Source: an uncultured Flavobacteriales bacterium
GTDB taxonomy: Bacteria > Bacteroidota > Bacteroidia > Flavobacteriales > Flavobacteriaceae
Direction of reading: 5' to 3'
NCBI GenBank assembly: GCA_913058295.1
Contig: CAJXRD010000008.1
Span: forward strand, 19,306 to 83,305
DNA length: 64,000 nt
Shown here: piece after piece, positions 1 through 64,000 of the stretch
Position numbering within the stretch: the first letter of the stretch is position 1
How the letters are laid out: every line of letters starts with the position of its first letter
Notes under the pieces: model-generated
The model's input: only the letters and a program-made list of their open reading frames with translations
The model's database searches: none
Told to the model about the DNA's origin: nothing
Position numbers and translations under genes: made by a program

Positions 1-1
1 A

Positions 2-127
2 TTTCATTATAGGAAAAACCAAGAAGAATGGAATCCTCATCCCATTTTTGGAAATTTTAAAAAAGAACAATGGGGCAAAATGAACTATAAGCATTTGGAC
101 CATCACTTAAGACAATTTGGAGTTTAA
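2..127 (+). CDS. 3' end of a DUF1569/DinB-like protein (truncated by window start)
   Basis: Frame 2 reads FHYRKNQEEWNPHPIFGNFKKEQWGKMNYKHLDHHLRQFGV*; the HPIFG..WGK..YKHLDHHLRQFGV tail is typical of DUF1569 proteins. Confidence 0.6.
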   Translation, partial: FHYRKNQEEWNPHPIFGNFKKEQWGKMNYKHLDHHLRQFGV

Positions 128-138
128 TATTGATAAGA

Positions 139-735
139 ATGTATCCACCAAAACACCACCAATCTAAGGACCAACAAAAAATGATTGCTGTTATAAAGCA
201 GTATCCATTTGCAATGTTGGTTACAGCATTAAATGAAAGTCCATTAATTACTCATATACCAATAATTTACAATGAAACTACGGGTAAATTAGTTGCACAT
301 ATAGACAAATATAATCCTCAAGTAGCAAGTTTAAAAGATGGAACAGAAGTCACTGTGGTATTTAGAGGCCCAGACTGCTATATATCCCCAAGTGTTTATA
401 CTACAAAACAATTACCAACTTGGAACTATATCATTGTACACATAAAGGGAACCGTTTCTTTAATTAACGATCCAGAAAAAGCAAAAGATACGATGATTGC
501 TATGACTGAATATTTAGAAGGAGTAGATCAAAAATTTGTATTAGACAAGGACAATAGAGGAATGCGGAATTCGATAAATTACATCCAAGCTTTTGACATA
601 GAAATCACCAATTGGGAAGGAAAATTTAAACTCTCTCAAGACAAAAAACAACAAGACCAAGAGAATGCAAAACAGGAATTAATAAAAAAATCCCGTGAGG
701 ATATCACAGGATTCATTAATGACTTAGATGTATAA
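139..735 (+). CDS. FMN-binding PaiB-type transcriptional regulator
   Basis: MYPPKHHQ...PFAMLVTA...THIPIIYN; the start is probably the second ATG at 139 (ORF track 130..735). Confidence 0.8.
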   Translation: MYPPKHHQSKDQQKMIAVIKQYPFAMLVTALNESPLITHIPIIYNETTGKLVAHIDKYNPQVASLKDGTEVTVVFRGPDCYISPSVYTTKQLPTWNYIIVHIKGTVSLINDPEKAKDTMIAMTEYLEGVDQKFVLDKDNRGMRNSINYIQAFDIEITNWEGKFKLSQDKKQQDQENAKQELIKKSREDITGFINDLDV

Positions 736-736
736 G

Positions 737-1393
737 TTAATCTAATATTTCAAATTCTATAAGTCGTTTCTCCCAGATATGTTCTGGATTATTTACAGAC
801 GAATATTCTCCATAAACCTCTCCTATTTCATCCGAAAAATAGGCCTTATTTCTCCCTGGTGACATCTCGCCAGTATTTTCTAATATCGCATATACTTCAT
901 TTTCAAGGCAATTAAAGGTACCCGCAGGCATTACTATTTCCTGTTGATTTTCTAATAAAACTCCATATAAATCTCCCCAATCATTATCACTAAGCAAGTA
1001 ATCTTCGGCGTTTTCATTTGAAAATATTATATGATGCTCCTCCTCTATTAAATACCCTAATGAATCTCTTTTAGATTTAGTTGTAATCCCATTTTCTGGT
1101 GCACAGGGAAGATTGTTATCCTCATTCCCAGTAGTAGTACTTTGGAAAACAAAATAGGTTTCTTCATCTATTAATGCTGTTTCTGTAATCACTACATCTT
1201 CTATAACCCCAGTAGTTACAAACTCCTCTGTTTGACCATCTCTTTTAAAATATTCATACTTCCAATTGTTACCAATTTTTAAAGCATAGAAATTCTCAAC
1301 AACTTCTTGCTCTTCTGTTGAAGAATCGTCATCGTTATCACAGGAAATAAAAAATATGGATAAAAATAAACTTATATAAAAAACTCTTTTCAT
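737..1393 (-). CDS. hypothetical lipoprotein
   Basis: Signal peptide with lipobox (LSIFFISCDNDDDSS), acidic lipoprotein export-like tail. Confidence 0.6.
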   Translation of the reverse strand: MKRVFYISLFLSIFFISCDNDDDSSTEEQEVVENFYALKIGNNWKYEYFKRDGQTEEFVTTGVIEDVVITETALIDEETYFVFQSTTTGNEDNNLPCAPENGITTKSKRDSLGYLIEEEHHIIFSNENAEDYLLSDNDWGDLYGVLLENQQEIVMPAGTFNCLENEVYAILENTGEMSPGRNKAYFSDEIGEVYGEYSSVNNPEHIWEKRLIEFEILD

Positions 1394-1485
1394 TATTAAA
1401 TGGTTTTGGTAAATAAGAGTATTTTTTAGAATAAGCTGGAAGTGTTTAGAATAAAAGAACGGTTTAGGAATGCCTTTAGTATTTC

Positions 1486-2841
1486 TTAAGAAATTAAACC
1501 CTTAACTTCTTCTAAATCCAATCCTCCATAATCTCCACTACTCATTAATAATAAGGACGTGTTTTCAAATTGTTGCGAAAACAAAAAGTCTTTAAATTGA
1601 GTTGGGTTGGTGTAAATAATTAAATCTTCTCTTTGAAAAGCATCTTCAATTTGTTGCGCCGAAATTTCTTTTAACTTTTTAATTTCAACTGCATGGGGGG
1701 AATAAAACACCACTGCTACATCTGCAGCGTCTAAGGCACCCTTGTATTCGGTTAAAAACTCAGGATTCAAACTACTGTAAGTATGTAGTTCTAAACAAGC
1801 AATTAGTTTTCGGTTTGGATATTGGTTTTTTAAAGCTTGTGTCGTCGCCAAAACTTTTGAAGGGGAATGCGCAAAATCTTTATAAGCAATACTCGTTTCG
1901 GTTTCTATAATTTTCTCTAATCGTTTACTAGCACCTTGAAAAGTTGAAATAGCTTCGTAGAAATCGTCTTCATCTACACCCATTTGTTGGCATATCCATT
2001 TGGCGCCTGCTAAATTATTCAAGTTATGTTTTCCGAATATTTCTATCGGCATTGGACCTTCTTCAGTTTCTAATAAAGTAGTTCCATTTTCTACTGAATA
2101 ATTAGGGGTTTCATAAGGAAATTTTCTAATGGTATTTTCTGAAGACTCTACCACATCCTTCACCTCAGCATCTTCTATATTATATGTAATACTTCCTCCT
2201 TCTACAATAGAATCTACAAATATCGAAAACTGTTCTACATAACCTTTATAAGTAGGAAACACATTTATATGGTCCCAAGCTATTCCACTAATTAAAGCAA
2301 TGTTGGGTTTGTATAAATGAAATTTTGGACGTCTATCGATAGGAGAGCTTAAATATTCATCGCCTTCTAAAACGATAAAATCATTTTCATCGGTAAGCTT
2401 TACCATCACATCAAACCCTTCTAACTGGGCACCAACCATATAGTCTACTTCTCTATTATAATAATGCATTACATGCAGAATCATAGATGTGATGGTTGTT
2501 TTTCCGTGGCTTCCACCAATAACTACTCTGGTTTTATTTTTAGACTGTTCGTATAAAAATTCTGGATAGGAATATATTTTAAGTCCTAATTCCTGTGCTT
2601 TTAATAATTCAGGATTATCCGCTTTGGCATGCATTCCTAAAACAATCGCATCTAAGTTTGAAGTTATTTTTTCTGGATACCAACCCATGGTTTTTGGTAG
2701 AATTCCTCTTGCTTCTAATCTACTCTTTGAAGGGTTAAAGATTTCATCATCACTACCAGTAATCTCATCACCTTTTAAATGTAATGCAAGGGCTAAATTG
2801 TGCATGGCAGATCCGCCAATAGCTATAAAATGTATTTTCAT
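1486..2841 (-). CDS. mpl: UDP-N-acetylmuramate:L-alanyl-gamma-D-glutamyl-meso-diaminopimelate ligase (Mpl-like Mur ligase)
   Basis: MKIHFIAIGGSAMHNLALAL N-terminus and GGSHGKTTITSMI Mur ligase P-loop. Confidence 0.85.
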   Translation of the reverse strand: MKIHFIAIGGSAMHNLALALHLKGDEITGSDDEIFNPSKSRLEARGILPKTMGWYPEKITSNLDAIVLGMHAKADNPELLKAQELGLKIYSYPEFLYEQSKNKTRVVIGGSHGKTTITSMILHVMHYYNREVDYMVGAQLEGFDVMVKLTDENDFIVLEGDEYLSSPIDRRPKFHLYKPNIALISGIAWDHINVFPTYKGYVEQFSIFVDSIVEGGSITYNIEDAEVKDVVESSENTIRKFPYETPNYSVENGTTLLETEEGPMPIEIFGKHNLNNLAGAKWICQQMGVDEDDFYEAISTFQGASKRLEKIIETETSIAYKDFAHSPSKVLATTQALKNQYPNRKLIACLELHTYSSLNPEFLTEYKGALDAADVAVVFYSPHAVEIKKLKEISAQQIEDAFQREDLIIYTNPTQFKDFLFSQQFENTSLLLMSSGDYGGLDLEEVKGLIS

Positions 2842-2932
2842 TTATAATAATCTTTGTTAGCGTAAAGATACATAATTAGGTCGTTTCCATACTTTAACTT
2901 GGCATATAAACTCAATGAGATTTTAATAAACA

Positions 2933-3805
2933 TTACATATTAAGAATCAAGTTCTTTTCCTTAAGAGCAGGGTCAAAATCGGGAGATATTTTTAACGCTT
3001 TATTAATCCAATTAAGAGCATTGACTTTATCCTTTTTGTGTTTATAGATTTGGGCAAGTCTTACATAAGCCCATTTTATAGAATATTCATCTTCAGAAGA
3101 CAAGTTGTCTATGTACTTTTTCAAACTATTCTCACCTTTATACAGCTCTATATTAAAAGTTGCAGAAACTTCTCCTAATTGATAATTTAGAGTGTCTTTA
3201 TGAAGTTCCATATAGGCTTCTTCAATGATAGAAATTGCCTTTTTCGGTTCATAATTCTCTTTATAAAAAGTAATTAGTTTGTTAAAACAAGTAATGGAAC
3301 CCCCAACTTCAATTGCTTTTTTATAATTCTCTTCGGCTAAACCAACTTCCTCCTCATATTCATAAACATATCCTTTTGCCAAATAACCATCCACTGGAGA
3401 AATTATTTGTAATTCATCGGTATACGCTAATGCTTTTCGGATACTTCCTCCAAGAATTCCAGGCAATTCAGTATAATAAACTACCAATGCCCATCGAGAA
3501 TCAATGTGAATACTGTCTAATTTAGCTGCTATTAAAAACTCTTCTTTAACTTCATTCATCATAAAAAGAGCAAATATTTTATTATTACTTAAGGCATTTC
3601 TCCCTAAGGCTTCTCCATATTTATAATGGTAATTTGCATTATTTATATCTACTTCTACAAGTTTTTCAAAAATTAGAACTGCTTCTTCCCATTTATTCTG
3701 TTGTACATATGTATTCCCTAGGTCTTCTAGTGCTTTTATTTCTTGAACTTGAGTTTGTCCAAAAGCGATTAACGGAAATAATAGAATTAATAAATATTTG
3801 ATCAT
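2933..3805 (-). CDS. tetratricopeptide repeat protein, secreted
   Basis: Signal peptide and repeated TPR-like helices. Confidence 0.65.
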   Translation of the reverse strand: MIKYLLILLFPLIAFGQTQVQEIKALEDLGNTYVQQNKWEEAVLIFEKLVEVDINNANYHYKYGEALGRNALSNNKIFALFMMNEVKEEFLIAAKLDSIHIDSRWALVVYYTELPGILGGSIRKALAYTDELQIISPVDGYLAKGYVYEYEEEVGLAEENYKKAIEVGGSITCFNKLITFYKENYEPKKAISIIEEAYMELHKDTLNYQLGEVSATFNIELYKGENSLKKYIDNLSSEDEYSIKWAYVRLAQIYKHKKDKVNALNWINKALKISPDFDPALKEKNLILNM

Positions 3806-3917
3806 TTTACGAGTGAAAACTATGGTATTAATAATTATGTTGATATATATTAATTAATCTCAAATTTATAGCTATATAATTTATTATCTTTCAATTCTAA
3901 TCTTAATATAAAATATT

Positions 3918-4289
3918 ATGAATTCAAAAGTTTTTATGGTTATCAGGATTATTTTTGCCTTAGCATTATTATTTTTTGGGGCAAATAAATTTTTTCATTT
4001 TATGGATCCCCCACCACCTCCAGAAGAAGCGATGGGTTATTGGACAGCACTTACCCTTACAAAAACCATGATTCTTGTAGCTATTGTTGAAATTGTTGCC
4101 GGTTTAAGCTTAATCTTAAATAAATATGCCGCACTTATGATGCTTATTTTAATGAGTGTTTCTATAAATGCAGTTTTATATCATGCTACTTTAGATTCTG
4201 CAAGTATAGCTATGGCTGTAGTATTGTTACTTCTTAATATTGTTATGTTATACAACTACAAAGACTCCTATAAGGAATTACTTAAATAA
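3918..4289 (+). CDS. DoxX-like membrane protein
   Basis: Four-TM small protein, FGANKFFHFM motif. Confidence 0.65.
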   Translation: MNSKVFMVIRIIFALALLFFGANKFFHFMDPPPPPEEAMGYWTALTLTKTMILVAIVEIVAGLSLILNKYAALMMLILMSVSINAVLYHATLDSASIAMAVVLLLLNIVMLYNYKDSYKELLK

Positions 4290-4295
4290 TAAAAT

Positions 4296-4318
4296 AAAAG
4301 AGGCGAAAGCCTCTTTTT
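4296..4318. terminator. bidirectional hairpin terminator
   Basis: AAAAGAGGC-GAAA-GCCTCTTTT between convergent genes. Confidence 0.8.
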
Positions 4319-4836
4319 TACTTTTTGGGAGGAAACCCTTTTAAAATCTTACTTATAAGTTCAAAATAATAATCATCCTTTTGTAAAGGATTAGCTTTTA
4401 CTTTTAATTCATCACTTCCTACGGCCTGCCAAACTAATTTATCTTCTTTTTCATCGATAAAATCAAAAGTTAATTTCTGATTGATAATATCTCCACCAAC
4501 AGGAACACCACCACTCACACCAACACTTCCATTATGTCCACCTCCGCCTAGGCCAAATCCGATAGTTGTATTGGACTGACTTAAAAATTCTTTAGAAAAA
4601 AAGTTAATTAAAATTTGAGGAGACGAACTCTTTTCAAAACCTTGAGATTGCAAAATACTATCTGTAGCTTTCATAATCCGCATGTTATCCAAATTACTAA
4701 GTCCAGAATTTATATTTGGGTAAAAATCATAGGTCTTATAAACCGAAAATTCAGTTTGAGAATCGTAATCATAATTGACTGTTGCCCCACAAGAAACAAG
4801 TAGTACTGATATAATTAGAGTAATTAATATTTTCAT
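4318..4836 (-). CDS. DUF4136-type lipoprotein
   Basis: Lipobox LLVSCGATVNYDYD, F.vYKTYDFYP pattern. Confidence 0.65.
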   Translation of the reverse strand: MKILITLIISVLLVSCGATVNYDYDSQTEFSVYKTYDFYPNINSGLSNLDNMRIMKATDSILQSQGFEKSSSPQILINFFSKEFLSQSNTTIGFGLGGGGHNGSVGVSGGVPVGGDIINQKLTFDFIDEKEDKLVWQAVGSDELKVKANPLQKDDYYFELISKILKGFPPKK

Positions 4837-4882
4837 TGCTTTTTTTTATTAAATATAAACTATTACACGAAAACTATATTAA

Positions 4883-6334
4883 TCATTCTTTTATTATTTT
4901 TATGGTTCTACTTTCTTTAACCGTTTCAATAACTACAAAATAGACACCATTAGATAAGCTTGAAAAATCAATTATATCATTTGAAGTTTCAAATTGCTTT
5001 TCACCTATCAAAGAAAAAACAATTGCTTTATTATAAGTAAAATCCTCAGATACATTAATGGTTAGTAGGTCTGAGACTGGGTTGGGATAATACGAGAATT
5101 CGCTAGCAAACAAATTATCATTTGAATCAATTGAATCTATATCAGGATCATTAAAATCATCTTGACAACTTAATACAACTTCTTCTTCAGAATTACATCC
5201 CGGTGCATTGTTCTGAATTACTTTATATACCCCAGGCTCTTCAATTATATCACAAATTAATTGAAAATCACAGATAGACAGACTTGTATTATTTATCATT
5301 ATAACATCATCTAATTCATCAGGAGAAACATTACTAATGTGCTCCAAATTGTATAATAGAGGGTTATCATTTATTAATAATCGCTTTGTTATTTCAGTCA
5401 AACTTTCTATACCTTTTAAGGTTCTTAAGTTATCATTTTCATAAATCTCTAAATCTTCGACAGATGCTATATTGATTAAACCAAACAAAGATTCAAGTCC
5501 GTGATTGAACCCAATTCTTAATTTTTCATTTACTGTATGAAGGCTGTTTAATCCAATTAAATCTTCTAAAATAGTATTCTCAACTATATAGGCATTTTCT
5601 AATGTTTCTAAATTGCTTAAAGCATTAATATTTTGAAGTTGATAATTAGATGTGATGTATAAAGAACCTCCTATTTGCTGTAAATTTGCAAGTTCGTCGA
5701 GATTGTCTATAGGCTCTTCATTAATATTTAAATCTTCCGTTATTTTAGTTAAATTTTCCAAGCCATTAAGAGTATTTAAACCATTTCCTCCTAGAGTCAA
5801 AGAGTTTAAGACTTCAATAAAACTAAAATCACTAATATTATTAAGGCTTGTATTACCAAAAAAGTTAATATTGTTTATAGATTGAATAGAATCCATACCA
5901 GATACATCTATCAAATTGACATTTAAGAACGACTCTAATCTATCCATGTTTTGTAAGGAACTTAATCCATAAAAATTATTAAGTTTCACATTAAACCAAA
6001 GTGCCAAATGTGAAACCTCTTCTAAATTATCGAGTCCTATAAAATTCTCAATATCTGTATTTACAATAAATATGTGTTGGGCGCTTGTAATTAAAGAGAA
6101 ACCATGTAAATTGGTTATAGCATCATTCTGTTGATCAATTTTTATGTTATGGCTTAATACAGTGCAATTTGGATAATTTATTGCAAAATTATCAATCTCG
6201 GCTTGAGATGTTATCAAAATATTTGTAGTTGGACACTGTCCAAAACTTATAAAAGAGAATAACAAAAAGGATACTAAACATATATATATTTTCATAGCAA
6301 AAAATTTAAAAATATAATCCATCTCAATATACAA
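4883..6334 (-). CDS. receptor L-domain/leucine-rich-like secreted protein with T9SS C-terminal sorting domain
   Basis: Repeated L-domain-like segments and terminal FSYYPNPVSDLLTINVS...GVYFVVIET..SRTIKIIKE. Confidence 0.7.
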   Translation of the reverse strand: MYIEMDYIFKFFAMKIYICLVSFLLFSFISFGQCPTTNILITSQAEIDNFAINYPNCTVLSHNIKIDQQNDAITNLHGFSLITSAQHIFIVNTDIENFIGLDNLEEVSHLALWFNVKLNNFYGLSSLQNMDRLESFLNVNLIDVSGMDSIQSINNINFFGNTSLNNISDFSFIEVLNSLTLGGNGLNTLNGLENLTKITEDLNINEEPIDNLDELANLQQIGGSLYITSNYQLQNINALSNLETLENAYIVENTILEDLIGLNSLHTVNEKLRIGFNHGLESLFGLINIASVEDLEIYENDNLRTLKGIESLTEITKRLLINDNPLLYNLEHISNVSPDELDDVIMINNTSLSICDFQLICDIIEEPGVYKVIQNNAPGCNSEEEVVLSCQDDFNDPDIDSIDSNDNLFASEFSYYPNPVSDLLTINVSEDFTYNKAIVFSLIGEKQFETSNDIIDFSSLSNGVYFVVIETVKESRTIKIIKE

Positions 6335-6439
6335 AAAAAAGATATCAAATATTTATTTATAGGTGCTAAATATAAATTTCTCGTTTCTCACTATTTTTAT
6401 TAGATGCAATAATCACCTATCCAATAGCACAGTATCTAT

Positions 6440-7441
6440 CTATTGATTCAACATTTCCCAAAGCTTGTCCTTGAGTTCCATTAATCCTTGTTGTGCAACT
6501 GAAGAGAAAAACACATAAGGTATGTCTTTAAAATCTTTATCCAACTCTACCTTCATTTCTGCTTGTAACTCCTCATCCAGCATATCACATTTAGAAATAG
6601 CTATCAACCTGTCCTTATCTAACATTTCAGGATTGTAGCGTCTTAACTCATCCAATAAAATCTCGTATTGTTTTTTAATATCGTCTGCATCTGCAGGAAT
6701 TAAAAATAATAAAGTAGAATTACGCTCAATATGTCTTAGAAAATAATGCCCCAATCCTTTTCCTTCAGCAGCTCCTTCAATAATTCCAGGAATATCTGCC
6801 ATTACAAAAGTTTGATGGTCGCGATACTTTACAATTCCTAAGTTGGGTTTTAAAGTGGTAAACTCATAATTCGCAATTTTAGGTTTTGCAGCAGTAACTA
6901 CAGAAAGCAAAGTAGATTTTCCTGCATTAGGAAACCCCACTAAACCTACATCTGCTAATACTTTAAGCTCCAGAGTAATATCTATTTCAACTCCATCTAG
7001 CCCAGGTTGTGCATATCTTGGAGTTTGGCGTGTAGCACTTTTAAAATGGTCGTTTCCTAAACCACCTTTTCCTCCTCTAGCTATAATTATTTCTTGATCT
7101 TTTTCGGTAATTTCGAGAATGATCTCTTGAGTTTCTGAATCTCTAACTACAGTTCCTAATGGCACTTCTATAATTACATCTTCTCCGTCTGCTCCAGTGC
7201 TAGTTTGTTTACTTCCAGCTCCACCATATCCTGCCTTAAAATGTCTTTTAAACTTTAAGTGATATAAGGTCCATAGACTTTCATTGGCTCTTAAAATAAT
7301 ATGACCTCCACGTCCTCCATCTCCTCCATCGGGCCCACCCTTTGGAATATATTTTTCTCTACGTAAATGAGCACTTCCTTTCCCTCCTTTTCCAGAAGTA
7401 AGGTGCATTTTTACATAATCTACAAAATTTCCTTCAGTCAT
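6440..7441 (-). CDS. obgE: GTPase Obg/CgtA
   Basis: Gly-rich Obg fold plus [12 protein letters not shown] and DIPGIIEGA. Confidence 0.95.
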
Positions 7442-7464
7442 AGTATTTTCTAATTAAAACTAAT

Positions 7465-8571
7465 TTAAAGATTATCAATCACTTCACAAAGACGGCCTGT
7501 AATATCTTCAACACCACCAACACCATCAACTCCAAAATATTTATTTTGTGTCTTATAATAATCCTTTAGTATTGCTGTTTTTGTTTCGTATTCATTAAAA
7601 CGATTACGAATTTTACTTTCATCTTGGTCATCAGATCTTCCACTGGTTTCTCCTCTTTTTAATAAGCGTGCAACAAGTAAGTCTTCTGCAACTTCTAAAG
7701 CAACCATCCCGTTAATCCCTTCTCCTTTTTCAGCTAAAAAAGAATCCAAGGCTTTTGCTTGAGAATTAGTTCTAGGAAATCCATCAAATATAAATCCGTT
7801 TGCATCCGTATTTTTCTCTACTTCTGCTTTTAACATATCTATGGTTACCTCATCTGGCACCAAATCTCCATGATCCATAAAAGATTTAGCAAGCATTCCT
7901 AATTCGGTTTCATTTTTAATATTAAATCGAAATACATCTCCAGTTGAGATATGTACTAAGTTATACTTTTCTTTTAATACTTCAGCTTGTGTACCTTTTC
8001 CTGCACCAGGAGGGCCAAACAATACTATATTCTTCATTTTTTGTTGTTTTAACTTATAAATTTTATTCAAATTTCTTCCTAATCCATTATAATCCAAACC
8101 ATATCCCACTATAAAATCATTGGCAATATCCATACCGATATAATCAATTTTATAGCTTTTAGTATAGGCTTTAGGCTTATAAAACATGCTAGCTATTTTA
8201 TAACTATTTACTTCTTCTTGCTGAAGGATTTTAATAATAGCTTCAATAGTATTTCCAGAATCAACTATATCTTCAACTACTATCACATCTCGTCCTTTTA
8301 AAGAAGGCTCTACTCCCATCACTGTGGTAACATCACCTGTTGATTTAGTCCCTTCATAAGATGCAACTTTAATAAAGCTCATCTCACAATTTCCATTAAA
8401 CTTTTGGATGATATCGGAAGCAAAAAAGAAAGCTCCATTTAATACTATTAAAAAAACCGGAGATTTTTTTTTATAATCGTCATTAATCTTCACGGCAACA
8501 CCATTGACAGCTTGGTTTATTTCAGTTTCTGAAATAAATGTTTCGAAAAATAAATCGTGTAATTGAATCAT
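7465..8571 (-). CDS. fused hypoxanthine phosphoribosyltransferase (N) - adenylate kinase (C)
   Basis: N-terminal 178 aa: VVVEDIVDSGNT PRPP loop; C-terminal 190 aa from Met codon at 8037: MKNIVLFGPPGAGKGTQAE...GFPRT. No stop between domains. Confidence 0.9.
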   Translation of the reverse strand: MIQLHDLFFETFISETEINQAVNGVAVKINDDYKKKSPVFLIVLNGAFFFASDIIQKFNGNCEMSFIKVASYEGTKSTGDVTTVMGVEPSLKGRDVIVVEDIVDSGNTIEAIIKILQQEEVNSYKIASMFYKPKAYTKSYKIDYIGMDIANDFIVGYGLDYNGLGRNLNKIYKLKQQKMKNIVLFGPPGAGKGTQAEVLKEKYNLVHISTGDVFRFNIKNETELGMLAKSFMDHGDLVPDEVTIDMLKAEVEKNTDANGFIFDGFPRTNSQAKALDSFLAEKGEGINGMVALEVAEDLLVARLLKRGETSGRSDDQDESKIRNRFNEYETKTAILKDYYKTQNKYFGVDGVGGVEDITGRLCEVIDNL

Positions 8572-8717
8572 TTAAATATTCTTGTATTTTTAATATCGCA
8601 TTTTTGCATAATGCCTTGAAAAATAAAGATGCAAAGGTAAGGATTAACTTATTATTTCTCGAAGACTTCGCAGTTCGATTAGAATGATTTATTTTTGCTT
8701 TTTTATAGGAACAAAAT

Positions 8718-9875
8718 ATGACTCAATATTTCTCATCAGATTTTACTTTAGGCATCCTTGGAGGAGGTCAATTAGGTAAGATGCTTCTTTATGAAACCCG
8801 CAAATTCGACATCAAAACTCGAGTTTTAGATCCCAGTGATGAAGCTCCTTGCAAGATAGCTTGCGATGTTTTTGAACAAGGTGATTTGATGGATTTTAAA
8901 ACCGTTTATAATTTCGGCAAAAAAGTGGATGTTCTTACTTTTGAGATTGAACATGTAAATATAGATGCTTTAGAAAAATTAGAAGCCGAAGGCATATTTG
9001 TATACCCATCTCCGAAAACATTGCGAAACATCAATAATAAAGCTACTCAAAAGCAATTTTATAAAGACCATCAAATTCCAACTTCTCCTTTTAATATTTT
9101 TGAAACTAAAAAGGATTTAATGGCTGCTATTTCAGATAATACCATTAAATTTCCTTTTGTTTGGAAACAAAGTACTGGGGGTTATGATGGAATGGGCGTA
9201 AGTGTGATTCGGAAAAACGAGGATGTAGATTTACTTCCAGATACACATTGTATAACGGAAGAGCTCATCCATTTTAAAAATGAATTGGCCGTAATCGTAA
9301 CAAGAAATCCTAAGGGAGAAATAAAAACCTATCCTGTGGTTGAGATGGAATTCCATCCTGATGCCAATCAAGTGGAATACGTAATTTGCCCGGCAAGGAT
9401 AAATGATGAAGTAGCTGAAAAAGCAAGAAATATTGCTGTAAAAGTGTCTGAAGCCTTTCAACACGTGGGTTTATTGGCGGTAGAATTGTTTCAAACAGAA
9501 GAGGGTGAAATTATAGTAAATGAAGTGGCTCCAAGACCTCATAATAGTGGACACTACAGCATTGAAGCAAGTTATACCAATCAATTTGAACAACATTTAA
9601 GAGCAATTTTAAATCTTCCCTTGGGAAATACCGACAGTAAACTACCTGCTATTATGGTAAATCTAGTAGGTGCCGAAGGACACACAGGAGAGGTCGTTTA
9701 TAAAAACATAGAAGAAATATTAGCAATGGATGGAGTGACTCCGCACATTTATGGTAAAAAAGAAACCCGTCCTTTTCGGAAAATGGGACATGTAACTATC
9801 ATAAATAAAGAAATGGATAAGGCTCATAAAATTGCTGAAAAAGTAAAAGAAATAATTAAAGTAATAAGCAAATAA
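8718..9875 (+). CDS. purK: 5-(carboxyamino)imidazole ribonucleotide synthase
   Basis: LGILGGGQLGKML, ATP-grasp; followed by purE. Confidence 0.95.
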   Translation: MTQYFSSDFTLGILGGGQLGKMLLYETRKFDIKTRVLDPSDEAPCKIACDVFEQGDLMDFKTVYNFGKKVDVLTFEIEHVNIDALEKLEAEGIFVYPSPKTLRNINNKATQKQFYKDHQIPTSPFNIFETKKDLMAAISDNTIKFPFVWKQSTGGYDGMGVSVIRKNEDVDLLPDTHCITEELIHFKNELAVIVTRNPKGEIKTYPVVEMEFHPDANQVEYVICPARINDEVAEKARNIAVKVSEAFQHVGLLAVELFQTEEGEIIVNEVAPRPHNSGHYSIEASYTNQFEQHLRAILNLPLGNTDSKLPAIMVNLVGAEGHTGEVVYKNIEEILAMDGVTPHIYGKKETRPFRKMGHVTIINKEMDKAHKIAEKVKEIIKVISK

Positions 9876-9881
9876 AATATT

Positions 9882-10367
9882 ATGGGTAAAGTAGGAATCA
9901 TTATGGGAAGTACTAGTGACTTGCCAGTTATGCAAGATGCTATCGATATTTTAAAAGGATTTGATATTGAAGTAGAAGTGGATATTGTCTCCGCACATAG
10001 AACTCCTGAAAAATTATTCGATTATGGAAAAAATGCACATACTGGAGGTTTTTCGGTTATTATTGCCGGTGCTGGTGGAGCTGCTCACCTTCCTGGAATG
10101 ATTGCATCTCTCTCGCCACTTCCTGTAATTGGTGTTCCAGTTAAATCTAGAAATTCAATTGATGGCTGGGATTCGGTACTTTCGATTTTACAAATGCCCG
10201 GAGGCGTTCCTGTAGCAACAGTAGCTTTAGATGGAGCCAAAAACGCTGGTATTCTTGCAGCTCAAATTATAGGCGTTGCAGATAAATGTGTATTGGATAA
10301 AATTTTAGCCTACAAAGAAGGCATGAAGATGAAAGTTATGGAAGGAGCTAAAAATTTGAAAAAATAA
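9882..10367 (+). CDS. purE: 5-(carboxyamino)imidazole ribonucleotide mutase
   Basis: VGIIMGSTSDLPVM, AGAGGAAHLPGM. Confidence 0.95.
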   Translation: MGKVGIIMGSTSDLPVMQDAIDILKGFDIEVEVDIVSAHRTPEKLFDYGKNAHTGGFSVIIAGAGGAAHLPGMIASLSPLPVIGVPVKSRNSIDGWDSVLSILQMPGGVPVATVALDGAKNAGILAAQIIGVADKCVLDKILAYKEGMKMKVMEGAKNLKK

Positions 10368-10421
10368 GAACTAAGTTCTAGTCAAACAACATCGTAACCT
10401 ATCAATTAAAATGAAATTCTA

Positions 10422-10451
10422 TGTCCGGTCGAGCGCAGTCGAGACCTCCTT
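10422..10451 (+). repeat. left inverted repeat flanking GIY-YIG gene
   Basis: TGTCCGGTCGAGCGCAGTCGAGACCTCCTT; reverse complement matches 10784-10813 at 29/30. Confidence 0.9.
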
Positions 10452-10468
10452 ACAATTGAAAAAGTAAA

Positions 10469-10834
10469 ATGAAATCTTATTACATTTACATATTAAAATG
10501 CTCCGACGATTTACTTTATACAGGATTTACAAATGACATTTCAAGAAGATTTAACGAACACCAACTAGGAAGAAACAAATCTTCATTTACCTACAAAAGA
10601 AGACCAGTTGAATTAATTTTTCATCAAGAATTTAATGATGTTAAGCAAGCTATCTACTTTGAAAAGAGAATAAAAAATTGGAGTGCAAAGAAAAAATTAG
10701 CCTTAGCAAATAAAGATTATGATATGTTACAAATATTAGCTGAATGCAGAAACTTTACACATTCAGATTTTAAGCCAACTAACAAGGAGGTCTCGACTGC
10801 GCTCGACCAGACAAATAAACTAAATAATACATGA
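10469..10834 (+). CDS. single-domain GIY-YIG nuclease
   Basis: YYIYILKCSDDLLYTGFTNDISRRFNEH...EKRIKNWSAKKK. Confidence 0.9.
   Translation: MKSYYIYILKCSDDLLYTGFTNDISRRFNEHQLGRNKSSFTYKRRPVELIFHQEFNDVKQAIYFEKRIKNWSAKKKLALANKDYDMLQILAECRNFTHSDFKPTNKEVSTALDQTNKLNNT
10784..10813 (-). repeat. right inverted repeat, inside the 3' end of the GIY-YIG ORF
   Basis: AAGGAGGTCTCGACTGCGCTCGACCAGACA; encodes the EVSTALDQT tail. Confidence 0.9.
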
Positions 10835-12852
10835 ACAACCCCCTATTAAAACCTTTTGACACTGCCCCTTTTTCAGATATTAAAAACGAGCATTTTTTAC
10901 CAGCAATTCAGCAATTAATTAAGGATACAAAATCTGAAATTGATAGTATTGCGAATAATTCTGAATCCCCTACCTTTAAAAACACAGTTGAAGCCTTAGA
11001 ATATACTGGTCAAGAATTGGACAGAGCATCTAGTGTGTTTTTTAACTTGAATAGCGCCGAAACCAATGATGAAATTCAAAAAATCGCCCAAGAGGCTTCT
11101 CCTTTATTGTCAGATTTTAGTAATGATTTACTTTTAAATGAAAAACTTTTTAAAAGAGTAAAACAAGTTTTTGACCATAAAAAATCGCTTACTTTAACTA
11201 CAGAACAAAATACATTACTTGAAAAACAATACAAAGGGTTTTCAAGAAATGGAGCAAACCTTTCTGATGCCGATAAAGAAACACTTCGTGAAATTGACTC
11301 TTCACTTTCTAAACTAAAATTAAAGTTTGGCGAAAATGTTTTAGCAGAAACCAATGCCTACGAGCTTCAAATCACTAACGAAAAAGATTTATCTGGATTA
11401 CCAGAAGGAGTTAAAGAAATGGCTTTGCAAACTGCCAAGGAAAAAGAAAAAGAAGGCTGGGTATTCACTTTAGACTACCCCAGTTATGTTCCTTTTATAA
11501 CCTATGCAAACAATAGAGAATTAAGGAAAGAAATAGCTATAGCCTTTGGCGCAAGGGCATTTCAAGAAAACGAATTCAATAATCAAATGAATGTTTTAGA
11601 AATCGCTAAACTTCGATTTAAACGAGCGCAGTTATTAGCTTATAAAACACACGCTCATTTTGTTTTGGAAGAGAGAATGGCGAAAACTCCAGAAAAAGTA
11701 ATTGACTTTTTAAATGAATTATTAGAAAAAGCCCAACCAGCAGCAAAAAAAGAATTTAATGAATTAGAAGCCTTTGCAAAAGAGTTAGATGGCATTGATC
11801 AACTGGAAAAATGGGATGGCGCTTATTATTCTGAGAAACTTAAAAAGAAACTTTTCGATTTAGATGACGAACAATTAAAGCCTTATTTTAAACTTGAAAA
11901 TGTCATTGAAGGAGTTTTTACTATTGCAAATAAATTATATGATTTAGAATTCGAAGAAGTTTCTAATATCGACAAATACCACGAAGAAGTAAAGACCTAT
12001 CGAGTAACAGATTCAAATAACAATTTAGTTTCTATTTTTTACGCGGACTTCCATCCCAGAGCTGGAAAACGAGGTGGCGCATGGATGACCTCTTTTAAAT
12101 CTCAGCAAATTAAAGACGGCATCAATGATCGCCCACATATTTCTAATGTTTGTAATTTCACAAAACCAACGTCGAGCAAACCATCTTTACTAACATTTAA
12201 CGAAGTAACCACATTGTTTCATGAGTTTGGACATGCACTTCACGGAATGCTTGCAAATACAACATATAAAGGTTTATCAGGCACAAGTGTTTCTTGGGAC
12301 TTTGTAGAGTTACCAAGCCAAGTATTAGAGAATTGGTGTTATGAAAAAGAAGCTTTAGAGCTCTTTGCAAATCATTATAAAACTGGAGATGTAATCCCAA
12401 TGGAACTTATTGAAAAAATAAAAGCTTCTGCAACTTTTCACGAAGGAATGCAAACCCTTAGACAATTAAGTTTTGGATTGTTGGATATGGAATGGCATGG
12501 CAAAGACCCTTCCGCAATTAATCAAGTAAAAGATTTTGAAAAGAAAGTTTTTTCTAATACACAATTGTATCCAGATGTTCAAGAAAACTGTATGAGTACT
12601 GCCTTTTCTCATATTTTTCAGGGAGGTTATTCTTCAGGATATTACAGCTATAAATGGGCAGAAGTTTTAGATGCTGATGCTTTCGCTTATTTTAAAGAAG
12701 AAGGAATTTTCAATAAAACTATAGCGGATAAATTTAAAAACAATATTCTTTCACAAGGAGGAACACAAGATCCTATGGAGCTTTATATAAAGTTTAGAGG
12801 TCAAAAACCCAATCCAGAAGCCTTATTAAAAAGAGCAGGATTATTAAACTAA
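10831..12852 (+). CDS. M3 family metallopeptidase (oligopeptidase/dipeptidyl carboxypeptidase-like)
   Basis: TLFHEFGHALHGML zinc motif. Confidence 0.9.
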   Translation: MNNPLLKPFDTAPFSDIKNEHFLPAIQQLIKDTKSEIDSIANNSESPTFKNTVEALEYTGQELDRASSVFFNLNSAETNDEIQKIAQEASPLLSDFSNDLLLNEKLFKRVKQVFDHKKSLTLTTEQNTLLEKQYKGFSRNGANLSDADKETLREIDSSLSKLKLKFGENVLAETNAYELQITNEKDLSGLPEGVKEMALQTAKEKEKEGWVFTLDYPSYVPFITYANNRELRKEIAIAFGARAFQENEFNNQMNVLEIAKLRFKRAQLLAYKTHAHFVLEERMAKTPEKVIDFLNELLEKAQPAAKKEFNELEAFAKELDGIDQLEKWDGAYYSEKLKKKLFDLDDEQLKPYFKLENVIEGVFTIANKLYDLEFEEVSNIDKYHEEVKTYRVTDSNNNLVSIFYADFHPRAGKRGGAWMTSFKSQQIKDGINDRPHISNVCNFTKPTSSKPSLLTFNEVTTLFHEFGHALHGMLANTTYKGLSGTSVSWDFVELPSQVLENWCYEKEALELFANHYKTGDVIPMELIEKIKASATFHEGMQTLRQLSFGLLDMEWHGKDPSAINQVKDFEKKVFSNTQLYPDVQENCMSTAFSHIFQGGYSSGYYSYKWAEVLDADAFAYFKEEGIFNKTIADKFKNNILSQGGTQDPMELYIKFRGQKPNPEALLKRAGLLN

Positions 12853-12858
12853 AAAATG

Positions 12859-12893
12859 TCGAAAATACTTGAATTGAGTTCAAGTATTTTCGA
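12859..12893. terminator. hairpin terminator
   Basis: Perfect 15-bp stem TCGAAAATACTTGAA-TTGAG-TTCAAGTATTTTCGA between convergent genes. Confidence 0.8.
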
Positions 12894-12924
12894 TATTTAA
12901 TTTTATAGAATTATTCTTCTACAG

Positions 12925-14370
12925 CTATTTAATAATAAGCTTTTTTGAAACGGAAGTATTAGTATCTACTATAAAGGTAGCTATGTAAATTCCTTTAGTA
13001 AAAGACTGTGTAGAAACACTTCCATTTTTTGAAGTAATTGGGGTTTCTAAAACCTTTTTACCCTGTATATCATATAGAATAACAGAAGTAAAATCAATAG
13101 CAGCAGCTTCTAAATTATAGATAAGTTGGCCATTCTGTGTAATAACACTAACTGAATTAACCAAAGCATCATCTACAGACAATAAACTACTCTTAGCAGA
13201 TTCTATTAAATATTCTGTACATAATTTTGAAAACTTAGCAGCATGATTCGCAGTTCCTGAAACACTAAAAGTATCCCCAGGAGAGTGGATATTTCCATTG
13301 TGTTGCCCAAAATTAGCTTCAAAAGGAAAGGATGCCATATATCCTTCACTTGTCCAACTTGCATGATCTGAACAACCATAGTTACAAAGTGATGTGCCAT
13401 AGGTTATTTCATGAATACCATCTGCATTGTAATGATCAATTAATTCCATTAAAAAAGAATTAAGGGTTCCGTTAGTATAATCTGTAATAAATGAAACATC
13501 TATAGCAGAACCATTATAGTTTGTCATATCAAACTGTACCACAGAAATAACATCTACATCATTATCAGCATATTCTTCGGCAATCTCTGCAGAACCAACA
13601 AGTCCAATTTCTTCAGCAGCATAAGCCATTATTTCAATGGTTCTATTAGGAACAAATCCTAATTCAAACAAAGCTCTAACAGATTCTGTCATAGTAGCAA
13701 TTCCTGAAGCATCATCATCGGCTCCGGGAGCATTGTTATTATTTGATGACGTTGAATCTAAATGTCCCCCAACAACCACAAATTCATCTGGTGTTTCAGC
13801 ACCTTCAATAGTCATAATTACAGAAGGCATATTGGTATTTACATGGTTAAAAAGTCTCACACTTACATCGCTTCTTCCATATTGTACTGCCATTGCTTCC
13901 CATTTATCTTTTAGATCATTGGCAACATCTATAGCAATAGGATATGCATGGTAACGTGTTCCGTAACTTTCCAATTCTAAAATATGGTCTTCAATATTTT
14001 GTGTATTAATTAAATCTAAGGCAGGATTTACTAAAGCATCTTCTGTAATAGTAAAAGCCATTTTATTAGCAGGAATTTCTTTCGCTTCTTTATATAAAGC
14101 TGCTATTGCATCCTCTTCGGAATTTTTAAAGATATAACCTGGTCCGTGTACTAAAACTTTATCATGTAAATAATGTCCTGCATGATCTGTAAAAAAAACC
14201 GCCGCTTCATTTCTTCTTTTCTCTAAAATTTCAACCTCATCTGGCAAATCCTTTTTTAGTTCTAAGGCATCCGATAATGACATGGTAGCGTAAATACTTT
14301 TTGAATCTTGAGCAAAACTATTAAAGGATAACAGCAATACTACAAGTGTAATTAAGTGTAGTTTTTTCAT
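12925..14370 (-). CDS. M28 family metallopeptidase with T9SS sorting domain
   Basis: GGHLDSTSSNNNNAPGADDDASG; signal peptide MKKLHLITLVVLLLSFNSFAQ favours start at 14370 rather than ORF-track 14514. Confidence 0.85.
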   Translation of the reverse strand: MKKLHLITLVVLLLSFNSFAQDSKSIYATMSLSDALELKKDLPDEVEILEKRRNEAAVFFTDHAGHYLHDKVLVHGPGYIFKNSEEDAIAALYKEAKEIPANKMAFTITEDALVNPALDLINTQNIEDHILELESYGTRYHAYPIAIDVANDLKDKWEAMAVQYGRSDVSVRLFNHVNTNMPSVIMTIEGAETPDEFVVVGGHLDSTSSNNNNAPGADDDASGIATMTESVRALFELGFVPNRTIEIMAYAAEEIGLVGSAEIAEEYADNDVDVISVVQFDMTNYNGSAIDVSFITDYTNGTLNSFLMELIDHYNADGIHEITYGTSLCNYGCSDHASWTSEGYMASFPFEANFGQHNGNIHSPGDTFSVSGTANHAAKFSKLCTEYLIESAKSSLLSVDDALVNSVSVITQNGQLIYNLEAAAIDFTSVILYDIQGKKVLETPITSKNGSVSTQSFTKGIYIATFIVDTNTSVSKKLIIK

Positions 14371-14507
14371 AATATATTTTTTCTTTAAAAATAATATATA
14401 ATACTTGAACTTCCTCTTAAAAGGTCTTTTAATTGTTTCAGTAACAATAGAGTGCAAAAAACTCTGAAAAATCTTAAAATCTTTTCTATTTTTGTTAAAA
14501 ATACACA

Positions 14508-15059
14508 ATGCCAAAACACCAACTATATCCTGAAACTTGGGTAGATAAATATTCAGATTATCTATTCAACTTCACTATTTCACGAGTTAATAACAGTGAA
14601 ATAGCAAAGGATTTAATTTCTGAAACTTTTTTGGCAGGATTAAAATCTAAAGATAATTTTAAAGGTGAAGCTAGTGAACGTACTTGGCTCATATCTATTT
14701 TAAAGAGAAAAATTATTGATCATTACCGGAAAATCAATTCAAATAAAGGAAAGGCAGAAGTACGAATTACCTATAAAGATGATGAATCTGAAGGAGATTG
14801 GCTAGAAGAACGAGTTAGTGATCCTTTTGGTAAAACTGCAGAAGATAAGATTGAGAATGAAGAATTAGGACAAGCAATCTTTAGTTGTTTAGACAGTTTA
14901 AATGAAAAACAAGCTACCATATTTAAAATGAAAACAATAGATGGTTTCGATACGGAAGCTATTTGTAATGAATATAATATTACTGCGTCTAATTTGTGGG
15001 TGATAATACACCGAGCAAGAAAAGCCATGGCAGAATGTTTAGAAAAAAATTGGTTGTAA
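14508..15059 (+). CDS. ECF-type sigma-70 factor
   Basis: Sigma2 and Sigma4-like regions (KDLISETFL, LNEKQATIFKMKTIDGFDTEAIC). Confidence 0.9.
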   Translation: MPKHQLYPETWVDKYSDYLFNFTISRVNNSEIAKDLISETFLAGLKSKDNFKGEASERTWLISILKRKIIDHYRKINSNKGKAEVRITYKDDESEGDWLEERVSDPFGKTAEDKIENEELGQAIFSCLDSLNEKQATIFKMKTIDGFDTEAICNEYNITASNLWVIIHRARKAMAECLEKNWL

Positions 15060-15060
15060 T

Positions 15061-15291
15061 ATGAAATGTGAAAATGCAAATCACGTCTGTGACAAAAGTC
15101 AATACAAAGAATCTTCTTTTTTAGAAAGAGTTAAATTAACAATACACCTTATTTATTGCAGTGCTTGCAGAAAATATACTGCTAGAAACAAAAAACTTTC
15201 CAATGCTTTAAAAACTTCTGATTTAAAAACAATTTCTAAAGAAGATAAAAATGGCTTAAAAGAAAGGTTACATCAAGAAATGACTAAATAA
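15061..15291 (+). CDS. small Cys-rich putative anti-sigma/Zn-binding protein
   Basis: HLIYCSACRKY; immediately downstream of the ECF sigma gene. Confidence 0.6.
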   Translation: MKCENANHVCDKSQYKESSFLERVKLTIHLIYCSACRKYTARNKKLSNALKTSDLKTISKEDKNGLKERLHQEMTK

Positions 15292-16117
15292 GCTTCAATA
15301 AAATTATCAGTACCAACCAAAGTATCGGAATACTTTCCACCCAAAAGGAAGCAAAATACTTGCTTTGCTCCTTTTCTGATAAATAAATAAATACAGCCAT
15401 AACGCCACAAGTAATTATTAAACTAAAGGTATAAATCCAATTAATATCTTGCTTTAAGTATTCTATAATTAATATCACAAGCAACAATAGAGCTCCAATT
15501 ATTTTAGTGGATTTCATTCCAACCCTTTGAGGCAAAGTCCCTAAAGCCAATTCATCATGTTTTAAATCTCTAATTTCAAAGGGAAGCGTTAATACCAATA
15601 CAAATAGAATACGTTGAAAAAAACCAATCCAATTACTATTTGTTAAAACTACATTTTCATTTACTAAAGGAATTATAAGAGTAACTCCTGCCCAAACAAT
15701 TGCAACAATAATTATTTTCATCCCGACTAGTGCACGCAATTTCTTATAACTCAAAAAAGGGATAGCATAAAAAAAGGTGAGTGCAGCAAAACCTCCACTA
15801 ACAATTATAGTTTTAAATGGAAGCTGAAAAAAACAGTAAATCAAAGCTAAAAAACAAAAGAATGAAAATATCTGAATTTTTCTTAACGATAAATTAAGAC
15901 TTCTATGTTTAAGCCCTGCTATCTCTGCATATTTAACAAAATTATAACCTGTAATTGTTCCAAAAAAAACAAATCCCAATAATTCATTTGAGATGGGTAT
16001 ATCAAATTCTAAAACGGAAACACCAACAAAACCACAAACTGCTAGCGCAACATGAGTACTACTTTCAATATAAAAATAGAAAAGTTTTTTTAAAATTTTC
16101 ACTAAACAAAAATACAT
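15284..16117 (-). CDS. UbiA-like prenyltransferase family membrane protein
   Basis: Multi-TM; FEIRDLKHDELALGTLPQRVG. Confidence 0.6.
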   Translation of the reverse strand: MYFCLVKILKKLFYFYIESSTHVALAVCGFVGVSVLEFDIPISNELLGFVFFGTITGYNFVKYAEIAGLKHRSLNLSLRKIQIFSFFCFLALIYCFFQLPFKTIIVSGGFAALTFFYAIPFLSYKKLRALVGMKIIIVAIVWAGVTLIIPLVNENVVLTNSNWIGFFQRILFVLVLTLPFEIRDLKHDELALGTLPQRVGMKSTKIIGALLLLVILIIEYLKQDINWIYTFSLIITCGVMAVFIYLSEKEQSKYFASFWVESIPILWLVLIILLKLI

Positions 16118-16228
16118 AAAGAAAAAGCATTCCTAATTATTCGTTAAAAAATCAATTTGTTTTTATTTAAAAAACTACATATTTAGTGAAAAATCGTAAA
16201 TTCGCGTTTCAAATTTTAACTTCGGAAA

Positions 16229-19078
16229 ATGAATACAGATTCTTTCGCTCAAAGACATATAGGTCCTAGAAAAAGTGACCTTAATAAAATGCTAAAAACT
16301 ATTGGTGTTGACTCTATTGCAGATTTAATAGAACAAACAATACCTGATGATATTTTGTTGAAAAACAAACTATCATTACAACCAGCTATGAGTGAGCAGG
16401 AATTCCAAGAACATAATCAGGAGTTAGCCTCAAAAAACAAGCTTTTTAAGACATATATTGGTTTAGGTTATCATAATACCTTTATGCCTCCTGTGATTCA
16501 AAGAAATATTTTAGAAAATCCGGGTTGGTATACTGCATATACTCCTTACCAAGCAGAAATTGCTCAGGGAAGATTAGAAGCATTGATTAATTTTCAAACC
16601 ATGGTTTGCGATTTAACTGGAATGGATCTTGCCAACGCATCGCTATTAGATGAATCGACCGCAGCAGCCGAAGCAATGGCATTAATATTTGCTTTACGCG
16701 ATCGTACACAAAAGAAAAATAACGTTCACAAATTTTTTGTTTCTGAAGAGGTATTGCCTCAAACTATTTCTTTGCTCCATACTCGTTCTATTCCTTTAGG
16801 GATTGAATTGGTGATTGGAAACCATAAGGATTTTGATTTTTCAACAGATTACTTTGGAACATTATTACAATATCCAGGAAAATATGGGGAAGTTTTTAAT
16901 TACAAAACATTTGTTGAAAATGCCCATGCAGCACAAATTAAAGTAGCAGTTGCAGCTGATATCTTAAGTTTAGTAATGTTAGATTCTCCAGGAAATCTTG
17001 GAGTTGACGTAGTAGTTGGAACTACACAACGTTTTGGAATACCTCTAGGATATGGTGGCCCTCACGCTGGCTATTTTGCTACAAGAGAAGACTATAAACG
17101 TAGTATTCCAGGAAGAATTATTGGTGTAACCAAAGACATGGACAACAACATGTCTTATAGAATGGCTTTACAAACAAGAGAGCAACATATTAAACGAGAT
17201 CGAGCTACTTCTAATATTTGTACCGCTCAGGTTTTATTGGCTGTTATGGCAGGTATGTATGCTGTTTATCACGGTCCAAAAGGATTAAAACACATCGCAA
17301 ACAAAATTCATAATACTACTGTAACATTAGTGTATGCATTAGAAAAAATAGGTTTTTCTCAAAATAACAGTTCTTTTTTCGATACTATTTTAGTTCGTGC
17401 AGATGCAGCAGATATCAAACCTATTGCTGAGAAACACAATATCAACTTTTACTATGCGGATGAAAACAACATTAGCATATCTATAAATGAAACTACTTCA
17501 TTAAAAGACTTAAATGCAATACTTGCTGTATTTGCAGAGTCTGTAAATAACAAAGACTACACTATAAATTCTTTTGTGGAGTCTACTGCAATCCCTTCAG
17601 AATTAAAAAGAAAAACAGATTTCTTAACAGATGATGTTTTCAATTCTTATCATTCTGAAACAGAAATGATGCGGTATATTAAGAAATTAGAGCGGAAAGA
17701 TTTATCTCTAAACCATTCTATGATTTCTTTAGGATCTTGTACTATGAAGTTAAATGCAGCTTCAGAAATGCTTCCTTTGAGCAATCCAAGATGGGGAGGA
17801 ATTCACCCCTTTGTTCCAATAGAACAAGCTGCTGGATATCAAGAAATGCTTTCAAATTTAGAAGATCAACTTACTGAAATAACAGGATTTGCAGCAACTT
17901 CACTTCAACCCAATTCAGGCGCACAAGGAGAGTTTGCAGGATTAATGGTGATAAGAGCTTATCATGAATCTAGAGGAGATCTTCATAGAAACATTTGTTT
18001 AATTCCCTCTTCTGCTCACGGGACAAACCCTGCTAGTGCAGTAATGGCTGGAATGAAAGTTGTGGTAACCAAAGCTACTGAAGAAGGCAATATTGATGTA
18101 GAAGATCTACGTGAAAAAGCAATTTTACATAAAGACAATCTTTCTGCATTAATGGTAACTTACCCATCCACTCATGGGGTTTATGAAGCTTCCATAAAAG
18201 AAATTACTGGTATTATCCACGAAAACGGAGGACAAGTTTATATGGATGGCGCAAATATGAATGCTCAAGTTGCCTTAACTAATCCTGGTGCAATTGGAGC
18301 AGATGTATGTCATTTAAATTTACATAAAACATTTGCGATTCCACACGGTGGTGGAGGCCCAGGAGTTGGTCCAATTTGTGTTGCAGAGCAATTAGCTCCT
18401 TTTTTACCAAGTAATCCTTTAATAAAAACTGGAGGGGAAAAAGCGATAACTGCAATTTCATCAGCACCTTGGGGATCTTCTTTAGTCTGTTTAATTTCTT
18501 ATGCATATATCTGTATGCTTGGTGAAGAAGGATTAAAAGATTCTACCCATCACGCAATTTTAAATGCAAACTATATTAAAGAAAGGTTACACGGTTCCTA
18601 TGAAGTTCTTTACGCTGGAGAAAAAGGACGTGCTGCCCATGAAATGATTGTGGATTGCCGCCCATTTAAAGCTAATGGAATTGAAGTTACCGATATTGCA
18701 AAACGTTTAATGGACTATGGTTTTCACGCACCAACAGTTTCTTTTCCAGTTGCTGGAACCTTAATGATAGAGCCAACAGAAAGTGAGAGTTTAGAGGAAT
18801 TAGACCGTTTTTGTGATGCGATGATCTCTATCAGAAAAGAAATAGACAATGCTACATTAGAAGAGCCTAATAATGCTTTAAAGAATTCCCCACATACACA
18901 AGCTATGGTAACCAATGACAATTGGGACTTTCCATATTCTAGAAAACAAGCCGCTTTTCCTTTACCCTATGTATCTGAAAACAAATTTTGGCCAACAGTT
19001 AGAAGAGTAGATGATGCCTATGGTGATAGAAATTTAATCTGCACCTGTACTCCTATTGAGGAGTTTATGACCGACTAA
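16229..19078 (+). CDS. gcvP: glycine dehydrogenase (aminomethyl-transferring), P protein
   Basis: FAQRHIGP N-terminus, HLNLHKTFAIPHGGGGPG PLP site. Confidence 0.97.
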   Translation: MNTDSFAQRHIGPRKSDLNKMLKTIGVDSIADLIEQTIPDDILLKNKLSLQPAMSEQEFQEHNQELASKNKLFKTYIGLGYHNTFMPPVIQRNILENPGWYTAYTPYQAEIAQGRLEALINFQTMVCDLTGMDLANASLLDESTAAAEAMALIFALRDRTQKKNNVHKFFVSEEVLPQTISLLHTRSIPLGIELVIGNHKDFDFSTDYFGTLLQYPGKYGEVFNYKTFVENAHAAQIKVAVAADILSLVMLDSPGNLGVDVVVGTTQRFGIPLGYGGPHAGYFATREDYKRSIPGRIIGVTKDMDNNMSYRMALQTREQHIKRDRATSNICTAQVLLAVMAGMYAVYHGPKGLKHIANKIHNTTVTLVYALEKIGFSQNNSSFFDTILVRADAADIKPIAEKHNINFYYADENNISISINETTSLKDLNAILAVFAESVNNKDYTINSFVESTAIPSELKRKTDFLTDDVFNSYHSETEMMRYIKKLERKDLSLNHSMISLGSCTMKLNAASEMLPLSNPRWGGIHPFVPIEQAAGYQEMLSNLEDQLTEITGFAATSLQPNSGAQGEFAGLMVIRAYHESRGDLHRNICLIPSSAHGTNPASAVMAGMKVVVTKATEEGNIDVEDLREKAILHKDNLSALMVTYPSTHGVYEASIKEITGIIHENGGQVYMDGANMNAQVALTNPGAIGADVCHLNLHKTFAIPHGGGGPGVGPICVAEQLAPFLPSNPLIKTGGEKAITAISSAPWGSSLVCLISYAYICMLGEEGLKDSTHHAILNANYIKERLHGSYEVLYAGEKGRAAHEMIVDCRPFKANGIEVTDIAKRLMDYGFHAPTVSFPVAGTLMIEPTESESLEELDRFCDAMISIRKEIDNATLEEPNNALKNSPHTQAMVTNDNWDFPYSRKQAAFPLPYVSENKFWPTVRRVDDAYGDRNLICTCTPIEEFMTD

Positions 19079-19101
19079 TAAATTTAAAATAATAGAAATA
19101 A

Positions 19102-19127
19102 AAAGCTTTTCTTCGGAAAAGCTTTTC
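19102..19127. terminator. hairpin terminator with TTCG loop
   Basis: AAAAGCTTTTC-TTCG-GAAAAGCTTTT. Confidence 0.8.
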
Positions 19128-19161
19128 TATTTTTACCTATTCACAAGAATAAAATTAGCTT

Positions 19162-20220
19162 ATGGCTATAAAAATCACAGGTGTTGGAAGTTATATCCCC
19201 ACAAAAGTAACTCCAAACCAAGCTTTTGAAAATAATGATTTTTACAACGAAGATGGCTCACGGTTTAATGCCGATAACAAAGTCATCATTGAAAAGTTTA
19301 AATCTATTACAGGTATTGCTGAAAGACGATATGTAGAAGATCATTTAAACAATTCTGACATAGGCGCTCTAGCTTCAAAAAAAGCAATTGAAGATGCCAA
19401 TTTAGATCCTGAAGAACTCGATTATATTATCCTAGCACAAAATTATGGTGACGTAAAACACGGAAGCTCTCAGTGTGACACTGTACCCAGTATTGCAACT
19501 AGAGTTAAACAAAAACTAGGAATAAAAAACCCAAAAAGTGTAGCATACGATGTTTTGTTTGGATGCCCTGGATGGATTGAGGGAATGATTCAAGCCAATG
19601 CTTTTATAAAATCTGGTATTGCTGAAAAGTGTTTGGTGATAGGAACTGAAACTTTATCTAGAGTTGTAGATACAAATGATCGTGATTCTATGATTTTTAG
19701 TGATGGTGCAGGTGCAGTTGTTGTAGAAAAAACAGATGGCAATGGCGGTATTTTAGCGCATGAATCTGCCACTTATGCATACGATGAAGCTAGTTATATT
19801 TATTTTGACGAATCTTTCAATAAAGAAAAAACGGATGGCAATCGGTATATAAAAATGCTAGGTCGTAAGATTTACGAATTTGCTTTAAATAATGTCCCAT
19901 CTGCAATGCAATCTTGTTTAGAAAAAGCCAATGTTGATATCAAGGATGTAAAGAAAATATTAATCCATCAGGCAAATGAAAAGATGGATGAAGCTATTGT
20001 AAAGCGTTTTTATAAATTATATGGAATGGAAATGCCAGAACATATTATGCCAATGACTATAGAAACATTAGGGAATTCTAGTGTTGCTACAGTTCCAACT
20101 TTATATGATTTGATTCTTAAAGGGAAAATGGAAAATCATAGCTTATCTGAAGGTGATGTTATCATTTTCGCGAGTGTTGGTGCTGGAATGAACATTAATG
20201 CTATTGTTTATCAAGTTTAG
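19162..20220 (+). CDS. 3-oxoacyl-ACP synthase III family protein
   Basis: AYDVLFGCPGWIEGM active-site Cys region, LIHQANEKM, GNSSVATVP. Confidence 0.85.
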   Translation: MAIKITGVGSYIPTKVTPNQAFENNDFYNEDGSRFNADNKVIIEKFKSITGIAERRYVEDHLNNSDIGALASKKAIEDANLDPEELDYIILAQNYGDVKHGSSQCDTVPSIATRVKQKLGIKNPKSVAYDVLFGCPGWIEGMIQANAFIKSGIAEKCLVIGTETLSRVVDTNDRDSMIFSDGAGAVVVEKTDGNGGILAHESATYAYDEASYIYFDESFNKEKTDGNRYIKMLGRKIYEFALNNVPSAMQSCLEKANVDIKDVKKILIHQANEKMDEAIVKRFYKLYGMEMPEHIMPMTIETLGNSSVATVPTLYDLILKGKMENHSLSEGDVIIFASVGAGMNINAIVYQV

Positions 20221-20305
20221 TTGCATTCAGAACAAAACTTGCAAAGTGAAGAACCTCATGGACAATCACTATTATTAAAACACCCCTTTTATAAAGAGGA
20301 ATAGT

Positions 20306-20827
20306 ATGTACGAAAAAAACTTCCCAAACAAACGTTTTAAACTCACCCTAGATTTTATTACGGAGCATATATCTAAAGAAGAAAATATTCTTGATTTAGG
20401 AGTTACCAACCCATTTTCTGATATACTATTAAAAGAAGGGTATAATGTAACCAATACACAGGGTCAAGATTTAGATACTGACACTTCTGTTGTAAAATCA
20501 ACAGACTTTGATGTTATAACTGCATTTCAAATCTTTGAACATATGGTTGCACCTTATAATGTCTTAAAGGATATAAAAGCAAAAAAACTAGTCGCCTCCA
20601 TACCATTAAAACTATGGTTTGCATCTGCATACCGAAGTAAAACAGACGATTGGGATCGCCACTATCACGAATTTGAAGATTGGCAATTTGATTGGTTATT
20701 AGAAAAATCGGGTTGGGAGATAAAAAAAAGCATCCAGTTTACAAGTCCAGTTAATAAAATTGGTTTCCGACCAATCTTAAGACGATTTGTACCTCGATTT
20801 TATTTGATCTATGCCGAAAGGAAATAA
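20306..20827 (+). CDS. SAM-dependent methyltransferase-like protein
   Basis: ENILDLGVTNPFSDI, FDVITAFQIFEHM. Confidence 0.7.
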   Translation: MYEKNFPNKRFKLTLDFITEHISKEENILDLGVTNPFSDILLKEGYNVTNTQGQDLDTDTSVVKSTDFDVITAFQIFEHMVAPYNVLKDIKAKKLVASIPLKLWFASAYRSKTDDWDRHYHEFEDWQFDWLLEKSGWEIKKSIQFTSPVNKIGFRPILRRFVPRFYLIYAERK

Positions 20828-21675
20828 TGAATATTTATATAGTCATACCAGCATATAATGAAGAGGCTTTTATTGCTAAAACATTACAATCGCTAGTTGA
20901 ACAAACTTTTCTTCCAAAAAGAATTGTAGTGGTTAATGACAATTCAACAGATAATACTCAAAAAATAATTGATTCCTTTTCAGAAAAACATGCATTTATA
21001 AGCAGTGTCCTTAATAAATCTGAAGCTATCCATATTCCTGGAGAAAAAGTAATCAATGCATTTAACAAAGGCTTTGAATCGCTAGATAACAACTACGACA
21101 TCATTTGTAAATTTGATGCAGATATTATATTACCTAAAAACTATTTTGAAAAGTTATTGAATGCATTTTCATTAAACAATAAAGTTGGTATTGCTGGGGG
21201 AAACTTATATATTAAAAATGATAAGACTTGGGTTTTTGAAAACATCTCTAACAAAAAGAAAGTTCGTGGACCTATAAAACTTTATCGTAAAGAATGTTTT
21301 AAAGAAATTGGGGGCTTAAAAAAGTCGATAGGTTGGGACACAGTAGATGAACTTTTAGCCCAATATCAAGGATGGGAAATACACACGGACGAATCCTTAC
21401 ATGTAAAACACCTTAAACCCACAGGTAATGCGTATACCAAAGCATCTAAACACAAACAAGGAGAAGCCTTTTATTTATTGCGTTATGGCTTTTGGTTAAG
21501 CAGTATTGCTTCGGCAAAACTTGCTTTTAATAAAAAAAGCTTTTTGTTTTTTATTAATACTTTAAAAGGGTATTTAAAAGCAAAGAATAAGAAATTACCT
21601 TTTATAGTTTCAGAAAAAGAAGGAGTGTTTATTAGAAAATTACGCTGGGATGGAATTAAAAAGAAATTATTCTAG
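20827..21675 (+). CDS. glycosyltransferase family 2
   Basis: IYIVIPAYNEEAFIAKTLQSL, KFDADIILP; TAATG overlap with upstream gene. Confidence 0.9.
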   Translation: MNIYIVIPAYNEEAFIAKTLQSLVEQTFLPKRIVVVNDNSTDNTQKIIDSFSEKHAFISSVLNKSEAIHIPGEKVINAFNKGFESLDNNYDIICKFDADIILPKNYFEKLLNAFSLNNKVGIAGGNLYIKNDKTWVFENISNKKKVRGPIKLYRKECFKEIGGLKKSIGWDTVDELLAQYQGWEIHTDESLHVKHLKPTGNAYTKASKHKQGEAFYLLRYGFWLSSIASAKLAFNKKSFLFFINTLKGYLKAKNKKLPFIVSEKEGVFIRKLRWDGIKKKLF

Positions 21676-21744
21676 CAGCTTATTAAATATATTTACATTT
21701 AGATAATAGTTAATATGTATTTTTGACATTCAAAACAAATACTT

Positions 21745-22866
21745 ATGTCTAGTTACCCAAAAACTATTTTTTTGCTTTTTATTGTATCATTAATTCTTGT
21801 TTCTTGTAATTGTAATAAAGAAAAAGACAACTCTTTCGCTGAAGTTGAATTAGAGACCATTCAAAATAGAAAACCAAAAAACATTATCTTATTAATTGGT
21901 GATGGTATGGGATTGAGTCAAGTTTCTGCAAGTCAGTTTTATAATGATAAGCCTTCAAATTTTGAACGTTTCCCAGTGATTGGGCTAAGCAAAACATCTT
22001 CCTCCAGTGATGTTATTACAGACTCTGCTGCCGGAGCAACGGCTTTTGCTTCTGGAATAAAAACGTATAATGGGGCAATTGGGGTAACTTCAGATACTTT
22101 AGCTGTTGGAACAATTGTAGAACAGATTTCTGTTAATGGAATTCGCACAGGATTAGTATCCACATCCTCAATCACTCATGCAACTCCAGCATCATTTTAT
22201 GCTCACGTTAAAAGCAGAAGGATGCATGATGAAATAGCTGGTTTTCTTGTAGATTCTGAAATTGATTTTTTCGCAGGAGGTGGTTTAAAATATTTTAATG
22301 AACGAAAAGACGAGAAGGATTTAACTTTAGGTTTAGTAGAAAATGGTTTTGTTCTTTCAACAGAAAATTTTCCTAAAATACTTTCAGACAAAAAACAAGC
22401 CATATTACTTTCAAAAGATGCAATGCCTAAAATGCAAGAAGGACGAGGTGATTTTTTACCAAATGCTACTCAACTTGCATTAGAGTACTTATCGAAGAAT
22501 GAAGAAGGTTTCTTTTTAATGGTAGAGGGCTCTCAAATAGATTGGGGAGGACATGATATGGATGCGGATTATTTAATTTCAGAATTAATAGATTTTGATA
22601 ATACTTTGGGTGTTGCATTAGATTTCGCAAAACAAAATGGCGAAACTTTAGTTATTGTAACTGCAGACCACGAAACAGGAGGTTTTACATTAGCTTCAGA
22701 TGAAAGAGGAGATTATAATAATATCAAACCTGTTTTTTCAACAGACGGACATTCTGCAACTATGGTTCCTGTTTTTGCCTATGGTTTAGGTTCCGAATTT
22801 TTTTCGGGTATTTATGAAAACACTGCGATTTATCATAAAATGTTATCTCTTTTTCAGGACAATTAA
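21745..22866 (+). CDS. alkaline phosphatase
   Basis: NIILLIGDGMGLSQ, DSAAGATAFASG, TADHETGG. Confidence 0.9.
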   Translation: MSSYPKTIFLLFIVSLILVSCNCNKEKDNSFAEVELETIQNRKPKNIILLIGDGMGLSQVSASQFYNDKPSNFERFPVIGLSKTSSSSDVITDSAAGATAFASGIKTYNGAIGVTSDTLAVGTIVEQISVNGIRTGLVSTSSITHATPASFYAHVKSRRMHDEIAGFLVDSEIDFFAGGGLKYFNERKDEKDLTLGLVENGFVLSTENFPKILSDKKQAILLSKDAMPKMQEGRGDFLPNATQLALEYLSKNEEGFFLMVEGSQIDWGGHDMDADYLISELIDFDNTLGVALDFAKQNGETLVIVTADHETGGFTLASDERGDYNNIKPVFSTDGHSATMVPVFAYGLGSEFFSGIYENTAIYHKMLSLFQDN

Positions 22867-22919
22867 TTTCTTAAAAAAAATAAAGAATTGTATTACTTTA
22901 GCAATAGCCAATAAAAAGA

Positions 22920-23660
22920 ATGAAGTATTTAAGGGACATTGGGTCTTATTTTTTAATGTTAAAAAAAGTTTTTAGCAGTCCTACTAAAAGGTCTGTGATG
23001 AGAGAACTTATTTTTAAGGAAATTGATGATTTAATAATTAGGTCCTTAGGCATTGTTGCGTTTATATCCTTTTTTATTGGAGGAGTAATCGCCATTCAAA
23101 CAGCATTAAATTTAGATAACCCCTTAATCCCAAAAACATTGATTGGCTTTGCAACAAGACAATCTATGATATTAGAATTTGCGCCAACTTTTATGTCCAT
23201 TATATTAGCTGGTAGAGCAGGATCGTTTATAACATCAACAATAGGATCTATGAGAGTTACAGAGCAAATAGATGCTTTGGAGGTAATAGGCGTCAATTCA
23301 TTAAATTATTTAGTTTTTCCGAAAATAATAGCCATGCTATTTTTTCCATTCATCATTGTAATTTCTATGTTTTTGGGCATGTTAGGAGGATATTTAGCTG
23401 GTGTATACGGCGGTTTTTCTACTTCAGCAGATTTTATTGCAGGGCTTCAAAATACCTTTTATCCATTTCATTTAGTTTACGCCTTTTTCAAAACATTCCT
23501 TTTTGCTTTTTTATTAGCTACCGTTCCATCTTGGCATGGGTTTTATATGAAAGGGGGATCTTTAGAAGTAGGTAAAGCAAGTACTAAGGCTTTTGTTTGG
23601 ACTAGTATCTTAATAATACTTACTAATTATATTGTAACTCAATTACTATTAAGCCAATGA
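22920..23660 (+). CDS. MlaE family ABC transporter permease
   Basis: ITSTIGSMRVTEQIDALEVIGVNSLNYLVFPK. Confidence 0.9.
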   Translation: MKYLRDIGSYFLMLKKVFSSPTKRSVMRELIFKEIDDLIIRSLGIVAFISFFIGGVIAIQTALNLDNPLIPKTLIGFATRQSMILEFAPTFMSIILAGRAGSFITSTIGSMRVTEQIDALEVIGVNSLNYLVFPKIIAMLFFPFIIVISMFLGMLGGYLAGVYGGFSTSADFIAGLQNTFYPFHLVYAFFKTFLFAFLLATVPSWHGFYMKGGSLEVGKASTKAFVWTSILIILTNYIVTQLLLSQ

Positions 23661-24421
23661 TAAAAGTTGAAAACATAACCAAGCATTTTGGAGAGGATGA
23701 AATTCTAAAAGGGATTTCTACTACTTTTGAAAGAGGAAAAACCAATCTTATTATTGGACGTAGTGGTAGTGGAAAAACAGTAATGCTTAAATGTTTAGTT
23801 GGATTATTCCTGCCAAATTCTGGAGAAATCTTTTTTGAAGATAAAGCTTTAGGTGAAATGAATAATGAAGAACAACGAATCCTAAGAGAAGAAACCGGAA
23901 TGCTTTTTCAGGGCGGAGCCTTGTTTGATTCTATGAATATTGAAGATAATGTGATGTTTCCCCTTCGAATGTTTAGTGACAAAAGCAGACCAGAATTACT
24001 AGCAAGGGTAAACGAGGTTTTAAAAAGAGTAGATTTAGAAAATGTAAATAAAAAATTCCCTTCTGAAATTTCTGGGGGTATGAAAAAAAGAGTTTCTATA
24101 GCACGAGCTATTGTAAACAAACCGAAATATCTTTTTTGTGATGAACCTAATTCTGGATTAGACCCAAAAACAGCTACCCTAATTGATAATTTAATTCAGG
24201 ATATAACAAAGGAAAACAACATAACTACAGTTGTTGTAACCCATGATATGAATTCTGTTATGGAAATAGGGGAAAAAATTGTCTTCTTAAAAAACGGAAA
24301 ATTAGTATGGCAAGGAACGAAGCAAGAAATTTTTAAAACAAATAATGAAGACGTTACCGATTTTGTGTATTCTTCAGATTTATTTAAGAAAATAAGAAAT
24401 ATACAAATAGAAGAAAATTAA
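23657..24421 (+). CDS. ABC transporter ATP-binding protein (MlaF-like)
   Basis: IGRSGSGKTVMLK Walker A, ISGGMKKRVSIARA signature. Confidence 0.9.
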   Translation: MIKVENITKHFGEDEILKGISTTFERGKTNLIIGRSGSGKTVMLKCLVGLFLPNSGEIFFEDKALGEMNNEEQRILREETGMLFQGGALFDSMNIEDNVMFPLRMFSDKSRPELLARVNEVLKRVDLENVNKKFPSEISGGMKKRVSIARAIVNKPKYLFCDEPNSGLDPKTATLIDNLIQDITKENNITTVVVTHDMNSVMEIGEKIVFLKNGKLVWQGTKQEIFKTNNEDVTDFVYSSDLFKKIRNIQIEEN

Positions 24422-24490
24422 TATTCCACCTAAAGTAGTGTAAATCAAAATAATTAATTTATTTTTAGGCTCCTTAAAAATGAATTTAAC

Positions 24491-26104
24491 ATGAAAAAAC
24501 TATTACTTAACAGTATTGTATTATTATTTGGAGCATCTTTAATTGCCCAAGTTTCCTTTACAAACCAAAACAATTTAATTGAGAATTATCCTGGAACTAC
24601 ATCCATTAGTGTGGATATGAATGGAGATTTTTTAGATGATTTTGTACGAGTTTCCAGTTCAGGAATTGGAATTGACTACCAACAAGCTAATGGTACTTTT
24701 AATTCTGTATTTTACAGTATGAGTATACAAAACCCTCCTAACTGGAGTGTAGCTGCTGGGGATATTGATGAAAATGGATATACCGATCTTGTTTTAGGTA
24801 ATGGATCTAGGGTTTCTTTTCTATTTGCTAATGATACTGGTTCTGGATATTCTGAACAAACTCATCCAGATTACATATTCTCTCAACGATCTAATCTTGC
24901 AGATATAGATAATGATGGTGATTTAGATGCCTTTGTTTGTCACGATGTAGATCAAAGTCACCCATACCGTAATGATGGAAATCAAAATATGGTAGAGGAT
25001 CAAACTTTAATTGAAACATTAAATTTAGCTGGAAACTATCAATCCCTTTGGGTGGATTATGATAATGATGGGGATACAGATATGTACTTAACAAAATGTA
25101 GACAAGGATCTACTCCTGGTGACCCAGAACGTACTAATGCAATGTATCGTAATAATGGAGATGGAACTTATTCAGAAGTTGCAGCTTCGATAAATATGGC
25201 AGATAATGAACAATCTTGGGCTACTGTTTTTCAAGATTTTGATAATGATGGTGATTTTGATGCTTATTGTGTGAACCATAGTGATGCGAATAGATTTTAC
25301 GAAAATGATGGTTCTGGTGTATTTACTGATATTATAGGAAGTACAGGAATTAATCCAACAGATTTAGGTGCTTGGGAAAATCAAGGTGCAGATTTTAATA
25401 ATGATGGGTTTGTAGATATTTTTTCTGAAATGGCTAGAGAACTATATATCAATAACGGAGATATGACTTTTACAGGTATGGATTTACCATTTGATGAAGG
25501 TGCAATTGCTGATTTTAATAGTGATGGATATTTAGATGTAGCTCATAATGGTGACTTATGGATAAATGATGGTGGACTTAATAGCTGGATAAAAATAGGT
25601 TTAAGAGGCATAGAAAGCAATAGCAATGGTGTTGGTGCCCGTATCACTATTTATGGTGATTGGGGGACTCAAATTCGTGAAGTACGTTCTGGTGTTGGAT
25701 ACGGCCATATGAGTTCTTTAATAGCTCATTTTGGAATTGGAACAAGCACTGAAGTGGACCAAATTATTATTAATTGGCCATCTGGAATTATAGATGTAAT
25801 TGACAATCCAGACATTAACTCACAACACGTATATATAGAAGGTGATAATGAATTAGCTGTTACAGATTTCCAAATAAATGGAATTAGCATGTACCCTAAT
25901 CCAACAAGTGATATTATCAATTTCTCTATAAATAATCTAGAAGGCTCTCCAGTTACAGTTATAGATTTAAACGGCAGAGTAGTATTAAACACTACTGTAT
26001 CTACAGACAATAATATCAATATAGAAAACCTAATTAAAGGCGTTTATTTTGTACAATTAGAAGTAGAAAATAAAGCGGTAAATTATAAGGTGCTAAAAGA
26101 GTAA
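24491..26104 (+). CDS. FG-GAP/VCBS repeat + ASPIC/UnbV-type secreted protein with T9SS sorting domain
   Basis: Repeated DxDNDGDxD; WPSGIIDVI; C-terminal ISMYPNPTSDIINFSI. Confidence 0.85.
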   Translation: MKKLLLNSIVLLFGASLIAQVSFTNQNNLIENYPGTTSISVDMNGDFLDDFVRVSSSGIGIDYQQANGTFNSVFYSMSIQNPPNWSVAAGDIDENGYTDLVLGNGSRVSFLFANDTGSGYSEQTHPDYIFSQRSNLADIDNDGDLDAFVCHDVDQSHPYRNDGNQNMVEDQTLIETLNLAGNYQSLWVDYDNDGDTDMYLTKCRQGSTPGDPERTNAMYRNNGDGTYSEVAASINMADNEQSWATVFQDFDNDGDFDAYCVNHSDANRFYENDGSGVFTDIIGSTGINPTDLGAWENQGADFNNDGFVDIFSEMARELYINNGDMTFTGMDLPFDEGAIADFNSDGYLDVAHNGDLWINDGGLNSWIKIGLRGIESNSNGVGARITIYGDWGTQIREVRSGVGYGHMSSLIAHFGIGTSTEVDQIIINWPSGIIDVIDNPDINSQHVYIEGDNELAVTDFQINGISMYPNPTSDIINFSINNLEGSPVTVIDLNGRVVLNTTVSTDNNINIENLIKGVYFVQLEVENKAVNYKVLKE

Positions 26105-26123
26105 TTTATTATTTAAATTCATA

Positions 26124-26153
26124 AAAAAAGGCGCCCAAATGGGCGCCTTTTTT
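26124..26153. terminator. bidirectional terminator
   Basis: AAAAAAGGCGCCC-AAAT-GGGCGCCTTTTTT between convergent genes. Confidence 0.9.
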
Positions 26154-26154
26154 A

Positions 26155-27597
26155 TTATGGCTTATCCAGGATTATTAGTAAGGTATCCATTTTTAAGCGA
26201 TACTTAAGCCATTCTTCAAGTTTAGCCATATCTTCTTTTTTTGCTTCATCAGAAATATTTTCATTCCAGACCACATTAATAACAGGCAAGGTATCCATTG
26301 TGGTAAAGTTTGTAGAAACTCTATTAGAATAGCTTATCTTTTTAATCTCATTATAATTAATTTTAACTTCCTTACTTATTTCTTTAAACCGAATTTCTTT
26401 AAATTTTAATTTTCTAAGTTCGCTTTCCAAAAAATTAATTTGATTGTCTTTATTTTTAATTAATTCTTCGTTTTTAACATACAAATCTTCAAGTATCTCA
26501 AATTTTATTTCTCCAGACATAGATTGTGCCAAATGTGTACTTGGATCAGACCCTTGAATAACGTTTAATTCACTATCTCTAAGATCCTTAACTTTTTCCA
26601 ATTCTGCTTTCCATGTATTTATTATATCTTCAGGAATTAGTTTACCTATAAAATATACATTGATTTCATTTTTATCAAAATCTTTTGAAAGTTTCACCAC
26701 CTCAGCTCCTTCATAATTCATATTTGTTTTTACAAAATCACTGGCTCTATTTTCAAATAGTTCAACTTTCAATAAATTCAAAAATAAAATAATACTAGGT
26801 ACCATAACTAGTAACGCTATTATTGTAGCAATTTGAGCTACTCTTCTTCTTCTTTTAGAATTAGCATACCGCACCAAAGGAAAGCGTAATAATTTAGCAA
26901 CAACAAATGCTGATAAAGCTATAAATACTGCATTTATAGAAAAAAGATAAAATGCCCCTCCCGCATAACTCATATTACCAATAGCCAAACCGTATCCAAC
27001 CGTACAAAGAGGTGGCATTAAAGCCGTGGCAATTGCAACACCAAATATTACACTGGCAATGGTTCCTTTTTTGGTCTTTGCTACAATCAAAGCCAAACCA
27101 CCAAAAATGGCAATAAAAACATCTAAAATAGTTGGGTAAGTTCTTGCTATTAACTCCGGACTTTCTTTAGTAAGAGGTGATAATTCAAAATACAAATAGG
27201 CTGTAACTACACTTAAAGCAATCATTACTCCAAGGTTTATAAGGGATCTTTTTAAAGTTTCTACATCATTAATTGCAACCGATAACCCTAAGGCAACAAT
27301 AGGACCCATCAATGGAGAAATTAACATTGCACCAATCACAACTGCAGGGCTACTTACATTAAGACCTATAGAAGCCACAAAAATTGAAAAAACTAAAATC
27401 CAAGCATTATGACCTTTAAAGGAAATATCCTTCCTTACGGCCTCAATCGTTGCATCCCTATCTGTATCATCTCTAATGTCCAATAACTCTTTAAAGAACA
27501 CTTTTAATCCATGCCAGGCTGATTGCTTTACTTGTTCAAATTCTTTTTCATCAGATGTTATCTTTTTTTGGTCTACTTTTTCTTCTGAATCTTCCAT
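26155..27597 (-). CDS. DUF389 membrane protein
   Basis: ASIGLNVSSPAVVIGAMLISPLMGPI. Confidence 0.85.
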   Translation of the reverse strand: MEDSEEKVDQKKITSDEKEFEQVKQSAWHGLKVFFKELLDIRDDTDRDATIEAVRKDISFKGHNAWILVFSIFVASIGLNVSSPAVVIGAMLISPLMGPIVALGLSVAINDVETLKRSLINLGVMIALSVVTAYLYFELSPLTKESPELIARTYPTILDVFIAIFGGLALIVAKTKKGTIASVIFGVAIATALMPPLCTVGYGLAIGNMSYAGGAFYLFSINAVFIALSAFVVAKLLRFPLVRYANSKRRRRVAQIATIIALLVMVPSIILFLNLLKVELFENRASDFVKTNMNYEGAEVVKLSKDFDKNEINVYFIGKLIPEDIINTWKAELEKVKDLRDSELNVIQGSDPSTHLAQSMSGEIKFEILEDLYVKNEELIKNKDNQINFLESELRKLKFKEIRFKEISKEVKINYNEIKKISYSNRVSTNFTTMDTLPVINVVWNENISDEAKKEDMAKLEEWLKYRLKMDTLLIILDKP

Positions 27598-28698
27598 CTA
27601 TTTAAATTTATTACCAAATTTTTGGTTTATTCTAGAAACTAACTCTTTAATATCTTGATCTTTCTTTTTGGGGTAAATCATTAAAACATCTTCTTTATCA
27701 ACCACAATAAAATCTTCAATTCCATCTAAAACTACTAATTTTTCTGAAGAAGTAAAAACTATATTTCCTTTTGCATCTTTATAAGATGCTTTTGCACGAA
27801 CTGTCGCATTTCCATTCTCATCCTTTTCTAATTTATCATATAACGCTCCCCAAGTACCTAGATCATTCCAATCGAATGTTGCTTTTTTTACAAATACATT
27901 ATCAGACCTTTCTAATATTCCATAATCGATAGAAATATTTTCAGCGTTTTCATAATTTTCAAGTATAAAGTCTCGCTCTTCTGAAGTGTTTAATTTTTCA
28001 TTCCCTCCAGAAAACAATTGATACATTTCGGGTAAATTCTTTTTAAAAGAAGTGATGATACTTTTAACACTCCAAATAAAAATCCCAGCATTCCAAAGAA
28101 AGTTTCCATCTGCAATAAATTGCTTAGCAGTATTATAATCTGGTTTCTCTCTAAACTGATTTACCTTATTAATTGTTCCTGAAGAGTTTTTATCAGATTC
28201 AATATAACCATAGCCAGTATTTGCAAAGGTTGGATAAATCCCTAAAGTCATAAGTTTGTCATCAGATTCACAGGCCTTAAAACAAGTTTCTACATCGTTT
28301 AAGAAGGAAGCCTCATCTTCAATCCAATGATCACTTGGAGCAACTAACATTAATGCATTTGGATTTTCTTTATAAATTTTCAATGCCGATAATAAAATAC
28401 AAGGAGCTGTATTTCGCATAGCGGGTTCTAAAACAATATTATTTAAAGATATTCCTGGAAGCTGTTTTTGAACTAAATCTACATACCTGTCATTAGTCAA
28501 GATAAAGGTGTTTTCTGAAGGTATTAAAGCATTCATTCTAGAAAACGTTTGTTGCAATAAAGATTTTCCAGTACCCAACATATCTTGAAATTGTTTTGGA
28601 TTTTCTGTAGTGCTAACCGGCCAAAATCTAGATCCAATTCCTCCAGCCATGATAACTGCATAAAAATTATTGTTCTTTATTTTATTATTTTTTTCCAT
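27598..28698 (-). CDS. mannose-1-phosphate guanylyltransferase
   Basis: AVIMAGGIGSRFWPVS, KPDYNTA..F..GNFLWNAGIF. Confidence 0.9.
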   Translation of the reverse strand: MEKNNKIKNNNFYAVIMAGGIGSRFWPVSTTENPKQFQDMLGTGKSLLQQTFSRMNALIPSENTFILTNDRYVDLVQKQLPGISLNNIVLEPAMRNTAPCILLSALKIYKENPNALMLVAPSDHWIEDEASFLNDVETCFKACESDDKLMTLGIYPTFANTGYGYIESDKNSSGTINKVNQFREKPDYNTAKQFIADGNFLWNAGIFIWSVKSIITSFKKNLPEMYQLFSGGNEKLNTSEERDFILENYENAENISIDYGILERSDNVFVKKATFDWNDLGTWGALYDKLEKDENGNATVRAKASYKDAKGNIVFTSSEKLVVLDGIEDFIVVDKEDVLMIYPKKKDQDIKELVSRINQKFGNKFK

Positions 28699-28761
28699 AT
28701 TTAATTGCTGAAAAGACGGTAATTCTTTTTTAAAATTCTTGATTATTTAAAATAGTAATAA

Positions 28762-29358
28762 CTATTTTAAAAACTCTACTTCTGCATTAGGATTAAATAG
28801 ATAAACTTTACCTGTTGAAATTTCAACACATTCATAACGCTTCACTCTTTTGTTGCCACGCTTAAATATTTTACCATTATATAACCTAAACTCACCACCC
28901 AAAGGTATTTCAAAGATATAATTTTTATCATTGTCGGGGTCAAATTGTTTTAAGGCCAAAGATAGCTTAGCATCTGTATCACTACTTGCTTTAGGATTTT
29001 TGAAATGTAATGCCAATAAAGGCAATAATTGCAAGGGAAAAATCTCTGGGCGTAAAAAGGGAAGCATTAGTCTTTGAAAGGTAAATTTCCACTCTTTTCC
29101 ATGAGGTTTTATTTTTCTTCCAAATTCAGAAAACGCAATTAAATGCGCAATTTCATGAATTAAAGTGATTAAAAAGCGATAGGTATTTAAACTTGCATTA
29201 ACGGTTATAAGATGTTGCCCGTTTGCCGTTTTACGATAATCCCCATGGCGGGTTACGCGTTCATTTACAATTTTAAGGTGTAAATTATATTTTTTTATCA
29301 ATTGAAAAACAGGAACTACTGAAGCTTGTGGAATATATTTTTCAAGTGTTTCTTGCAT
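28762..29358 (-). CDS. SprT-like metalloprotease domain protein
   Basis: TLIHEIAHLIAF; PHGKEWKF. Confidence 0.8.
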   Translation of the reverse strand: MQETLEKYIPQASVVPVFQLIKKYNLHLKIVNERVTRHGDYRKTANGQHLITVNASLNTYRFLITLIHEIAHLIAFSEFGRKIKPHGKEWKFTFQRLMLPFLRPEIFPLQLLPLLALHFKNPKASSDTDAKLSLALKQFDPDNDKNYIFEIPLGGEFRLYNGKIFKRGNKRVKRYECVEISTGKVYLFNPNAEVEFLK

Positions 29359-29365
29359 TAAATCT

Positions 29366-30055
29366 TTATGGTGTAGAGTTAGAAACCTGTAATACCTTTC
29401 CGTTATACATTTTATTTCCAGTAAGAGAAAAATTCATTATATATTGAGCCATTTCTTCGGCTGCAGTATTTGCTTTAAAACCTGGAAATGCTTCTTCAAG
29501 CATTTGGGTTTGAACTGCTCCTAGTGCCAATACATTAAATGAAGGCCCCGTTTCTTTATACTCTTCGGCTAGCAGTTCGGTTAAGGTAATTAAAGCTCCC
29601 TTACTACTACTATAAGCACTTAATCCAGGGAACTTCACACTGCCTTGTATTCCACCCATACTGCTAATATTAACTACGTGACCATCCTTTTTCATAAAAG
29701 GAAGCATCGCTTGAGTTAAAGCTGCAGCACCAAAGACATTTACATCGTAAACTTCTTTAAATTCTGCCGGTGTAGTTTCCTTAAAAGGCTTATTAATTAA
29801 TGTTCCTGAATTATTAATCAAAACATCAACTTGTTTCCAGTTTTCTTTTACAAAATTAGAAATCTTATCAATATCTTTTGAATCTGTAATATCAAAAGGA
29901 AAAATAGTACAGCCGTCCAATTGAATACTAGAAACAGGCACAGGATTTCTAGACAAGGCTAATACTTGACAGCCAGCATCTGCAAAGAGCTGTACCAATT
30001 CATAACCAATTCCCCTACTCGTACCTGTGATAATTACTTTCTTCATCTTATACAA
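29366..30055 (-). CDS. short-chain dehydrogenase/reductase
   Basis: VIITGTSRGIGYEL, NNSG, YSSSKGAL. Confidence 0.9.
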   Translation of the reverse strand: MYKMKKVIITGTSRGIGYELVQLFADAGCQVLALSRNPVPVSSIQLDGCTIFPFDITDSKDIDKISNFVKENWKQVDVLINNSGTLINKPFKETTPAEFKEVYDVNVFGAAALTQAMLPFMKKDGHVVNISSMGGIQGSVKFPGLSAYSSSKGALITLTELLAEEYKETGPSFNVLALGAVQTQMLEEAFPGFKANTAAEEMAQYIMNFSLTGNKMYNGKVLQVSNSTP

Positions 30056-31658
30056 ACATCGTCACAGGGCTTTCAATATAAGCTCTAAGGGTTTGTAAAA
30101 AGGCTGCTCCAGTTGCACCATCAACTGTACGATGATCACAAGCTAAAGTTAATATCATGGTATTACCAACCGCAAGCTGTCCGTTTTTAACAACAGGTTT
30201 CTCCACAATTGCACCAACCGATAGAATGGCAGAATTTGGTTGATTTATGATAGAAGTAAACTCCTTTATCCCAAACATTCCAAGGTTAGAAACAGTAAAT
30301 GTGCTTCCGTCCATTTCTTCTGGGGATAATTTTTTATTTCTAGCTTTACCAGCCAATTCTTTTACCGAAGTCCCTATCTGATTAAAAGTCATTTGATCTG
30401 CAAACTTTAATACAGGAACCAATAAACCATCATCGACAGCTACTGCAACTCCTATATGAATATGTTTTGCTAATAATGTAGATGTATCTGTCCAATGTGA
30501 ATTTACTTTAGGATGCTTACGCAATGCCATTGCACAAGCTTTTACTATCATATCGTTAAAAGACACCTTTACATCTGGCGCAGAATTAATGGCTTTTCTA
30601 GCTGCTATCGCATGATCCATATCCAACTCTACAGTAAGATAATAATGGGGGGCCATAAATTTAGATTCTCCTAAACGTTTGGCAATTACTTTTCGCATTT
30701 GCGAATTTTTAACTTCCTCAAAACTCTCAACTCCTACAGGAACATATGATGATGCTCCGGACGAAGCAGGCTGATAGTTTTCAATATCTCGTTTTATAAT
30801 TCTACCATTTTCTCCACTCCCAGCTACATGATGAAGATTGATTCCCTTTTCATCTGCAAGCTTTTTCGCTAAAGGAGATATAAATATTCTTCCTCCTTCA
30901 AGGCTTGTATTTTTGTTTGAAACTGGTTGAATTGTTTCTGGTTTCGCTGCTACAATTGGGGCAGCAATTTTTGTTTCAGAAGGTGTTGCAATTTCTTCAA
31001 TATCACTTTCTGTTTTATAACTTTCTAGAATTCCAGTAACATCTGTTCCTTTAGGTCCAATAATTGCAAGAACACTATCTACTAATGCAGATTCTCCTTC
31101 TTTAATTCCAATTTCTAATAAAGATCCTGTATAGAAAGATTCAAACTCCATAGTTGCCTTATCGGTTTCTATTTCAGCAAGAATATCTCCTTCTTCAACT
31201 GTATCTCCAACTTTTTTATTCCATAACGCAACTGTTCCCTCAGTCATCGTATCACTTAGCCTAGGCATAGTAATCACCTCAACTCCTTCAGGGATAGTTA
31301 TCCCATTCGTTTTTGTAATTTCTTCAGAAATAGGAGTCTCAACATTGTCTGTAAATTCCTTTTTTTCTTCAGGTAAGGATGACGAATTATTTCCCTTTAT
31401 TATTTCTGAAATATCTTCATCCTTATCACCAATAATAGCCAATAGCACATCCACTTCAACAGTTTCTCCTTCTTGAACTCCTATATAAAGCAATGTCCCT
31501 TCATAGAAAGATTCAAACTCCATAGTCGCCTTATCGGTTTCTATTTCAGCAAGAATATCTCCTTCCGTAATTTTGTCTCCTACCTTAAAAAGCCACTTTG
31601 CAACAGTACCTTCTTCCATGGTATCGCTTAAACGCGGCATATTGATTACTTCTACCAT
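30048..31658 (-). CDS. pyruvate dehydrogenase E2 (dihydrolipoamide acetyltransferase), two lipoyl domains
   Basis: Two ETDKATMEFESFY lipoyl motifs, E3-binding domain, catalytic ACDHRTVDGA. Confidence 0.95.
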   Translation of the reverse strand: MVEVINMPRLSDTMEEGTVAKWLFKVGDKITEGDILAEIETDKATMEFESFYEGTLLYIGVQEGETVEVDVLLAIIGDKDEDISEIIKGNNSSSLPEEKKEFTDNVETPISEEITKTNGITIPEGVEVITMPRLSDTMTEGTVALWNKKVGDTVEEGDILAEIETDKATMEFESFYTGSLLEIGIKEGESALVDSVLAIIGPKGTDVTGILESYKTESDIEEIATPSETKIAAPIVAAKPETIQPVSNKNTSLEGGRIFISPLAKKLADEKGINLHHVAGSGENGRIIKRDIENYQPASSGASSYVPVGVESFEEVKNSQMRKVIAKRLGESKFMAPHYYLTVELDMDHAIAARKAINSAPDVKVSFNDMIVKACAMALRKHPKVNSHWTDTSTLLAKHIHIGVAVAVDDGLLVPVLKFADQMTFNQIGTSVKELAGKARNKKLSPEEMDGSTFTVSNLGMFGIKEFTSIINQPNSAILSVGAIVEKPVVKNGQLAVGNTMILTLACDHRTVDGATGAAFLQTLRAYIESPVTMFV

Positions 31659-31663
31659 AGTAA

Positions 31664-32662
31664 TTATAATTTATGTGATAAAAATGGATAATCTTCTTGA
31701 TCGTAAACAGCATCGTACATTACGTTCTTATCTGGATATGGAGATTCGTCGGCAAATTTTTCACATTCATTTACCAAATCTCTTACTTTTTTATCTATCT
31801 CTTCTAATTGTTTTTCTGTAGCGTATTTTTTCTTTGTAATAACATCTCTAACATAAGTAATCGGATCTTCTTTTTGTTTTTCTACAACTTCCGCTTTCGT
31901 ACGATAATGTTGTGCATCACTCATAGAATGCCCTCTAAAACGATAGGTCCTTATTTCTAAAAAACTAGGTCCTTCCCCTCGACGAGCTCTTTGAATAGCT
32001 TCATCCAATTCTTTTGCTACTGTTTCTGGCTTCATTCCATCTACAGGCTTACAAGGCATTTCGTAAGCTAATCCCATCTTCCAAATTTCGGAATGACTAG
32101 CAGTACGTTCTACTGAAGTTCCCATAGCGTAACCATTATTTTCAACACAAAAAACAACAGGTAATTTCCAAAGCATTGCTAAATTAAATGCTTCGTGAAG
32201 TGATCCTTGTCGCATAGCGCCATCCCCCATAAAAGTAAGTGTAACTGCATCGCGTTTAAAATATTTATCTGCGAATGCTAAACCAGCACCCAAAGGTATT
32301 TGTCCTCCAACAATTCCGTGACCACCATAAAAACGGTGTTCCTTAGAAAAAATATGCATAGAACCACCTAGCCCTTGAGAAGTACCAGTACCTTTTCCAT
32401 ACAATTCTGCCATTACCCTTTTTGGATCTACTCCCATGGCAATCGGCTGTACATGATTTCTATAAGCAGTTATCATTCTATCCTTAGTTAAATCCATTGC
32501 ATGCAATGCACCAGCTAATACAGCTTCCTGACCATTATAGAGATGTAAAAAACCTCTTACTTTTTGGTTGATATAAACTTGCGCAAGTTTATCTTCAAAT
32601 TTTCTCCAGAAGTACATGTTCTCGTACCATTCTAGATATGTTTTTTTTGTGATTTTCTTCAT
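31664..32662 (-). CDS. pdhA: pyruvate dehydrogenase E1 alpha
   Basis: GQEAVLAGA, FMGDGAMRQGSLHEAFNLA, RFRGHSMSD. Confidence 0.95.
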   Translation of the reverse strand: MKKITKKTYLEWYENMYFWRKFEDKLAQVYINQKVRGFLHLYNGQEAVLAGALHAMDLTKDRMITAYRNHVQPIAMGVDPKRVMAELYGKGTGTSQGLGGSMHIFSKEHRFYGGHGIVGGQIPLGAGLAFADKYFKRDAVTLTFMGDGAMRQGSLHEAFNLAMLWKLPVVFCVENNGYAMGTSVERTASHSEIWKMGLAYEMPCKPVDGMKPETVAKELDEAIQRARRGEGPSFLEIRTYRFRGHSMSDAQHYRTKAEVVEKQKEDPITYVRDVITKKKYATEKQLEEIDKKVRDLVNECEKFADESPYPDKNVMYDAVYDQEDYPFLSHKL

Positions 32663-32766
32663 TTGTTAACGTACTATTAGCCAATTAGGCAAATTACTAC
32701 AAGGTTAGCAAAAATACTATATTCTAAGATTCTACAATGCTAGATTTGCTAAAAACTATTAAATCG

Positions 32767-33249
32767 TTATAGAAAGGTGCTATCGAAAATAAGGGGTAAT
32801 AAATCTTTTATGGAATTGGATTTAACAATTTTCCCCGATTCTCCCATAAAATAGATAGCCATAAAAGCGTTTTGTTTTACTTCATACTCTGCCAATACTT
32901 GCCTACAAGCACCACAAGGAGCAACGGGTGAGGTAACTTTATTTTTTAATGACTTCGCTGAAATCGCCATGGTAGTGATGGTCGCATTTGGATGTGTAGC
33001 ACCAGCATGAAATATAGCCACACGTTCTGCACAAAGTCCTGATGGATAAGCAGCATTTTCTTGATTATTACCTAAAATAATTTCTCCAGTATCCAACTGA
33101 AGTGCCGCCCCAACTTTAAATTGTGAATAAGGCGCATAAGCATTTTCACGTGCTTCATGCGCCTTATTCATTAAAGTTTGAATCGAAGAAGGAAGATCTG
33201 AAATAGTATCAAACACTTCTAAATTAATTTCAATTCTTATGTTTTTCAC
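32767..33249 (-). CDS. cdd: cytidine deaminase
   Basis: NAAYPSGLCAERVA; PCGACRQVL. Confidence 0.95.
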   Translation of the reverse strand: MKNIRIEINLEVFDTISDLPSSIQTLMNKAHEARENAYAPYSQFKVGAALQLDTGEIILGNNQENAAYPSGLCAERVAIFHAGATHPNATITTMAISAKSLKNKVTSPVAPCGACRQVLAEYEVKQNAFMAIYFMGESGKIVKSNSIKDLLPLIFDSTFL

Positions 33250-33254
33250 ATTTT

Positions 33255-34475
33255 CTAGTATTCGTCATACTCATCTCCAAAGCTAAATGTTAGTCCGAAA
33301 CGAAGGGTACCTTCTAATGGACTTACTACACTTGAAGTAGAAATTAAATAGGATATATCTATATTTATTGTAGTATATTTAAATCCAGCACCTAAAGACA
33401 TAAACTGTCTAGCACCTTTATCTGGGTGCTCATTAAAATAACCAGCTCTAAAAGCAAATACATCTCTAAACCAATATTCTGCTCCTAATGCCCAAGTAAC
33501 TTCATTTAATTCTTCACTAAATCCGTTTGGCGCATCTGTAAAAGATTGAGTCATTCCTTTAAAGAAGTTAACATCTGGATCTTTTCCTTTATAAATTGCA
33601 TTGTTATCTATAACAACTTCTCCATCATCTAATTCACCGTTTCCATTATCATCTACAAACTCCGTCCCTCGAATTGGAGGAGTTGGCACTAATAATTTAT
33701 TAAACTCTATGCTTACCCCAATTTTATTGTATTCATCTAAGATAAAATCAAATCCACCACCAAGAGCAAGGTTTGTTGGCAAGCTACTTTCTGAACCAAC
33801 TTCATCATATTTTAATTTAGGTCCAATATTCGAGATATTAAAACCACCTCTCCAACGGCCATCAAAACTATCGTAAGCTACTTCTTCACTTTGGTAATAT
33901 CCAGAAATATCTACTGCAAACGAACTTGCTGCAGTAGCATCTTCATTAGCTGTTTGTAATTTTAAATCGGATCTAATATACCTTCCTGTAATACCCATTG
34001 AAAAACGTTCGTCTAATCTTAATGAATAGGAAACATCAAAAGCAAGTTCATTTGGCTTTACAATTAAAGGCTCTTGATCAATAGTTTCTCTAAGCTCTAT
34101 TTCACCATTGCTAAAATATCTAAAACCGAATGCTAATGCACTTCTTTCATTTAAACGATTATAATAAGTAACATTTCCTAAAAAGATATCACTAACCAAA
34201 CTACTTAAATAAGGAGTGTAAGTTATACCTATACCTTGTTTAGAAACTGCAAAAGCATATTTTGAAGCATTCCATTGTTGTGAGAATGCATCTGCTGAAG
34301 TGGTAACACCAATATCAGCTAAACCTGCAGAACGTGCATCTGCTGCAATTAACATAAAAGGAACACCTGTTGTAATTGCTCGCGAATCATCTGAATTAGG
34401 AATAATAACAACTTCTTGTGCTGAAACATTATAAGCGATTAACCCCAATAATGCGAATAAAAATATTTTTTTCAT
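33255..34475 (-). CDS. porV: T9SS outer membrane protein PorV
   Basis: DDSRAITTGVPFMLIAADARSAGLADIGVTTSADAFSQQWNASKYAF; next to porU. Confidence 0.9.
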   Translation of the reverse strand: MKKIFLFALLGLIAYNVSAQEVVIIPNSDDSRAITTGVPFMLIAADARSAGLADIGVTTSADAFSQQWNASKYAFAVSKQGIGITYTPYLSSLVSDIFLGNVTYYNRLNERSALAFGFRYFSNGEIELRETIDQEPLIVKPNELAFDVSYSLRLDERFSMGITGRYIRSDLKLQTANEDATAASSFAVDISGYYQSEEVAYDSFDGRWRGGFNISNIGPKLKYDEVGSESSLPTNLALGGGFDFILDEYNKIGVSIEFNKLLVPTPPIRGTEFVDDNGNGELDDGEVVIDNNAIYKGKDPDVNFFKGMTQSFTDAPNGFSEELNEVTWALGAEYWFRDVFAFRAGYFNEHPDKGARQFMSLGAGFKYTTINIDISYLISTSSVVSPLEGTLRFGLTFSFGDEYDEY

Positions 34476-34511
34476 TTAGTAAAATTTTTGACAAATATAA
34501 TTTTAATTTAT

Positions 34512-37500
34512 TTATAGAATAACTAGTTTTTCAAATTTTTCAACTTGGTGATTAGTTAACGTAGATTTTACGGTAATCTTATATACATATACACCTTTTC
34601 CTATACGATCTCCAAAATCATCTTTTCCATCCCAACTTATACTTCTAAATAAATTGCTTCCAGTGGAAGGATATGTACCTCCATGAGTCCAAACTACTTT
34701 CCCAGTTACTGTAAAAACCTGCACTTGAACCTCTAATGTTTCGTATTCCCTATTATGATTAAACCAAAATTCTGTATAACTAACAAATGGATTAGGATAG
34801 TTTAAAACTCGGTTAATCTCTAATGTCTCATTATTCGCAACAACAAATTGTATATCTGTTGATGATGAATTATTATAAACATCCCAAGCTTTTAATGTAA
34901 GGGTATGAATGCCATTTTCTAAATCTCGAAGCTTAAAATTAGTCAATCCTCTAGTGTAATCGTCTACTTCTGCTTGATAATATTCGTTTAAAACAAATGG
35001 ATTACTTTCATCTCCATCCAATATAGCAACAATATCATGTCCAATACCACTAGCGGTATTAATACCATTTTCATCCTCTAATTTTGCAATAAGAATTGGA
35101 GAGTTATTAGTGACACCTCCTGAAACAAAACTTTCATCATTCATAAAGAGCTGTATCAATGGCCCTTGATTATCCTCAGGCGCATCTTCATTTAAGCCAC
35201 CTATTTTTAACTTTAAATTAAACCCAGACCTATCATCTAATGCACTATCCTCTTGAGCATAAAAGCTTACTCTACCTGTCCCAAAAGGAATTTTGGTGTC
35301 TTTTGGCATCACAAATTCAAATTCAAAAACCCCATTAGTTACCTTTGCCTGGCCATTAAAAAGCACTTCACCAAGGGTTTTATAATCTAATATTAACAAC
35401 TCTCCTCCTACGGAAGTACCATCATTCCCTAAAGTACTTCGATAGGAATCTTTATCAAAAAGTTTCGCTTCTAAAACACCGCTATAATTTGTTTGTAACA
35501 CATTATTTTCATCAAGAATTTCTCCACCTATCCGCACTTTACTTAAGGCTTTTAAAGTATCTACAGCATCTTCAATTGGAACCCCATTTAATGTAGTTAG
35601 ATTAACTTTTTGTTTAGGGAAAGCAAGACGCATTGCAGGATCACCTATAAAAAAAACGACTCGCCTATTCTCACTAAGAATATTATTTTTTGATATTCGT
35701 ACTGCTTCTGAAGGGGGGTTTGGAATATTCATTCCATACCCAAATAATTCGGGTGCCAATTCTTGATTAAATTCTACACCTACAGAAGCCGAAATTGATC
35801 TTGTTGTCGTAATTAATGAAATAGCACCTCCTTCTTTGTTCCAAAAACTAAGTTCACCAGCTGTTATACGTAAGGGATTGTCAAACTTTGTAAACTCACA
35901 GGTTACGGTTACTATACAAGGAAATTTGTTTTTGTTTTTAAACTCAATTGCTGTTTCTTTAGTATATATACGTTCAGAAGCTAAGCCATCCTCTCCTCCA
36001 TGTCCAAAATAATTAATAATAAGCGCTCCAACTTCGGTTGCATTTTCGAATGCATCATTTACATCTGGATATCTATCTCCTCCTGCAGATGCAATTTGCC
36101 GATAAGAATCCGAATGAATCTTCTTTACATTAACATAAGGTTTTTCTAAAGTAACTTCATCTCCAAGATTATCTAAATTAACTTGTAAGGTTTCGTGTTC
36201 CCATGATTTATCAACATCATCAGAGACTAAAACAAAATCATTCCGCCAGTTTCCATAAGATAATTTTGATTCGTAATTAACAATTTTATCAATCATTGCA
36301 TTAGCAAGACTAACATCATCTACTAACATCCTTCCAACAGCAATGTCTAACTTTTCACTAGCAATCATTAGGCCTTCATTCGGGTCCATATTTCCAAAAA
36401 AGTCATCCGACATAAAAGACCTATAGGTACTTTGACTATTTAATGTATGGTATGTTGGAACTATGTTGTTATTATTAGATAGTCTATCCTTATAGTCTAC
36501 AGAGGTGTCCCCAAATAGGCAAACATATTTTATCCTTTTATCATCTGAAGAAGCATTTTCATATATATAACGCACTAAGTTTCTAATTGCCCCTATATCT
36601 TGCTTCCCTGAACTGAATTCTTCATAAATTTTGTCTGTAGTTATAACTTTAATATTAAATCCATCAATATTTTTTCTATGATTCGCTAAACGCAAAGCAG
36701 GTTGTAGTAAAAAAGGAGGAACTACAATTAAATAATCAATATCCAAAAAATTCCCAGATTCATCGTTGAAAATAGTTCCTTTTAAATTTTGATTCGGAAC
36801 TGTTGATTGAGAAATTTTAATCGGTGAAAAATAATCGTTAGAATTTACTGCAACATACTCTCTAACTTCACCTAATTGGGCTTTAAACACAAATGAAGCA
36901 TTATTCCCTTCATTCTGTTTTGAGGTTATAAAAGTGGGGTTTGAAACATCCCATACTTGTGAAAATTGAGAAGCATTATCAATTCTATACTCTCCAATTC
37001 CCGTGGATGTTCCTACAGAGTTTTTTCTAAAAGCCAATTGCCCAGTAACTCCAGATAATTGCCTTATTGCATCCACACTAATAAAATCAAGATATCCAAT
37101 ACTAGTAGGGTTCCCGCCATTATTATAAGCTAAATTAAATGTAACCGTTTCGTCACCAGCTGGCACCTCGCCAACAAATTGATCAACATCTAATAATCTT
37201 GGATCATTAATAGGGGTAAAAATCAATGGGTCTAAACTAGTCCCATTAACAGCTATTGCCATAGATGTCGATGACTCTGAAGCAGATGCAACTTTTACTT
37301 TTACATTCATAAGTTCACTCGACACTATATTAGGAAAGTTTAATACAAAAGATTGTTCACTTTCTATATCAAATCTATTACTAAACCACTTTCTTCCTAC
37401 TTTAACCGGACTTTCTTCGTCACTTTCAATAAATTGATAGTCGTTAAATTGGGTAATCACTTCTCCTGGATTTCCAGATGGCTCAACCATTGCTTGAACT

Positions 37501-38363
37501 CTTAACCCTGGCCCACTCCCTACAGTAATATAATAATAAGATTCGTCACTATAAGGATTTATATTTGTATCATAATCGGTTTCATTTTCTTCACCTAAAT
37601 AACCTAAGGTACTAGTTCCGTAGAATAAAATAAAATCATTTGAATCAAAACTTCCATCATTTTCACCAATAACTTGAATTGAATTTTCTTGAAGATCAAA
37701 AACAGTATTATCTTCATTTAAAAAAGGCAAAGGAGCTCCTCCATTACCATATACTTTAATATTTCTAGGGTTAATACCATCGGTATTCATCCCTAAATCA
37801 TCTAAAAAGTTTTTATTGATACGATGAATTCCTGTTTTTTCTACTTTAAATTTATACCAGTTTCCAGTTGCTAAAACTGAATTAGTTATTTGCAACTGAC
37901 GTGCAGAGTTATTTCTACTCTTAGCAGTGTAAGAAATATCAAAAGAAAGAACTTTTTGATAACCGAAACTAGTCTTTACTATTGGCGATATATTTATGAC
38001 AGTATATATTATATTTCGAGCGGCACTACTTTTAATGTCGTATTTAATTTGATTTGGAACTAGTTTCTTGTTCAGATTCTTTAATTCACTATTGGTCAAG
38101 TCTCCGTAAACTATATTCGAAACCCTTAAAGATTTTTCGTCTGCAAAACTATTATCTATCCATTGTTCTCTATAAATCAATTCTTCATCTGTTGGCAAGA
38201 TTTGCAATGCAGAGATAGATTTATCTTTTGAAAAAGAAACTTTCTTGGATTTAGAATTAGTATCTATATTGGATTTCCAATTAATTTCAATATTTCTATT
38301 TTGTGCCAACATCAATAGAGGCATCAAAAATATACTCAAATAAAGTAACGTATTTTTCATCAT
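34512..38363 (-). CDS. porU: T9SS C-terminal signal peptidase PorU
   Basis: Gingipain-type C25 domain (LIINYFGHGGEDGLASERI); signal peptide MMKNTLLYLSIFLMPLLMLAQ supports a start near 38363 rather than 38471. Confidence 0.9.
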   Translation of the reverse strand: MMKNTLLYLSIFLMPLLMLAQNRNIEINWKSNIDTNSKSKKVSFSKDKSISALQILPTDEELIYREQWIDNSFADEKSLRVSNIVYGDLTNSELKNLNKKLVPNQIKYDIKSSAARNIIYTVINISPIVKTSFGYQKVLSFDISYTAKSRNNSARQLQITNSVLATGNWYKFKVEKTGIHRINKNFLDDLGMNTDGINPRNIKVYGNGGAPLPFLNEDNTVFDLQENSIQVIGENDGSFDSNDFILFYGTSTLGYLGEENETDYDTNINPYSDESYYYITVGSGPGLRVQAMVEPSGNPGEVITQFNDYQFIESDEESPVKVGRKWFSNRFDIESEQSFVLNFPNIVSSELMNVKVKVASASESSTSMAIAVNGTSLDPLIFTPINDPRLLDVDQFVGEVPAGDETVTFNLAYNNGGNPTSIGYLDFISVDAIRQLSGVTGQLAFRKNSVGTSTGIGEYRIDNASQFSQVWDVSNPTFITSKQNEGNNASFVFKAQLGEVREYVAVNSNDYFSPIKISQSTVPNQNLKGTIFNDESGNFLDIDYLIVVPPFLLQPALRLANHRKNIDGFNIKVITTDKIYEEFSSGKQDIGAIRNLVRYIYENASSDDKRIKYVCLFGDTSVDYKDRLSNNNNIVPTYHTLNSQSTYRSFMSDDFFGNMDPNEGLMIASEKLDIAVGRMLVDDVSLANAMIDKIVNYESKLSYGNWRNDFVLVSDDVDKSWEHETLQVNLDNLGDEVTLEKPYVNVKKIHSDSYRQIASAGGDRYPDVNDAFENATEVGALIINYFGHGGEDGLASERIYTKETAIEFKNKNKFPCIVTVTCEFTKFDNPLRITAGELSFWNKEGGAISLITTTRSISASVGVEFNQELAPELFGYGMNIPNPPSEAVRISKNNILSENRRVVFFIGDPAMRLAFPKQKVNLTTLNGVPIEDAVDTLKALSKVRIGGEILDENNVLQTNYSGVLEAKLFDKDSYRSTLGNDGTSVGGELLILDYKTLGEVLFNGQAKVTNGVFEFEFVMPKDTKIPFGTGRVSFYAQEDSALDDRSGFNLKLKIGGLNEDAPEDNQGPLIQLFMNDESFVSGGVTNNSPILIAKLEDENGINTASGIGHDIVAILDGDESNPFVLNEYYQAEVDDYTRGLTNFKLRDLENGIHTLTLKAWDVYNNSSSTDIQFVVANNETLEINRVLNYPNPFVSYTEFWFNHNREYETLEVQVQVFTVTGKVVWTHGGTYPSTGSNLFRSISWDGKDDFGDRIGKGVYVYKITVKSTLTNHQVEKFEKLVIL

Positions 38364-38581
38364 AATTAGTAACGCTTCAAATATACACTTAGTATAGTAG
38401 ACTTTTTTAAAAGATTTTCTTGAAATCCAATTATTATAAAATAAATTTAAAACAATTGCGTTTGCTAACAAATCAGTAGAATAAATACCCTAAACCTAAC
38501 AGTTTATTAAATTTTAAAATATTATTGATATATAATCGTTAATTACTATATTGCGAACCCAACTTTTCTTAACTGAAAACT

Positions 38582-40255
38582 ATGAATATTAAAAAAAACT
38601 TAGCTTTTAAGCTACTTATTGTACTATTTACTGCCACTATATTGGTAAGTTGTAACAAATCTAGAGATTATAAAAGCAGCTCAAGAGCTACTGGATGGAA
38701 AATGAACGCCAAAGAAGGTGGTTTCCAACATAACCCAGATGCCAAAGAACAAGAGACCGGACCTGGTCTAGTATTTATTGAAGGTGGTACTTACACAAAG
38801 GGTAAAGTACAGGATGATCCAATGCACGATTGGAACAATAGTCCAAACCAACAACACGTTCAGTCTTTTTATATGGATGAAACCGAAGTAACAAATCTTA
38901 TGTATCATGAATACTTAGATTGGTTAAAAACAGTTTTTCCTCCTGAAGATGAAAACTACAGAAAAATTTATGAAGGAGCTGTTCCAGACACTTTAGTTTG
39001 GAGAAACAGATTAGGATATAACGAAGTAATGACTAATAATTATTTGCGTCATCCTGCCTACGCAGATTATCCTGTAGTTGGTGTTAGCTGGATTCAAGCT
39101 GTTGAGTTTGGAAACTGGAGAACAGATCGTGTAAATGAAATGATTTTAGAAACTGAAGGGTTTACTGCAAGAAACGCTCGTTACGACGTTGAAGCTGGTG
39201 AAACTTTTAGTACTCAAACTTACCTTAACTCTCCTACGATGACTTATGGAGGGAATGATTCTATAACAAGAGGAGGAAGTAAATCTGAATCAAGACAAAA
39301 AAGAAGTGAAGACAGTACTAATCTTTATGTTCAACGTAAAGACGGATTACTTTTACCAGCATATCGTTTACCAACTGAATCAGAATGGGAATATGCAGCA
39401 CTTGGTTTAGTAGGATTACGTAATTATAATGTTTATAGAGGTAGAAAAAAATATCCTTGGGAAGGGCAATATACTCGTTCTGGGAAAAGAAAATCTAAAG
39501 GTGACCAACTAGCAAACTTCAAACAAGGAGATGGTGATTATGGTGGTATTGCTGGATGGAGTGATGACGGAGCGGATATAACTGCAGAAGTTAAATCTTA
39601 TGAGCCTAACGACTTCGGTCTTTACGATATGGCTGGTAACGTTGCCGAATGGGTAGCAGATGTTTATCGCCCTATAGTAGATGATGAATTTAATGATTTT
39701 AACTACTTCCGTGGAAATGTATATACCAAAAATTATATTGGAGAAGATGGTAAAGTAAAAATCGTTACTGCAGATTCTATAGTTTTTGATACATTAAGTA
39801 ACGGAAAAATTATTGCAAGAAATTTACCTGGTGAAATTCATCAAGTACCTGTAGATGATAACGAAACTTATTTAAGAACTAATTTCTCTGAAAGTGATCA
39901 ACGTGATTATCGTGATGGAGATAAAAAATCTAGTCGTTACTACCAATCATTTGATGGTGATGATGATAATGTTGATGACAATAAGAGAATGTACAATTCA
40001 CCTAATCATTCTGTAACTGCAGATGATGAAGGAAACTTAGATCGTCAATATGATGAATCTTCAGTTAGAACTTCTTTAATTAACAATGAAGTAAGAGTAT
40101 ATAAAGGAGGTTCTTGGAGAGATAGAGATTATTGGTTAGATCCAGCGCAAAGAAGATATTGGCCTCAAGATATGGCTACAGATTATATTGGATTTAGATG
40201 TGCTATGTCTCGTGTAGGATCAAAATCTAAAGAAGCAAAAAGACCAAGACATTAA
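38582..40255 (+). CDS. gldJ: gliding motility lipoprotein GldJ
   Basis: Lipobox ILVSCNKSRDYKSSSRATGWKMN; FGE-sulfatase fold; divergent from porUV. Confidence 0.93.
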   Translation: MNIKKNLAFKLLIVLFTATILVSCNKSRDYKSSSRATGWKMNAKEGGFQHNPDAKEQETGPGLVFIEGGTYTKGKVQDDPMHDWNNSPNQQHVQSFYMDETEVTNLMYHEYLDWLKTVFPPEDENYRKIYEGAVPDTLVWRNRLGYNEVMTNNYLRHPAYADYPVVGVSWIQAVEFGNWRTDRVNEMILETEGFTARNARYDVEAGETFSTQTYLNSPTMTYGGNDSITRGGSKSESRQKRSEDSTNLYVQRKDGLLLPAYRLPTESEWEYAALGLVGLRNYNVYRGRKKYPWEGQYTRSGKRKSKGDQLANFKQGDGDYGGIAGWSDDGADITAEVKSYEPNDFGLYDMAGNVAEWVADVYRPIVDDEFNDFNYFRGNVYTKNYIGEDGKVKIVTADSIVFDTLSNGKIIARNLPGEIHQVPVDDNETYLRTNFSESDQRDYRDGDKKSSRYYQSFDGDDDNVDDNKRMYNSPNHSVTADDEGNLDRQYDESSVRTSLINNEVRVYKGGSWRDRDYWLDPAQRRYWPQDMATDYIGFRCAMSRVGSKSKEAKRPRH

Positions 40256-40322
40256 AAAACAAAATATATAAATAAAAAAACCTCTTCTTAATCTGGAGAG
40301 GTTTTTTTGTATCTTTAATCGT

Positions 40323-41612
40323 GTGAAAACAGAAACTCTTCATCAGCATTTTTTAAAATCATCTGGTATTTGTACAGACACGCGTAGCATTACAAAAGAC
40401 TGTCTATTTTTTGCTTTAAAAGGAGAAAACTTTAACGGCAATAAATTTACTCAAGAAGCATTAAACAAAGGAGCTTATAAAGTAATCATCGATGAAGATG
40501 ATTATCATAAAGAATCTGGAGAAACTATATTATTTTCAGATGTTTTAACCTCTTTACAAAACCTCACTTCCTACCATAGGGAATATTTAAAGCTCCCAAT
40601 TATTGCATTAACAGGCAGCAACGGAAAAACAACTACAAAAGAGTTAATAAATGCTGTATTATCTAAAAAGTTTAATACGGTTGCTACCAAAGGAAATTTA
40701 AACAATCATATTGGCGTTCCTTTAACCCTTCTATCTATGAATTCTGAAACAGAAATAGGAATAATAGAAATGGGGGCAAATCATTTAAAGGAAATCGAAT
40801 TATTATGTGAGATTGCTAAACCAGATTATGGTTATATCACAAATTTTGGCAAAGCTCATCTAGAAGGTTTCGGTAGTATGGAAGGAGTTATTAAAGGAAA
40901 AACAGAGCTTTATAATCATTTAAAACAATTTAATAAAATTGCATTTGTAAATGCCGAGGACCCAAAACAATTAGAGCTCAGTAAAACGATTAATCGCATC
41001 ACTTTTGGCAATAAGCAACAAGATTACTCTATTCAATTAAAAGATGCCTCAGAACAAGTCTTAGTGCAATTTAAAGGATTAGACATACAAAGTAACTTAA
41101 TTGGTTTATACAACTTTCATAATATAGCAGCAGCTATTTGTATTGGCGACTATTTTAAAGTTTCTAAAGAAAACATTAAAAAGGCTATTGAAAGTTATAC
41201 TCCAAAAAACAATCGTTCTCAATTAATAGAAAAAGGGACTAATAAAATAATATTAGATGCTTATAATGCGAATCCATCTAGCATGAAAGTTGCATTAGAA
41301 AACTTTAAACAAACAAAAGGAAAATCTAAAATTGCATTCTTAGGAGATATGTTTGAACTAGGTGCAGAAGCTGAAAAAGAACATCAATATATCGCTGACC
41401 TTTTAAAGGAAAGCAATTTTGAAAAAGTCTATCTAATTGGCGAAAACTTCTTTAACACCAAATCTTCTTCATCACAAATTCACAAGTTTAAATCGTTTGA
41501 CGAACTTAAAAAAGAATTAGACACTAATACAATAAAAGACAGTCATCTCCTTATAAAAGCTTCCAGAGGCATGGCTTTAGAACGTATACTTCAATTAAAT
41601 TGCTTTGTTTAA
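40323..41612 (+). CDS. murF: UDP-N-acetylmuramoyl-tripeptide--D-alanyl-D-alanine ligase
   Basis: DTRSITKDCLFFALKGENFNGN; ALTGSNGKTTTKELI. Confidence 0.92.
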   Translation: MKTETLHQHFLKSSGICTDTRSITKDCLFFALKGENFNGNKFTQEALNKGAYKVIIDEDDYHKESGETILFSDVLTSLQNLTSYHREYLKLPIIALTGSNGKTTTKELINAVLSKKFNTVATKGNLNNHIGVPLTLLSMNSETEIGIIEMGANHLKEIELLCEIAKPDYGYITNFGKAHLEGFGSMEGVIKGKTELYNHLKQFNKIAFVNAEDPKQLELSKTINRITFGNKQQDYSIQLKDASEQVLVQFKGLDIQSNLIGLYNFHNIAAAICIGDYFKVSKENIKKAIESYTPKNNRSQLIEKGTNKIILDAYNANPSSMKVALENFKQTKGKSKIAFLGDMFELGAEAEKEHQYIADLLKESNFEKVYLIGENFFNTKSSSSQIHKFKSFDELKKELDTNTIKDSHLLIKASRGMALERILQLNCFV

Positions 41613-42668
41613 AACCATTTTCTTTACTATAGAAATACCACTTTCTGTACTTAATCTTGAAAAATAAATTCCGCTAGATAATTTTAATTCAGAGAGCGAC
41701 ACTTGGTGTGTACCAGCATGCTTTTCTTCATTCACCAATGTTTTAATTAACATCCCAATAGAATTAAAAACTTGTAATTTTACCGTTTCTGAATCCTTAA
41801 GAGAATATTGCAAATAAGAGGATTCATCAATAGGATTGGAAGATATTTCAAAATCGAAGGGATTGAAATCTTCATCAGAAACAGACAAAACAGTTAAGTC
41901 TACAAAAATCACAGAGGACCCCATAGGAATTCCAAGTACATCTGTACTTTGACTATATCCAATATCGGCAGGAGAATTTAAACTTGGAGTAATAACTGTT
42001 TCAGAAACTGAAAAATCATTGTTGTATTTTGTAATTCTAGCAGGTGACCAAGAAGAAATATAATAATTCCCATCACTATCATCATCGATTCCATCAATAT
42101 TAGAAAAACTAGTAGTAACCAAAGTTGAAACTTCATTAGTTCCTAAATCTACTGCTTTGATTTTCGCATTAGATCCCCAGGTTACAAATAGTAATCGGTT
42201 ATTAGCTTCATCGAATAAAACACCATTTGGAGTTCCTCCAGTGCTGGATACTATTTCTGTATAAATGGGATTTGAAACATCCGTCACATCTATTGAATAT
42301 ATTTTTCCAGCTGAAAAATCGCTTACCCAAAGTGTATTTGCCCCATCATTTGTTAAGCCATTTAAAAAACTAACACCAGGAATTTGAAGATTCATGACTT
42401 CCTCTTCACTTGTTAAATCATATCCTTTAATTGCATTTGAAGCCACAGCAAATAAAGTATTGTCAAGCACTTCTAATCCGTGGGATGCATTTCCAGTACC
42501 AAAATAACTTAGATTCCCTTCCCCATCATCTGCAATAATTCTAGAGCCATTAGAAACTAACCATTGGTTATTTATAGGATCGTATTCTACACTTTCAGCA
42601 GATTGATAGTTTTGTGACAATAATAGGCTCACATTGAATAAGAAGAAAAGTCTAAAGATAGTTTTCAT
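41595..42668 (-). CDS. SMP-30/gluconolactonase-like beta-propeller protein with T9SS sorting domain
   Basis: ESVEYDPINNQWLVSNGSRIIADD; C-terminal KMVLNKAI. Confidence 0.65.
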   Translation of the reverse strand: MKTIFRLFFLFNVSLLLSQNYQSAESVEYDPINNQWLVSNGSRIIADDGEGNLSYFGTGNASHGLEVLDNTLFAVASNAIKGYDLTSEEEVMNLQIPGVSFLNGLTNDGANTLWVSDFSAGKIYSIDVTDVSNPIYTEIVSSTGGTPNGVLFDEANNRLLFVTWGSNAKIKAVDLGTNEVSTLVTTSFSNIDGIDDDSDGNYYISSWSPARITKYNNDFSVSETVITPSLNSPADIGYSQSTDVLGIPMGSSVIFVDLTVLSVSDEDFNPFDFEISSNPIDESSYLQYSLKDSETVKLQVFNSIGMLIKTLVNEEKHAGTHQVSLSELKLSSGIYFSRLSTESGISIVKKMVLNKAI

Positions 42669-42727
42669 AGTTTTTTTCGAAACTAATCATTATTATTGAA
42701 TTTATGGCGAAACACCAAAACAGAATT

Positions 42728-42784
42728 TTTCGGAAATAAAAAATCCATCAGCCTTGGGCTGATGGATTTTCCGCTTGATGTGGA
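42728..42784. repeat. tRNA-flank-like repeat copy 1 (terminator hairpin + GCTTGATGTGG)
   Basis: TCCATCAGCC-TTGG-GCTGATGGA followed by TTTTCCGCTTGATGTGG; near-identical to 42899-42957. Confidence 0.85.
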
Positions 42785-42823
42785 CTACAAGATTACTTCC
42801 AGTGATCCAGAACAAACCCAATG

Positions 42824-42870
42824 CTGCAAATAGAAAATCACATCGCTAAGCGATCTATTTTTTTATTTCC
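42824..42870. repeat. hairpin unit (ATCGC-TAA-GCGAT inner stem)
   Basis: CTGCAAATAGAAAATCACATCGCTAAGCGATCTATTTTTTTATTTCC, related to three units at 54.7-55.0 kb. Confidence 0.6.
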
Positions 42871-42898
42871 TTCAAATTTTCAAAATGTGATTTTGAAA

Positions 42899-42957
42899 TC
42901 TTCGGAAATAAAAAAAATCTATCAGCCTTGGGCTGATGGATTTTCCGCTTGATGTGG
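42899..42957. repeat. tRNA-flank-like repeat copy 2
   Basis: Same terminator and GCTTGATGTGG segment as copy 1. Confidence 0.85.
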
Positions 42958-42970
42958 GTCATACTGGATT
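42951..42970 (+). repeat. candidate attL: direct copy of tRNA-Val(GAC) 3' end
   Basis: GATGTGGGTCATACTGGATT, identical to 54578-54597; 16 nt lie within the tRNA. Confidence 0.75.
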
Positions 42971-43212
42971 ACTTAAAAACACCTAATCACTCCATTATAA
43001 ATTACTATACGTTTATTTTCAATATATTAAAAATATACTATTTTTAGACAAACCCAAAAAATGTGCACAATTTTAAAATGATATAATACAGGAATAGCTG
43101 TATTTTTTTTGCAATAGCAATTTATTGAAATCCTTTTGACGTATTAAACAAAAAATAGAAAACCAAGAGTTAAGTTAAACTTTCAATTATATTTGAATCT
43201 ATAATATAATTT

Positions 43213-44139
43213 ATGCCTAGATTTTTTAAATATGTTTCTCCTATCATTTTCACCTTTATTATTTCGGGGGTGAATAGTTCACTTTTAGCGCAAGAATTAG
43301 AACCTCGGTTATTAACAAATATACCTGTAAAATCAAATATACTAGCAGTCGGTTATGGATATGCTTGGGGAGATATGTTACTAGATCCTGCTATAACAAT
43401 TGAAAATTTTAATGCTAAGATAAATTCATTTATGGGGGCATATGTCCGTTCCATCAAACTATTTGGAATGTCTGGGAAGGTAGATGTTGTAGTTCCTTTT
43501 AGTATAGCAGATTGGTCTGGAACTTATAATGGAAATTATGAAGAAGCATCTCAAACAGGGTTTGGTGATCTAAGAATGAGATTATCAGTTAATTTTTTAG
43601 GAGCACCGCCTATTTCATTAACAGAAATTAAAGATTACAAACCAAAAAGTATTATGGGGTTCTCTCTTCAAGTAATTGCACCCACGGGAGCTTATGATTC
43701 TTCAATATTACCTAATTTAGGGGCTAATCGTTGGGCATTTAAAACACAACTTGGTTTTGCTCAACATTTTAATAAAGATTGGATTATGGAATTGTATTTG
43801 AGCTCTTGGTTTTTTACTCCAAATAATAATTATTTAAATGGAAAGGTGTTAAAACAATCTCCTTTTTTAGGAATTAAGGGACATATAATAAAAACCTTTA
43901 AGAATAGGATGTGGGCTACTATTGACGCGGGTTATGGGTATGGAGCTGAGCCAAAGGTAGATAGTGTTAAAAAAGATGTAACTATTTCTTCCTATGTAAT
44001 AGGAGCCTCAGCAGCAGTTCCAATTGGAATTAATCATACTTTAAGATTCACTGCTAAATCCAGTTTTCGAATTAAACAAGGCCCAGATTTTGACGGTTTA
44101 TTTATATCATATCAATATTTTTGGAATAAAAACAAATAG
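43213..44139 (+). CDS. outer membrane transporter-like protein (Phenol_MetA_deg-like)
   Basis: NILAVGYGYAWGD..., VPFSIADWSGTY, QTGFGDLRMRLSVNFLGAP. Confidence 0.6.
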   Translation: MPRFFKYVSPIIFTFIISGVNSSLLAQELEPRLLTNIPVKSNILAVGYGYAWGDMLLDPAITIENFNAKINSFMGAYVRSIKLFGMSGKVDVVVPFSIADWSGTYNGNYEEASQTGFGDLRMRLSVNFLGAPPISLTEIKDYKPKSIMGFSLQVIAPTGAYDSSILPNLGANRWAFKTQLGFAQHFNKDWIMELYLSSWFFTPNNNYLNGKVLKQSPFLGIKGHIIKTFKNRMWATIDAGYGYGAEPKVDSVKKDVTISSYVIGASAAVPIGINHTLRFTAKSSFRIKQGPDFDGLFISYQYFWNKNK

Positions 44140-44246
44140 ATTTACGCACATTTGGAATGTTATTTTTAAGTTATAGTGACTTTAAACCAACCTTTTACAA
44201 ATGATAAACTTGAGCTAATTATTATTTTTGTAACATTAAAATTATT

Positions 44247-44417
44247 ATGAAAAACGATTCATTGGACAACTATGAAAGCCAAGAATGGAGATTAAGGTTA
44301 AGGTTTTTGGCTGATATCACCTTTGCTTCTGCAATGACGCTAATGATTTTTAATTTAAGAATACCGAAATTTGGTCATATCACAGACACTAAAAAATTTG
44401 CCCACATATCTCTTTAA
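44247..44417 (+). pseudogene. truncated TMEM175/DUF1211-like N-terminus
   Basis: 56-aa ORF MKNDSLDNYESQEWRLRLRFLADITFASAMTLMIFNLRIPKFGHITDTKKFAHISL*; contains a first-TM-like segment only. Confidence 0.4.
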
Positions 44418-44564
44418 ATAGCAAAAAAGCATGTAGTTCTATTTTTCATCATTTGATGAGTCATGAAAAGTTGGAAAGAAGAAGGTGTTAACTCATATTG
44501 GAATTGAAGGATAAGTACAAAAAATTTAAATATTTTGTATACTTGTATAAATATTAATTTTATT

Positions 44565-45404
44565 ATGAAACACCTAAAAATTGCTTTATTTCTTTTGATT
44601 GGTATGATGACTAATCAATTCTTGTTAGCTCAGGATGATATAATTAAAAACTCAATTTTAACAGATAAGTTTATTATTCATGCTGGTATTTTTAATCCAA
44701 TAAAAAAAGTAAATGTACAAGCAGATGGAAATATTCCTGATGTCTTTGAAGAAGAAGTTGCATTTGATGAGAAATTTGGTTTGAGTGACTTTGAAACCAC
44801 ATTTACACTTAATTTCACTTGGCGTTTTTCGAAAAAATGGCAACTAAAAGCTGAATATTTTGATATAACTAACGTAGGTAATGCTTTATTAACAGATGAT
44901 GTTGAGTGGAATGATCTAGTTTTTCAAGAGGGTAGTTTTGTAAAAGGAGGTTTTGGAATTTCTTTATATAAAATATTTATTGGAAGAATTATCTCTACGG
45001 GAGATAAGCATGAATTAGGTGGTGGCTTGGGAGTACATATATTAGATGTCAATGCTTTTTTAGAAGGCAAAGTTCTATTATCTGATAACCAAATTAATTT
45101 TAAAAAAAGTAAAGTTTCTGTTGTAGCCCCATTACCTAATATTGGTGTTTGGTATATATATGCGCCTACTGAAAAGTTGTCTTTTGATGCAAGTGTTGAT
45201 TGGTTTGGAATAAAAATAGGAGATTTTGGTGGAGGATTGTGGAATGTAAGCCCAGGTATTAATTATCAATTTTTTAAAAATTTTGGTTTAAGTGTACATT
45301 ATAAATTTTATAAAGTAGATGTTGATGTTGATAAAGATAAATGGAATGGTAATTTTAATATGAGTTTTAGTGGGCCAACTGCTACCTTATATGGTAATTT
45401 TTAA
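44565..45404 (+). CDS. outer membrane beta-barrel protein
   Basis: Signal peptide MKHLKIALFLLIGMMTNQFLLAQ; alternating beta-strand pattern. Confidence 0.55.
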   Translation: MKHLKIALFLLIGMMTNQFLLAQDDIIKNSILTDKFIIHAGIFNPIKKVNVQADGNIPDVFEEEVAFDEKFGLSDFETTFTLNFTWRFSKKWQLKAEYFDITNVGNALLTDDVEWNDLVFQEGSFVKGGFGISLYKIFIGRIISTGDKHELGGGLGVHILDVNAFLEGKVLLSDNQINFKKSKVSVVAPLPNIGVWYIYAPTEKLSFDASVDWFGIKIGDFGGGLWNVSPGINYQFFKNFGLSVHYKFYKVDVDVDKDKWNGNFNMSFSGPTATLYGNF

Positions 45405-45703
45405 ATTTATTGCATAAATTGAATATTAAAATTAAGATAGTTTCCTATGATAAAAACAATAAAAAAACCACTAAATTACCGTATAAAATTTATATCTTTT
45501 AATGACAAATAAAAAACTTTTCTAAGTAGATTTCAACCTTCATATGACACATACTAGTGAATACCTTAAACCAATTCTTCGTCGCCTTAAAAAATTAATA
45601 GACTTGAATATTTTAAATATGCTAAAAAAGGAATCAAATTAGCTGAAGATTTATCTTGAAATTGAATCATGTTATTTTTGGTTAAAGATTAGAAATAATT
45701 AGA

Positions 45704-46756
45704 TTATAATCCTAATTTGTCTTCAAACCAATCAAATAATTTTCTCATAGGCTTATTGTCATTAAATCGATAACCTAAATAGATATTAAATGATCCTGAA
45801 TTTCTTTTAAATTCATCTATATCACTATTAGAATAATTGTAATTTTTTAATTTATATGAGGTGCCAAAAAACCATCGATAACTGTTATATCCAATATTCA
45901 ATTCACTTTCTATTGCAAAGGTGAGATTATTAAATAATTCTTTACTTAAATTGTTGTCCCCATATTTATATTGAGAATAATTATAACCTATTCCAGGATG
46001 AACACCTACAGTAGCAAACCATTTTTTATTATAAACAAAAGTATATAGGTACCCCACTTGTGCTATTAAATCAAAACTATTAATTAAATCAATTTCTTCA
46101 ACTTCTGGTACATCTGTAAAATTTGTTTCGGTAACGCTATAATTAAAAATCAATCGCGGTATTAAACTTCCAGCACTTTTTAATTGTCTTTCAGTTTGTG
46201 CATAATGAGCTCTAAAAGAATAGTTTCGATTTACTATAAAATAAGTACTCCCCTCTATCGATTGCAAAACTGTATTTTTTAATTGAATATCTAAATCATC
46301 TCCAGCTGTAGAGGTACTACTAAAAAATCCTTGATAATAATTGTATTTTAGTTCTTGCCTCCATCTATCCGAGAAAAAGAAATTTAAACTCATTGCAAAA
46401 GCTTTGCTATCATTAAGTTCTTGAAGGTCCTGTTTGTTTAATAAAAATTTTGGAGTAAATGCAAAACCGATGGCTATCCATTTATAATCTAATGACAGAC
46501 CCAATTGATATTCTGATGCAGGTCTTATTTCTATTGTTTCTCCAGTAGTTCCATTTTTTAATTCAATTCTTGGTACATCTGAAGTCAACTCACTTCTAAT
46601 AATAATATTTTCAAAATAATTTACACGATATAATGAGTCATAACCTTCTTTCTCTGCATGTAATACTTGCATCTCAAAATCATAATTTCTTATGTTTTGG
46701 GAAAAAGTATTTGTCATAATAAACAAGAAAATAAAGAAAGTACAATTTAGCTTCAT
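45704..46756 (-). CDS. DUF4421-like outer membrane protein
   Basis: Signal peptide, beta-barrel pattern, C-terminal YLGYRFNDNKP. Confidence 0.5.
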   Translation of the reverse strand: MKLNCTFFIFLFIMTNTFSQNIRNYDFEMQVLHAEKEGYDSLYRVNYFENIIIRSELTSDVPRIELKNGTTGETIEIRPASEYQLGLSLDYKWIAIGFAFTPKFLLNKQDLQELNDSKAFAMSLNFFFSDRWRQELKYNYYQGFFSSTSTAGDDLDIQLKNTVLQSIEGSTYFIVNRNYSFRAHYAQTERQLKSAGSLIPRLIFNYSVTETNFTDVPEVEEIDLINSFDLIAQVGYLYTFVYNKKWFATVGVHPGIGYNYSQYKYGDNNLSKELFNNLTFAIESELNIGYNSYRWFFGTSYKLKNYNYSNSDIDEFKRNSGSFNIYLGYRFNDNKPMRKLFDWFEDKLGL

Positions 46757-46933
46757 AAATCGTTTAATATAATTGGAGCAAGTTACTTAAAATTAAATTT
46801 AACATATCAATATTTTGGCTATGTTTCTTCTTTTAAAAATATAGGATGTTTGGTTTATAGTGTAAAATATTAAGATATAAGTGCACAATAAATATTCGAA
46901 ATTGAAATAGTAGAGATACAATAATTTAAAAGG

Positions 46934-47419
46934 ATGAGAAAAACAATTTTCACTATATGTATGGCAACGTTTCTTTTTAGTTGTAATCAAAATAATAAGA
47001 GGATTACAACTTTAGAAAATCAAATAAAAGCTATAGAAAAAGAGTTGAATGATACTTATAAACCAGGATTTGGAATAACAATGAGTAATATTCAATTACA
47101 TCATTCAAAACTTTGGTTTGCAGGATTAAATCAGAACTGGGAATTAGCCGAATTTGAGATTCACGAAATTAAAGAAAGATTTGATGATATTGAAAAATAT
47201 CAAGAAGACAAAAAAGAAACCGAAATGATTACAATGATCAAACCTTTTTTAGACAGTCTTGATAAGACAATTGAAGAAAAAGACATAAATAAATTTAAAA
47301 TTAATTATGGGTCGTTAACTAACACTTGTAATCGTTGTCACAAAGTAAATAATCATGAATTTATAGAAATTAAAATTCCAGATTTTAAATCTATAAGCAA
47401 TCAAATATTTAAGAAATAA
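46934..47419 (+). CDS. lipoprotein with single c-type heme motif
   Basis: Lipobox FLFSCNQN; TNTCNRCHKVNNHEFIEIKIP (CxxCH). Confidence 0.65.
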   Translation: MRKTIFTICMATFLFSCNQNNKRITTLENQIKAIEKELNDTYKPGFGITMSNIQLHHSKLWFAGLNQNWELAEFEIHEIKERFDDIEKYQEDKKETEMITMIKPFLDSLDKTIEEKDINKFKINYGSLTNTCNRCHKVNNHEFIEIKIPDFKSISNQIFKK

Positions 47420-47518
47420 ATAACTTTTCAATATTTGCGAAAATAAACGAAAAGATAGTGCATGAAAATTTGCTACAATTCATATATAAGACCATTGAAA
47501 CAATTAAAATTTTAAAAG

Positions 47519-47935
47519 ATGAGAACATTACTATCACTAACCCTTATTTTGGGAATAACTTTGCTGATATCTTGTAAGCAAGAGCAAAAAAATGAAAGTA
47601 TAAATCCAACTATAATTTATGGTGGAGGAGATATTATAACCATGCAAGGTGATTCGCCAGAATATACAGAAGCTCTTGTTGTTAGGGGTAATGAAATTTT
47701 ATTCGTTGGTTCATTAAAAGACGCAAAATCAAATGCGGATGAAGGTTATAAATATATAGATCTTGAGGGAAATACATTATTGCCAGGATTTATTGATGGT
47801 CATGGCCTAGAGAAAGGAAAATTAGCAGACATGGTTATTTTAAACAAAAACCCTTTAAAGGTCCAAGAAGAGGATATTAAGAAAATTTTAGTCTTAGAAA
47901 CAATAAAGGAAGGAGTTTCTGTTTATAAGAAATAA
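47519..47935 (+). pseudogene. amidohydrolase (YtcJ-like) with large in-frame internal deletion
   Basis: N-terminal TIIYGGGDIITMQG...LPGFIDGHG joined directly to C-terminal LEKGKLADMVILNKNPL...LETIKEGVSVYKK; catalytic core missing. Confidence 0.75.
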
Positions 47936-48090
47936 CTATTTTTACTTAGTATAGTACCTTGCTACAGCCCTTAACCGTTGTAAAAAAAATAGTGCCAAAC
48001 TAATTATTTTTTGCTATTTTCGGTATCTTAAATTTAATAGGTATTCTATTCATTTTAATAGTAAGAATTAAATAATAACACATTTATATT

Positions 48091-50556
48091 ATGAAAACAT
48101 CATATCTAGTTCAAGTAATTTTTGCATCTTTTTTAATTTTAATGGTATCATGTAAATCAGACAACGTGCAAGAAAATTCAAAAAGCACTAAACTTGAGCC
48201 GACGAATATTAAGGAACGAACCATAATTGGTTATTCAAACAAACATACTGTTCGAGGAGGTGAGACCATCGAATTTAAACTTTCTGGTTTTAATGGTGGT
48301 CAAGCGAACGCTCAGCTAGTTCAAATAATAAATGGAGACAGTATTTCCAAATATAGAGAACATTTTAAGGTTGAACCTGTTAGTAGTTCCTTTGATGGAA
48401 ATGTTGACTTAATTGAACAAGAATTACATTTAGGCTCTTACATTAATATTGACAATATTAGCAAGCTAGATGAATTTGATGATTTTACTATTGGAGGTTA
48501 TTTCTATCCTACCTTTTTGCCAAGTGAATATGTTTTTCCAGAAACCATAGATCCTTTTAGTCCACCTTCTGTAGATATTGCTCTATCTCTTGAGAATCAA
48601 ACCTTATTTAGTAGAATGAATGTAGATGAAAAATTAGGTTGGGCATTACAATTAGATAAAGTTGGGCAATTGATATTTGTTCATGGTAATGGAGACCAAA
48701 TTAAAAAATACCCAACAGATATTACAATAAAAACATGGGATTGGAGCTATATTGCCTTAGGAGTAGATTCAAATAGTAAATCTGTAACGGTTCATTTAAT
48801 GGAAACTCCTTGGAGTGCAGGAGATCAATTTGTAGCTCAAAAAACATCTGTTACAATACAGCTCGAGAATGAATTATCTCAAAGTAAAACGCTTCGTATT
48901 GCAGCTTTAAGTGCTGGTGAAATTGAAGAAGGGCGTACTTTTTCAAAACCTATTGATGTTTTTACTGGTAGAATTCAAGATATTAGATTTTTCAATAAAC
49001 AACTCACAGATACCGATCTTGAAGGATTAAAAAATAAGAATCTACCAACAGAATTGCTAAAATCACAAATAAGTTATTGGAATTTCTCTAAAGGTATTGG
49101 TACTGGTAATGTTTTAGACGATGGAAAATTAGGACTACATGGAAAATCCGTTAACGTTCCAGAAAGAGCAGTAAGAGGTGTTTTTTGGGATAAACAATCC
49201 GTAAATTGGCAAGACGATATTGAAGGCTATAATGCTATTCATTTTTTCGCAGACGATTTGGCCGATGCAGAATGGAAAACAAGTTTTTCCTATCAAATTC
49301 CCGAAAGCCTTAAGTCTGGCATCTATGCTGCCAAAATTACTCAGGATGGTTTCGATGAATATATTACCTTTTTTGTTGCAGCTCCAAAAAATAAGCCTAC
49401 AGCTAAAGTTGCGCTTTGGATGTCTGATTTTAATTATTTAGCTTATTCAAACATTAGTATCGGTGTTTATGCTGAGAATAATTATCCAGGACATAGTTGG
49501 AATAAGTCTGATGCAGCATTTTTAGAAAATAATAAACCTTTTGCAACAGGAGGTGTTTATAACAAACACGTAGATGGATCCTATTATTCTTATGCTACAA
49601 GATTAAAACCCGATTTAGGAATGAAACCAAATGGAATATTAGCCTATAATTTTGTGGCAGATACACATATTTCAAGTTATTTGGAAGCTATGAATTATGA
49701 GTACGATATCATTACCGATGAAATTATTCATGAGGAAGGCATAGATTTATTAAGTAAATATCCAGTGGTGATCAGTTCTACACATCCCGAATATCCCTCT
49801 GCAAAAATTTATGATGCTATGCAGGTATATACTAATGATGGTGGACGATTTATGTACATAGGAGCTAATGGTTTCTTTTGGAATACAGATCTTCACCCAA
49901 CCAATAAAAATATTTTTGAAAGTAGAAATTTTGCTGCTTTAGGAGAACGTTATTTAGAAAGTGGCATTAGAGGTGGTCTTACTGTTGAAGTTGGTAAAAT
50001 CCCTTGGTCTGCTTTTGGAGTACACACTAGCGGCATGGTATTTACGGGATCAAGCCCCTACAAAAAAACAAAAGATGCCGAAAATCCAAGAGTAAAATGG
50101 ATGTTTAATGGCACAACTGAAGGTGATACTTTTGGTGAATATGGTATTGATCAAATAAGAGGAGGTGCCGCTGGCTTTGAAGTGGATGCTGCAGATTATA
50201 CAAGAGGAACACCGAGAAATGCATTAATTTTAGCAGAAGGGAATAGTTTTGAAGGTACAGTAGAAGATATTGTTGTTTCGCAGTTACCGCTTTCAATCTT
50301 TTATCACCCTTCAGAGGCAGAATCAATTATCAAGGCAAGTATGGCATTTTTTGAAACACCTAATGGTGGTGCCGTGTTCACAACTGGCTCAATTACGTGG
50401 ATAAGCTCTACATTTGAAAATAATTACCAAAATGATGTTGCAATTATTACAAAGAATATTATTGATCGATTCTTAGACCCGACACCTTTCCCTAAAGTAG
50501 ATACAGAAAGTTTAGAAAATGTAAATCGATTATTAGGAAATCCTGAATATGATTAA
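48091..50556 (+). CDS. N,N-dimethylformamidase large (beta) subunit-like lipoprotein with LamG-like domain
   Basis: Lipobox LMVSCKSDN; DTHISSYLEAMNYEYDIITDE; VVISSTHPEYPSAKIYDAMQVYTNDGGRFMYIGANGFFW. Confidence 0.7.
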   Translation: MKTSYLVQVIFASFLILMVSCKSDNVQENSKSTKLEPTNIKERTIIGYSNKHTVRGGETIEFKLSGFNGGQANAQLVQIINGDSISKYREHFKVEPVSSSFDGNVDLIEQELHLGSYINIDNISKLDEFDDFTIGGYFYPTFLPSEYVFPETIDPFSPPSVDIALSLENQTLFSRMNVDEKLGWALQLDKVGQLIFVHGNGDQIKKYPTDITIKTWDWSYIALGVDSNSKSVTVHLMETPWSAGDQFVAQKTSVTIQLENELSQSKTLRIAALSAGEIEEGRTFSKPIDVFTGRIQDIRFFNKQLTDTDLEGLKNKNLPTELLKSQISYWNFSKGIGTGNVLDDGKLGLHGKSVNVPERAVRGVFWDKQSVNWQDDIEGYNAIHFFADDLADAEWKTSFSYQIPESLKSGIYAAKITQDGFDEYITFFVAAPKNKPTAKVALWMSDFNYLAYSNISIGVYAENNYPGHSWNKSDAAFLENNKPFATGGVYNKHVDGSYYSYATRLKPDLGMKPNGILAYNFVADTHISSYLEAMNYEYDIITDEIIHEEGIDLLSKYPVVISSTHPEYPSAKIYDAMQVYTNDGGRFMYIGANGFFWNTDLHPTNKNIFESRNFAALGERYLESGIRGGLTVEVGKIPWSAFGVHTSGMVFTGSSPYKKTKDAENPRVKWMFNGTTEGDTFGEYGIDQIRGGAAGFEVDAADYTRGTPRNALILAEGNSFEGTVEDIVVSQLPLSIFYHPSEAESIIKASMAFFETPNGGAVFTTGSITWISSTFENNYQNDVAIITKNIIDRFLDPTPFPKVDTESLENVNRLLGNPEYD

Positions 50557-51703
50557 AGTTTTAAAGGCTATAGTTTGTCTTTTAGTATTATTTTCATGGA
50601 ACCTGTCATTTTCACAAGTTTCAGATGATTCTATTGCAGATAATCGCCCAAAAAACGAACATTTCTTCGAAGCATACGTCTACTTAATCAGTCAGGATGC
50701 TTTGCAATCGAAAGATGCATTCAGTGTGGCTAATTCCTTAAATATTATTGGAGATTTTGTGCTTCTTGGAAGGAATAAATCAAATAGTACACATTTGGAT
50801 TATTGGGTCTATACTACAGAACCTTCAAATCCTGAAGAATCTGTCCCTGAATTAGCAAATAATGCAGGTTTACTTTGGAATACCAATGATTTAGGTACCA
50901 ACGTTTTTTTAAGTGGTATTGGAGTATTAGCATTCCGCCAAAATTTATTGAACGACCGATTATTAATAAAAGCAGGGAAATTATTTCCAGGAGTACATTA
51001 TCAATCAAATTATTATGCTCCTAATAATTCTGAAGTACATATGAATAATATGTTATCTGGTGGCCCCACTTCATCGTGGTTTGGATTACTAGGGCTTGGG
51101 CTAATGGCTGAATACACTGATGACTATTGGTTTGGAAAAGCTGGGATTCATGATGCAAGTGCTGTTAAAGAAATAGATTTTGAGAGTTTGTCTGATGGAG
51201 CTTTTATGTACATTTTTGAAGCAGGAATTAAAGCTAATAATTCTCTAGACAGAAGAGTTTCGTTGCTCTATTCTTATGTAGATGACAAACCGGATAAAAG
51301 TCCAGAAAATGCATGGAGTTTGGGGGGTGTTTATGAATTTGGGGAGCAAGGTTTTTGGAGTTTATATGGAAGATATACCTTAAGAGAAGGTGGTCTTGGA
51401 AAAACAGAAGAAGTAAGAATTGAAGATAATAAAGTAATTCATGGAGGTTTTTTAGGAACAACCAAAAAATCCCCTTTTCATTGGAAAAAAGCTGAAATAG
51501 GCTTGGCATGGTTTATTGGAGTACCTACAGATTATCAGGTTTCCATAGGCAGTAATACGCAAACAGGTATTGAAACCTATTTTAGATGGAATTTTAAAAA
51601 ACTTATCCAAGCAGCCTTTGACTTTCAATTAATCCATACTGGAGTGCATTTAGAACCAATTATTGGAGCTAGATTTAAAGTGGGTTGGAATACTTTATTT
51701 TAA
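50549..51703 (+). CDS. OprB-like carbohydrate-selective porin family protein
   Basis: Signal peptide; LLNDRLLIKAGKLFPG, NAWSLGGVYEFGEQGFWSLYGRYTL; overlaps the upstream ORF by 8 bp. Confidence 0.5.
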   Translation: MIKVLKAIVCLLVLFSWNLSFSQVSDDSIADNRPKNEHFFEAYVYLISQDALQSKDAFSVANSLNIIGDFVLLGRNKSNSTHLDYWVYTTEPSNPEESVPELANNAGLLWNTNDLGTNVFLSGIGVLAFRQNLLNDRLLIKAGKLFPGVHYQSNYYAPNNSEVHMNNMLSGGPTSSWFGLLGLGLMAEYTDDYWFGKAGIHDASAVKEIDFESLSDGAFMYIFEAGIKANNSLDRRVSLLYSYVDDKPDKSPENAWSLGGVYEFGEQGFWSLYGRYTLREGGLGKTEEVRIEDNKVIHGGFLGTTKKSPFHWKKAEIGLAWFIGVPTDYQVSIGSNTQTGIETYFRWNFKKLIQAAFDFQLIHTGVHLEPIIGARFKVGWNTLF

Positions 51704-51803
51704 CTATTTCTTAAAATATCACACAAAAATTCACAAATAATTAACCCTTTATTTAAGTGATCATTCCATTTTATTTATATTTGATTAACTAAATCTTGAG
51801 ATT

Positions 51804-53336
51804 ATGAAATTAAACTACCTTATTCTTTTATTAGTATCATGCATCTTTGTTATTTCTGGAAAAGCTCAAAATAATAATAATATAGTTTATAACCCTACTT
51901 TGGGATTGCAGTCTCAAAATAATAGTTTTGGCTTTATAAATAATAAAATTATTGAGGATAATAGCCCAATATCTACTCATGATTTTAAAAATTATTTAAA
52001 ATATAAAAGTTTTGAATCTGAATATAATGACTTAGTTTATTACTCTCAAACAATTGATACACTTGACACTAAAAAGAAATGGCATAAAACAGATACTGGG
52101 GTTTCATTAATAGTAGCAGGTACATTAATAGGTGTAGGAACCTATATTCAAGTAGCAAATGGATCATTTAAATATGATGTTCGTGATGAAATTAATAGGT
52201 ACTTGCCAGAATTTCATGACCCAATAGACGATTATATGCAATACATCCCCTACGCTGCAGTATTTGCTTTGGATTGGGCAGGCATTGAGAGTAAACATAA
52301 AAGTTTAAGAAAGGTTACTACTATAAGTACAGCAATTGCTTTAAATTTAATTATTATTCAAGGTTTAAAATATGGTGTTGCGGAACCAAGGCCAGATGGC
52401 TCTTCCAATAATTCATTCCCATCTGGACACACAGCAACGGCATTTATGGGTGCTCATATTTTTCATAAAGAGTATGGTCATAAAAGCCCTTTTTATAGTA
52501 TTGGAGCATATGTATTAGCATCTATGACAGGAGTTTTTAGGCAATTAAATAATAGACACTGGATATCAGATGTTTTCGTAGGTGCTGGTGTTGGTATTGG
52601 TGTTACTGAACTGGCATACTTTTTAAATGATAAGTGGTGGGACGAAAAAGGTGTTAATGAATATGTCCCTACTGAAAGAATTGTTAATAATGGCAAACCT
52701 TCATTTTTGGGTTTAAAGGTTGGATATGCTAGTTTAATAGACCTTACGGATGACAATGAACCTGGAATTACTTCAAAATCAGGGTTTAAGGTATCTGTAG
52801 AAGGAGCTTACTTTTTTAATAAATACGTTGGTGTAGGTGGTGAAATAGGATTCCAAAGTTTCCCAAATTCTGTTAACGATGATGTTAAACAAGAATTTAT
52901 AGGTTATGGGTATGATATTAAAGCTCAATCTTCAGGGGATAGAATGTATTATGCTGGTGGATATTTTCAGTATCCCTTTGGAAAAAATGCAATCGGTTCC
53001 AGATTATTATTGGGGGCTATTTCAGGACCTAATACTAAGGTTTATATAACAGAAAGAAATACTCCAGAAGATACTCAACCAAATGAATTAATTTATGCAG
53101 AATATGACCCTTCAACATCAATTAGTTGGGCTACAGGTTTTAATTATAGAAGAGTTTTAAATGATAACCTAGCATTGCGATTATTTTTTGATTATAATAT
53201 TGGAGATTCAGAATATAGCGTTAAATATATAGAGTATATAGATAATGGTACACCCGTGTATTCTCCTTCCATTAAAAAAGTTGCAAAATATGATTCCTAT
53301 TCAATTGGTATGAGTGTAGATATTATGCTATGGTAA
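51804..53336 (+). CDS. PAP2 family phosphatase with C-terminal beta-barrel-like region
   Basis: KYGVAEPRPDGSSNNSFPSGHTATAF...NNRHWISDVFVGAGVG; ~220-aa beta-rich C-terminus. Confidence 0.75.
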   Translation: MKLNYLILLLVSCIFVISGKAQNNNNIVYNPTLGLQSQNNSFGFINNKIIEDNSPISTHDFKNYLKYKSFESEYNDLVYYSQTIDTLDTKKKWHKTDTGVSLIVAGTLIGVGTYIQVANGSFKYDVRDEINRYLPEFHDPIDDYMQYIPYAAVFALDWAGIESKHKSLRKVTTISTAIALNLIIIQGLKYGVAEPRPDGSSNNSFPSGHTATAFMGAHIFHKEYGHKSPFYSIGAYVLASMTGVFRQLNNRHWISDVFVGAGVGIGVTELAYFLNDKWWDEKGVNEYVPTERIVNNGKPSFLGLKVGYASLIDLTDDNEPGITSKSGFKVSVEGAYFFNKYVGVGGEIGFQSFPNSVNDDVKQEFIGYGYDIKAQSSGDRMYYAGGYFQYPFGKNAIGSRLLLGAISGPNTKVYITERNTPEDTQPNELIYAEYDPSTSISWATGFNYRRVLNDNLALRLFFDYNIGDSEYSVKYIEYIDNGTPVYSPSIKKVAKYDSYSIGMSVDIMLW

Positions 53337-53486
53337 AAATGTAAATACTCAAACCCTATAAATAATGATTTTAAATGCGATTAACTGGATTTAGATTCGA
53401 GTAAGGAATTACGAAACGATTATCGAACTTTTAGAACATATCGCATCCAGCCCTTCTAATCTCAATAGATAATAATAAATTCCTAA

Positions 53487-54489
53487 ACTACAAAACCATT
53501 ACATCAATTTTATGTTTCTATTACAACTTCATATTTCAAATCAGTAATAAGTAAAAGATACTACAACTATATAAAATTCTTAAAAGACAATGATTTTATT
53601 ACGATTAAAGGTAGAGCACTGGATAATTACGAAAGTGGAACAGGTCTTTTCGGTGATACAAGAATAGTTGAGTCATATAAGGTAGGAGAATATCCAAAAT
53701 CATATAGATTATTAGAGTATCCCACAAAACAAGATAAAGATTATTCATTTAAACTGACTTTCAAATCTAATAATGTAAGTCAGAAAAATGAAAACTTCTT
53801 ATTATCCATTGGTATTACTAACCCCAAAATAACTAGAGACAACTACGGATTTAGGCTCTATAACTGCCTTAGTACTATTTATAAAGAGGTATTACCCACC
53901 AAAGGTGATTTAGTGTATTATGATTTTAAAACAAGTATTCCGTGTCATACAAGGAAAGTAATCATTGATTTTTTAGAAAAACAAGGGTTAAGTAATGAAG
54001 ATCCCTTCTTAGAATTATTTGAAGGAGATTTTTATTTAAATTGGAATATAGTATTAGATCTAAAATTTGAAGGTATTGATAGAGATAAAGTCAAAAAACA
54101 ATTTTCATCAGTAATATTTGGCGAATCTACAGACTACTCACCAAAAACCAAGAGATTAATAAAAGAGAAATTCCCCCTATTTAATAACCTATTAAAAAGA
54201 GGTTTCGGCAGTAAGTCAGTAAGACAGTAAGACAGTAAGACAGTAAGACAGTAAGACAGTAAGACAAGAAACCAAATTTGTACTTGATGAGGTAGTTTCA
54301 AAATTAAATTTAGACAGAATATTTTGCATACATGATGGATTTATCGTTCATAAAGTAGATGAATTTAGTATGGATCAAGAACTCGCTTCAATGAATTTTC
54401 AGGAACAAGGATTTACATTAGTCAAGACAGAGATAGAAAGTAAGAAAATTTGTGGTAGGGAAAGTCCAATAGTTTGTTGCGCACTTTAA
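53487..54489 (+). pseudogene. degraded plasmid/phage-type replicase-like gene, interrupted by an 8-bp tandem repeat
   Basis: Frame open from 53487 to stop 54228-54230 within the repeat; resumes in a different frame 54247-54489 (ETKFVLDEVVSKLNLDRIFCIHDGFIVHKVDEF). No in-frame ATG at the N-terminus. Confidence 0.55.
54209..54264 (+). repeat. 8-bp tandem repeat, 7 units (CAGTAAGT + 6 x CAGTAAGA)
   Basis: Read directly from the sequence. Confidence 0.97.
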
Positions 54490-54544
54490 AAAAATAAAAA
54501 TAAATACTAAATATATATCCACCCTACATATCCACCTTTAACAT

Positions 54545-54577
54545 GAAAGCCTGTATACCTCTTACACACAGGCTTTC
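54545..54577. terminator. terminator downstream of tRNA-Val(GAC)
   Basis: GAAAGCCTGT...ACAGGCTTTC stem. Confidence 0.8.
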
Positions 54578-54597
54578 GATGTGGGTCATACTGGATT
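54578..54597 (+). repeat. candidate attR at tRNA-Val 3' end
   Basis: GATGTGGGTCATACTGGATT, identical to 42951-42970. Confidence 0.75.
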
Positions 54598-54656
54598 CGA
54601 ACCAGTGACTTCTACCCTGTCAAGGTAACACTCTGAACCAACTGAGTTAATGACCC
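54582..54656 (-). tRNA. tRNA-Val (anticodon GAC)
   Basis: GGGTCATTAACTCAGTTGGTTCAGAGTGTTACCTTGACAGGGTAGAAGTCACTGGTTCGAATCCAGTATGACCCA; anticodon loop TTGACAG. Confidence 0.93.
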
Positions 54657-54730
54657 CTTCTTTTCAAAAATACGTTTTTAACGCGAATATCAAGAATAGT
54701 ACTAACTGCGTTGATCACTTCTAACTCACT

Positions 54731-54775
54731 CCTGCAATTACAATCCCTAACAATGCTATCACATTGGAGGGATTA
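54731..54775. repeat. hairpin unit 1 (CAATG-CTATCA-CATTG)
   Basis: CTGCAATTACAATCCCTAACAATGCTATCACATTGGAGGGATT. Confidence 0.6.
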
Positions 54776-54805
54776 CTTATAGTTTTCCCTACAATGAAAC
54801 CACTT

Positions 54806-54857
54806 CTGCAAATACAATCCCATTACAGGCTACGCCTATTTGTGATTTTTTATTTCC
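54806..54857. repeat. hairpin unit 2 (AGGC-TAC-GCCT)
   Basis: CTGCAAATACAATCCCATTACAGGCTACGCCTATTTGTGATTTTTTATTTCC. Confidence 0.6.
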
Positions 54858-54914
54858 AAAACTTATGAAAATAATATTCAAGGATTAACTTCGTTGATCC
54901 CTAAAAGAGCTCTC

Positions 54915-54968
54915 CTGCAATTACAATCCTTATTCCACGCTAAGGCGTGGATGGGATTTTTTATTTTT
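54915..54968. repeat. hairpin unit 3 (CCACGC-TAAG-GCGTGG)
   Basis: CTGCAATTACAATCCTTATTCCACGCTAAGGCGTGGATGGGATTTTTTATTTTT. Confidence 0.65.
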
Positions 54969-55046
54969 AAAACTTATGAAAATTCTTTTCAACGTTTTTA
55001 AAATAAAAAATCCCGATACATTTCTGTATCGGGATTATACTTGATG

Positions 55047-55121
55047 TGGGCAATGAGGGATTCGAACCCCCGACCCCCTCGGTGTAAACGAGGTGCTCTG
55101 AACCAACTGAGCTAATTGCCC
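55047..55121 (-). tRNA. tRNA-Val (anticodon TAC)
   Basis: GGGCAATTAGCTCAGTTGGTTCAGAGCACCTCGTTTACACCGAGGGGTCGGGGGTTCGAATCCCTCATTGCCCA. Confidence 0.95.
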
Positions 55122-55185
55122 TCTCTGTTAGCGGTTGCAAATATAACTTAGTTTTTATATTCAACAAACATTTATTACAAAAATA

Positions 55186-56358
55186 TCATAATATTTCTGC
55201 TACTACAAATGTGCTTCCACCAATATATATTAAGTCATTTAATTCTGCATTTGTCAAAGCTGCATTATAAGCTTCTTTTACAGACAAATAAGACAAACCA
55301 TTCATCCCATATGGCAATGCATTAGATTTTAAAGTTTCTTGACTAAAACCACGAATGACATCGGGTTTACAAAAATAATAAGTCGCTTCTTTTGGAAAAA
55401 GCGGTAATATTCTGTCTAAATTTTTATCATCTACAACTCCTAAAACCATATGAAGCTTATGATAACTTTCTTTTTTTAGTTGTTTTAAAACCAACACCAG
55501 TCCTTCTCTATTGTGAGCCGTATCACAAATTACTTTAGGCTGTTGCTGTAACACTTGCCATCTTCCCAATAAACCTGTATTAGAAACAATATTTGATAAT
55601 CCTTTTTTAATTGCTTTTTCAGAGATATTCCATCCTTTCTCTTTAAGAATATCTAAAGTTTTTACTGCTGTTTTACAATTTCTAATTTGATAGTCTCCCA
55701 ATAAATCTATTTGGTAAACAGTTATTTCTTCTTCCTCAACAAATGTTATGGGGCAATTGTTATTTTTTGTAGTTTTTTGAAATACAATCTTAGTTTCGGG
55801 TAATGTTTCTCCAATCACAACAGGAGTATTTGGCTTTAAAATTCCAGCTTTTTCAAATGCAATTTCCTCTAAAGTATTTCCTAAAAACTTAGTATGATCC
55901 AAGCCTATATTCGTTATTACAGACACTTCGGGCTGTATCACATTGGTACTATCTAACCTACCTCCTAATCCCACTTCAATAATTGCAATATCTACTTTCT
56001 CTTTTCTGAAATAATTAAAAGCTAATCCTACCGTCATTTCAAAAAACGACAACTGATTTTTTTCAAAAAAAGATTGGTTGTTTTTTACAAAATTTGTTAC
56101 TGCTTCTTCAGTAATCAATTCTCCATTAACCTTAATACGCTCTCTAAAATCTTTTAAATGCGGAGAAGTATACAAACCAGTTTTATAACCCGCTTCTTGT
56201 AAAACAGAAGCCAACATATGGCTCGTTGATCCTTTTCCATTGGTTCCAGCAACATGTACCGATTTAAAACTCTTTTGTGGAGTTTCTAGATGCGACATCA
56301 ACTTTAGCGTATTGGACAAATCTACTTTATAAGCAGAGGCACCTACTCGCTGATACAT
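55186..56358 (-). CDS. folC: bifunctional folylpolyglutamate/dihydrofolate synthase (N-terminus probably extends upstream)
   Basis: HVAGTNGKGSTSHMLASVL, GLGGRLDSTNVI. Confidence 0.92.
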   Translation of the reverse strand: MYQRVGASAYKVDLSNTLKLMSHLETPQKSFKSVHVAGTNGKGSTSHMLASVLQEAGYKTGLYTSPHLKDFRERIKVNGELITEEAVTNFVKNNQSFFEKNQLSFFEMTVGLAFNYFRKEKVDIAIIEVGLGGRLDSTNVIQPEVSVITNIGLDHTKFLGNTLEEIAFEKAGILKPNTPVVIGETLPETKIVFQKTTKNNNCPITFVEEEEITVYQIDLLGDYQIRNCKTAVKTLDILKEKGWNISEKAIKKGLSNIVSNTGLLGRWQVLQQQPKVICDTAHNREGLVLVLKQLKKESYHKLHMVLGVVDDKNLDRILPLFPKEATYYFCKPDVIRGFSQETLKSNALPYGMNGLSYLSVKEAYNAALTNAELNDLIYIGGSTFVVAEIL

Positions 56359-56421
56359 TGGTAATTGCTCAAAAAGCCAAGCTATGGTTTCAAGATAATT
56401 GATACGAATATTTTTTGAAGG

Positions 56422-58920
56422 TTACTTTACAATTAGTTTCTTAGTCGTCTTTTTAGTCCCTTGCGTTAACTGCATATAATATATTCCAGAATTAACAGCC
56501 TCTAATGAAATTCTATCTTCAGAATTGGATACATTTATTTCCTCAATTAACACCGTTCTTCCTAATTGATCAAACACAACAACCTTTAACTTTTCAGATG
56601 AATTTAGTGTAGAAATATTTAAATAATCAGAAGCTGGATTAGGATATATTTTAACTTCAGAAGCAAATAGATCTGTTTCATTTCCTAAAATATCATCCGC
56701 AATATTTAATTTATAGCTTGAACGCCCGTAAGTAGCTACATACAAATATTCTGTAGCCTCATGAATATACATATCATTCACCACTACAGAAGGCATATTT
56801 AGCCCTAAGGGTTGCCAATTTACACCTTCATCTAAGGAAGCAAGGACACCAATATCGGTTCCTAAAAACAAATTACCATAACTATCTTTTAAGATATCAT
56901 TTACAGGAATATCTGGTAAATCGGTAGAAATATCAACCCAGTTTGCACCATAATCAGAACTCTTAAACACATGACCATTATCCTCTCCATAACGATACCC
57001 AGAGAATGTTACATATACTGAAGAAAGATCCTCTCTGGATGCTAAAACTTTAGTCGTCCATAAATCCGGTAATGCTGCTGAAATTAAATCCCAATTAGAA
57101 CCTCCATCTTGGGTCACCCAAACATTGCCATCATCGGTTCCGGCATAAATCACATTGCTATCTAAAGGGGATACATCGATAGTTGTAACAGTACCAAATG
57201 CTAAATTACCACTATGTGGTCCATTGCTTAAATCTGGACTTATAGCTGTCCAATTCCCAGCAGCATTAGTAGTTTTATATACCTTTTGAGTTCCATAAAA
57301 CAAAGTTTGGGAATCTGCTGGATCAAAAGTAATCACAGTGTCCCAATTATTAGTATCTCCACCAGGTATTCCTGTTAAGGCACCGCTAAATGAAGCTCCA
57401 TTGTTTACAGATTTTCCTAAATTTCCACGTTGCGATAAGGCATAAATTACGTTGGTGTTGCTAGGGTCTACCAGGGGTTGAAAACCATCCCCTCCAAAAA
57501 TCGACTGCCAATCATCCAAGCCACCTGTTGTGGTTCTAATGGTATTATTATCCTGAGTTCCTCCATACACTTTATTTGCATTTTGAGCATCTACGTAAAA
57601 ACGATAAAACTGTGTAATGGGTAAGGTATTATCTTTAATTGAAGTATTCCCATTATTAGAACTTATATACAATCCGCCATCATTACCAATCAAAACCTCG
57701 TCAGGTACAGAAGCATTAAAAGCTACTGCATGCTGGTCCACATGAACATTAGAGAAGGTAGAACTCCAAGTATTTCCTCCATCTATAGATTTTTCCATTA
57801 CAAATCCTGAATTATAAATAACATTTTCATCGGTTGGGTCTACAAATATTCCTCCAAACCACCAATGATAAGAAGTTCCATTATTAATAGAATTTACCTG
57901 AGTCCAAGAATCTCCCCCATTATCTGTTCTATAAGTCCCTTCAACATTTCCAATTTTATCGGTATAAAAAGCATATAACACATCTGGATTAGATTGTGAT
58001 ATATCAATACTAATTCTTCCTTTATCGTTTGCATTAGACGGTAGACCATTGGTTAATTCTGTCCAATTATCACCTCCATTTTGTGAACGATAAATTCTTG
58101 AGGTTTCCCCACCATATTGTCTATTGTTTGTTCTTCTTATACGCTCCCAACTTGCTGCATAAAGAATATCCCCATTAGTTGGATGAATAGACATATCGAT
58201 GATCCCTGTAGAATCACTTACAAATAAAACCTGCTCCCAAGTATCTCCATCGTTTGTAGAACGATAAACTCCTCTCTCCGTATCTTTTCTGAAAAGTGGC
58301 CCCATAGCAGCTGCAAAAATGGTTTGATCATCGTTTGGGTCAATCAATACTTTACCTATACTACCTACATTTGGAAGTCCTTTAGATTCCCAAGTAATTC
58401 CCCCATCGGCACTTTTAAACATACCGTTTCCATCATAGGCCAAAGAACCTCCTCCAGCATTTACTTCACCTGTACCAACCCATATGACATCGGTATTGTT
58501 TTTTGAAATCTCCATATCTCCAATGGAAAGCATTTCTTGTTCATCGAAAATAGGGTTCCAGTTCGCACCTCCATCGGTAGTTTTAAAAATCCCACCTGAA
58601 GCTGCACCTACATAATAGGTTTCTGCTTGGTCTATTGGGATTTCAATATCTGTAATTCTTCCTCCAATATTATTTGGCCCTGAAAACTCCCAAATCACAT
58701 CGGCGTTAGAACTACGATTAGCTTGTTCTTTTTTCCATTGTATAGCTTTAGAATAGGCATCGGGTTTAATTTCTCCAGTAGGATAAGCACGCTGCATAAA
58801 CATAAAATCGTGAGGTGATTTTTCAATTTTAGCGATTTTAGTATTATTCTTTTCTGAGGAATTAGTGCAACTAACCATAAAAATTGATGCAACTAATAAA
58901 AGTAGTATATAACGAATCAT
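56422..58920 (-). CDS. BNR/sortilin-like beta-propeller secreted protein with T9SS sorting domain
   Basis: Repeated sTDGGxxW/NGGDNWT Asp-box motifs; C-terminal KIYPNPASDYLNIS. Confidence 0.85.
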   Translation of the reverse strand: MIRYILLLLVASIFMVSCTNSSEKNNTKIAKIEKSPHDFMFMQRAYPTGEIKPDAYSKAIQWKKEQANRSSNADVIWEFSGPNNIGGRITDIEIPIDQAETYYVGAASGGIFKTTDGGANWNPIFDEQEMLSIGDMEISKNNTDVIWVGTGEVNAGGGSLAYDGNGMFKSADGGITWESKGLPNVGSIGKVLIDPNDDQTIFAAAMGPLFRKDTERGVYRSTNDGDTWEQVLFVSDSTGIIDMSIHPTNGDILYAASWERIRRTNNRQYGGETSRIYRSQNGGDNWTELTNGLPSNANDKGRISIDISQSNPDVLYAFYTDKIGNVEGTYRTDNGGDSWTQVNSINNGTSYHWWFGGIFVDPTDENVIYNSGFVMEKSIDGGNTWSSTFSNVHVDQHAVAFNASVPDEVLIGNDGGLYISSNNGNTSIKDNTLPITQFYRFYVDAQNANKVYGGTQDNNTIRTTTGGLDDWQSIFGGDGFQPLVDPSNTNVIYALSQRGNLGKSVNNGASFSGALTGIPGGDTNNWDTVITFDPADSQTLFYGTQKVYKTTNAAGNWTAISPDLSNGPHSGNLAFGTVTTIDVSPLDSNVIYAGTDDGNVWVTQDGGSNWDLISAALPDLWTTKVLASREDLSSVYVTFSGYRYGEDNGHVFKSSDYGANWVDISTDLPDIPVNDILKDSYGNLFLGTDIGVLASLDEGVNWQPLGLNMPSVVVNDMYIHEATEYLYVATYGRSSYKLNIADDILGNETDLFASEVKIYPNPASDYLNISTLNSSEKLKVVVFDQLGRTVLIEEINVSNSEDRISLEAVNSGIYYMQLTQGTKKTTKKLIVK

Positions 58921-58983
58921 AGCAAATAATTTTATAAGCTATAAAGATATTGAAAAATGTATTAGAATAATGGTTTTGTAATA

Positions 58984-59817
58984 CTATTCCGAAAGGCTAA
59001 ATCTGTAGATGATTTTCCCAATTTGTTTATTAGGCGCCTTATCGTCTTTATTAAATTTTGTAGCAAGAGCTGCTCTTTTTGCAGGATCTAATAGACAGGG
59101 GGAGTTGTTAGTAGTACCTCTAACTCCTGGCATTGCCTTGATCACGTTTCCATTTCTATCCACTTCTATACTTACTACAACCGTACCTGCTTCGTTACAA
59201 TCTTGAATGATCTTCTTTTTATTAAGTGCTTTTCTTCCACCCAACATATAATTTCCATCGCCATCCAATCCTTTGCCATTTCCATAATAACTTTTTGCAT
59301 TGGGATCGCCATCAGGATCTCCTTTATCTCCTCCTGTTTTATCATCCCCTTCTCCACCTTGATCTACACCATCACTTTTTGGCCCATTGATTAAACTAGA
59401 AAGTGCATCTGTAGTAGATTTATCGGGTTTAGGATCTGGTTTCTTTTCTGGCTCCTTAACTGGTTCTTCCTTTTCTGGAACTTCTTCCACCACTTCTTTT
59501 ACTTCTTCTTTTTTCTCTTCCTTTTTAATAACTGGCGCCTCCTCATTATCCTGAGTTACCACTTCCTCCTTAATTTCTGCTTCTTGTTGAACCACAGGTT
59601 TTGTTGTGGTAGGCTTAGGGGCGGTTTTAATTTTTTCGGTAGGTTGTACTTTTCCACTTCCAGCATCCATCGTCCCAAAATTAACAGCAATCCCATTTTC
59701 TGGTGGTGGATCTAAATAAGACAATCCCACATAAAATAGCAACAATAAAATAATCACGTGTATCACCACAGTGATCCTCATACTCTTTCTTTTATGTTTT
59801 GTATCTAGTAAACTCAT
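58984..59817 (-). CDS. TonB-like energy transducer
   Basis: Single N-terminal TM, Pro/Glu/Lys-rich spacer, C-terminal VVSIEVDRNGNVIKA. Confidence 0.75.
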   Translation of the reverse strand: MSLLDTKHKRKSMRITVVIHVIILLLLFYVGLSYLDPPPENGIAVNFGTMDAGSGKVQPTEKIKTAPKPTTTKPVVQQEAEIKEEVVTQDNEEAPVIKKEEKKEEVKEVVEEVPEKEEPVKEPEKKPDPKPDKSTTDALSSLINGPKSDGVDQGGEGDDKTGGDKGDPDGDPNAKSYYGNGKGLDGDGNYMLGGRKALNKKKIIQDCNEAGTVVVSIEVDRNGNVIKAMPGVRGTTNNSPCLLDPAKRAALATKFNKDDKAPNKQIGKIIYRFSLSE

Positions 59818-59871
59818 TGTATATTATTAATAGAAAAGAGATTCTTTACATCCGTTCAGAATGAAAAATAT

Positions 59872-60264
59872 CTAATTTGGCCGAACTGCCAATACTACTT
59901 TATAGTTATTTTTATTGGCAATATCCATAACAAAAACCGCGTCTTCAATAGGCACTCCTTCTTCAGCACGAAGAATTAATGTTGGACTTTCTTCTCCGCT
60001 TAATGCTTTCTTTAACTCTGATTCTATACTAAACTCACTTACCCTTTCCTTATTCACATAATAAGCACCATCTTTAGTAATACTTACCGAAGCATTTTGC
60101 TTGTTGGTCGTTTTTCCTTTTGCTTTTGGCAAAATTAAATCTAAAGCATCAGGGGTAATGGATGGTGATGTTAATAAGAAAAATACCAATAACAGAAATA
60201 CAATATCTGTCATGGAGCTCATACTAAACTCCGCACTTACTTTATTTCTTCCTCTTAAATTCAT
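59872..60264 (-). CDS. exbD: ExbD/TolR biopolymer transporter
   Basis: FSMSSMTDIVFLLLVFFLLTSP. Confidence 0.9.
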   Translation of the reverse strand: MNLRGRNKVSAEFSMSSMTDIVFLLLVFFLLTSPSITPDALDLILPKAKGKTTNKQNASVSITKDGAYYVNKERVSEFSIESELKKALSGEESPTLILRAEEGVPIEDAVFVMDIANKNNYKVVLAVRPN

Positions 60265-60330
60265 ATTACCAATTTAATTTTAAAGTGTTGGATAAATTCA
60301 TTGAATTATTTTTCTGTGCAATCGAGGCGA

Positions 60331-60367
60331 AAAAAAGTAACATAGCCTTAGCTACGTTTATTTTTTT
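60331..60367. repeat. imperfect palindrome between exbD and exbB
   Basis: AAAAAAGTAACATAGC-CTTA-GCTACGTTTATTTTTTT. Confidence 0.65.
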
Positions 60368-60427
60368 AAACGATGAGTGGGCAAAAAAGAAACTATTAAT
60401 ATTCGACATTTTAAATTTATATTGGTA

Positions 60428-61129
60428 TTAAGCAGGTTCGTTTAAAAGATCTAAGAAATCTACAGCAGTTGCTTCCATTTGATGCACAACTTTATCGGTT
60501 TTGACCACCAAATGATTGTAACCGATATAGGCTATAATACCAACAATCAAACCAGCAACTGTGGTTGTCATCGCGGTATATATTCCTTCCGCAAGGGTTC
60601 CCATTTCTGCTTGACCACTACTAGTTGCTAGAGTATGAAAGGCTAATACCATTCCGATTACTGTACCTAAAAAGCCAATCATAGGAGCAGCTCCAGCGAT
60701 TGTTGCTAGAATACTCACGTTTTTTTCGAGTTTGTAAACTTCTAACTTTCCCGCGTTTTCAATGGCAGTGTTAATATCTTCCAATGGATTCCCAATACGA
60801 GATATTCCTTTTTCAGTAAGCCTAGAAACTGGTGTATTTTGTTGCGCGCACAATTCTTTTGCAGCCTTTATATTCCCACTGGACACATTATCCTTAATCT
60901 GATTCATAAAATTACGATCGTAATGTGTTGCAGCTTTTATTGCAAAAATCCTTTCAAAATAAAGGTAAACAGCCACAAAAAGAAGTACAAACAGCACCCC
61001 TATTATTATTTGGCCTGCTGCACCTCCATTCATCAGCAATTCCATGATGGATAAGGTTTTTTCTTCAACAATTGGTTCAAGATCCTGAATTGCTTTTTCA
61101 GAACCGTTTTGGATTAAAAAATTAATCAT
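60428..61129 (-). CDS. exbB: MotA/TolQ/ExbB proton channel protein
   Basis: IAGAAPMIGFLGTVIGMVLAFH; TTTVAGLIVGIIAYIGYN. Confidence 0.9.
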   Translation of the reverse strand: MINFLIQNGSEKAIQDLEPIVEEKTLSIMELLMNGGAAGQIIIGVLFVLLFVAVYLYFERIFAIKAATHYDRNFMNQIKDNVSSGNIKAAKELCAQQNTPVSRLTEKGISRIGNPLEDINTAIENAGKLEVYKLEKNVSILATIAGAAPMIGFLGTVIGMVLAFHTLATSSGQAEMGTLAEGIYTAMTTTVAGLIVGIIAYIGYNHLVVKTDKVVHQMEATAVDFLDLLNEPA

Positions 61130-61192
61130 GTAGGTATAGGTTTAAAATGAATAACGTGATTCGGTTTAAGAAATTGTTAGGGTTAAAATAGT

Positions 61193-62566
61193 TTAACTAA
61201 ATACTACTCTCTCTAATAGTAAAAAGACTGCTGCACCAACAATAAATCCTGCAAATGCTAACCAAGCAACTTTTTTAAGATACCATATAAAATCTATTTT
61301 CTCCATTCCCATAGCCGCAACACCTGCAGCAGAGCCTATGATTAACATAGAACCACCAGTTCCAGCAGAATAAGCTATAAAATGCCATAATACAGAATCT
61401 GTAGGCGAATCGTACATTCCGATTGAAGCAGCAACCAAAGGAACATTGTCTATAACTGCAGAAAGTATTCCTAACAGCACAACAACAACATCCTGATTTG
61501 GTATGGCTCCTTGCAATAACTCGGCTACATAACGAAGTGTTCCTACCTCTACTCCATCTATGACTCCATAAACCAAGGATTCTAATCCGGCAACAGCCAT
61601 CAAAATTCCTAAGAAAAATAAAATACTTGAAATCTCAATCCTAGATAATGCTTTATGGGCAGAATATAAATGACGCCTTTCATCTGAAAAGTCTTCTTCT
61701 GGATGGATATATTCAGAAACTAACCATACTACACCAAGTGCTAACATCATACCAATATATGGTGGTAAATGGGTTATGGTTTTAAAAACTGGAACCGAGA
61801 CAATCATTCCTAATCCCAAATAAAGCATCGTTTTACTACTTAATAAACGCTCTGCTTCTATATTCATCTCCGTATCCACTTTAATATTTCCTTTAAAAAC
61901 TTTTAAGTTTCCTGCAATAAAAAATGGCACTATAAAACAAACAACTGAAGGGATTACTACAGTTTTAACCAGTCCCATTGCGGTTACTTTATTTGCGATC
62001 CAAAGCATTGTCGTGGTAACATCTCCAATTGGAGACCAAGCCCCACCTGCATTAGCCGCAATAACTACCATTGCTGCATACCATAGACGCTCTTCTCTAC
62101 TATGTATTAATTTTCTTAATAAAGTAACTAATACTATGGTAGCAGTTAAATTATCTATGATTGCTGAAAGTACAAATGCTAATATTCCAATTATCCATAA
62201 TAATTTTTTCTTGCTCTTCGTTCGAACCGCACTTTTTAATATTTCAAAGCCTCGATGCAAATCAATGATTTCAACGATGGTCATCGCACCAACTAAAAAG
62301 ATTAGAATTTCTGATGTCTTTCCTAAATGATGCAATAAGGTATTTTCAAAACCATGCTGCGCAGTTTCTCCACCCGTTAAAAAACTAAAAACATTTTCGT
62401 GTGTATCTATTATGTTAAACCAACCATTATGAAAACCAATTGCAAGTACAGCCCAAATTAATGCTGACATTAATAATGCTGGAACCGTTTTATCTAATTT
62501 TAAAGGATGTTCTAGTGTAATGGAAAGATAACCAATAACAAAAATTAATATAATAATAGACGTCAT
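61193..62566 (-). CDS. nhaD: sodium:proton antiporter NhaD
   Basis: LVGAMTIVEIIDLHRGFEIL, NAGGAWSPIGDVTTTMLWI. Confidence 0.9.
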   Translation of the reverse strand: MTSIIILIFVIGYLSITLEHPLKLDKTVPALLMSALIWAVLAIGFHNGWFNIIDTHENVFSFLTGGETAQHGFENTLLHHLGKTSEILIFLVGAMTIVEIIDLHRGFEILKSAVRTKSKKKLLWIIGILAFVLSAIIDNLTATIVLVTLLRKLIHSREERLWYAAMVVIAANAGGAWSPIGDVTTTMLWIANKVTAMGLVKTVVIPSVVCFIVPFFIAGNLKVFKGNIKVDTEMNIEAERLLSSKTMLYLGLGMIVSVPVFKTITHLPPYIGMMLALGVVWLVSEYIHPEEDFSDERRHLYSAHKALSRIEISSILFFLGILMAVAGLESLVYGVIDGVEVGTLRYVAELLQGAIPNQDVVVVLLGILSAVIDNVPLVAASIGMYDSPTDSVLWHFIAYSAGTGGSMLIIGSAAGVAAMGMEKIDFIWYLKKVAWLAFAGFIVGAAVFLLLERVVFS

Positions 62567-62674
62567 GTATTAGATTTTTAGTGAATTATAAAGAGGGAAT
62601 TAATAATAAATTTATTATTTTAAATAAATATTTTAAGGGCTGAAGATAAGGAAAAAAGAATATTATCAATAAAT

Positions 62675-63796
62675 TTAAGGGATAAATATTTCCCCAGAAG
62701 AATGGTCTTTTTCAGCCCCAGTAACACTCGACAAACAATTATCTTCATCTCTTAAACGCAACACTCCTAACAAACCAAAAATCAATGCTTCTTTATATTC
62801 TATGAGTTCTGAAGAAGGAATAACAATCTTTGTATTTGAATGTGATTTTAATCTATTTATTAAATATCGATTATAGACTCCTCCCCCAGTCATTAAAACC
62901 GAAGCCTTATCCCGAAATTGATTTGCCAACTGAATTACTACATGTTCTACAAAAGTGTGTAAAGTATCTTCTGATGAAATTTCTGATGCTTCTAAAATTG
63001 GAAATATATTTTTTTGCACCCATTCCAAGCCTAAAGATTTAGGAGCTTTTTTTGTATAATATTTCAAGTTATTTAATCTTTGAAGCATTACTGTATTTAA
63101 CTTTCCTGAAGCGGCAATATCCCCATCTTCATCATAGGGTTTACCAAACAACTCCGCATAATAATTCATTACAATATTAACCGGGCAAACATCAAAAGCA
63201 ATTCTATTAAAGTCTTTATTTTCAAAAGAGATATTTGCAAATCCGCCTAGATTTAAACAATAATCATAATTCGAAAACAACAATCGATCTCCTATAGGTA
63301 CTAGTGGCGCTCCATTCCCTCCTAAAGCAACATCTTGAGCTCTAAAATCACAAATTACTTTTTGCTTTATCGTTTTAGCTAATAAGGGCAAATTTCCTAT
63401 TTGTAGGGTTAAACCATTTTCGGGTTGATGCCATATGGTATGTCCATGAGAACAAACTCCATCCAGGTTTTCAATTTCATGTTTATCTATAAATTTTGAG
63501 ATAACATCTGCCAAATACCCAGTATAGTCCTTATTAAAACCAACCATCTTCTTATTAGAATAAGAAATAGCTTCTTGCAAATTCTTTTTCCAAAGTTTAG
63601 AATATGCTAAGGTTTCCGATTTTAAAATTTCAAAACTCCAAATCCCTTTATCAGAAATTTGAAATTTTAATTCCGCGAGATCAATTCCATCTAATGAGGT
63701 ACCACTCATCACACCAACTACATGATAGTTCTTTTTTTTCAATTTAATTATTCCAATTAATAATTTAAAAATACATTTAAAAAAACCAATATCCAA
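62675..63796 (-). CDS. anmK: anhydro-N-acetylmuramic acid kinase (start uncertain)
   Basis: VVGVMSGTSLDGIDLAEL; GGFANIS; MTGGGVYN. Confidence 0.92.
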   Translation of the reverse strand: MDIGFFKCIFKLLIGIIKLKKKNYHVVGVMSGTSLDGIDLAELKFQISDKGIWSFEILKSETLAYSKLWKKNLQEAISYSNKKMVGFNKDYTGYLADVISKFIDKHEIENLDGVCSHGHTIWHQPENGLTLQIGNLPLLAKTIKQKVICDFRAQDVALGGNGAPLVPIGDRLLFSNYDYCLNLGGFANISFENKDFNRIAFDVCPVNIVMNYYAELFGKPYDEDGDIAASGKLNTVMLQRLNNLKYYTKKAPKSLGLEWVQKNIFPILEASEISSEDTLHTFVEHVVIQLANQFRDKASVLMTGGGVYNRYLINRLKSHSNTKIVIPSSELIEYKEALIFGLLGVLRLRDEDNCLSSVTGAEKDHSSGEIFIP

Positions 63797-63922
63797 TTAT
63801 TTTACTATCAGCTTGAAAATACTAAAGTTGCATCAAATAACTAAGAGGATTGAGGTTTGAGATTTGAAATTTTAAAGGTATATTTGCCTATCTTTTTTTT
63901 GAAATAATTAATATAGATTTTA

Positions 63923-63954
63923 ATGGATTTTAGCCTTACCGAAGAGCATATAAT
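63923..63954 (+). CDS. 5' end of acyl-CoA dehydrogenase-like gene (truncated by contig end)
   Basis: ATG frame MDFSLTEEHI, typical acyl-CoA dehydrogenase N-terminus, then adapter. Confidence 0.5.
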
Positions 63955-64000
63955 CTGTCTCTTATACACATCTGACGCTGCCGACGATCTACTCTGTGTA
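63955..64000. other. Illumina Nextera adapter read-through (non-biological)
   Basis: CTGTCTCTTATACACATCTGACGCTGCCGACGA + TCTACTCT + GTGTA. Confidence 0.98.

Follow-up and report, generated by a model that had tools for sequence, protein, structure and literature searches.

A frame-breaking octamer array in the remnant of a TV-Pol-like polymerase gene within a tRNA-Val island of a Flavobacteriaceae genome

A short tandem array interrupts a coding region in the window, the 64,000-nucleotide stretch of DNA analysed here. Such an array may be a reversible switch of the gene that carries it or a lesion in that gene. The preliminary description of this locus, made from the sequence alone, left both readings standing. 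We therefore asked which of them agrees with the reading frames, the relatives of the gene and its surroundings.

The octamer array and its reading frames

The array is located at 54209–54264 on the plus strand and comprises seven 8-bp units, one CAGTAAGT followed by six CAGTAAGA. The CAGTAAGT unit starts at 54209, the CAGTAAGA units start at 54217, 54225, 54233, 54241, 54249 and 54257, and CA comes after the last of them. This unit-by-unit reading agreed with the composition and position given in the preliminary description. The octamer array was the top-scoring tandem array of the window (TRF score 109; runner-up 65), and chance cannot account for six perfect copies of an 8-mer. Across all 95 contigs of the genome (3.07 Mb), arrays with the core CAGTAAG were limited to this one and a heptamer array at contig C13:2026.

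The array is real and breaks the frame within a former polymerase gene. The upstream frame is open from 53487 for 247 codons and is stopped by the TAA at 54228–54230, in the third unit. The second frame, at 54247–54489, is open for 80 codons and lies at +1, one base off the upstream frame. The stop and the offset had both been described earlier, and both were found again. A stop-free frame was obtained in 0 of 20,000 shuffles of 53505–54208; together with the open frames, this indicates that the two halves were once genuinely coding.

Unit numbers from 0 to 14 were computed. Only n = 2 keeps the frame without a TAA inside the array; n = 3, 4, 6 and 7 shift the frame, and n = 5 and 8 bring a TAA into it. 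The earlier arithmetic, in which a five-unit deletion rejoins one frame, therefore holds, and from seven units the open allele can be reached only by losing exactly five. Since n = 2 is the sole open state, one-unit slips cannot toggle the gene.

The array is not the only defect. The first part of the gene, at 53505–54230 on the plus strand, is 41% identical to residues 64–302 of the relative P0003 (E 1e-56), carries the Arg, the first palm Asp and the RxxxK motif, and ends at the array TAA. Its open frame begins at 53487 and its homology near 53505, so that the first approximately 63 residues of P0003 are absent. The expected place of these codons (53337–53504, plus strand) is unlike the homologue's N-terminus and has stops in all frames; no similarity to the N-terminus was found in the 168 bp between the stop of the PAP2 gene and 53505. 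Upstream of the GTG at 53913, residue 143 of the open frame, there is no in-frame ATG, GTG or TTG, and in-frame stops precede the open frame. The preliminary description had overlooked the missing start codon and these stops. The C-terminal part, in the +1 frame at 54247–54489 on the plus strand, is 36% identical to P0003 residues 299–358 (E 1e-10) and holds the second palm Asp (IHDGFIV). No ORF of at least 50 aa initiated by ATG, GTG or TTG was found in this piece.

Family of the broken gene and its closest relative

The upstream half alone gave nothing significant against Pfam, NCBIfam, PHROGs, plasmids, phages or PDB, and yielded one weak relative in 395 genomes of the order. The family was recovered stepwise, with the weak relative as a new query and then by profile search. 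These searches showed a divergent family present in 39 of 400 Flavobacteriaceae genomes. Seven columns (R, D, Y, K, E, H, D) were invariant among 34 relatives, and all seven residues are retained in the window gene, divided between its two halves, which indicates that both halves derive from one gene. The Arg before the palm is R123 of the window frame (34/34 relatives), presumably on a beta-hairpin. The palm aspartates are D146 and D278, the latter in an HD motif; each is invariant (34/34), and D278 lies past the array in the other frame. Because the TAA stands in the third unit, any product would stop short of this second catalytic Asp. The fingers motif RxxxK corresponds to R199-xxx-K203, of which the K is found in 34/34 and the R in 28/34 relatives.

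Profile comparisons and a structure model did not establish the fold independently. In an hhalign comparison with 22 PolA sequences the HD motif was paired with the PolA HDE motif, but at P = 0.075. The best hit of a PDB profile search had E = 0.44, and the AlphaFold model of one relative (L072) had a mean pLDDT of 43, too poor for a fold search. A tyrosine or serine recombinase stands beside the polymerase gene in the relatives at L108, L071, L072, L065 and L070.

TV-Pols are the mobile-element (transposon-virus) branch of superfamily A polymerases (Iyer, Abhiman and Aravind 2008, PMC2579912). They were reported beside lambda-type integrases and resolvases, with Flavobacteriia among the aligned organisms (PMC2579912). 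The window gene and its family share with them the order Arg (beta-hairpin), Asp (palm), RxxxK (fingers) and second Asp in HD, an extra N-terminal region and, in the relatives, the integrase/resolvase neighbourhoods. By motifs and neighbourhood, the window gene resembles a TV-Pol-type A-family polymerase of mobile elements, a likeness drawn from the description in PMC2579912. The label "replicase-like" of the preliminary description fits this family, whose members adjoin integrases and resolvases. The window copy differs from TV-Pols in being truncated and frame-broken and in having no helicase fusion. The A-family polymerase/primase of SCCmec-type elements, as outlined in PMC10061031, likewise has its catalytic core on mobile elements with site-specific recombinases, but the systems outlined there belong to Bacillota and are polymerase-SSB pairs.

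An intact TV-Pol-like paralogue of 430 aa was found in the same genome, at 586–1878 of the 2770-bp contig C91 (L103), with small HTH-like ORFs upstream. It probably belongs to another mobile element.

The closest relative found was P0003 (L078), an intact protein of 358 aa from another Flavobacteriaceae genome, G1022. Homology to P0003 reaches into the array from each side, and the two alignments overlap only in K-x-VR, residues that are themselves encoded by the octamer. P0003 has no insertion at the site, where it carries 21 residues (FPLFHSLKSKGLGKKMVRVET); two units would yield exactly as many. The 40 additional bases are therefore best read as an expansion inside a short native tract. The proposal that two units had expanded to seven was borne out by this residue count. 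Growth from two units to seven is well supported; the ancestral two-unit length is set by the short spacing of a single near relative, P0003.

Most of the family has 24–25 residues at the site versus 17 in P0003, and a five-unit tract would give 25. The ancestral tract may accordingly have been longer, about five unit-lengths, and have been homogenised into repeats instead of expanding from two. We consider this unlikely, given that P0003, much the closest of the relatives, is of the short form and aligns as far as the array and again beyond it. The objection that a two-unit form would be too short next to the 24–25 residues of distant relatives was also considered; it was dropped, as P0003 is equally short.

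The island in tRNA-Val(gac)

The polymerase remnant lies in an integrated island at 42971–54577. A 20-bp exact direct repeat bounds it, with 0.01 matches expected in shuffles allowing up to 3 mismatches. The attachment-site copy at 54578–54597 (plus strand, GATGTGGGTCATACTGGATT) lies at the 3′-end of tRNA-Val(gac) and matches 42951–42970 (plus strand) exactly; the latter, distal attachment-site copy seems to be a displaced 3′-end of that tRNA gene. The target, tRNA-Val(gac), was annotated by ARAGORN at 54581–54656 on the minus strand. In the congener G007 (L046) the site is empty, and murF, tRNA-Val(gac), tRNA-Val(tac) and folC follow one another without an insertion. The repeat and the empty site identify 42951–54597 (11.6 kb with the repeats) as an island that entered tRNA-Val(gac) at its 3′-end.

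The cargo comprises outer-membrane, lipoprotein, DUF4421, DMFA2_C and PAP2 genes according to a Pfam scan, and the polymerase remnant lies alongside it. An amidohydrolase gene at 47519–47935 (plus strand) is also a remnant. It matches only profile positions 433–472 of 472 of PF07969; its N-terminal part is joined straight to the last 40 positions of Amidohydro_3, and most of the gene is gone by internal deletion. Pfam recognised no integrase among the scanned ORFs of the island, the best tblastn match covered 26 residues (E 0.025), and no integrase or resolvase adjoining the polymerase gene was found within the island. The island is hence described as the remnant of a tRNA-targeted integrative element. 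Recurring intergenic repeats with CTGCAATTACAATCC-like units were seen at 54660–55000 and 42714–42950, around the tRNA-Val/folC junction, and a terminator-like hairpin is duplicated to the left of 42951.

A fuller element occupies the same tRNA in G1022. It extends for approximately 14.6 kb after tRNA-Val(gac) and before folC (L111 10600 to L108 5720), and terminates ahead of folC with a further copy of the tRNA 3′-end. Its genes, named by reading the sequences and not by a family search, are a type I restriction-modification operon, a serine recombinase, the TV-Pol-like gene and a tyrosine integrase. The polymerase gene adjoins the tRNA in the window, whereas it is at the far end of the element in G1022, and its orientation to the tRNA differs too. 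A rearrangement, or the accretion of more than one element, would have to be supposed for this difference. A tandem unit of about 80 bp was also observed in G1022 near the tRNA-Val/folC junction (L108 5735–6135).

A probable slippage expansion and the alternatives

The locus is very probably a one-way lesion of a dead gene, produced by slippage expansion within a decaying element remnant, and not a switch. We propose that an integrative element with a TV-Pol-like polymerase gene inserted into the 3′-end of tRNA-Val(gac). The element would then have decayed: its remnant is missing the 5′-end of the polymerase gene and shows no recognisable integrase or resolvase. Two near-identical octamers side by side are a classical substrate of slipped-strand synthesis. 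Here the pair CAGTAAGT CAGTAAGA, coding for S-K-S-V-R, may have grown to seven units in this way, and the gain of 40 bases would have shifted the frame and set the TAA in the third unit, truncating the protein before the second catalytic Asp. The mechanism is presumably slippage, the ancestor was presumably active as a polymerase, and the window gene has presumably lost its function. Either the truncation or the expansion may have come first. What counts against a dead gene is that, outside the 5′-end and the array, approximately 320 codons are left without any stop; the inactivation would have to be recent, or some constraint would persist.

Contingency loci undergo phase variation by slipped-strand mispairing. 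The array resembles such simple-sequence loci in that the repeat lies in a reading frame and the unit number sets the frame, and the preliminary description had proposed a switch of this kind, with the polymerase ON at two units and OFF at seven. The open two-unit length is that of the closest relative, the array has the length and regularity that slippage requires, and the catalytic residues are retained. The window gene nevertheless departs from these loci: it has no start codon and lacks approximately 63 N-terminal residues, so that it is not translatable in any array state. One-unit changes do not alternate between open and closed states, n = 2 alone being open among 0–14, and one-unit slips from seven never activate the gene. 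A two-unit imperfect tract would offer little substrate for renewed expansion, and with a sole open state the change is effectively one-way. The remnant of a mobile-element polymerase is also not a typical contingency gene. The switch is thus very unlikely for a 5′-truncated gene with one open allele, needing a five-unit loss, in a remnant island, and the same features make the one-way inactivating expansion, which the preliminary description gave as its alternative, the better reading.

An assembly error, with fewer units at the true locus, is slightly less improbable than a switch but still quite unlikely. In its favour, the assembly is a draft of 95 contigs, two or more of which start within other short tandem arrays; such arrays did cause the assembler difficulty. 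This array is only 58 bp long, however, and lies inside an 83-kb contig, and the 5′ truncation stands at any unit number. A split polymerase made of two separately translated pieces would agree with both halves being open and keeping the invariant residues of the family. We regard it as extremely unlikely, with a C-terminal piece devoid of any ATG-, GTG- or TTG-initiated ORF of at least 50 aa, an upstream piece that is also startless, and no split relative seen. Finally, it is conceivable, though most unlikely, that the array is one of several actively slipping 7–8-bp arrays of this genome and that contraction in some cells restores an uninterrupted polymerase core, which would be translated from an unrecognised start and act on the island.

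With a one-way slippage expansion as the preferred reading, one sequence documents the decay of a tRNA-borne integrative element: its recombination genes are lost, its polymerase gene is truncated at the 5′-end, and a slippage expansion ends the protein short of the second catalytic Asp. It is a clear case of mobile-element decay. A frame-changing repeat need not be a switch, and the start codon, the number of open states and the gene context should be checked first.

Other short arrays, perfect heptamers among them, occur on other contigs of this genome. Heptamer arrays in the 802 kb examined, window included, were TTAGGTG (×7.9), AGCCTAC (×15, with one variant unit), GCAGTAA (×7), TACCTAA (×8) and GAGTGAA (×5). 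Their places are C5:1–55, C13:1–105, C13:2025–2073, C13 about 30871 and C13 about 46622 (L120, L127, L182, L183), and two of them sit at contig ends. Heptamers are the commonest class of bacterial 5–11-nt repeats, ascribed to polymerase slippage (Mrazek et al. 2007, cited in PMC4679880). The array in the window shares with the long simple-sequence repeats covered in PMC4679880 a perfect short-unit structure and the attribution to slippage, and the genome has heptamer arrays too; it differs from them in being an octamer and in lying inside former coding sequence. The array fits a general slippage tendency and calls for no selected function. The heptamer arrays of this genome could serve as a small set on which to test slippage in Flavobacteriaceae. 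One of them, GCAGTAA, has the core of the octamer.
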